A DNA stretch of 64,000 bases from Hyperoplus lanceolatus. Its lineage: Eukaryota > Chordata > Actinopteri > Uranoscopiformes > Ammodytidae. The stretch covers positions 3,536,001 through 3,600,000 of the forward strand of contig CM049404.1 of the NCBI GenBank assembly GCA_026929865.2. Direction: 5' to 3'. The translations under genes and the position numbers were made by a program. Below the pieces are notes generated by a model. The model was given only the letters and a program-made list of their open reading frames with translations. It was not told where the DNA came from and searched no databases. Below, piece after piece: positions 1 to 64,000 of the stretch. The stretch's first letter is position 1. Every line of letters starts with the position of its first letter.

Positions 1-794
1 TATACAGTATACAATAAGATTGGGTTGTAGTAATTATTTTTGAACACTGGGTGGCGTTTTGGTACAAGACCAGATGAGGGAGCTCACCTGCACAGGTCAA
101 AATGATAGTTTATCCAATCACTCTGTGACTTTGAGGAACAATATACGATTGTCTGTGAGCAATAGGACACGTTCACTGTTTCTTGCTCTTGTTACAAATA
201 CACACTCAGATATCGCATTGTCCCATTTGCTACTCAACTCGCTATTTAGTTGACTCAACTCCTGTTTATGTCTAAACAATAGACCTAACGTTAAATACCA
301 ACTGTTGTGTTTATTTACAAAGACACATTTCAGTTATAGGCTACTCACCTCAGACAAACTCGCTATTGTGTTAATTTAGCCTATCAAGACAGATTTCAGT
401 TTAGGCTACTCACCTCAAACAGATGCATAGCCGTTGGGCGGGACTGATGCTCTCCCTATAATTAGTTGTCATCTTGGCGATGGTCGGCCCAATGAGTGAT
501 AGCACCTCGGCAAACTGTTGCCGGTTCAGTCTAAAATAGACCTTAAATCGATCCTCATCCAAGCGGAGCTCTTGACCGAGCCGATGGTACTCTCCGTAGG
601 CCTACTGCCTCCGGCCACGATTAATGCTGTGCACCCACACTCTCCTCCGGGCAACCACGACAGGCGCAGGGGGGTCCGCAAACTCCGCTGCCACGGCAAG
701 AAGTGCGAGCAATCTTGCATTCATTTTCTCGTAAATTTTTGTGTCAGGTGTCAGATGCCAGATGATGGAGACAACAGATAGAAGCTGTATATCT
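1..794. other. intergenic, no gene seen
   Basis: No convincing coding region, RNA gene or complete transposon is visible. There is a loose repeat of a 'ggctactcacctcaaac' type phrase near 340-420. The 60-110 residue open frames at 518-925 overlap on both strands in GC-rich sequence and have no recognisable domain. Confidence 0.5.
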
Positions 795-933
795 ATGGAT
801 ACAACCGATGACGCGTATGACGTAAACGAAAAACGCTCCGTGCGCCTTTTTTGAGCGGCGCGCACAAACGCCTTGAAAGCAGCGCACGGAGCGCTCCGCC
901 TTTTAAAAACGCGTTTGGTGGACACGGGCCCTG
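795..933 (-). mobile_element. right end of a GC-rich inverted-repeat element
   Basis: On the - strand, 917-933 reads CAGGGCCCGTGTCCACC, a typical transposon end starting with CAG. It is followed by GC-rich sequence at 825-905 in which gcgcctttt and gcgctccgcc type words occur in both orientations and could fold. The partner terminus is not in the window, so only one end is supported. Confidence 0.4.
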
Positions 934-1411
934 AGAGTGGTCTCTTTTTTTCAGCCTCTCTGTAGTTTCATACGTTAAGTGAGTGTGCCAGCAGGTTTTG
1001 ATGTGTAACGAAGTTTAATTTTGTGTGTTTTATATTTTTGACACAACACAACCTAGATAATTTTCTCAGGGCCTGTGACATATTGTAGGAATTAGTTTAA
1101 AAATGTGTATGTGCAAAACAATGTTATAAGTAAATTGGTTTTAATTAATATAATTTTGGATAAATCTAATTTATTATAATTGTATTTGAAGGGTGATGTA
1201 GGCTATTTAATTTGGCAAATAATTAATGTATTATTGTTTTTGTTCAAGGGTTATTCATTTTATTTTTAAAAACCTTATTTATTGTTTCATTTTAAAGGAT
1301 GTTATTTAAAATATCTTTATTTGAACATTGCTGTTTTATATTTTGTTCGTGTCTATTTTGTACCGTTTGTGTTACTATTATATTATATTATATATTATAT
1401 TTCAAAAATAA
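934..1411. other. AT-rich intergenic, nothing recognised
   Basis: Strongly AT-rich sequence with short poly-T and ATTATATT runs. No open frame of note, no terminal repeats and no RNA gene signature was seen. Confidence 0.5.
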
Positions 1412-1597
1412 ATCCTGAGTAATTCAGTAGGCCTACTTGTACTCTTGAGTACTTGAGTAGTCTTTTCACTGCATACTTTTTTACTCTTACTTGAGTAATT
1501 ATTTGTATGAGTACTTTTACTTCTACTTGAGTAATTATAATCTTAAAGTAACTTACTTTTACTTGAGTAAATTTTTTGGCTACTCTGCCCACCTCTG
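1412..1597 (-). mobile_element. teleost hAT-like MITE, 'acttgagta' type
   Basis: The segment repeats the words 'acttgagtaa' and 'tacttttac' many times. It ends (read on the - strand from 1597) with CAGAGGTGGGCAGAGTAGCC, an end I recognise from an abundant teleost hAT-type MITE. The opposite end near 1412 is not sharply defined. Confidence 0.55.
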
Positions 1598-1675
1598 CCC
1601 GTGTGTGCGATGTGGCTCTTTGCAGTAACACAGTAAAAAATGTGGCTCTTAGTCTCTGACTGGTTGGCCACCCCT
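1598..1675 (-). mobile_element. fragment of a hAT-like element, CAGGGGTGGCCAACC end
   Basis: Read on the - strand from 1675 the sequence starts CAGGGGTGGCCAACC. Two 'atgtggctctt' repeats follow at 1609 and 1640, as in a common vertebrate hAT-type repeat. It abuts the previous MITE, so one probably inserted into the other. Confidence 0.4.
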
Positions 1676-3704
1676 GGCCTACATGTTGTGTATTCAACAT
1701 TTCAACTCCTTTCATACTAATAGAACTTTTCAGGACTTCATAGTCCTTCAGCAATCCAGTTTAGCATCAGCTTTTCACTTTTCAGCAGGAAATGCATTTT
1801 CTAGTTTTTATTTTGTTCTCTTTTTCAAGACTTTTCTTATAGTTAATCAGAGGTACGCAATGCTATATGTCAAGTCAATGTTTATTATTGGGAGGGACCC
1901 ATCCAGGCAGGGGCGGATCTACCGGGGTGGCATGGGGTGGCAACTGCCACCCTAAAAAAAGCCTTGCCACCCCAGCTGCCACCCCAGTTGGCAGCGCCAA
2001 ATTAAACATTTATTTTTGGCTGTTAAGAGACATTTACGAGCGCGAGTTTCAAATGTCCGACTGCAAGTGAATGTAGCCAGGTAATATTGCTCCACCCCGA
2101 TCCCCCGCGACCCACTCCCGAGACTCCTAACCGCTCCTAACGGCACTGATTTTGAATACAAGGAAGGCGTGCGAGAGACGGATCCAAACCTCTCTAGACA
2201 AACGAAGCAAGCAGCACAGGAGACACTCTCCAGGTATTACTGATCAACTGTCTATCTATGAAAAATTACAATAATGAGAAAAGAGCAGGGCTAATGGAGT
2301 TGTAGTTTTCCTATAAAGTTAATATGCTGCTGTGTGGTGACAATGACTAGAGGTTAATAATAACGTTAGGAACTCGTGAATGCCTCGGAAAAACTACAAT
2401 AACGTTCACATCAGCGAAGATTGTGCACTAGGCCTACTGTAGGCTACTGATCCAAATTCCACAACTCATTATTTGTGTTACAGTTTAGTACAATATGTAT
2501 TCATTTATAGTTGGTTGCTCCACCTTAAGTCAGCCCAGGCAGGACAGGATAGTTAAGTTTCAGTTTCGTTTTTCATCTCCGTGTTGGACAGCTGTTCGCT
2601 CAGCTGAAGGGCTCGAGCCTCACGGAGCAGACAGCGCGAGTCAGTCTAAAAGTCAGCGAGGATCACGCTCACAAATCAAAAGCTAAATTATAAAATAAAG
2701 CTATCTCTTCCTCCCTCTGTCCACTGCACACTTAGTCACTAGTAGCTCAAAGGAAATACATGAGGATTAAAACCTCATTTTGCACTTTATTATTTTTGAA
2801 TATTTGAAGATTGCATGCAAGTAAAATACCACCAGCCACTACATTCTCAATGATAGACGTGAATAATCACTTCTTCTTTTTTTCTAAACCAATTTTTTTT
2901 AACAATAGAGGAGAATAAATATTTGAAAGCAATACAGAATGCATGATATTACTGCATTGTATTCTATTCTATTTTTGTCACCAGGAACCTAAATGTTGTC
3001 AATTACTTTACATAAACTTGATGCAAACAAATTCACCAGAATGCAGGAAATGAAGTGATGAATGCTCAAAAATTTCTGGGGGGGCACCCCCAGACCCCCC
3101 ATTTAAAAGGTGTCCTAAACCAAGGTTTAATCATAACCTATACCCTTGAAATTCATTAATTATTTTTTTTTAATTTTATCTATAGGCCTTTGTATAAGGA
3201 TATACTTCCTAATTCTTATCACACTATTTTAAATTAAAGTCTTAGGTCGTGCTTATCAATTGCTCATAATAACCAGTAGGCCTATTTCTGTGTTGGACAT
3301 TACTGAGCCTCTTCCCATTTACAGTGTTTAACAGGTCACTTGTTTGTGACCAAACATAGGAAAATGCCACACAATATTTTGATGAATGATTTTATCTGTA
3401 TTGTATGTAAATTACTAGAGTATTTGAATAACTTGATATTTGCACTCAAGTTAGACTGGTGATTGACATCTGATGGGAGTATCTCATATTAACACAGACA
3501 AATACAAAAGACTCACTGTTAACCCTTGTGGCCTCCTCGCCCATTTTTGTACATTTTTGAAGACTTTTTTTTTTGATTTGGTGATAATTTTTGCTGTGGT
3601 AAAGCTTTTGGCATGATTTTTTGCAGGAACTATTCTTTTGAGTCAAATTTTTGAAATCCAATATCCTTTACTCTTAGATGTCTTTTATACTCTGTCAGTA
3701 AATT

Positions 3705-4430
3705 TACTACCCTCTCAGCACCTTCGACCCAAAAATGTCCACGCTCACAAAAAGTGCTATTAAATCATCATACATCAATATTTTTTTCTACTTTTTTTTG
3801 CTTACATCTCTTAAACAACTTCTTACCGGCTCAAAACTACCAAACATTCAATAATTTTCAGGATTTTAACCCATTAAATGCCAGTTTAAGTATTTGAATT
3901 ATTTCAATATTTTTGACAAAAAAACACAAAAAGTTAATTATTTTCCATAATACAAATACTAGGGGGATGTGGCATTAATGGTGATTGGAATCTTGGATAT
4001 GTCAAAGATTAGCAACAAAATTGATTTGATTGCATTAGTATTTTTTATGTAGTGCCAGATGAAACATTAAGCACCCTCTCAGCACCTTCGACCCAAAAAT
4101 GTACACACACATAATCTGCAATAAAATCCTCATACATCAATATTTTTTTCTGATTTTCTTTGCTTGAATCCCTTAATCAACTTCAGCCCTGATCAACATG
4201 ACCAACTATTTGATACATTTTAGGATTTTAACTCTTTAAATGCCACTTTAATTATTAGAAGTATTTATCATTGATAAAAAAACACACAAAAAGTGAATTA
4301 TTTTCCATATAATAAATAGTAGGGGGATGAGGCATTAGTGGTGATTAGAGTATGGGATATGTCAAAGATTAGCAACCAATTTGATTTGATTGCATTAGTA
4401 TTTTCTATGTAGTGCCAGATACTCCTTCGA
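3705..4430. repeat. subterminal ~360-bp direct repeats, left arm (2 units)
   Basis: The phrase atgtagtgccagat recurs at 4047 and 4407. 'ccctctcagcaccttcgaccc' type text recurs near 3710 and 4074, giving a 360-bp period. These are the subterminal repeats of the piggyBac element and match, inverted, those at 6700-7775. Confidence 0.8.
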
Positions 4431-5008
4431 GGCAGAAAGTGCCCCATCCACTTCCATTGAAAACCACCTTTTTTAATCTCATTGCATTTCTACTATTAAA
4501 CCATGCATTTTGTAATGTTAGCATTTCATTTAGAAGAGAAGCAGTCATATTTGACATTTTTACTGTATTCCACTAGATTTAACTATTTTCCCATTGTAGG
4601 TCCATGCATGAAATTCTTGTATTTTTGACCATTCTTATATGGAGCAGTGTGACTACCAGGGGAGCCCAATAGCTTTTCTGTCTGTGTGTGTGTGCGTGTG
4701 TGTGCATGTGTAAGAGTCAGTGTGAAACTGTAAGCATGCACTGATCATTTCAGGGGTGAAAAGGGCATCTTTTTGAAGGATGTGTGTCATGTGAGGTGCT
4801 TGAGTAAAACATGGCCTTCTGCCTTTGATGTACTCAAAAACAAAAAGGAAAACAACAGTTAGTGTGTTTATGCACCTGGCTGCTTTCACAGCCAAAGTTA
4901 AACATGCAGCTTGGCTGAGGTGTCATTCCAATAGTGGGCAGAGAAGGAGAAAGAGAAGGAGAAAGAGAAGGAGAAAGAGCTGGAGAAAGAGAAAGAGAAG
5001 GAGCAAAA

Positions 5009-5640
5009 ATGAAGAGGCGTTTTAGTGATAGAGAGGTTTTAGAGATGGTCCTGGAGCAGTCTTCTTCAGACAGTGAGCTGCAAGACTCTGAAGAAGACTT
5101 CCCAGGGGAATCGGATATTGAATTTCCACTCAATACCTCCACTACGGTGAGTGCTATTTCCTCTAGTGAAGACGAGACAGAGGATCCTGTCCATCCTAAT
5201 GTTGAGTGGACAGTGAAGAACGGGCAAGTGTGGTCACCTTCTCATGCCAATACCTTACGCTACATTCCCGCACCCACCGGCATGATTCCAGGGCCTACAC
5301 GATATGCAATATCAAGGATCCACGATATAGCATTGTCATTTGACCTTTCATCACTCCTGATGATCCAGCTGATTGTGGGAATGACCAACTTACAAGGGGA
5401 CGTACAGTGTCGGTCGAGAGGGGAATCCACCCGCAGCCTGTGGGATGACCAGAGTGGGAGACCAGTTTTCAGGGCCACCATGTCCCACAAACGATTTGAA
5501 ATGCTGAGTGCAGCCTCCGCTTTGAGATCGTCTCACCCTTCCTGCTAGACACAAGGAGGATAAGCTGTCTCCATTCAGAAACATGTGGGACATGTGGACC
5601 TCCCACTCATGTTCAATTCAGGCTGCGTGAATTCCCTATC
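5009..5640 (+). pseudogene. piggyBac transposase, 5' part, frameshifted
   Basis: The likely start is the ATG at 5009 (MKRRFSDREVLEMVLEQ), preceded by a purine-only gagaaa repeat that an in-frame upstream ATG at 4934 would also translate. An acidic Ser/Glu/Asp-rich N-terminus (SSSDSELQDSEEDFPGES) is followed by piggyBac-type text: a 'TNLQ' motif, 'SLWDDQSGRPVFRATMSHKRF', then loss of frame near 5524. In the next frame 'KEDKLSPFRNMWDMW' is readable, matching the conserved DKL..R..W block of PGBD4-like transposases. The acidic domain and the start of the DDE domain are present. The rest of the catalytic domain and the C-terminal zinc-binding cysteines are missing, because the sequence degrades and then meets the inverted arm. 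It cannot encode an active transposase. On this similarity I infer a dead copy of a cut-and-paste transposase. Confidence 0.8.
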
Positions 5641-5715
5641 GACCGATACACAGCTGCTTGGATGAGTAGTCCCATGTATGCACAAATCTCTTGCTCATCT
5701 CATCACACCAACCTT

Positions 5716-6119
5716 CACTGTACGTCTCCCTTGTAGGTTGGTCATTTCCACCATCAGCTTGATCATTTCCGAGTGATAAAAAGGTCAAAAGAAGATGCAA
5801 TATCATGGATCCTAGAAATTGCATACCGTGTAGGCCCTGGAATCATGCCGGTGGGTGCGGGAATGCAGCATAAGGTATTGGCATGAGAAGGTGACCACAC
5901 TTGCCCGTTCTTCACTGTCCACTCAACATTAGGATGGACAGGATCCTCTGTCTCGTCTTCACTAGAGGAAATAGCACTCACCGTAGTGGAGGTATTGAGT
6001 GGAAATTCAATATCCGATTCCCCTGGGAAGTCTTCTTCAGAGTCTTGCAGCTCACTGTCTGAAGAAGACTGCTCCAGGACCATCTCTAAAACCTCTCTAT
6101 CACTAAAACGCCTCTTCAT
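5716..6119 (-). pseudogene. second, inverted piggyBac transposase 5' part
   Basis: This is the mirror image of 5009-5410. From the ATG at 6119 on the - strand the N-terminal ~110 residues are almost residue-identical to the left copy, including the whole acidic segment. Identity drops sharply after 'RIHDIA', where the frame stops at 5763. Beyond the stop, nucleotide similarity still runs to about 5716 (through the 'atgaccaac' and 'cgtacagtg' words). It is shorter than the left copy and lacks the catalytic region. The two copies converge, so any transcripts would be self-complementary. Confidence 0.8.
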
Positions 6120-6699
6120 TTTTGCTCCTTCTCTTTCTCTTTCTCCAGCTCTTTCTCCTTCTCTTTCTCCTTCTCTTTCTCCTTCTCTGCCCACTATTGG
6201 AATGACACCTCAGCCAAGCTGCATGTTTAACTTTGGCTGTGAAAGCAGCCAGGTGCATAAACACACTAACTGTTGTTTTCCTTTTTGTTTTTGAGTACAT
6301 CAAAGGCAGAAGGCCATGTTTTACTCAAGCACCTCACATGACACACATCCTTCAAAAGATGCCCTTTTCACCCCTGAAATGATCAGTGCATGCTTACAGT
6401 TTCACACTGACTCTTACACATGCACACACACGCACACACACACAGACAGAAAAGCTATTGGGCTCCCCTGGTAGTCACACTGCTCCATATAAGAACGGTC
6501 AAAAATACAAGAATTTCATGCATGGACCTACAATGGGAAAATAGTTAAATCTAGTGGAATACAGTAAAAATGTCAAATATGACTGCTTCTCTTCTAAATG
6601 AAATGCTAACATTACAAAATGCATGGTTTAATAGTAGAAATGCAATGAGATTAAAAAAGGTGGTTTTCAATGGAAGTGGATGGGGCACTTTCTCTCGAA

Positions 6700-7775
6700 G
6701 GAGTATCTGGCACTACATAGAAAATACTAATGCAATCAAATCAAATTGGTTGCTAATCTTTGACATATCAGATACTCTAATCACCACTAATGCCTCATCC
6801 CCCTACTATTTATTATATGGAAAATAATTCACTTTTTGTGTGTTTTTTTATCAATGATAAATACTTCTAATAATTAAAGTGGCATTTAAAGAGTTAAAAT
6901 CCTAAAATGTATCAAATAGTTGGTCATTTTGATCAGGGCTGAAGTTGATTAAGGGATTCAAGCAAAGAAAATCAGAAAAAAATATTGATGTATGAGGATT
7001 TTATTGCAGATTATGTGTGTACATTTTTGGGTCGAAGGTGCTGAGAGGGTGCTTAATGTTTCATCTGGCACTACATAAAAAATACTAATGCAATCAAATC
7101 AATTTTGTTGCTAATCTTTGACATATCCAAGACTCCAATCACCATTAATGCCTCATCCCCCTACTATTTGTATTATGGAAAATAATTCACTTTTTGTGTG
7201 TTTTTTTATCAATGATAAATACTTCTAATAATTAAAGTGGCATTTAAAGAGTTAAAATCCTAAAATGTATCAAATAGTTGGTCATTTTGATCAGGGCTGA
7301 AGTTGATTAAGGGATTCAAGCAAAAAAATCAGAAAAAAATATTGATGTATGAGGATTTTATTGCAGATTATGTGTGTGTACATTTTTGGGTCGAAGGTGC
7401 TGAGAGGGTGCTTAATGTTTCATTTGGCACTACATAAAAAATACTAATGCAATCAAATCAATTTTTTTGCTAATCTTTGACATATCCAAGACTCCAATCA
7501 CCATTAATGCCACATCCCCCTACTATTTGTATTATGGAAAATAATTCACTTTTTGTGTTTTTTTGTAAAAAATATTGAAATAATTCAAATACTTAAACTG
7601 GCATTTAATGGGTTAAAATCCTGATAATTATTGAATGTTTGGTAGTTTTGAGCCGGTAAGAAGTTGTTTAAGAGATGTAAGCAAAAAAAAGTAGAAAAAA
7701 ATATTGATGTATGATGATTTAATAGCACTTTTTGTGAGCGTGGACATTTTTGGGTCGAAGGTGTTGAGAGGGTAG
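6700..7775. repeat. subterminal ~359-bp direct repeats, right arm (3 units)
   Basis: The phrase ggcactacata recurs at 6709, 7067 and 7426, giving periods of 358 and 359 bp. 'gggtcgaaggtgctgagagggt' type text recurs at about 7030, 7389 and 7752. The left arm has only two units, so one unit was gained or lost after the palindrome formed. Confidence 0.8.
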
Positions 7776-8162
7776 TAAATTCGAAGGGGGCACAAGGGTT
7801 AACTAAGTACTTATTGCAGCCCTATTTGCATAGATTTTGAGCCCCATGCTGCTGTATTAGTGCAGGTGTTTGTTGTGAGGCAGGTAATGTAGTAATTATT
7901 CAGTAATAATAATCTTTAAAATTGTCTGACACCTTTTATGTTTAAATGTAAGGCTTCACTCGTGCTACAATACATTAAGTATTATGTTATTTAGTCAACA
8001 TATCTAAATGTGGGGGCTTTCCCAAGTACATATTTATTTATATGGCTTTAATTAAATCGGCATACTGTATATACATCCGCCACAGGTTGCCACCCCTTAA
8101 AATCTCCTGCCACCCTCTTGCCACCCCATGAATATTTTTCTAGATCCGCCCCTACATCCAGG

Positions 8163-8560
8163 CAGCAAATGCCATCTGTAAATCTTAAAATTATCCAAAG
8201 CAAACATATCAGCTCTATTCAACAATATTATACCTACATAAATATTCATTTCAATTTTAAAATCATAATATAATAATAATTAAAAAATTATTCAGGTCAA
8301 GAGTCATATGTGGGTGAATTGTTTTAGATATAGCCATTGCATTACAATTTTTTTTCCAATGTCTGATCTAACTTGCAGAAATGTACGTAGTTCTTTTTCA
8401 TAAAATAAAATTTAATAGTTCCTTAAGGGGGATAGGAAATACAAGAGATGACATTTTTTTAGATGCAACAGTTGCATTGCATTTACAGACTGCAATACAA
8501 ATTTTTTGAATTATTTATACTAAAAACTGTCTCCAGTCTACTCTGACACAACACTACTTA
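8163..8560. other. AT-rich intergenic, nothing recognised
   Basis: No open frame, terminal repeat or RNA gene was seen between the hAT-like element and the possible exon at 8561. Confidence 0.5.
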
Positions 8561-8792
8561 CTATTTTGTCCAGAAGATGAATGCAAAAATCCCAGCAAAA
8601 AAAATATCCAACAAAGGATTTTTCTGTCCATGATGAATAGTGTTGTAGTAGTGCTGGTCGTCACAACTCCAAGTGCAGACAAGTACTTTGTTTCCGTTTG
8701 CAGGTTGTATTAAAGCATGAATCACTCCTCCCTCAGCCATGGAGGGTGTGACAACGCATTGCTGACAGTCACAGAGTTTACCTTCATGCAAC
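8561..8792 (-). CDS. possible orphan terminal exon, unknown protein
   Basis: On the - strand a good acceptor (ctttcctggtctttcag, AG at 8793-8794) precedes an open frame of about 76 codons ending in TAG at 8561-8563. The protein has five cysteines (CDCQQC, VCTWSC) and ends in a hydrophobic run (DIFFAGIFAFIFW) followed by TK. That resembles the tail of a membrane or GPI-anchored secreted protein. I do not recognise the family. No upstream exon is identifiable. Chance openness is quite possible, and a fragment of a duplicated or transposon-carried gene is an alternative. Confidence 0.22.
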
Positions 8793-9259
8793 CTGAAAGA
8801 CCAGGAAAGTCCCAGACACATGTTTAAATAGATAAAGGAAACAAACTTAATAAGCGACACATTATACAGTTGAACAAATCTGCAGTGACTTCACACATTC
8901 ACACCATAAAGCATCAGCTAGAAAATCTAATTTCTTAATAATAATTGTTTATTAGGTTTACCTCCAGTCATTGGTAAGTTTGAACCGTCTTAAAATATTT
9001 GATCTTTGTTTGAATGTTTTTCAGTAAAACAACTATTTTCTAAAAGGTCCACACCGGTGGAGTTAATCATGGAAGTGTCTTATGAGGAGAGAAGAGCCAT
9101 GCTGTACAGGGAATTGGAAAAAGGAGAGATTCTGGTGAGGAGGGTCAACAACATCAGAGAATGAGGCTTCTTACTCACTCTCCTATGCACCACGGGAGGA
9201 CTAAACAGAGACATTGAAGACCTAGAGTTGACACTTTGAAAGCAATTAGTCCAGCATGG

Positions 9260-10103
9260 TTAAAGGTGAAGTAAGTGATTTATTTATGTTAATATAAGTG
9301 TTCAATCGCTCTTTATTCATACAGTGATCACTTATATAGTGTGCATAAAGCCGATCTCTCAGTCACTCGCTCTGCAATTTTGTTTGCTAGATGCGATCGT
9401 CTACAGCAGTGCTTCTCAAATGATGGGGCGCCATGAGTTGTCAGGGGGGCGCAGGCTGCCTTGATTTCCAACTGACCAAAAAAAACCTTATTTTTTTTTT
9501 TTTTTTTTTTAAGTGCTAGCAAGCGCGATGTGTGCTTGTGTATGGTCATATCCGCGCGAAAGGCCGCGATTTGCAGTAAATAAATGTCCGCATGTGTCTC
9601 TGTAGGCTATTTAAAAAGAAATCAAGCAAGTAGACTAATAATAACATTAATGAATTATTGGTTATCGCATCACAGAAGGCCTATTGGCCTATAATAATAA
9701 TAGAAAACACCACCTTAACTATGTTTACAGTTTTAAAATGTTTTGAATGAAATGCAAACCTCAGTGAATCATTTGCTCTTGTTTCTCTGTCCTGAGATTC
9801 ACACAGACTGAGCAGTCTTGTTTAAATGTTACAAATTGAGCAAATAAACTGAACTTTGATTTTTTTTGCTGCAGAAGTTATCTCAGCTAATTTTTGTTAT
9901 CTAATTTGATAATAAAATGATTGTATGCAGAATGCTCATGCCAGAAACTCATGCAGTGTTTTTTTGCAGATAAATAAATAAATATTAGCAGGTTCTCAAT
10001 AGTATTTCAATTTAGGGGGGGGGGGCACAAAAAAATTCTGTCCCCTAGGGGGGGCATGACAGAAAATAATTGAGAACCACTGGTCTACAGCAAACGGACA
10101 CGC
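9260..10103 (-). repeat. TTAAAGGT-ended dispersed repeat, partial copy
   Basis: 9260-9400 (ttaaaggtgaagtaagtg ... cagtcactcgctct) matches the reverse complement of 27280-27407. It is one end of the MITE described at 26966-27407. Similarity fades past about 9375. A hAT-like element (9407-10082) interrupts the following sequence. Confidence 0.6.
9407..10082. mobile_element. hAT MITE with perfect 8-bp target duplication
   Basis: The ends CAGTGCTTCTCAA (9407) and TTGAGAACCACTG (ending 10082) are inverted repeats. The flanks GTCTACAG at 9399-9406 and 10083-10090 are identical 8-mers, the hAT signature. G-rich runs lie just inside both ends. The middle (9515-9690) resembles 36190-36890 inside another hAT-like element ('gcaagcgcgatgtgtg', 'cgcgaaaggcc', 'taataataac'). 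No transposase frame is present. Confidence 0.85.
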
Positions 10104-11855
10104 GGGACCAATCCGAATAGTCTTTTTTGCATAGGAAATTTCCTTTCCTATCGAGATGAACCGGAAGTACTCGGCGGATAGGTGATTCGAATTCTCAAAA
10201 TGCTTAGGAAAGGCATAGGAAAGGAGCCTCGATTCATCCTTTAATCCTCCTTTAGCATAGGTTACTCCGGACCAACCTATGCGAAAGGAAAGGAGATAGT
10301 GGTATCCCATAATCCTTTACGGCGGCAAGATTTAAAGCAAAAGGCCACCGCTGGAGTTTACCGACTCTACACGAATACGAACGAGAGGTAAAACAGAATG
10401 GAAGAGAGGAAGGGCCTATCCGAATAGTCTTTTTTGCATTGGAAATTTCCTTTCCTATCGAGATGACTCGGAAGTACTCGGCAGATAGGTGATCCGAATT
10501 CTCAAAATGCTTAGAAAAGGCATAGGAAAGGAGCCTCGATTCATCCTTTACCCTCCTTTAGCATAGGTTACTCCGGACCAACCTATGCTAAAGGAAAGGA
10601 GATAGTGGTATCCCATAATCCTTACGGCGACAAGATTTAAAGCAACAGGCCACCGCCGGAGTTTACCGACTCTACACGAATACGAACGAGAGGTAAAACA
10701 GAAGAGAGGAGAAGAGAAGAGAGGAAGATTTAACTCGGCTCAAACAAAATACCTACCTCCCTCCCCTCCCCCATTAAGATAATAAAGAACTCATAAAAGA
10801 CCAACATCATAATAGTTATTTTCGTAGCACATAATTTACACCATAAGAAAATAAAATACCAACTTCACATTTAATGAAGTTACTGGGGGAAGTTCATTTC
10901 AACATCAACATAAGTGTAGCCTCTTTTTATGTGAACATGTGAATTGGGATATATGGGAGTGATTCTCACTCTGTTGGCGACAACCTGATTAAAATCAATA
11001 TGAAAAGAACACATGGATCAAACGAGCGCTTGTTGTAGTCAATTTTCGGAGAATAGTGTAGTTTCAGGCTAGTGACTCACGTCAGCAATACTCACCGTCG
11101 CGCAATGACGTCGGTTAGGAAAAGTGGAGTCGAATTCATTTGAAACAGTGCTGTCTTTTCCTATGTTCGATAGGAAGCACTTTTCATATCTCCTTAACCC
11201 CGATGACGTTTAGGGGTTAAGGTATAGGAAAGGAGGTTCATAGGTCATGAGATTGGACTATTCGGATAGGCCCGAAGATGTAACTTGGCTAAAACAAAAT
11301 ACCCCCTTCCCCTCCCCTCCCCCATAAAGATAATAAAGAACTCATAAAAGACCAACATCATAATAGTTATTTTCGTAGCACATAATTTACACCATAAGAA
11401 AATAAAATACCAACTTCACATTTAATGAAGTTACTGGGGGCAGTTCATTTCAACATCAACATAAGTTTAGCCTCTTTTTATTTCACATGTGAATTGGGCT
11501 TCAAGTGGCCTTAAATATTCCCCTTGGCCAAGTCCGATCAAAGTGATTCTCTCTGTTGGCGACAACCTGATTAAAATCAATATGAAAAGAACGCATGGAT
11601 CAAACGAGCGCTTGTTGTAGTCCATTTTCAGAGAACAATGTAGTTTCACGCTAGTGACTCACGTCAGCAATACTCGCCGTCACGCAATGATGTCGGTTAG
11701 GAAAAGTGGAGTCGAATTCATTTGAAACAGTGCTGTCTTTTCCTATGTTCGATAGGAAGCACCTTTCATCTCTCCTTAACCCCGATGACGTTTAGGGGTT
11801 AAGGTATAGGAAAGGAGGCTTATAGGTTAGGATATTGGACTATTCGGATCGGCCC
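10104..11855. mobile_element. TIR element interrupted by a copy of itself
   Basis: The outer ends are GGGACCAATCCGAATAGTC (10104) and GACTATTCGGATCGGCCC (ending ~11855). The order of blocks is left half (10104-10411), a complete element of the same family in the same orientation (10412-11273), then right half (11274-11855). The two left halves and the two right halves are each near-identical. The body repeats 'ctcctttagcataggttac', 'aataataaagaactc' and 'cgatgacgtttaggggttaagg' type phrases. No transposase frame was seen and the superfamily is unknown. Confidence 0.75.
10412..11273. mobile_element. inner complete copy of the same TIR element
   Basis: The ends GGGCCTATCCGAATAGTC and GACTATTCGGATAGGCCC are nearly perfect inverted repeats, so 862 bp is the full element. 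The junction gaggaa|GGGCC...GGCCC|gaagatg suggests a 3-bp GAA duplication, judged against the uninterrupted text gaggaagatttaac inside the inner copy. It has the same orientation as the host. Confidence 0.7.
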
Positions 11856-11889
11856 CCTTCCCCTCTCACTCTTCCTAGCATATGCCTGT

Positions 11890-11899
11890 CTTTTTTCCT

Positions 11900-11933
<34 letters not shown>

Positions 11934-11939
11934 AATATT

Positions 11940-11977
<38 letters not shown>

Positions 11978-12092
11978 GTAGCGTATACAGTTGTTTAAAA
12001 ATAGGCATACATGTGTCATATAAGTGTGCAATTAATTTAGATTAATCACAGAGCCTGTAATTAATTAGATTATTTTTTTTTACAGCCCTAAT
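11890..12092 (-). mobile_element. truncated copy of the TAGGGCTGTCAA hAT MITE
   Basis: Read on the - strand from 12092 it starts TAGGGCTGTAAA, then runs through 'ctaattaattacaggctctgtgattaat'-type text, matching the start of the complete element at 35441-36156. It also includes (GT)15 at 11902-11931 and (GA)16 at 11942-11974, which correspond to microsatellites inside that element. The other end is missing. Confidence 0.6.
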
Positions 12093-12593
12093 TATTTTAT
12101 TAGCTGTTTAAAACTTCTTTATAAGTAGAACAATAGATAATTGACGCAGTAATGTGTTGATGGTAAAGTCTAACCTTGTTCCCGGCATAATGTCAATGTC
12201 TTTGGCGTGATGCCTACTCAGCATAACAACACAAACATTTCTGACTTTGAACCCTGATGAACCACTGAAACCAATTGTTCACAGAAAGGACACACCTTCA
12301 TTGTCTGTTACACACACTTAAACTGCAACTTAGAATTTAGAATCCCTCTTTATGCATATGCAGTTAGTTATAGATTAAATGAATAATAAATGTAATCTAG
12401 TTAGTTATACTACAAGAACAGGTTTAGGAAAATGTAAAGGTTTTTAAGGAAAAATTCAATAAATCCTTTTTGTAATGTAAGTGTGTCTCAGTTGCAGAAG
12501 GAAGGAGTCTCTTTTTGTTGTTGTATTCGTACTGTTTCCTTTATTGGTAATGTGCAGGTATGCTAACAAAGGCAGCATCATGAAGGCTATCAT
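12093..12593. other. intergenic, nothing recognised
   Basis: AT-rich sequence with no supported gene. The short open frames here have no recognisable domain. Confidence 0.45.
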
Positions 12594-12973
12594 GCTGTGT
12601 TCCAAAAGCCCGACTGACGTCCTCCCTACTACATACTCAACATGTATACTACATACTGTCTACTTAAGGATCGATTGTGTATGCCGACCGTTTACACTAA
12701 AGTATACAGAAGAATCTCAGCTGACGTGAATCACGTCACAGTCTACAAGCTACTGAGCCGCTCTCGTACAAAAAACATTGGTTATAACAAATGTATTATG
12801 TTTTCTCTACATTTTCAATGTTAGGACTTCAAGAAAAATGTTAATACAAAAAGAATTAAAATGTTTAAAAAAAATATTTCTAAGACTCAATGCATTTTGG
12901 GGGCGGTTGAGTAGGAAAAGTAACTTATCGATCCATACACAAAATCTTCCCGGAAGCAGTAGGCTACTCGAGT

Positions 12974-14511
12974 TGAGGGGGGATGAGGGGGTATGGCATC
13001 TCCCTTGGAAATAAAGATCGCAAAAGCATCCCCCTTCTAAAACGACCATCCCCCTTCCCATCAACTGTTATTTTATCAATGAATGTGGAAGTATTACAAC
13101 TATTTCAACATTTAGTAACACTGGCACTTAGGTTGCCGGTACTCCACTATGCGCTCGATATCGGCGCTAGCCAGGGGCAGGGAAAATGTATTTCTATTTT
13201 TTTCAGCCAATTAAAACATTTGTATATAATATACTATTACCATTCCTAGCTTCTGATTGGGTGGGCACGGCGAAAGCCCGCCTCCAAAATCACCCACCAC
13301 CTGCTTTTCTGTGGTCAACCGTCAATCACGTCCACAGAGCGCAGTCTCTCCTCTGCAAAGGGAATTAGTAGGCTCGCGGTGACTTTTTTCACATGTTAAC
13401 TTAGTTCTTTCTGTTAGTAAATGCGGTGCGCAAAAGCTCATTCACTTCCTACTCTATCCAACCCGACTGTTAAATTAATGTGTTCTCATAAATTTTTATC
13501 TCAGTTGTTTAAAATGATATGCCCCTATATTATGTGGATTACAACTGACTTTTGTATATAACTTTATTGTACACCAATGTGATTGGTTGTTCTATTTTGT
13601 TTTCTGTATTGAAGTGCATTCTGGGTCATTGACCGTTAATTGTGACTGCGCACATGCCATGGCTTCTGATGATATACCGGAGCTGTGAAGAAAAGAATAA
13701 AGAGATAAATGAAACATATGCAAGACGTGATTCTTTATCAACATGACAGAAGAGAATGAAACTTCAACACCGACTTACACAACTTTTTGTGTAGCATATC
13801 GCTTATTTAAGCCTGAAAACAAGCCTAGTGCTGCTCGGGGGGGTCACTGTCTCTGCCCCCTCAGCAAGCCCTCCCCCAAAGCCTTCTCTTCTATCGGCTC
13901 AGGCTGCCTACTGTAAATATATTTTCAGGTTGATGCAAGTGGCGATTACATTTTTCTTTATAAAAACGTTTTTGTTTTTATTCATGAATAAATTGTGAAG
14001 AAAACATGCAAGCACAGCCCACACAGGAACAATCAAAGTCGATTGCACATTGTGTTCTACAGGTTTTATTTTATTTTTTATTTTATATAAATAAGATTTT
14101 ACAAATTTGGTCTGGATCATTCCTTAATAAATTTTTTTCTGACAGCACCCATACAGCATTGATGTGTCTAAAAGCTCACATTACATTAACTGTGCCAAAA
14201 AGCAAGCGCAAAGATCTTGCAGGTGCAAATAATTTAACTAAGAGATAACTAAGATGCGCACGCTCGCATCTTAGTTATCTCTGTCCACCTATTAGACCTA
14301 TTTCCATCAGCCCACCACCTGAATGGAGCGGATGTTCAATCTCTGCGTCTTGACTCTAAAGACTCAGAATATTACAATGGTTTACTGATTTGCAAACTAA
14401 TATGTGAATAAGGGAGTACTGGAACCCCCCCCCCACCCCCCATTTCAAACACAAATGATCTGTCCTTAAACGTTAAAGCCAATCCACCATCCCCCCTGAT
14501 TTTTTTTTACA
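12974..14511. mobile_element. hAT-like element with ACTCGAGT duplication
   Basis: ACTCGAGT occurs at 12966-12973 and 14512-14519. The element interior starts TGAGGGGGGATG; its other end reads, inverted, TCAGGGGGGATGG after a short A/T tract. An 8-bp duplication fits hAT. No transposase frame was found. Confidence 0.65.
14241..14282. repeat. perfect 18-bp hairpin
   Basis: Arm AGAGATAACTAAGATGCG at 14241-14258 is exactly repeated in reverse complement at 14265-14282, with a 6-nt loop (CACGCT). It lies inside the hAT-like element at 12974-14511. Confidence 0.85.
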
Positions 14512-14652
14512 ACTCGAGTACTGCCCGGAAGTAAGAACTTATCCGGGCATTTCTCGCCTACACAAACTCACATACACAACCACAACATACTCAAATTCAC
14601 TTCAAAATGATTATGAGTAGGACGTTAAGTATGTCTTTTGGAACACAGCCTC

Positions 14653-15352
14653 AGACTTTGAATTGGCCCTGGAGAGCTGTCCAGTTCACCACAACACCAA
14701 GAAGTACCCTGGTGGAGAGAGGGAAACAGTATGAAGTGCTATACATTTCTGCTTTGATGGAAGTTCAGAGGTGTCACATATTTGAAATCTACAATGTAAA
14801 ATAAAAGGGAAAATTATAAAGATCAAGCAGTTAATGCATGAACACACTGTAGCATCTTCTTTACAGGGATATCTGTCCAGGTTGTTTTAGTAAATAAAAA
14901 GGGTTAGTTTAATTCATTTCCACACCTCCAGTGTGTCCTGTATAATAGTTTTAAACGTGGAGGGTTTTCATACATAGGGATGATAGTATTCAGGTTAGGG
15001 TTAGGGTTGTGCTGCAGGCAAACAGCAAGAATTGTGTGCTATGATTTTTTTGAATCACTTTAAGAAGTAGTTCACTTGGTAAAACTGGTTTGTCATGCCA
15101 GGAAGCCTGATGATTTGATACATCACCAGGGTTTGAACATGGTTTCAACTTGAATAGACTTTCACAAAAGAATGACAGAAATGCTGACAAGTGAGCGCCT
15201 CTCTTTTCCCGTAATAGAAAAGGCTGGTACAGATGGGCGTGGTTACAGTGGTTACAGAGATATTATAATCAATTGTTCCTGGGAAGTATTTGTGAACTGT
15301 GTTCAGAATAATTTTGTGTGTGTAAGTGTCACTATACAGGTGAGCGGGCCAC
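14653..15352. other. intergenic, nothing recognised
   Basis: No supported gene. 14993-15008 holds two and a half TTAGGG-like units, too few for an interstitial telomere array. Confidence 0.45.

Positions 15353-15397
<45 letters not shown>
15353..15397. repeat. (CA)22 microsatellite
   Basis: Uninterrupted CA dinucleotide run. Open frames reading TH or CV repeats across it are not genes. Confidence 0.98.
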
Positions 15398-15399
<2 letters not shown>

Positions 15400-15944
15400 A
15401 GGGATCGGGAAAGTTGGTAAGCAAGCACTGTTTTGTATTAAAGGCTTCACTATCAAGGCTAAATTGTAATGTGTGGTTATGCATGAGGAAAAGCAACACA
15501 AATGAAGAAACTAAATAAAGATTACTCAGTGTTCTCATCAAGGCTTTTTAGGGCATACCAGTTTTGACCATTGTGAACCGCAGCAGCTTAGCATTGCAGC
15601 GGAGCATCTCATCAAGATAAAACAGTAAAGACAACCGCCTCTGGTGGGGGCGTGACAGTTTAATGCCAGATTAGTTTGTCATGAAGACAACTGCAACAAT
15701 GTCTCGATAGGCATTTTGTCAGCTGTCAAAAACATATTGACAAAGATTTTAAAAAATGGTTTATTCATTTTTAGGTGTACCTGACCTGTAATGCATTGTA
15801 TTGATTTGTGTTGTCTGTTTGTATGTGTTTGTCTTTCTTTAATGTACTGAAAAATGTTGTATAAATAAAATATACAAAAAAAAACACATTCACAAAGATG
15901 CATGATCTCTTCTTCCTTAAAAGGAACTAAACAAATGTTTACAT

Positions 15945-16000
15945 TAAAAGGTGGAGTCAGCGATTCTGAAGAACGCTTATTGTCAAAACAACTTTTCTTC
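15945..16000 (+). repeat. fragment of the 'aaggtggagtcagcgattctg' dispersed repeat
   Basis: Text of the form aaggtggagtcagcgattctg-gaga recurs here and, diverged, at 23556, 40458, 51673 and perhaps 62070. It is a dispersed teleost repeat of which only the start is recognisable. Confidence 0.5.
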
Positions 16001-16327
16001 CAAATGTGTGAATATCTCCTCACCATCTGCTACATTCCAAGAGTCAAAACAACATTCTGTTCCTTTTAAGTCCTGATGATTGGATGATTTATTTCTGGCT
16101 TTTTTTCCCCCCACACATGATAAGAGGTTAGCATCAACATCTAAGGTTGATAAAGTCAAAGCTTTATATACTATCTATGGTCAAAGCTAACATTTTCAAA
16201 GACACACTGCCCTCCAGTGGAGAGCAGCAGAACTGATCAGGTTTTGTCTTTCGTTATACTGCTTGATATCTGATACACATTTACTCACTCATCATCATGG
16301 GTCAGAGGTGCTGGATATTCTATAAGG

Positions 16328-16650
16328 CAAGGCAAGTTTATTTATATAGCTATATTTATTTATTCAGACACAATTCAGGCCACTCAAAGTGCTTCACAGG
16401 GTCACAAAATACATCAAGATTAAAATACATCAAGCATAGAATACACATTAGAAAATTTAATAAAATAAAAACAGATTAGAAATAAAACATTGAAGTGAAA
16501 TAAAAAATGTCAGGTTAAATGGGAAACAGAAAAGTCTTCAGACTTGATTTAAAGGAGCTGAGAGTTGCAGCAGACCTCAATTTTTCTGGGAGCTTGTTCC
16601 AGATATGTGGAGCATCAAAACTGAAACCTGCTTCCCCTTGTTTAGTCCTA
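16328..16650 (+). repeat. teleost dispersed repeat, 'aggcaagtttatttatatagc' type
   Basis: The start matches 45922-46085 ('gcaagtttatttatatagc', 'attcaaagtgcttcacagg', 'attaaaatacat'). It runs on into 'gtcttcagacttgatttaaag' and 'gttgcagcagacc' text that I recognise as a common percomorph interspersed repeat. The family is not named here. Confidence 0.6.
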
Positions 16651-16870
16651 ACTCTGGGTTATCGGTTTCAGAACAGTGGATCAGCGTTGGGTCAATACAC
16701 TCTGAGCGTGTTCACTCTGGGTTGATCGTGTGCGTAAAAGCCATCGTCAATGGATCATTGATAACATGATTCACCATGGAAACAGGAGAAACAAATGCTT
16801 GATCCTCCCACTTCTCCACTTCTCAAAAAATTAAAAAAATTAAATCTCCGCTCCTCCCACTAGAGTTAGA
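16651..16870 (-). mobile_element. fragment of the CAGGTAGCTGGTTTT TIR element
   Basis: The reverse complement matches 39820-40030 inside the complete element at 38855-40114 ('aactctgggttatcgg', 'gatcctcccacttctcc', 'gcgttgggtcaata'). It is inserted in or fused to the preceding repeat. Confidence 0.65.
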
Positions 16871-17089
16871 AATATTATCAAATTAGCTTATGGTATGGAG
16901 AAGTGTTCTGTATTTTATATTGTTCAAACTGTATTGATTCAAGTGAGATCATTTCCATGAGATGGGCTTTAATCAGTTGAGTGTACACATTCATCAAGAA
17001 AAAATACTTAGTCAAATATAAACTGCAATGTATGACGACAAAACACACATTCTATGATGCAAAGGAAGCAGGAGGATTAGCTGTGTTCA

Positions 17090-18670
17090 TTTAGGTTTTT
17101 TATTTCATTTTGATGTGTTGAAAAGCCAAAAAGTTGTTTCGATATCATTACAAACTGCTCCAGGGTCTGTGCTACGGCTGACCCTGCGCTCTGATCCCCT
17201 TCTGAAGTGTGGTCACAACCCGCAACCCCTGAATTGAGATTCACCCTTAGTGTTAGTGGGATTTTGCTCAAACAAATTTCTGAGTGTTCAATCAGCAAAC
17301 AGAGGAAGTGGCTGAGAACGATGACGTCGAAGTCTCGCTCCAGTTTCAGTTGAATGCTGCGCAGAGCCGGCCCAAGCCTTCAGGGGGCCCTAAGCGAAAT
17401 ATGATTAGGGGGCCCCTCTCCAATGTTAGCGCTGCTGAAACTATAGATCTTTGTTAAATATCATTCACACACCCAGTGTTTTCCGCTAGTGCCTCCACTG
17501 TGCAGCTGTGCGAAAATATTAGACAGCCGAGATTCAGACCCTCTTAGGGGGGTCCGGGGGTATGCCCCTCCGGGGGATTTTTTTAACCTTTTTAAAGTGA
17601 AATGCATGAATCTGGAGCACTTTGAGAGGAAAATTAAGAGGCTAAATCTGAGGAATTTTGTGTGAACAAATAATTTGGAGACACTGGGTCAGATGAATTA
17701 GAAGCTATTGAAGAAGGACACATGGATTTTCCATAAAAATATTAATATAAAATAAAATATTATGGGTTGGGCTTGGAGCTCTTTTTCTTTTACGGGACAT
17801 ATTTCTCTGTAATATAGTGAATGCATTTAAATGCAGTGTGAGGAACGAAGTTGTCCAGCTACTGTATCTTTTTTTCCACAGACGAGGCTGAAATAGGCTA
17901 TAGACTATACACAGTGCATGGGCAACTGAGGACAGCCCCATTTCCAAATGTTTTTAAATAAACTCAATACACACTGTGTATGGATGTGAACGTGACATAA
18001 TCAGATAATTTTGGATTTCCTCTGAGATGAACTAATTACATTTTTAGGCTATTAATTATCTAGACCAAAACATTGTATTCCTTTTTTGTATGATAACTCA
18101 CATTTGCATAGTATGATGTTAATATCAAACACACAAACTAAAAAAAAAAAAAAAAAAAATTTTTTTTTTTTTTTTAGGGGGCCCCCCAGGCAGTCGGGGG
18201 CCCTAAGCGGCCGCTTAGTTCGCTTATGCCTCGGGCCGGCTCTGATGCTGCGTTCCTTTATACTCGGAACTCGGAAATTTCCGACTTCCGACCTGTCTGT
18301 GTTCCAGTGCATCTGCTCGGGAAAGTATGGACGCCTACAACCTTTCTCGTCCAAATAACTAAACGTTAGGCTCTAGTACGTTACCGTTGCCAGGTACCGG
18401 TAGATCCATAAACTAACATATGTAGTGAAGTCGGAAATTTCCGAGTTTCCAGTACAACTGGAACGCACCGCCAGAAGCCGGCTCATGACATACATCCCGA
18501 CCAAATGTTATGTGATTGGTTGGCTGATCCAGAGTGGCACTGGGCAGATCCAATAGTTTTAAACTTCAACAGACACCTGCCTCCAAGTGAGTGAACGTTT
18601 GCCAAATAGAGCAGTTCCAGACCTTCTGTACAAATGAAATGAAGTACGATGGTCTGGTTGGACCAGGCTA
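17090..18670 (-). mobile_element. TAGCCTGG-ended element (MULE-like), interrupted
   Basis: The blocks 17225-17361 and 18245-18670 together match, inverted, the complete element at 57076-57686. The right end gaccaggcta at 18670 equals TAGCCTGGTC on the - strand. The left end is not sharply visible. A hAT-like element (17362-18244) splits it. Confidence 0.7.
17362..18244. mobile_element. hAT-like element with CAGAGCCGGCCC ends
   Basis: The ends CAGAGCCGGCCCAAG (17362) and GGGCCGGCTCTG (ending 18244) are inverted repeats. The perfect 8-bp duplication ATGCTGCG lies at 17354-17361 and 18245-18252. The words 'gggggccctaagcg' recur just inside both ends. No transposase frame was seen. A degraded second copy lies at 35115-35129 plus 37338-37690. 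Confidence 0.85.
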
Positions 18671-19510
18671 CCAAAGGACACATTTCAAGCATACATTTTC
18701 ACTAAATGCTACAAGTTAGTTTGCATGCATTTTATAGTGGAATTCTCTGATTTTAAACTTTAATTATTGGAATGGAAACTGCTTCTCTATACATTTTCCA
18801 GACTCTCAGCCAGGTGAGGGTTAGGGTGAGTGGCAACAGGCGGAGAAGGAAAAAAAATCTTACTCCAGCTCCTATAGGGAATACCAAAATGCTGGCGGGC
18901 CATCTGGTAGTAATGCATGTGCAGTGTCTACTCCATGGGTCTTTTCACATTTGGACAGGATCACAACACCTCCACTTAACCCAGGGGTCAAGCTCTCCAC
19001 TTCCTACCAGTTGCCTGAACCACTTAGCTGGACCACTTAAAAAGGCTCCTGTAGTATTTTTTAAGCACTGCCTACCAACATTGGACTTTCACCAGTCTGC
19101 AAATGTATAACTCTCAGTGGATGTAACGGTAGTTCTAGTTCTATCCTACACTTCATAATTTAGAACATTTGCTATTGGTGCACCATTTCCTTGGTCCCTT
19201 CTTTTGCTTTTGGAAAATCAAAAAAGAAATCAATATTTGATCTATTCTAATGAACTGTGTTTGAAGGGAATCAGCTAAATTGCAGTTCTGAGGGCATTGC
19301 TGGAGCGCCTCAGTGCCACGTGAGTGAAGTTGTACAGTATACTGTTGAAACTACTCAAGTGGTTTCACTGTAGTCATAGACAACCCATTTGCAATACATT
19401 CAGTTCAGATTTTACCTTCTGTTTTTTGTACAGCTTCTTCCTCCAAGCCATCAGAACTCTGAACACACACACAACGTATTGCCTCCACCCCCAAGCTTAC
19501 TGCAGCGTAA

Positions 19511-20743
19511 AGGCCGTATCTCACTGGGCTGCGACTGTTTGCGACAAGTTGGAGACTGCATTCGCGAGGGAGTCTCTAAACTGGCTTGAAACGTTCGCAG
19601 GGGTCTCAATTTCCTTGCATGAGTCTCAGAGCCTCGCAGCCCTGACGCTTGAATTTTGAACATGTTCAATGAATGTGTGCAACAAATGTTCTCTCAAAAT
19701 AGTCTCAGAGTGCTCGCAGGTGTCTTGAACGCGCCGCAAACCCTTCTCAATTTAATCTCTGCTGGTCAGAAAGTGGGAAAAATGTGAGACAACTTTGCGA
19801 GGGTTTGGCGACATATGAAACTAAATTAGGACTGATTTGAGACAAAAAAGAGACTGAGGTTGCGTTCCGAATCGCATACTCTTTCTTTTTTCTATTCTAC
19901 ATACTACATCCAACGATAAAAAGAATCTAGTTAGGATGCAGTAGGCATACTATTGGGACATACTTTTCTCTCTTATTTCATCATAACATTCCCTTATCTT
20001 CCTCTTGCTTTTATATCCGCATCCCTGTTTGTTTTCATATGGAGGCTTTGTCGATGTTACGTCACTTCACGTGCGCACTGGATTGCGGGTCAGAATCGCC
20101 CAAATAGGATGCACTTTTCAACACTAAGGTTGCGTTCCGAATCGCATACTCTTTCTTTTTTCTATTCTACATACTACATCCGACGATAAAAAGAATCTAG
20201 TTAGGATGCAGTAGGCATACTATTGGGACATACTTTTATCTCTTATTTCATCATAACATTGCGCCTTGATCTTGCCTCTTGCTATTATATCCGTCGCATC
20301 CCCGTTTGTTTTCATATGGAGGCTTCGTCGATGTTACGTCACTTCACGTGCGCACTGGATTGCGGGTCAGAATCGCCCAAATAGGATGCACTTTTCAACA
20401 CTAACAATCTTGGCCGCATGAAGTAGGACATTCGGGTACTTCTAACCATCCTAAATCTGGCCACAAGAATCGGGACATCCTAAATCTTTTTTCTACATAC
20501 TATATAGTAGAAAGTATGCGATTCGGAACGCAACCTCTCATTCCGTTCGTGCGACGCTCGCCAGACGTTCGCAAGACATAAATGCGAGCTCCCGGCAAGT
20601 TTTGGCCAGGACATTCGCAAATGTGTCGTGAGGAACCAACTCAGTGAGACTGCAAGTGAAAATTGTCGCTAATTCGCATCTTTTCTCGCAACTTTGTGTC
20701 TCCAACTTGTCGCAAACAGTCTCAGCCCAGTGAGATAGGGGCT
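19511..20743. mobile_element. PIF/Harbinger-like MITE, ~47-bp terminal repeats
   Basis: TAA lies at 19508-19510 and 20744-20746. 19511-19557 and 20697-20743 are inverted repeats sharing 'atctcactgggctg' and 'gactgtttgcgacaagttgg'. A 3-bp TWA-type duplication suggests PIF/Harbinger. No transposase frame is present. A second MITE (19856-20537) sits inside. Confidence 0.75.
19856..20537. mobile_element. GGTTGCGTTCCGAATCG MITE with duplicated left half
   Basis: The ends GAGGTTGCGTTCCGAATCGC and GCGATTCGGAACGCAACCTC are perfect inverted repeats. The left half occurs twice in tandem (about 19857-20125 and 20126-20404, near-identical), but the right terminus occurs once. The element is nested in the Harbinger-like MITE. 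Confidence 0.8.
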
Positions 20744-20746
20744 TAA

Positions 20747-22782
20747 CCCACCTATAACCTAAACTACTCCAGCCACTTTCACCCTCAGTCACCTTTAAAA
20801 TGGCTAACTCTGGCACTTTATTATTCTTTTTACACATTTTTATTATTCATAATTGGTAGGTTTTTGTTTTATTTTATTTTGATGCCAAAAAACAAAAACA
20901 AAACTCAAATTTCTTTTATGTTTTATACTTGAATCTTTTTAATGTTGCACCATATGTCCAATGTTTGTCTGTTTACCTTTATTATTAATTATTAATAATG
21001 CTGTGAAAACGGCATATTTAACATGGGAGTCAAAGAGAATTTGCTCTGTTTTGAAACCTGCCCTTATACTCGGGTTCACTGCAATTGTTGTCACTTCCGC
21101 ATTGGCTGCTGGTAGAACTGGCTGTGGTTGGGGCTTGGTTCTACACCAATGGGCAGTGTCAGTGAGGATAAAGGGCCCATTCAGCAGAGAAGCACGCACA
21201 GGAGAATTCACAGGCCCAGTCTGCATATTGTTATCTCTCCAACTTGATCATTTACTATTTAATGACAAGCCCTGTGTGTCCTGCCATTGATGTGGCATCA
21301 TAGAAAGTACCCAGCAGGACTTGGGCCTTCATTTTAGGAGCCAGTGTGCCAAACCATTAGCTAAGACGTAGCATATGGAACTACTCAAGCTGTGCTAGGG
21401 TTAGGCTACTCCCCTCTGGAGACCACCTCAACGTGGAGAACTGCAATTACTGAAAAAAAGCAAAAAAAAAAAAAGCATCCAAGCTATGTGGGATAGCGCC
21501 GATTTACTCCATTTGACATATTGACCTCTTGGCATGTGTTTGTGTGTCTTTCATGTGTGTGCAAGAAGTCACGGATCATTAAATAAGATTAAAGTGGATG
21601 CATCTTCTATTGTCTTATTTGAAAGTGTTGATCTTTTTGGGGGATATTCTGTATTTTTCTTATTGCATAGAAATACCAATGAATTGATGTTTATTCCTCC
21701 TTGTTGTCTAAAGATATACTGTATGAAACCATAAAGCACACCTTTGCCCGGGTGACATGTTATTTTATTGCCGTCGGACACAACCGCTTTAGTCAATTTT
21801 GCAGCAGAGCATACTGTATGTCATTTCTGCTGCCATAGATACTGACCTGAGCACCATACTATGTGTATTCATCCACGGTTAAAAATAATCCCCAGCAATT
21901 ACACCATATTACTCTTGTTTCAGTTATGTTCGTGAACCAACTATCAACAACTCTTTTTGGAAAAATAAATATATATATACTGTATACTGCATATATAATT
22001 GACACACGTTGGGGAGGTTTAGAATTGTTTTCTTTTTTTATTCTTTATTTTCCATAGCAATATGTTGTAGACTGGACTTTGCCATTTTTTATCTGTTTCC
22101 GATGTTAGCGGCATTAAAAATGTATTGTTAATGGGGTTGCTTGTGGTGTAGTGGTTAGAGTCTCCCCTTCTACCCCACACCTGGAAGAACCGCTGAAGTT
22201 CTTGGATCACTTATTAGGGATCCATACATGTTTCTGCTGTTTATTACATCTACTGTATTCATCAGAATTCATCAATGTTAAAGTTGTAATATAAGATTGG
22301 GGGGGGGCAGCTCATGGTGTAGTGGTTAGAGTGCCCCCCCCCCATAGAGGCTCTGTCAAACTGTCTAATAAAACCAAAAATGCCAAATAATAATCTTAAA
22401 ATAAAAAGTAAGATGAATTACAGACCCAGTGTTAGTCAGACCATAGCAGCTCCTATGAGCTCATTCAGAGGTTTATAGATGGTCTGAATATGCCAGCACT
22501 ATACCAAGCCAAGTCAGAGCAATCATCAGTCTACCAGGACAGAGACTCCTGGAAGAAGACCATGGCCTTGAATACATATTCCTACCACATTGAAATGTGT
22601 GGCAGAGATATTAACTTTAACAGATGCTGCTTGGTTGGAATAAGGATACATATACATTTCAATCACATGATGCTCTTGGCGTATGCATAAAGTAGCTGCA
22701 GTCATGGCAGCCTGATATTCCTATGAATTATGTCCATATTGGCCTATATTCCACACCCCACTATTCACGTCCCATGCCAATT
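20747..22782. other. intergenic; two tRNA-SINE-like heads
   Basis: No gene is supported. 'tggtgtagtggttagagt' occurs at about 22145 and 22315, the box-A region of a tRNA-derived SINE head. The rest of each SINE is not visible. The remainder is AT-rich with no structure that I recognise. Confidence 0.4.
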
Positions 22783-23304
22783 TTAAAGGTCACATATTAT
22801 GCCAAATGCACTTTTTATATGTGTTCTAACATATACATGGATCCACGGTGTGCCTAGAGACTGCCAAAATATTAAAAAAATAATAATCTCTCCTGTTCTC
22901 ACTCTCCCCCTTACTGAAACCCACACCCCTTCCCCCCAATTTACTCCAGTCAGAATTTTCCCCTTTTCTGACCTCACAAACTGGAAAGCCAGAAGCTTCC
23001 ACTGTGCATGCCACACCCCTATTTCTTATTGGTCCACGGCCCTGACAGACAGAGGACGAGGCGTATCTGGCTTCGCTTCCGGACAGGGGGCGGGGGCAGC
23101 TCAAAGATTGTATATTTACGAGGGGAGCTGCAGCTCTTTTTAAAAAATAGGCCATTGTGAGATTAGCTGAACATCAGCATAGTACAATAAATTATCTGAA
23201 AGTTTTTTTCAGCAAACAATTAAAGAAAAACGTATTAGGGACCACTAAGACCATATAATATGGTGTATAATAGTACCGAAAAGTGTATAATATGGGAGCT
23301 TTAA
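22783..23304. mobile_element. TTAAAGGTCACATATTATGC MITE
   Basis: The left end TTAAAGGTCACATATTATGC and the right end GTATAATATGGGAGCTTTAA are inverted repeats. Its interior is GC-richer, with 'cacccc' words. This end is common in teleosts. Another start of the same type appears at 61688. Confidence 0.7.
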
Positions 23305-24049
23305 GAGCCAATGCAGGAAGTAGCGTGCCTGTTAGGTTTAGGAAGTTGGCATGGTCCGTAGCCGTGACCCTGCTAGACCACTTCTATTTATTTATTTTTA
23401 AATTGCATTTTTCATGCTTCATTACACAATGTGCATGTTTATTTATATCTCATGTGAATGCAAAAGCTTCAGGTGCAAGCCAGAAAGTATTTCATTTTTG
23501 AACTTTTTTGCCCATGTATCTGTAGAGTGAACCATGCTCAAAATAACCAGTTAAGGATGGAGTCAGGGATTCTGGAGAATGCTTGTCGTCAAAAGCCTAG
23601 GCTCTGTAAACTGGTATGCAAACAAAGGGGCCCACAATATCTAGCAACATGCCCATTTACCAACCCTAAGTTGTGTATTGACACTGGGTTTTTATTAGGC
23701 AGTGGAACTTTCAATTAACAAAGTTTCATATTACACGTGGTTCTGCTTAGTCCACCTTCACCAAATGGCTCGTTAAATACAGATCCAGACAATGGTGAGC
23801 AAATGGTGGGATGACCATGGAAACACATGGCAACCTCAGATCTGGGACCAGCTGAGAGCCAGAGACGGTATTTTTTCCACAGTCATCAACAACATAACGG
23901 ATTATGTCATAGTTTGTGAAAGGGATGGTGCTGCACCTCTCCAAATGAGTTTCAGACCAATATTGAAAGTGTTTTGGCATCTTTTGATAGTACAACACCC
24001 CATAAAGACAAGTTAAACTGCATTCTTGCACAACAGCATCCTCTATGCT
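23305..24049. other. intergenic with one dispersed-repeat fragment
   Basis: 23556-23700 carries a copy of the 'ggagtcaggattctggagaa' repeat that also occurs at 40458-40560 ('acatgcccgtttac', 'gtgtattaacac'). Nothing else was recognised. Confidence 0.45.
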
Positions 24050-25251
24050 CAGGGCTGCCAAGTTTCACCAAAAGTTTGGAGTGAGATTTTTCGGCCGAGG
24101 GACCCAAAACCGTGTCCTCTTTCCCACCCAGTCATTTTTGCTAGTGTCCTGCAAGTTTACATATTGTTCATAATAAATCAGAAATAAAAGACAATTGGAA
24201 AATGTGATAAAACATCAAAAATCTTATTAAAATAAACAAATTCATGAATTGCAAATTTGTAGGACAGGTTTTAATTAAGCATTGGGTGTGGACATATTGT
24301 AAGTGGGGGTCTGGGGTTCCCCCCCAGAACATTTTGAGCATTAAACACTTAATTTCCTGCATTCTGGTGAATTTTTATGAAGCAATGTGTGCCTTTTCTG
24401 CATTCATTTTTATGTAAAGTAAAAGAGAACATTCACAGTTTCGCTGACACAAATTTAATTGAATAGCCTACAATGCATGTGTAGTGCTTTCAAATATCTC
24501 CTGTAGCCTATTGTTAAAACATTTGGTTAAACTGTAATAAAGGTAATTATTCTATATGTATTCAACATTGTATGGGTTATCCAATTATCCAATTTCAATT
24601 CACCATTATTATATTAAATCTATGACACTTGATGTCTTCTCAGAACATATTTTTCCCACAGTAACCTCTAAGCTTAGTTACTCAATACATTCATTCAATT
24701 AATGTTGACAACATTTTAGAACAAAAATGTGTTGGTGTGTCAACCAGCCCAATAACATAATGCAAAACAAGCTTGAATATATCAAGTGAAGTGACTGATT
24801 TGAATTAAGGTGTTCTCACCTCTTTGTTCATTTAATACCGGCGTCCTTGTTGTCATTAATTTTCCATATAATTTGAACAAAGGGCGGGACTGGGAGACGG
24901 CGGGCTTTTATTAGTTTTGTAGTGTAACGCAGGGGGGCGTGGCCGTGGTGGTTTGCCAAATGGCTGCTGCGGCTACGGGCTGCACACGGCCATGGATATT
25001 GTCCATGCCATGGACCTATAAAGAAACCGCGCACGTGCAGAAAGCATGAAAGAAAGAGGATGTCACGGAACTCAGTCCGTTTAGCTTTTCAAAATAAGAC
25101 TTTCAAAGTAAAAGTACCAAAAAAATATAAATATATTACGGGGATTCATTTCTCTGCGTGAGAAATTGGAAATGTGGCGTGTGAGCGTGTGAACTGGTTG
25201 ATAGGCCTATGCGTGTGTCTCACGGCCAAAGCGTGAGACTTGGCCGCTCTG
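24050..25251. mobile_element. hAT-like element with CAGGGCTGCCAAG ends
   Basis: The left end CAGGGCTGCCAAGT and the right end acttggccgctctg are inverted repeats. CTATGCT lies at 24043-24049 and 25252-25258 as a direct duplication of at least 7 bp. A G/C-rich block at 24300-24330 resembles, inverted, 3076-3105 in the first hAT-like element. No transposase frame was seen. Confidence 0.7.
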
Positions 25252-25345
25252 CTATGCTGTTTGCTTCATTTCTTAAGCTGCAACATTTAACATGTACCGT
25301 TATACCCATAACAGCTGCTGAAAGTAAATGAGTGCTCACACACGC

Positions 25346-25820
25346 ACCAGGCCCCCAGGATGCTGCCTTCTCCGAGCAGCCAGCATGGACATGTGGCCAA
25401 CCCATTGGTATTGCATGGTAAGGGGTGGAGCTTATTTTCATGCGGCCCGTAGGCAGATGTCCCTGTCCACACAGTACAAGCGGCGAACAAGATTGTGTCT
25501 CTGCACATTTTTTCTGGATATCAATTATAGGCTCATACTTATCTTTAGACCATATACTATTAAAATGTAAGTTTTCTCATTTCAAAACGCCACCTCAAGC
25601 GTTTTATTAGCCCAACGGCTTTTAACGGCTTTCAGTTGGTTTTCGCCAGGCTAGATGCTACAGAACGAGACACCCGCCTCCAGTCCGCTACGCTTGCCGC
25701 CCTCTTTCTTGATAGGTCCATAATGCCACTACGTCTATGCTACGTCATGCTTTGGGCCGTATGGAATTTCCGGATTATACTTCCTTGTTGCTTCTCTGCG
25801 CCTATGAGCAGCTTTCATAG
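25346..25820 (+). repeat. duplicated ~475-bp block, copy A
   Basis: Near-identical and in the same orientation to 30875-31354, from 'accaggcccccaggatg' to 'gcagctttcatag'. Differences are a few substitutions and a short insertion at about 31060 in copy B. The flanks differ. Confidence 0.85.
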
Positions 25821-26546
25821 GAATGAATGGGCGCCATGTTTCAATACGGTGTCCATTTCTTTATATGTCCATGACACGCACGCACCCAGCACTGATCCAA
25901 GTGAGTTTCATGCAGCAAGGAATTTCTGACTTCAACTGATTTCAGTATGAGCATATGACATACACATACAAAGGCTGGGTTTATACAGCCCATGTAACGT
26001 TTATATTGGCAGAATCATTTGGTCTCATTGATGTTGCAGAGATTAGTAGCTTTGCATGCGTTTAGAACACACATAGTCATTACACAGTGGACATTAAAGT
26101 ACAGGCCAGGCTGTGTTCATGTCATGGGGTTTCTGTGGGATTTTTTTCTTCTGGTTCTCACTTTAGAATCAAAGGCTTGGAGGGTTGATTGAGGGAGGGT
26201 CACTTTCACGTCTTGTTTTCATCAGTGGGTGGATTGTGTATCCCTTTGAGACTGGACATATGATTAGGAGCTGCACAAAAAAAGTGATTTGGACTTGCTT
26301 TGTGATCAAATGACATCAGACTCAGGGACACTTTCCAACTTTAATCACTGCTTCTCAAATGTATCTATTTATACTCAGTCTGCACATTGTCAGGCCCTTA
26401 TATTAAGAACATTTTCAATGCCTTTAATTTACTGTATATTGCACATATTGTCAATAATGTTCTCATTTTCAATTGATTTACATTGCTATGCTGTTTGGCT
26501 TTGCCTCACCTTTTCACTATCTTGAATGTTTAAATGTACAGTATAT
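25821..26546. other. intergenic, nothing recognised
   Basis: No gene, RNA or element ends were seen. Confidence 0.45.
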
Positions 26547-26548
26547 AT

Positions 26549-26765
26549 ACAGCTCCGGAAAAAAAAAAATCTTAAATCTTCATCTCTATTACTTTCATTA
26601 CTTAATAAAAATGTTCTTAATGCCAAAAAATGATTGGAATATGGTAGAAATGTTGTCAGTAGTTTATATTATAAAACCAAAAATGTTCATTCTATTCAAA
26701 CTATAAATAGTAAAACGAGAGACATTGAACATTTAGAGTGGTCTCTTAATTTTTTCCAGAGCTGT
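26549..26765. mobile_element. Tc1/mariner-like MITE
   Basis: The ends ACAGCTCCGGAAAAAA and 'ttttttccagagctgt' are inverted repeats of a form I recognise from teleost Tc1-type elements. The left flank has the TA dinucleotide. The interior is A/T-rich and too short for a transposase. Confidence 0.6.
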
Positions 26766-26965
26766 GTGTTATTTTATCATTTTGTACTTATTGCAAATTG
26801 GGTCGGAGAGAAACGTACTTTGACGTTTTCAATATATATATATTCAGAAGTTGACAATAGAGTTGACTTGACTTGAGCATGCATGTTGATCGAGAAGCAT
26901 GGTCAGCAGACCAGTGCGGTATCATGAATAAACTGTGCTCTTCTGGCTTTTTCATAAATATGACC

Positions 26966-27407
26966 TTAAAGGTTCAGTAAGTGGAATGGTCAGTTTAGCT
27001 AACTTCCTGTCAGTACCTGCAGTTAGCAGTCCCCTCCCTTGTCCCCACGTCACCACATTAATGTCTTCAAGCAGCGAGTTATCTAGCATCATCGCAGATC
27101 CATACGTGAGATAAAACATGATAAAAACCATCAAAACAGACATTGGGAAGAATTTTTACCTGCTCCGCCATCTGTCGCTCTCTGCGCGTGCACCGGCAGT
27201 GAGACGGGTGCTGGTTTGTAGCGTTCTCTCTTCTGATTGGTTATCAGTAATGGGATCCCCGAAAAGTTTATTTGCCGATTACATGTAGAGCGAGTGACTG
27301 AGAGATTGGCTTTATGAAACGTGCACACTATATAAGTGATCACTGTATGAATAAAGAGCGATTTAACACTTGTATTAACATAAATAAATCGCTTTCTTCA
27401 CCTTTAA
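26966..27407. mobile_element. TTAAAGGT-ended MITE, full copy
   Basis: The ends TTAAAGGTTCAGTAAGTGG and 'ttcttcacctttaa' are inverted repeats. Partial copies lie inverted at 9260-9400 (one end) and 38758-40206 (the other end). Confidence 0.65.
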
Positions 27408-28173
27408 TTGCCATTCATTTGTCTGAAACAAGCTGATACAGGTGGTTGTGGTCTGGTCCTTACAAGGCTTATGATTCAAATCTTTTTCCGAGACTAAAAA
27501 AAGTGACTCATGCTTGCATGTCCAGGAAACTGTCTCTGCCTAGGTCTTGTAAGCCTGTCTCCTGACTGGAAATACTGTGGGTTCTGCTTAATTTTACATT
27601 GTTACGCACTTTGTCACAGTGTCAAGAAAGGTGCTGCTATATAAATCAATAATTGCAAAAATGTAAACGTCTCTTTGCGTTGTGAGAGACATGTTGTCTC
27701 AGTCAGGGCGTATAATGTTGTCTTTCAGTTTTAATAGGTGGATGTCTCTCAAGACTAGACCAGTTCTTAGCTCATCCCAGCACCACAAACAGAAAACCAC
27801 ATGAGATTAAAGGATGGTGATCAAGTTAACCACTAACTACAGGTCAGACGGAAAACTGCAAACGCTTCATTTTGAGACCTTCCACTTTGGTTTTGTTCAC
27901 CTGCCATCACTGCAACCGAATCAAAAAAAATCACAAGCTACACACTTTGATTTTATCATGTAAATTTCTTGTGGATGTGTTGATTTTGACCTTTTTCACC
28001 CCCTTGGTTGATAAGTGCCCAAAAGTGTTAAAGAGGCACTAAAAACTATGGCAGCCGGTCGAGCCGAACTTGTTAAAATTTCCGGGTTTTCTCTGTCACG
28101 CTCGGGTCGTTTCTGTCATGTTTCCATGTATGGTAATCAGGGCTGTACGCTTATTTTTTTAGGTGGTAGCACT

Positions 28174-29877
28174 CAGTGGTGTAGTGGGGGGTATACGCAG
28201 GTATACGGCGTATACCCACTTATTTTTCAGGCGACATTGCGTATACCCACTTCTAACGGCCGCGACTGCGGTCCACCTCCATTCGTTTACACTCTTAACA
28301 ATGTGTGTGTAGCCTACTTGTTGCCACTCGTCCCGTTTTTCCCGAAATTGTTCTCTTTTTTTCACCAGCTGTCCCGGTAAAAGAAAAATCTCTCCCGGGA
28401 CACAATTTGTCCCGTTTTTTGCGGAAAATGCCAGAACCTCATTTGATTTCCTTCGTTCAGTAGTTAAAGCCGTTTCACACAGGCCGAGGCGTTTGTTTCG
28501 CCCACAAATGCATTCTCAATGGAGAGCCGAGCGGGCAGAGAGAAGGCGCAGCGTTTCGTCAGGCGGCACGTAGTCTCGCAAAGCCAGACCAAACTACAGC
28601 AAGTAGTATGGTCTGGAAGCACTCCGTTTAGAGCCGTCTATTCGGGGGGAAACTGGGCTGGCCTGTTTTTATTTATTCAAACCAATCACAATCATCTACG
28701 GCGGGGCTAACCCCGGGAAGCAGCCAATGGAGGCGTAGCGTTGTTTGCCGACGCCAGCGCTTAATAGACGCTGGCGGGAGTGGTCAAGCCAGACTAGGCG
28801 GCACGACAAGCGTGCAGGGGCGGTCTTAACGATATCGGGGCCCGTTTCAAGACCCTGTGAGGGCCCCCCACTTTTTTTTTTCTATGAATAATGTTTGTGC
28901 ATGCTCCTCGCAAAAATAAAAAAAGATTGTGGAAACCAGTTGGTTCATAGACGGATTATGAGATTTAGAGTAAAATGCATCAATCTGAAATTTAGATTTA
29001 GATCAAATCTTGAGCTGCAGAAGGAACATTATTTTTCTTAAACAGGCAGCACTCTTTACTCTGCAACTGTAAAAACATTTCAGAAGATTGGTCTGCAGAC
29101 CCATGTTATATGATGGAGGGGCCCATTGCAACAGATACAGGGTGGAAAGCTACTTTTTATGAACAGTATAGAATTTACACGTATCAAGCTTATTCCTGTA
29201 TGTGTGTGGGGCCCTTATGAAGCCCATAAGACATAACTAATAATGCTTTTGTTTTGCACTTGCTTTTCTATTTTTCACCTGCTAGGGGCCATGATGATTT
29301 ATTTCCTATTCCTTTTTGGACCCGAGGCTGTTATTGACATGAGTGACTGAGCTCTTTGACAATGCGACATTTAAAGTTACTATCAGTATCTCTGGCTTAG
29401 GGCCCCCCTGAGCCCTTGGGCCCCTAGGCCTGGTTGCATGCAGTTTTCTTCTCAAATTGTACCAGATTGATGAATCTTACTTTAAAAGGTTGCATTTTTT
29501 TCTTCCGGGGGAGCATTCCCCCGGACCCCCCTAGAAGGTCCAGGGTCCCCACCTCAGTCTCCCTATTTAGCCTATTGTGCAAACAGTGATGGTCCAGCAG
29601 ACCGTAGCGGCAGTCAGCTGTCAGGACAGTGAACGCCCCCCCCCCCCCCCCCACACACTCGCATTAATGGCTGTAAATGGAGCGGACACGGAGGCTAAAC
29701 ATATAGCCGTTCTGCTCTCTATATCTTATATTCATGCATTAGGTCTGTGTTGGACCACTACTCGCGAGGGGCTGTGTGAGGCAGCGCAATTATGGGAAAT
29801 ATAGGACCGGCAAAAGCGGATGCGCGCGCAGTACAACTTAGAGTATACCCACTTCTCCAGGCACCACTACACCACTG
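28174..29877. mobile_element. hAT-like element with GTAGCACT duplication
   Basis: The ends CAGTGGTGTAGTGG and CCACTACACCACTG (with a short insertion) are inverted repeats. The perfect duplication GTAGCACT lies at 28166-28173 and 29878-29885. 'gtatacccactt' words lie inside both ends. It contains a G/C-rich stretch at 29500-29560 and a C14 run at about 29637-29651. Confidence 0.85.
28571..28796. mobile_element. 226-bp MITE with 9-bp duplication (MULE-like)
   Basis: The ends TAGTCTCGCAAAGCCAGACC and 'ggtcaagccagacta' are inverted repeats. The perfect 9-bp duplication GGCGGCACG lies at 28562-28570 and 28797-28805. The TAGNCTGGC end and the 9-bp duplication are shared with 57076-57686. Confidence 0.8.
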
Positions 29878-30874
29878 GTAGCACTGGTGCTAGCAAGCAA
29901 AAAAATTCAGTAGCACAAAAATAAATTTGGTAGCACACAAAGTATGATCGAAAACTTGCATAACCTTAACCCTTGCATTTCGCTCTAATTACCTTTGAGC
30001 ATGTTAGCTTGGTCTCATTTGAGATTCTCAATTAATATTATATCCTAGTGTGTGCAGTAATAATTATAGAAGAATGAATAGGGGTGCACTGATTGCAATT
30101 TAGACAAAATAATCTAACCTGCCAATTGCAATTTTTTGCTGATTCAGAATTATTATTATTATAATGTCCTTCTATTAATTAAAACCAAACTTTAAAACAT
30201 TAAACATAGCCTATTAAATAAATAAGTACACATATTGGTACAATTTAGGATAAATTAAATAGGTTGTTGTGAATGTGTTGGGAGTAGCTTTTCAGTGGCT
30301 TATTTAAAACAGTTTAAATAGACTAGGCTACTGTTGACTGCTCTCTGCAGCTGAAGGAGTTGCCTTTCAAGCTAGAAAAAAGCGCCGTCTCCTTACGGTT
30401 ATTACCGTTTGGTGAAGTGTTTATACCTAGAATCGCTGCACGAGCATGGATCCCGAGGACACATATCTTTCACCAGCCAAAGTGGAGGGTGGACACAATA
30501 ACTTACTTGCCTAAGTCTAGATTTACCCCCATTTGGAGAGTGTTAATGTAGAGCACTCTAAGCAGTGTTGTGCATCTCTCCTCTGTGTTTCAAAGACAGC
30601 CTCTCCTCATTAGCAGCCTGTCGCACGAGTGCGATTGGACTTGTATTCATCATCGCACGTGATCAATTTCAGTAGCAAATGCGATCAAAACTGTTGCACT
30701 GTACAGCCCTGATGGTAATGCTGCCGCTCAGGCAAGCTCCGGCTGCATGCCCCCACCTTCCTGGAAGTTTCCTGAAATTTCCCGCTACTGGAAGGAAGGT
30801 AACCAATCACAACGGAGTGGGGTTTGCAGCAGGGGGGGAGGGGCGGAGAAGCTCAAAGCAGTGTGTAGAGAGAG

Positions 30875-31354
30875 ACCAGGCCCCCAGGATGCTGCCTTCT
30901 CCGAGCAGCCAGCATGGACATGTGGCCAACCCATTGGTGTTACATGGTGAGGGGTGGAGCTTATTTTCATGCGGCCCGTAGGCAGATGTCCCTGTCCACA
31001 CAGTACAAGCAGCGAACAAGATTGTGTCTCTGCACATTTTTTCTGGATATCAATCATAAATCATAATCATACTTATCTTTAGACCATATACTATTAAAAT
31101 GTAAGTTTTCTCATTTCAAAACACCACCTCAAGCATTTTATTAGCCCAACGGCTTTTAACGGCTTTCAGTTTGTTTTCGCCAGGCTAGATGCTACAGAAC
31201 GAGACACCCGCCTCCAGTACGCTACGCTTGCCGCCCTCTTTCTTGATAGGTCCATAATGCCGCTACGTCTATGCTACGTCATGCTTTGGGCCGTATGGAA
31301 TTTCCGGATTATGCTTCCTTGTTGCTTCTCTGCGCCTATGAGCAGCTTTCATAG
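30875..31354 (+). repeat. duplicated ~480-bp block, copy B
   Basis: Counterpart of 25346-25820. See that entry. Confidence 0.85.
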
Positions 31355-31510
31355 CTTCCATGAGAGAGACTGCTGTGCTGGCTAGGGTAAGAGGAAGAGT
31401 GTCCCGAACATCTACATAGTTTTTTGTGATGTGATTCGTGTCAGGTTGCTCTATAGCAGTTTTTAACAAGAAATTAAGACCAGAAAAGTAGTATAATAGG
31501 ATCTCTTTAA

Positions 31511-32999
31511 AGATGGCAGACAACTCAGAAGATATAGTTTGTTAGTTGAAAGGCATCAATTCTTTAGGAGGTATAAGATTTATTATATTCATATTCTATG
31601 TAACACATGAACAGGATGCTTAGAAAGAAAAGGGTGGTATTTTCTGTTAACAAAACCCTACAGAAGAACATTATTTTAAAACAGTGATACTGAAAAAGAA
31701 ACATTTATTAGTTGGGTGTACATGTTCATGTCACATCCAGATCAATGTAAGGCAGCTTTTTGAAATGTTAATGGTACAGTATACAGCAGTGGTTTACAGT
31801 CTTCGTCCTGCCGAAGACCAAAATAGATCTATAACCTGCATGTTTATAGTTTCACAAATACAGGCACTTTAGTATTTTTTTTTTTATATATATTTCTTAG
31901 AAAGACTTGACTGGCAAATTCATGCAATGCAACCTATAGCCCTATTGTGATTGGTTACCTGGAGTTGAAAAGTCAAAACTTTACAGTGAAAAGAAAAATG
32001 GTTTGGGGAATAGTTAATACAGAGACATGAGCACATTTATTGGTTACTAAAGTTTGGCACTGACTGTTGTAATGATGTGTAGATATGGCAGTGTGAATGT
32101 TTAGGCTGCTCACATGCTGACATGGCACTTCCCAGTGGCACAGTTACTGCCATCACTTTAGATATAGATTTAGGACTATATATATATATTTTTTAATAAT
32201 TCCATTTTGTCTTTATTTTCTGGAGCAGGGCAGCATATCATAGTGCAGCTACAGAATACGACAATTTACATGCAGAACAAAAGACCAACATTCAAATGGT
32301 CTGTCCTTCAGAAGGGTATTTTGGTTCTAGTAGGAAACATTTAAAATGATCTCATATGATGATGGTTCACAAAGAGATTGAATAAAGAAAAAAAAGAAAA
32401 AATAAACGGTGTCAGTTAGGCTACTGCAGCCATTTCCGTGACACAACAGAATAACTTTTCTACCTTTTCTTAACTTAAGTTCAAAAAATAAAACTTTGAC
32501 TGGGTATTTGACTTATGTTTGAGTAGCCAATCTGCTATTCTAAATCCAATTAGTGTCCATATTGTGTATTTATGTGTTCTTTCTTCCTCTTGGGGTAAAT
32601 GTTTTATTAGTCTAGAAGTTTAAAGTCAAGTCTCTCGAATTGTTCTGCGTTATTTACACAAATGTTTTGCATAACGCGTTTTACTGCTTAAGCTGTCAAT
32701 TGTTGCTTGATATGACTCTTGTCATGAGACAAGACACGCTGTATTCACGTCGTGGAAATCTCCGAACGACTTTTAATGTTGCCTTCAAGTGCTACTCCTG
32801 AGCCCGTGCTTCTCAGATTCGAAAATAAAGTAGGCGCTTGGAAACTTTTGATCATGAGGCTTACACCGTAATTTCCAAACCAAAAACACAAGACACATCT
32901 TGCGTGTACTATATGCTATAATTACCCCTGAGATATCGCGGAAAATCCGACTTTCGTAATCTAAAGATATTATAATTCCCGGCATCCCGTGAAGGCGCC
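31511..32999. other. gene-upstream region, nothing recognised
   Basis: AT-rich with no transposon ends that I can define. It lies immediately upstream of the sulfotransferase promoter and may hold enhancers, but no specific site stands out. Confidence 0.4.
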
Positions 33000-33120
33000 A
33001 CAGATTCTATATGAAGCGGGCGGAGGGCGCGCTAGAGGGGTGGGTGTGACGTCATGGCATGGTGCCCCGTCCATGTTTGGCGGAGGGAAGAAGTTTGTTG
33101 CTTCGACAAACTCCAGACAG
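33000..33120 (+). promoter_or_regulatory. probable chst13 core promoter with CRE and GC box
   Basis: A short GC-rich block about 410-530 bp upstream of the start codon contains a GC box (GGGCGG at 33018-33023) and a perfect palindromic cAMP-response element TGACGTCA at 33047-33054. The surrounding sequence is AT-rich. No TATA box is convincing, so initiation would be CpG-type. The position fits a vertebrate first-exon promoter, but the transcription start is not visible. Confidence 0.5.
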
Positions 33121-33471
33121 CAGTGTTTTGGGCAACAACCAGAGAGCTAAGGAGAAGCTAAACTGTCTATTTATTACTTCTAATTTAGCTTGTTGGCTTG
33201 TCATATCTACGTAACTTTATTTTAAGCTTTATTTAAGGCGACTTTGCCTAATTCTTCATCATTTTTATGTTAATGTTAGGCTACTGGCAAAGAGTAGATA
33301 GAGCGAGCTGTTCTGGATGTATGTCCCATTACAATTAAGTGCAGACGTTAATTACTGTCGTCGGACCGCCCAAGTAACATAACTCCTGGATGTGCTGTCT
33401 CTTTTTATTTTATATTTTGTAGCCTAGTAACAGGCTCTTAACTCTTCGGAGAGTCTAAACTCTTTTCTCGT

Positions 33472-33530
33472 ATGAACCGTGTCGAGGCAGCGAGGGCTCG
33501 GGGGCTCCGCCAGCACAGCGGGGCTTCAGG

Positions 33531-33534
<4 letters not shown>
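33472..33534 (+). other. upstream ORF overlapping the chst13 start
   Basis: ATG at 33472 opens 20 codons (MNRVEAARARGLRQHSGASG) ending in TGA at 33532-33534. The main start ATG is 33531-33533, so stop and start overlap as ATGA. A possible leader splice acceptor (tattttgtag, AG at 33420-33421) lies upstream, so the ORF would remain in the mature leader either way. An earlier short ORF begins near 33268 and would apply only if the leader is unspliced. Confidence 0.6.
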
Positions 33535-53426
<19,892 letters not shown>

Positions 53427-55629
53427 GGGCCAGACAACAGTGTGGTCTTAGTTTACCCATTTCCATCATCTTTAGACTTCTTGTTAGTGAGGATCATTTT
53501 TCACTTTTTGGTTGCCTTGGACTCCTGCACGATGGTCATCCATTCCCAGGGTGGTCCGTGACAAGCACTGACTGCTGACAGAGAACAATTTGGATTTTCT
53601 GATTTCAGTGAAGGGAACCAAATGTCGTCCTGAGAAGTGTGACAGTTTATGCAATAACCTATGGATTATCAGTCATATTTGTGTATTTTTTTGGGGACGT
53701 TAAGCAGAACAGAATACAGCAGGTAACTTCCTAAATATTTTTGAATATGAACGTCTTCTTGAGCGGGCGGCACTACGAAAACCAAATGAAAAATGGCAAA
53801 AGCAAAAAACCAAAGTGGATTCATATGTTTGTGTTCAATATATTTATTCTCCTTTGCTCGGTGTAGTAATGTTGTAGAAAAGCTAGGTCGCCTTGGAAAC
53901 TATTAAGCCCCTGTCCAAAATACCTTTTTTACGCGTTTGTTACACAGTCAAAACAAAGTTTTCAAAGATCTCCAGCCTAATGGGCTGATCTCTAACTGTG
54001 TTTTTCACCGTTTTTGTGTAGATAGAAGGCCAAATATCTAACAATACGCTTTTCTGATTGCCAGAAAGGATTTGAAATAGTCCAATCTCTGTATTGAACA
54101 GGCAGATCTGATTTCCACTGAGTAGGGGGCCAGCCCTGCGTCATATTAAACAAATAGGTCCTGTCTGTAGGGGCTTCACCTTCAGTTAGAATTCAGTATT
54201 TATTCCTTGTCTGCCTGAGAGCCATTTCCCACCTAGAAATGACAATGGCTGCCCACCACACTGACCCCACTGGTTGTGTCTCAGAGCACTTATATGAGCC
54301 ATACATGACAGTCACAGTGCTGAGGAGCAGGTTCTCCTCTTGCTTTGTAACACAGTTGACTGTCAGACAGAACAAAGCACCTAACAGTAAAGGATCTCTG
54401 GATGGCATGTATTTATGTATGTCAGTGCATACAGTATTTATTGTTACTCGTGTGGTAGTAAGGATTTGGGATCACCATTTTGTGAAAAATTTATATTATT
54501 TTCTGAATTTTATTTTAATTTTTTTTTTGTGCAGAAAAAGTAACTTGCTGTCTTTGCTGTGCCACATGAACTTATGCCATGAAAATAGGCATTCTGGACT
54601 ATTCAGAAACCAGAAAATCTACCATCAAATCCCCTGAGCTTGTCTTGTTTCACATGCCCTCAGCAATCTATGACACTATGTAAATTCAAGGGGAAACTTG
54701 GAGTGACTCTTTGACTCCAGTGGAAGCTTGCTGCCATCCTCTCCTTCTATCGCTGTCTGTATTTAGCTGTGGGCAGGTAGACTGAACAAACAAGCACATA
54801 GCTGTGGTGAGGGGCTGGTCCAGCCCCTGCTCTGAGCCACCCTTGTGAGGGGGGAATGCAGGACACCAAGGGGTTAATCCAGCCTACAGTCATCTCCACT
54901 GCACCACCTTGTTCAAGCAAACGGGAAGGGAATTTATGGTAAATAATACGGAGGTGAATGTAGGAAAGTATGTATTAATGGCCTCTAGTGCCAAAATATC
55001 CAGTTTGAACAAATCAAGTCTTTATACAGTTAGGATTTCCACTGATTTTGTACACATCACATCACAAAGTGTCTTGAATATGTGCTGGGAGGAATTGCTG
55101 CAAATGGGGAAAAAGTTATTTAAAAACCTTTTGTGGCTCTAAAGGGAGATGTATGAAGTGATGGTTGAGCCTGGAGGAAATTTTAGGGGGGGGGGGAGAA
55201 TTCAGGCAGTGTGGAGTTAGAAAGAAGTATGTAGCCTCCATCTTTGTGGCTACTGCATAGCATATTAAATACTGCTAAAAAAAGCCTGTTACATTGTGGC
55301 CGTCAAGAAAAAAGGGAATGAATAAGAAAGACAATATACAACTATACCATATTTTTAGAGACACACAATGTGATTAGTGTTCAGAGTACCTTTTTAAGAC
55401 TGGTATATCTTGAAACTAAAAACATTACATATATTTACATTTTTAAAACATTTTGCAAAATCGAGACAACACCCATGAAGCAGCAGAACTAGTGTATGCC
55501 CTTTCCAATGATTCCCCACACTTTTCATTGAACACAACAACCTGGTCGGTCATCTAACCTGGATACATTGGGAAACAGTTGCTGCTAGGATTCATCTGAA
55601 CTAACCAGGGACTGTTTATTCCACATTTC
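53427..55629 (+). other. probable chst13 3' UTR and flank
   Basis: No coding potential. ATTAAA occurs at 54145-54150 and near 55264 as variant polyadenylation signals. No exact AATAAA occurs before 56261. I cannot say where the transcript ends. Confidence 0.4.
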
Positions 55630-55838
55630 GTTAGCCTCATAGCATAATTGCCTAAATCATATTTACTCTACTCTATTCTACATCTACTCTACTCTTAATC
55701 TACTTTCCGTTAGCCTAATAGCATAAATAATATTTTAAGGGTTATAGAGTAGGGTAAAGTAGATGTAGAGTAGATGTAGAATAGAGTAAAAGTGGAGTAG
55801 AGTATATATGATTTAGGAAGTTATGCTATGAGGCTAAC
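55630..55838. mobile_element. foldback MITE, GTTAGCCTCATA type, copy 2
   Basis: Nearly palindromic from GTTAGCCTCATAGCATAATT to 'ttatgctatgaggctaac'. Same family as 38063-38304. It lies 2.2 kb past the chst13 stop. Confidence 0.8.
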
Positions 55839-56422
55839 GATTTATTTTATAAAATATTTCATCTTAAAGAATGCTGTCAGACACGCCAAGGCAGGCTCAC
55901 TCTGGAAACTTATGTTTTTTTGCATGTAGTCGTGCTTTGAAAAGTGCAATATCTGTGTGAGTATCTGTAATGTGTTTTTAAATGTCTTTATAAGTGACTT
56001 CCTTCTTTCATTCAAGCCTTACATTTTTGGATTACAGGGTTTTCATATTAACGCTCACTGTGATGCATTTGCAAGATGTGACTTGCCAAAAAAAAAAAAA
56101 TACTATAGAATAATATAATTCAAAGGGATAAACATACTGTACAGCTTTTTAAAATGCCCAGACACTGCTGTGTGTACAACAAGCTAGTTCAGACAATATA
56201 CCGCTTTTTTCCTGTAGAAATTCTTGAGTCAGACCAGAGTGACTTGGTGAGTCATTGTGCAATAAAATGAATGGAGCACAACCTGAAAGAATCTCTGCAA
56301 CAGTTTCCTTTTGACATCAAACTGTGAATGTGAAAACTTACCGACAACCAATGTGATAAGTGACTGGCTAGTTCAACACGTTTACTGTCAAGTTTCAACA
56401 AATACAGCAGAATAGAGAGAGA

Positions 56423-56457
<35 letters not shown>

Positions 56458-57075
56458 TCTTTCTCATTACACAATTAAAAGTCAAACTCAGATATATTCT
56501 CCCAAAGCCGTTTTTTCCCTGTGATAATACAGGAAGCCATCCGCACATTTCCTCTGGACAAAGATAACCTTGTTCTCCTCCGCAGCTCGTAGGTGGTCGC
56601 AGAGCTGAATGTACAGTACAAAACATCCTTGGACCAAAAACTCTTTCATAAGTAGAAATGCAGGAAAAAAAAACTGTTGTGTCAAATTTTAAAATCGGTA
56701 AATGTATGTTACAATCAAGAAGAAAATCCCTTGATTAAATGTGTCCTCGAAGTAGTGCATCGTCTCCCGCAGAAAGTGCTTTTCCATCCACCTATTTCTA
56801 TGCTAATTTTCAAGACAACCTAAGAATATGTATATACACTATTGGCTTCAGCTTGGCTGAAGTGGAAAAGTTGGTGAGCCATTAAAATCAGAAAGTGGCA
56901 GACTGGGCGATTTTTTTTTTTTTTTTTAATTATTTTCCACTGTTCCAAATTCCACTGCTGATGTTAATTCCATCCATTTTGTTTTCTGTGACAGGAGGAG
57001 TATGAGCAGTGTCTGGACAACTGCTATTAGCGCGGAGAAAAATTTATTAATTTGCTTTTACTAATGCAGATTTAC
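55839..57075. other. 3' flank, nothing gene-like
   Basis: Contains a (GT)15 run at 56424-56454 and poly-A/T tracts at 56088 and 56911. No exon is supported. Confidence 0.45.
56261..56266 (+). terminator. candidate polyadenylation signal AATAAA
   Basis: The first exact AATAAA downstream of the chst13 stop, 2.8 kb away. No strong GU-rich element follows, so it is only a candidate. Confidence 0.2.
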
Positions 57076-57686
57076 TAGCTTGGTCCAACCAGACCATTGT
57101 ACTTAATTTCATTTGTACAGAAGGTCTGGAAGTGCTCTAATTTGCAAACGTTCACTCACTTGGAGGCAGGTGTCTGGTGAAGTTTAAAACTATTGGATCT
57201 GCCCAGTGCCACTCTGGATTAGCCAACCAATCACATCACGTTTGGTCAGACGTATGTCATGAGCCGGCTTCTGGCGGTGCGTTTCAGTTGTACAGGGAAA
57301 TAGGAAATTTCCGACTTCACTGCATATTGTAGTCTATGGATCTACCTGGCAACGGTAACTTGCTAGAGCCTAACATTTAGTTAATTGGATGAGAAAGGTT
57401 TTAGGCGTCCATACTTTCCCGAGCAGATGCACTGGAACACAGACAGGTCGGAACTTGGAACTACCAAGTCAGAAATTTCCGAGTTCCGAGTATAAAGGAA
57501 CGCAGCATTCAACTGAAACTGAAGTACGACTTCAACGTCATCGTTCTCAGCCACTCGCTCTGATCGCTGATTGGACCGCCAAAAATCTGGATGAGCAGTA
57601 TCCCACTAACACACCCCACCCCCAGACTGACTACTGAAGTGAAATGAAAAATGAGCGGAAGTAGGTAGGCGGGTGGAGCCAGGCTA
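57076..57686. mobile_element. TAGCYTGG element with perfect 9-bp duplication (MULE-like)
   Basis: The ends TAGCTTGGTCCAACC and 'gggtggagccaggcta' are imperfect inverted repeats. CAGATTTAC at 57067-57075 and 57687-57695 is a perfect 9-bp duplication, as in Mutator-like elements. The inverted relative at 17090-18670 shares 'ggcaggtgtctg', 'ccgagttccgagtataaaggaacgc' type text. No transposase is present. Confidence 0.8.
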
Positions 57687-57695
57687 CAGATTTAC

Positions 57696-60600
57696 CAGAA
57701 ATAATACACAATTCATTCACTGGTGGTTTTTATTCAAATATAACTGATCATAGCCACAAACTGACAAACACTCACCACACATTTGTCACATTTTTGATTC
57801 CACACTTTAGACACGACTGTAGGTGTAATAGAAGCTCAGGTGATAGTGAACAAACCAATATTAGAAAGTAAATTAATTTTCTAAAAGCCCACGTGGCAGT
57901 GTCAACATTAAAGGACAGGACTGTTTGCAAACACTTAAATAAAGCTATACTGTATATATATATATTTTTTTTTTGTAGCAGAGGTTTTAGATTAGACACA
58001 GTCGACATTAACTTTGTAAGGCAACCTTAGACAACCATTAAAACAAAAGAGCAAGTTTGCAATTAGGTATTCTGCCATGACACTTTTTAACCTGCTACTA
58101 CATACTTATTAGGGCTGGACAATAAACTTAACACTTTAAAGGAGTTGTATTTAGTTTTTTTTATTTTAATTATAGTTTTTGGCAGGAGTTACATAAGAAA
58201 CTTGTCTACGCATCATGTGTTGTTTGTACGACAAATATGAAGTGACAGACAAGAATGACCAAAAATGTCATATCTCATCATGCGATTTAGGTCCAGGTCT
58301 GGAGCATTTAACTGGTCGGACTAAGAAACATCAGAAGTGAGCCAACAAATGAATGTAAAATGAATACTGTAAATATTGATAAAGATTGGATGATGTATCG
58401 TCCGGTCCCTCCTGATTAAGACACAGATGTGCTGGTACAACACAACCTTAGCTGTGGTCTCACCGGTAACACATATATCTCATACAGTGAGCTTAAATGA
58501 ACGGAACTGTCAAATATTACATACTGTATCTCTAGTGCCTTACCTTTTACAGTTTTTTAAGTACGTTTAAATTGTGTCACATTAAAAGCTTTCAGCAAAG
58601 CACTATTCACATTGAAATATCTTACCCTTAATACAGATCAGATATTGACATGGCAGGCTGATATAAGGAAAGCTTTAGATTTCAGTGTTATAAATAGTTA
58701 TTAATACCCAAAAAAAAATTGTTCCATGTGATTTCATGAGTGCACTGACAGCCATTTTAATTTCTGTTATTTTGAGAAATAAACAAATCTTTTTAGTTGA
58801 ATCTCATCAACAGTATACATAAGTGAAGTCCAGTATGGTAGCCAGGTTCGAGATAGTCAGTTTAATTACATACTACTAACTCTGTATCCTCAATACTGTA
58901 GGTTTTTGCAAGTAATTTTTGCACTAACCGTAATATTTTGTGCGTTCATTTAAACTGAGGTAATGCATAATTGGGATCTGGAGATGCTTAAAAACATGAC
59001 ATTAACAATGTTACTGTGTGTTCAGACAGGAGAAAGAGAGTGTGGTGTGATTGCATTTATATATATATTTTTTTTAAATTGATAAAATGCAAAGTCGACC
59101 GGGGGTGTTTTTTACATCTAGTTGATGCAAAGACACACGTCGATGGATGTTTCAAAATGCAAGTGCATCTCCTGGGGCTTTGATTAGCTTCCTAACTAGG
59201 ACTGCGTTATGGCAAGGACTACACGATACGCATCACGATATATAGCTCACGATATGATATATCATAATACATTGCAATACAATGCATTTTGTGATATTCC
59301 ACATGGCTCAATGAAAATGTGAAAACGGAGCTGAAATACAAGTTGCTGTGTAGGATCTGGGTGGTCTTAATACATCACATTATATTGATAATTAAGCGCG
59401 CACTTCATTTAAAAATCAAAACCCGGCAATTTCGAGACAACTCGCCCGATGGGAAGGAGATGTGAAGAAAACCATAGACAGTGGATGGAAATGAACAAAA
59501 GAACCGGAGCGAATGTGAATCCATTCAGCGTCTGAGCTTGAACACTAGCGGGTCCAGCCATCACATGTGTGCCAAGGACACAGGGCGTAAACTCACTTTC
59601 ATTCTCTGTCTCAACAAACTTGACAGAGTAACGTGTGCATGTGTGTGTAACCATGAGGTCTGATGGTTCTGAATGAGTAAGGCTTTGTGACTCTTCCCAG
59701 TTAAAGGGAATACTAATATCAAGTAGTGAGGAATTGCCCAAGACAATCTGATGCTACAATCAGTGTAAACACATAAAACCCTATCTAACACAAACGTATA
59801 CAAGTGCTCTGCATTAATTCACCGCTCATTGTTTTTTTTAAGTACAACTCAATTCACAACAATACAATTTTGCCAAAGGGTTTCTTGAACATTGAGATTG
59901 CTATAGCCTACAAAATAGTGAGAGGTGACGACTCATGTCCTGGGCTTCACACTAGTGATTTGGAACACATTTGTATTAAGTGTTTGAGCGTTGCTAACTA
60001 TAGTTCCATTATGCAGAAACAATCACATCGCTTATAATTATTACTGGAGTTCTTTAAGTGCAACTTTTAGTACATTGTATATTTTTTACTGCAGGTGCAA
60101 TGAAATGCAATACATTATCTATAAAAGAGACATTCTGGAGACAGATTTTGTGATGCATCGTGGGGGATTTTAGTGTTGATTGCTTTTTTGCGTGTCAATA
60201 ATATTTGATGAAAAATCATGTGTTTGCCTTGCTATCAATCTGACTTCTCTACAGTGGAAGAGGTGCGGAAGAAGGAACAGCTGTCAATGGTTACAGGGAT
60301 TTGTGCACAGGCGGCCATTTCGTAGCATTGAAAAAGTATTTTGTATGAACCAATCGTATCCCAACCTCAAAGGAAATGTTTGACCTCTTTAGGGAATATG
60401 CTTATTGTCTCTCTTTTTCAGAATAAGTTGAAAAGATTGATGCCAACATACATGTCTGTAAGCTAAGTGTGAATCTACAGCCAGCAGCCTTGAACGTTTT
60501 GATTCGTTTTCCGGTCCAGAACAACATTTTTACTTGTTAATTGGTGAGCTGTAGAGGTGTCTGTAGGTGAATTGTTAGCTTTGGACAGAGCCAGGCTAGC

Positions 60601-61435
60601 TGTTCTATCTGTTTTTTTCAGTGTTTTTCTGCTGAGCTAAATTAGCCAGCTGCTAGCTTGAAGTGGATGTTGTTCCACTAGTCAGAACAAATGTCTTATT
60701 CAGAATTTTCTCAAGACAATTCTGCCTCTTGTTCACAAACATCAGTTTCCACTGATAGGAAGTGGCTGACACAAACTCCAACACACCATACTGAATCCAA
60801 ATCTTACCACCTATGGAAATAACATTTAGCCCATTCCGTCTGTTTGCCTGTTACAGTACCTCTGAAAATACAGTGATTTGCAGTAAACCTTTTGACAACA
60901 TACACACACATAAAGTACATTATATGGATAATAATGGAGATTTGTTTTTTTCCTTTGAGGATGACATTCTCCTGTGTTTTAGAGGTATGCAGATTGCTTT
61001 GCATTCAAACTAAATCCGTCCCATTTCATTCTAAATAACTCATGATGAGTCTAGATTAAAAAAATACATCCATGAAAATTCCAGTTAAGTGCACTAAATC
61101 CACCTCCACAAACTCTGGTATCAATGCATAGTGACGCCAAATCAAGCATGGACTGCTTTAAGTCTGTTTTGTTCGGTTCCACACGTTGAAACCAAGGTCC
61201 ACAAACAGAACACAGGCTGCTCAACCCTTCACCGAGGTGGATGGATGGAAACCAAATGGACGTGCAGTCCTCTCCGTCGTTGTAAAGCTTTGAATTTGTG
61301 ACAGATTCCTTAGTATGAACTAACCCAGTGAGAACCAGCAGAAAATGCCTTTTTTGTCCGATCAAAAGCATTCTCTGTGTACGTGGGACTAAATTGGTTT
61401 CAACAAGACAGTGGGCGGCTAGGAGGGGGGTAGAC
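57696..61435 (-). other. probable slc41a3 3' UTR and intergenic
   Basis: 3.7 kb beyond the slc41a3 stop with no coding potential. On the - strand, AATAAA-type signals occur as TTTATT near 57729 and 58162. 58112-58409 may be a MITE (agggctggacaata / tatcgtccggtccct). The extent of the UTR cannot be set. Confidence 0.35.
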
Positions 61436-61609
61436 TCAGAGACCGAGGCCCTGGACCAATGAGACGGAGCGGAAGCAGAGAGCCAGGAAGCCGGTCCCCA
61501 GCAGGTCCCCCAGAGCAGTGAGGTAAGGGATGGAGAAGTTATCAGGGTCCAGACTGCGCCTCCACATCACACGGATGATCAGGTCAGCAACGTACAGCAG
61601 GATAGACAC
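61436..61609 (-). CDS. slc41a3: slc41a3 last coding exon (Mg2+ transporter)
   Basis: 57 codons plus TGA (61438-61436), acceptor ccttctag, phase 0. It starts [16 protein letters not shown] and contains [20 protein letters not shown], the highly conserved last signature and transmembrane segment of the SLC41/MgtE-like domain. SLC41 proteins are membrane carriers of Mg2+. 'LALCF' fits SLC41A3 better than SLC41A1/A2, which read LALSF. The tail after this ([11 protein letters not shown]) is short and not conserved. Confidence 0.9.
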
Positions 61610-62720
61610 CTAGAAGGGAGAGGAAAACTCAGTTGAAAAGGGCACTGTGGTTACCCAACTAAACACAAAATATAAACATTATTTTTAAAGGTCACATATC
61701 ATGTTCATTTGCAGATTCAAAATTGTAATTTGGATCTAACGGGCAGTTAGACTCAGGGGGATGTAGTTGATGTGCTTTTCACAAAAAGCTGAAGGTGGAC
61801 AGCTCATTGTTTTGGAGTATCTAGTCACACCAAGGACCCATATAATGTTAAAAACACCAGTAGTATTTAATCATCAAATTTGAAATCCATTCAAAAGAAC
61901 ATATTTGGAACATGATGGCTATCCTCTGATAGGCCTGTTAAAAAAAATAACTAGTGCTCCTCAGCTGTTTCTAATAGGTGTGTGTGCGTATTTTTCTCTA
62001 CGCCTTTGCATGCTCTTATTTGTTATTATATGACATAATCCAGCTGGCAGTCATTGACTAGGTTCCTAAAGGTGGGGTAAGCGATCTCCAGCGAATGCTT
62101 GGCAAATGTTTGTTAATGTTTAGTAACTGCAGGAATATTTCACGCTCAGAGCAAGTGCCCGGGTCGTTCCCCAAAAAATGGTGGATTGATGATGTTTGAG
62201 CGGCTGCTGGCTCTGAGACAGTATTTTTAAATTGCCGTAAACTGAGCCGCGTTAGCTGATTTTGACCAAATTTTTTTTATGGATTACAATCACTGAGTAT
62301 GCCTTTAAGAACAACATCTACATGTTGTGCAATCATCCTAACAATAGCATCAAATCATGCATGTTAACTTAGTGTCAGCCTCCTGCAAACAGCTGAGCCG
62401 ATATGATGCTGTGGAGGTCAGTAGGTGGAGCGTGGCAGGAGAAAGCTGATCCTTTTGGAATCAATCTTTTCTATCACCGAGCTGCTGAAACACCAGCTCC
62501 TGGCACAGCTCAGTTCACAGTGAGCTAACAGGTGGAGGCAGACATTTTGATCAGACTCTTTTCAAAGGCTCACCCTCTGATGACTAGTTTCCACAGTTTG
62601 TATCGGAGTGTCATGTGAAACTTAGCGGCCAACCGAGGGCCACTGAGTTCATGAAAGACCGCTCATAGGAGTATATAAAAAATGATGAATAGAATATAGT
62701 ACATGAAAATGTGTGTATGA
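61610..62720 (-). other. slc41a3 last intron, left part
   Basis: One end of the TTAAAGGTCACATAT MITE type lies at 61688, and a diverged 'aaaggtggggtaagcgat' repeat at 62070. No additional exon was seen. Confidence 0.5.
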
Positions 62721-63483
62721 AGCCCCCTTTCACACATAGTTCCCAGTAAATTACCGGAAATTCATTCCTGGCAAGACTATTGATTTTTTGATATTCACAC
62801 AGGCAGCTCCATTCTGGAACATTCTAGTGTTGCACATGACTATTCCGGTAATAGGTGGTGCCACAGGTCTAGCGATGGACAGTAATACGTCTAGCAGTGT
62901 CTACACCAACTGCTACTTAACTGGAAATCCAGACCCACATCTAGAACGATGTAGGGTTGGCAATGACGATTTGACCTTCCCAACTCAAGGGGCAATGAAC
63001 AAATTGACGTATTCAGTGTGATGGAAACGTTTGCCCTATCCGGTCGGCAAAACAGCAAATAGATATTTATTCCTGATGAAAGATTTGAGTGCCGTCTTCT
63101 GCTCATTTTTCAAAGGAAAAAAGCTAATCGTTAAGGGTTGAGGCCTAAGCAGTTTCAAACAACGTATCTGCAGCCATCATTGTTGTTTACTATCACAACT
63201 CTAGCGACGCAGCACTCAGTGCGTTTACATGCAGACTCATAATCGGGTAAATAAACGAATAAGACTTCAACAGGACTTGTAAAATGCATGTAAACACCTT
63301 TATCCGATCTACTTCGCACACAAATCGGCACATTAACGGACAAGCGAAGTCGGATTTCTTTGACATAAGCTCACATGGTTCGTGCCCAGAGAAAGTTGCA
63401 CAGCAAATTGAAATGTGCTAGCTGCGAGTCTGGATTTCCAGGGTAACTGGGAAATGGCTGCATGTGTGAAAGGGAGCTTGAGA
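62721..63483. mobile_element. MITE with CCCTTTCACACAT ends beside a splice donor
   Basis: The left end AGCCCCCTTTCACACATAG and, inverted, the right end AAGCTCCCTTTCACACATG (from 63479) match. GTGTATGA occurs at 62713-62720 and 63484-63491, consistent with an 8-bp duplication if the element includes four extra bases on the right. The middle includes 'gcgtttacatgcag' and 'gcatgtaaacacc' (63220-63300), the ends of another small teleost MITE. Confidence 0.6.
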
Positions 63484-63497
63484 GTGTATGAGTTTAC

Positions 63498-63646
63498 CTG
63501 TACTAGAGCAGCACACAGGTAGCAGACGGTGAAGGCTACAGTGATGGGCGCCTCGTCTCCCTGCAGCAGAGAGATGGCGTAGAGGAAGACCATGTGACCG
63601 GGCACCACCAGCATCAGAAGCACCCGCGCCGACTTAGAGTTCACCC
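63498..63646 (-). CDS. slc41a3: slc41a3 penultimate coding exon
   Basis: 149 nt (two bases plus 49 codons), acceptor tctcccag (AG at 63647-63648) and donor CAG|GTAAAC. It encodes (G)VNSKSARVLLMLVVPGHMVFLYAISLL and on to CYLCAALVQ. VNSKSARVLL and VVPGH.VFLY are SLC41 family hallmarks and include one transmembrane helix and part of a second. The phase fits the downstream exon exactly. The gene continues beyond the right edge, so its N-terminal exons are not in this window. Confidence 0.92.
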
Positions 63647-64000
63647 CTGGGAGACACACAGAGAAAACACTTTATGCATTGATGTTGACTTGCTGTTCAT
63701 TGAGGCTTGTCTGCTGTGTATCTGGTGTTGAAAACTTGTTTTATTTCCAGGGGCCTATTGCAAGAAGGTGGAACTCAGATGTCCAGGATGACTGATAAAG
63801 CCAGCCTTGACCAAGTCTAGCCTGGGCACCTTGGCTTGGTCAGTTGCACAAACGTCAATCCAGGATGAAAAGGGTCCACTCTGTCAAGCCAGGTGTAAGT
63901 AATTATGTTGAGTGCCAGCCCACAGCTTTCATAAGTAGACCCCAAGATCGATCACTGATTTACTGATGCAGAAATGTAAAAGACGGCCCACTTACACACA
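63647..64000 (-). other. slc41a3 intron, cut by window edge
   Basis: No further exon was seen. Confidence 0.5.

Follow-up and report, generated by a model that had tools for sequence, protein, structure and literature searches.

Structure of the window element

The window, the whole 64,000-nucleotide stretch of Hyperoplus lanceolatus DNA that was analysed (C10:3536001-3600000), contains a piggyBac element of 4276 bp at positions 3523-7798. The target-site duplication TTAA lies directly outside each end, at 3519-3522 on the left and at 7799-7802 on the right. The left terminal inverted repeat tip, CCCTTGTGGCCTCCTCG, occupies 3523-3539 on the forward strand, and the right tip, which is CCCTTGTGCCCCCTTCG on the reverse strand, occupies 7782-7798; both were located by inverted-repeat comparison and from genomic copies. 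This terminal inverted repeat is 17 bp long with 3 mismatches, and the tips read CCCTTGTG.

Most of the element is made up of two inverted arms, 1.9 kb on the left and 2.1 kb on the right, of which about 1.7 kb is paired. According to inverted pairing and alignment to full-length relatives, the left arm (3701-5409, forward strand) comprises the inverted end, the 5' region, and the transposase start of a relative, while the right arm (5716-7798, reverse strand) consists of the 5' half inverted to about 6433, followed by the native right end. Four ungapped inverted pairs are present, namely 3701-4160/7322-7781 (98%), 4105-4431/6694-7020 (99%), 4434-4773/6354-6693 (100%), and 4771-5348/5780-6357 (98%). 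In a single gapped register, 3709-5409 and 5716-7409 pair at 95.3%. The left-most 178 bp are unpaired in the right arm, save for the 17-bp imperfect terminal repeat, and include a segment specific to the left end (3540-3700, forward strand) that has no counterpart in the right arm and occurs at the same place in the full-length relatives. The earlier note described the locus as one giant hairpin with arms of about 1.7 and 2.1 kb. The inverted arms and the size of the right arm agree with that description, but the left arm is 1.9 kb long, its outer 178 bp do not pair, and the centre (5410-5715, from pairing and fold) forms an imperfect loop of roughly 0.3 kb. Neither TTAA nor an element tip was found in a scan of this loop.

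Repeat comparison shows that the subterminal regions are built of unequal numbers of tandem units, with two of about 360 bp in the left arm (3709-4420) and three of about 358 bp in the right arm (6705-7773). The sequence ACCCTCTCAGCACCTTCGACC recurs in these units at five places in the window element with up to 3 mismatches, and its outermost occurrence is about 25 bp inside the right tip; it is a candidate binding site of the transposase. The central 851 nt, when folded as RNA, reach -583 kcal/mol, whereas 20 shuffled sequences average -262 kcal/mol (sd 6.6). This energy is far below the shuffled mean and excludes chance for the central hairpin. Any RNA transcribed from the centre would pair almost wholly with itself.

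Transposase coding sequence

An open frame with the N-terminal part of a piggyBac transposase is present at 4919-5548 on the forward strand, with its ATG at 5009, and is broken off; its mirror copy lies at 5763-6209 on the reverse strand. The left-arm frame by itself (209 aa) gives a sub-threshold piggyBac match in Pfam (E=0.047) and no piggyBac match in PDB, whereas the transposase frame of a full-length relative on C18 (426 aa open), with which it shares 71% identity, matches PF13843 (DDE_Tnp_1_7, E=3.4e-61) and PDB 6x67 (E=1.7e-57). The assignment to piggyBac is therefore based on the transposase of the full-length relatives and not on the matches of the window frame itself. The TTAA duplication, the CC[C/T]T-type tips, and the DDE_Tnp_1_7 transposase of the full-length members are those of the piggyBac superfamily, for which terminal inverted repeats of 12-19 bp and CC[C/T]T tips are given in the available passages of PMC2872659.

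The window element has no complete transposase of its own and is thus not an autonomous element. Moreover, among 98 scored of 1172 candidates in the genome, no intact transposase of the same subfamily was found. The closest frames in this sample contain stop codons or are shortened; otherwise, frames that cover most of the query have at most 57% identity, some of them free of stops. A distant helper transposase is possible, and movement at the present day appears doubtful. Very long, internally repetitive inverted repeats, as in the foldback group, constitute most of the element. It is assigned with high confidence to a palindromic (foldback) subfamily, with non-autonomous members, of a transposon in the piggyBac superfamily.

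Full-length relatives and the origin of the segments

The genome, searched over 806.7 Mb in 527 contigs, contains four relatives, on C9, C10, C13, and C18, that are bounded by TTAA and 4932-4960 bp long. Their inverted ends are about 1 kb long (about 180-1170 against 3579-4573, 96-97% identity), and the right end has one additional unit of about 360 bp. In the coordinates of the C13 relative, the window element consists of 1-1875, 1944-2167, an inverted segment from 1976 to about 1170, and finally 3581-4955. The foldback is hence the left half of such an element, joined through a 4-bp junction to the same half in inverted orientation, which is followed by the native right end. The inversion junction, from 2167 to the inverted 1976, has a 4-bp overlap, CAGG, at window 5619-5622. 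At 5407-5409, with an overlap of about 3 bp, the left arm lacks 68 bp that are present in the relative (1876-1943). The ends were thought in the earlier note to be competent for mobilisation, and this fits their sequence, as one is the relatives' own left end and the other their own right end.

In the left part, the relatives are 91-92% identical to the foldback and are therefore cousins of the donor rather than the donor itself. Three of them (C9:1540323-1545282, C10:19521887-19526818, and C13:9164864-9169818) show 0.0% difference in the inner-arm alignment, and all three have stop codons in the transposase. This points to recent movement, perhaps with a transposase from elsewhere.

Copies with a common centre

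A 431-bp query from the centre of the element gave full-length matches at nine places, including the window (all 24 candidates were scored), and a tenth copy with the same junction is located at C5:10869576-10873428. The earlier note had proposed a search for other TTAA-bordered foldbacks, and nine further loci with the same centre junction were thus obtained. TTAA and exact CCCTTGTG tips are present at both ends in 9/10 copies (the window, C4, C1, C3a, C3b, C17, C22, C20, and C5), each of which has one left-type and one right-type end; the C7 copy has TTAA on either side and a decayed left tip. The junction sequence was found in all eight further copies inspected, with 93-95% identity, and the overlap is CAGG in seven of them and AAGG in C17. 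The left inner arm differs by 0.5-3.4% among seven copies. Further decayed relatives occur at C17:23488496-23490332 and C13:16742816.

Sequence exchange between the arms

The near-identity of the arms had been ascribed to either a recent origin or gene conversion, and both apply, given the low divergence of the left arms and alleles that are specific to one copy and present in both of its arms. Exchange was examined by permutation in seven of the ten junction copies, since C22 and C20 were omitted because of deletions or divergence and C5 lies outside the alignment. The permutation used inner-arm columns 1-660, and the innermost 59 columns were dropped after fixed left/right differences had been seen there. 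Left and right arms diverge by 1.32% within copies and by 1.76% between different copies. With the arms paired as they occur, 53 differences are counted, which is the minimum over all 5040 pairings (mean 68). In addition, nine sites carry the minority allele in both arms of one copy, against 106 minority substitutions in a single arm (eight copies, the permutation set and C22). In a tree of the inner-arm columns, the window copy, C4, and C3a each have their own left and right arms as neighbours, at low support. A gap-based test is weak, as 288/5040 pairings are equally good. Also counting against exchange are the between-arm divergence of 3.6% in C1 and 2.8% in C7, and the mean distance between right arms of different copies, which at 1.27% is not above the within-copy mean. 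Overall, the trading of sequence between arms within copies is supported statistically. In the C5 copy, the right-type end is joined to the arm in which the left-type tract and 68-bp gap lie, and C17:23488496 looks alike; we read the swapped ends of C5 as a probable product of crossing-over between arms.

The innermost tract of the left arm (5302-5407, forward strand) has kept founder differences from the right arm in the copy alignment. In the innermost 59 columns, the left and right arms differ by 13.6-15.3% in 7/7 copies tested, while the left arms do not differ from each other. Within 5302-5338 of the window, 7/8 left/right differences fall at third codon positions. The relatives mostly agree with the right arm in these columns, whereas two loci, at C10:21301600 and C13:32388900, match the left tract at 92-95%. 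The left tract thus probably comes from a diverged subfamily, so that the origin of the foldback had more than one step. The two loci (C10:21301600-21302500 and C13:32388900-32389800) are additional, diverged palindromic derivatives, and their similarity stops at a relative position of about 1875, about where the 68-bp gap of the window left arm falls.

Birth of the foldback

The foldback probably arose when the right inverted end was broken or its repair stalled. The left half of an element would then have been copied into this end, beyond the end repeat and reaching into the transposase gene, and the copied stretch would have closed at the overlaps of about 4 bp and about 3 bp. This fits a proposal made for Galileo, a P-superfamily element of Drosophila, in which one long end serves as the template for mending the other, internal sequence is carried over with it, and the terminal inverted repeat is thereby extended; the product proposed by those authors, TIR1-F1-F1-TIR2, resembles the layout of the piggyBac foldback (PMC3573991, available passages). 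In the same passages, Galileo is like the window element in having long, internally repetitive inverted ends, chimeric copies, and no functional transposase found. In contrast, the window element belongs to another superfamily and host, its extension enters the transposase gene, it is mostly palindromic, and its junction is common to ten loci.

A possible alternative, less probable than even, is a snap-back event. A nascent strand would have folded back within the transposase gene, placing 2167 on 1976, and synthesis would have proceeded outward; recombination in the shared end repeat of about 1 kb would later have restored the right end. The short loop and the 4-bp overlap of the junction are in line with such folding, and so is a second foldback whose junction maps to this part of the gene. 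However, snap-back alone predicts a left-type end on both sides, and the nine two-tip copies have one end of each type, so that a second step is required. The second piggyBac foldback type has its junction at 1936/2109, within the short part of the transposase gene that also holds the junction of the first type, and is found at C10:25478500-25479737 with a duplicate at C10:25458243-25459780 (L036, L025, L031, and L032). It holds 1876-2109 without a gap and is therefore not a simple deletion of the first type. The left flanks of these two loci are alike, which fits a local segmental duplication.

In this family, foldback birth through end-to-end copying and the exchange between arms can be read directly, because full-length relatives and ten variously diverged copies share one genome. 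In the available passages of PMC2872659, the coral CMITEs, which are piggyBac-type MITEs, share with the window element the TTAA duplication, the CC[C/T]T-type tips, and the lack of an own transposase; they are about 100 bp long, in contrast to 4.3 kb with kilobase arms. MITEs in general are short, usually <600 bp (PMC3573991, available passages), and the window element at 4276 bp is far longer. No piggyBac foldback was found in the open-licence literature as judged by titles and abstract openings, including passages of PMC2872659, PMC3259105, and PMC5822658, in agreement with the earlier note, to which piggyBac foldbacks of this size were not known as described, although the kind exists in other superfamilies.

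Foldback elements and inverted duplications of the Mu killer type are already known. Tetris and Tm1 (PMC4079207 and PMC3169594) are reportedly foldback elements, going by their titles, of families and hosts other than those of the window element. The present case shows that a piggyBac-type transposon whose ends are long and repetitive can become a kilobase palindrome that is still movable, as reported in other superfamilies.

Possible role in silencing

Mu killer of maize, a derivative of MuDR, is a partial inverted duplication of a transposase gene between element ends, for which a hairpin RNA of about 4 kb has been proposed (PMC3440606, available passages). The window element has the same arrangement, with part of its transposase gene duplicated in inverted orientation between the ends. 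According to the same passages, both ends of Mu killer derive from the transposase-side end of the parent, whereas the piggyBac foldback has ten dispersed copies, and all nine with two tips combine a left-type with a right-type end.

By analogy, the window element could be a silencing locus like Mu killer, kept by the host because its hairpin RNA suppresses the parent family, and this reading is considered unlikely. Both arms include the start of the transposase gene together with the region upstream of it, RNA from the centre would make a strong hairpin, and a close intact transposase is absent from the scored candidates, all of which suit such a locus. On the other hand, ten dispersed and decaying copies resemble ordinary transposition, and a derivative at C13:2059030-2062330 has kept both ends and lost the centre. 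A related idea of similarly low probability is a mobile silencer, a foldback that spreads on the transposase of its parent while helping to shut the parent off. Since the element holds two inward-facing copies of the parent's 5' region and transposase start, each insertion could add another origin of hairpin RNA directed at the parent family; if true, a vertebrate would have an equivalent of Mu killer that transposes. A role through double-stranded RNA or piRNA, as suggested in the earlier note, would be plausible, and the family is a natural case for testing whether small-RNA silencing in a vertebrate is fed by mobile hairpins.

Spread as one unit

The presence of the same rebuilt centre at ten genomic places means that the mirror-image form itself moved. 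The 20 flanks of the ten copies (195-196 bp each) have no mutual similarity, by which segmental duplication is rejected as the means of spread. One native left end and one native right end are kept; most likely a transposase acting in trans mobilised the palindrome through these tips by cut and paste, and movement by a piggyBac transposase is very likely.

Empty sites were sought with a 360-nt query in which 180 bp from each side of the window element were joined through one TTAA. All 40 scored genomic repeat copies (of 165 candidates) span the join at 97-98% identity; 38 of them match the whole query and two cover 1-358. For the C3b copy (C3:9844077-9848036), 40/40 scored copies (of 1637 candidates) likewise span the join at 97-99%, with matches beginning at 61-74 of the query and ending at 360. 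The window element therefore lies inside a copy of an interspersed repeat, where it arrived with one TTAA duplication. The note's proposals of a single TTAA-bounded unit and of a palindrome that moved as a whole are borne out by the closed flanks and by the ten loci with the same junction on unrelated flanks. The locus is thus a single TTAA insertion, the common centre junction recurs in ten copies on unrelated flanks, and relatives of about 4.95 kb account for every segment.

Long palindromes are a recognised assembly problem, and a mirrored or misjoined stretch could imitate the element. This explanation is very improbable, as the ten loci that share the junction are unrelated in their flanks and have substitutions and deletions of their own, and the arms of the seven tested copies differ at identical innermost sites; an artefact confined to the window locus is rejected by the same junction at nine other TTAA-bordered places. 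A chance head-to-head arrangement of two truncated piggyBac copies that inserted separately, as the window by itself may suggest and as would follow if the TTAAs at 3519 and 7799 belonged to different events, is rejected as practically negligible, because the flanks close over one TTAA within the host repeat, the centre junction recurs at nine other loci, and the loop contains neither TTAA nor an element tip.

Other features of the window

A frame of the sulfotransferase family is located at 52605-53423 on the forward strand (PF03567, E=5.2e-67). The region 10105-11847 contains direct-repeat pairs of 300, 172, 139, and 94 nt at spacings of 582, 551, 307, and 305, and is perhaps another tandemly repeated element. 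A direct repeat of about 475 bp with 97-98% identity is present at 25346-25820 and 30875-31354, 5.5 kb apart, and could represent the ends of a long-terminal-repeat element.
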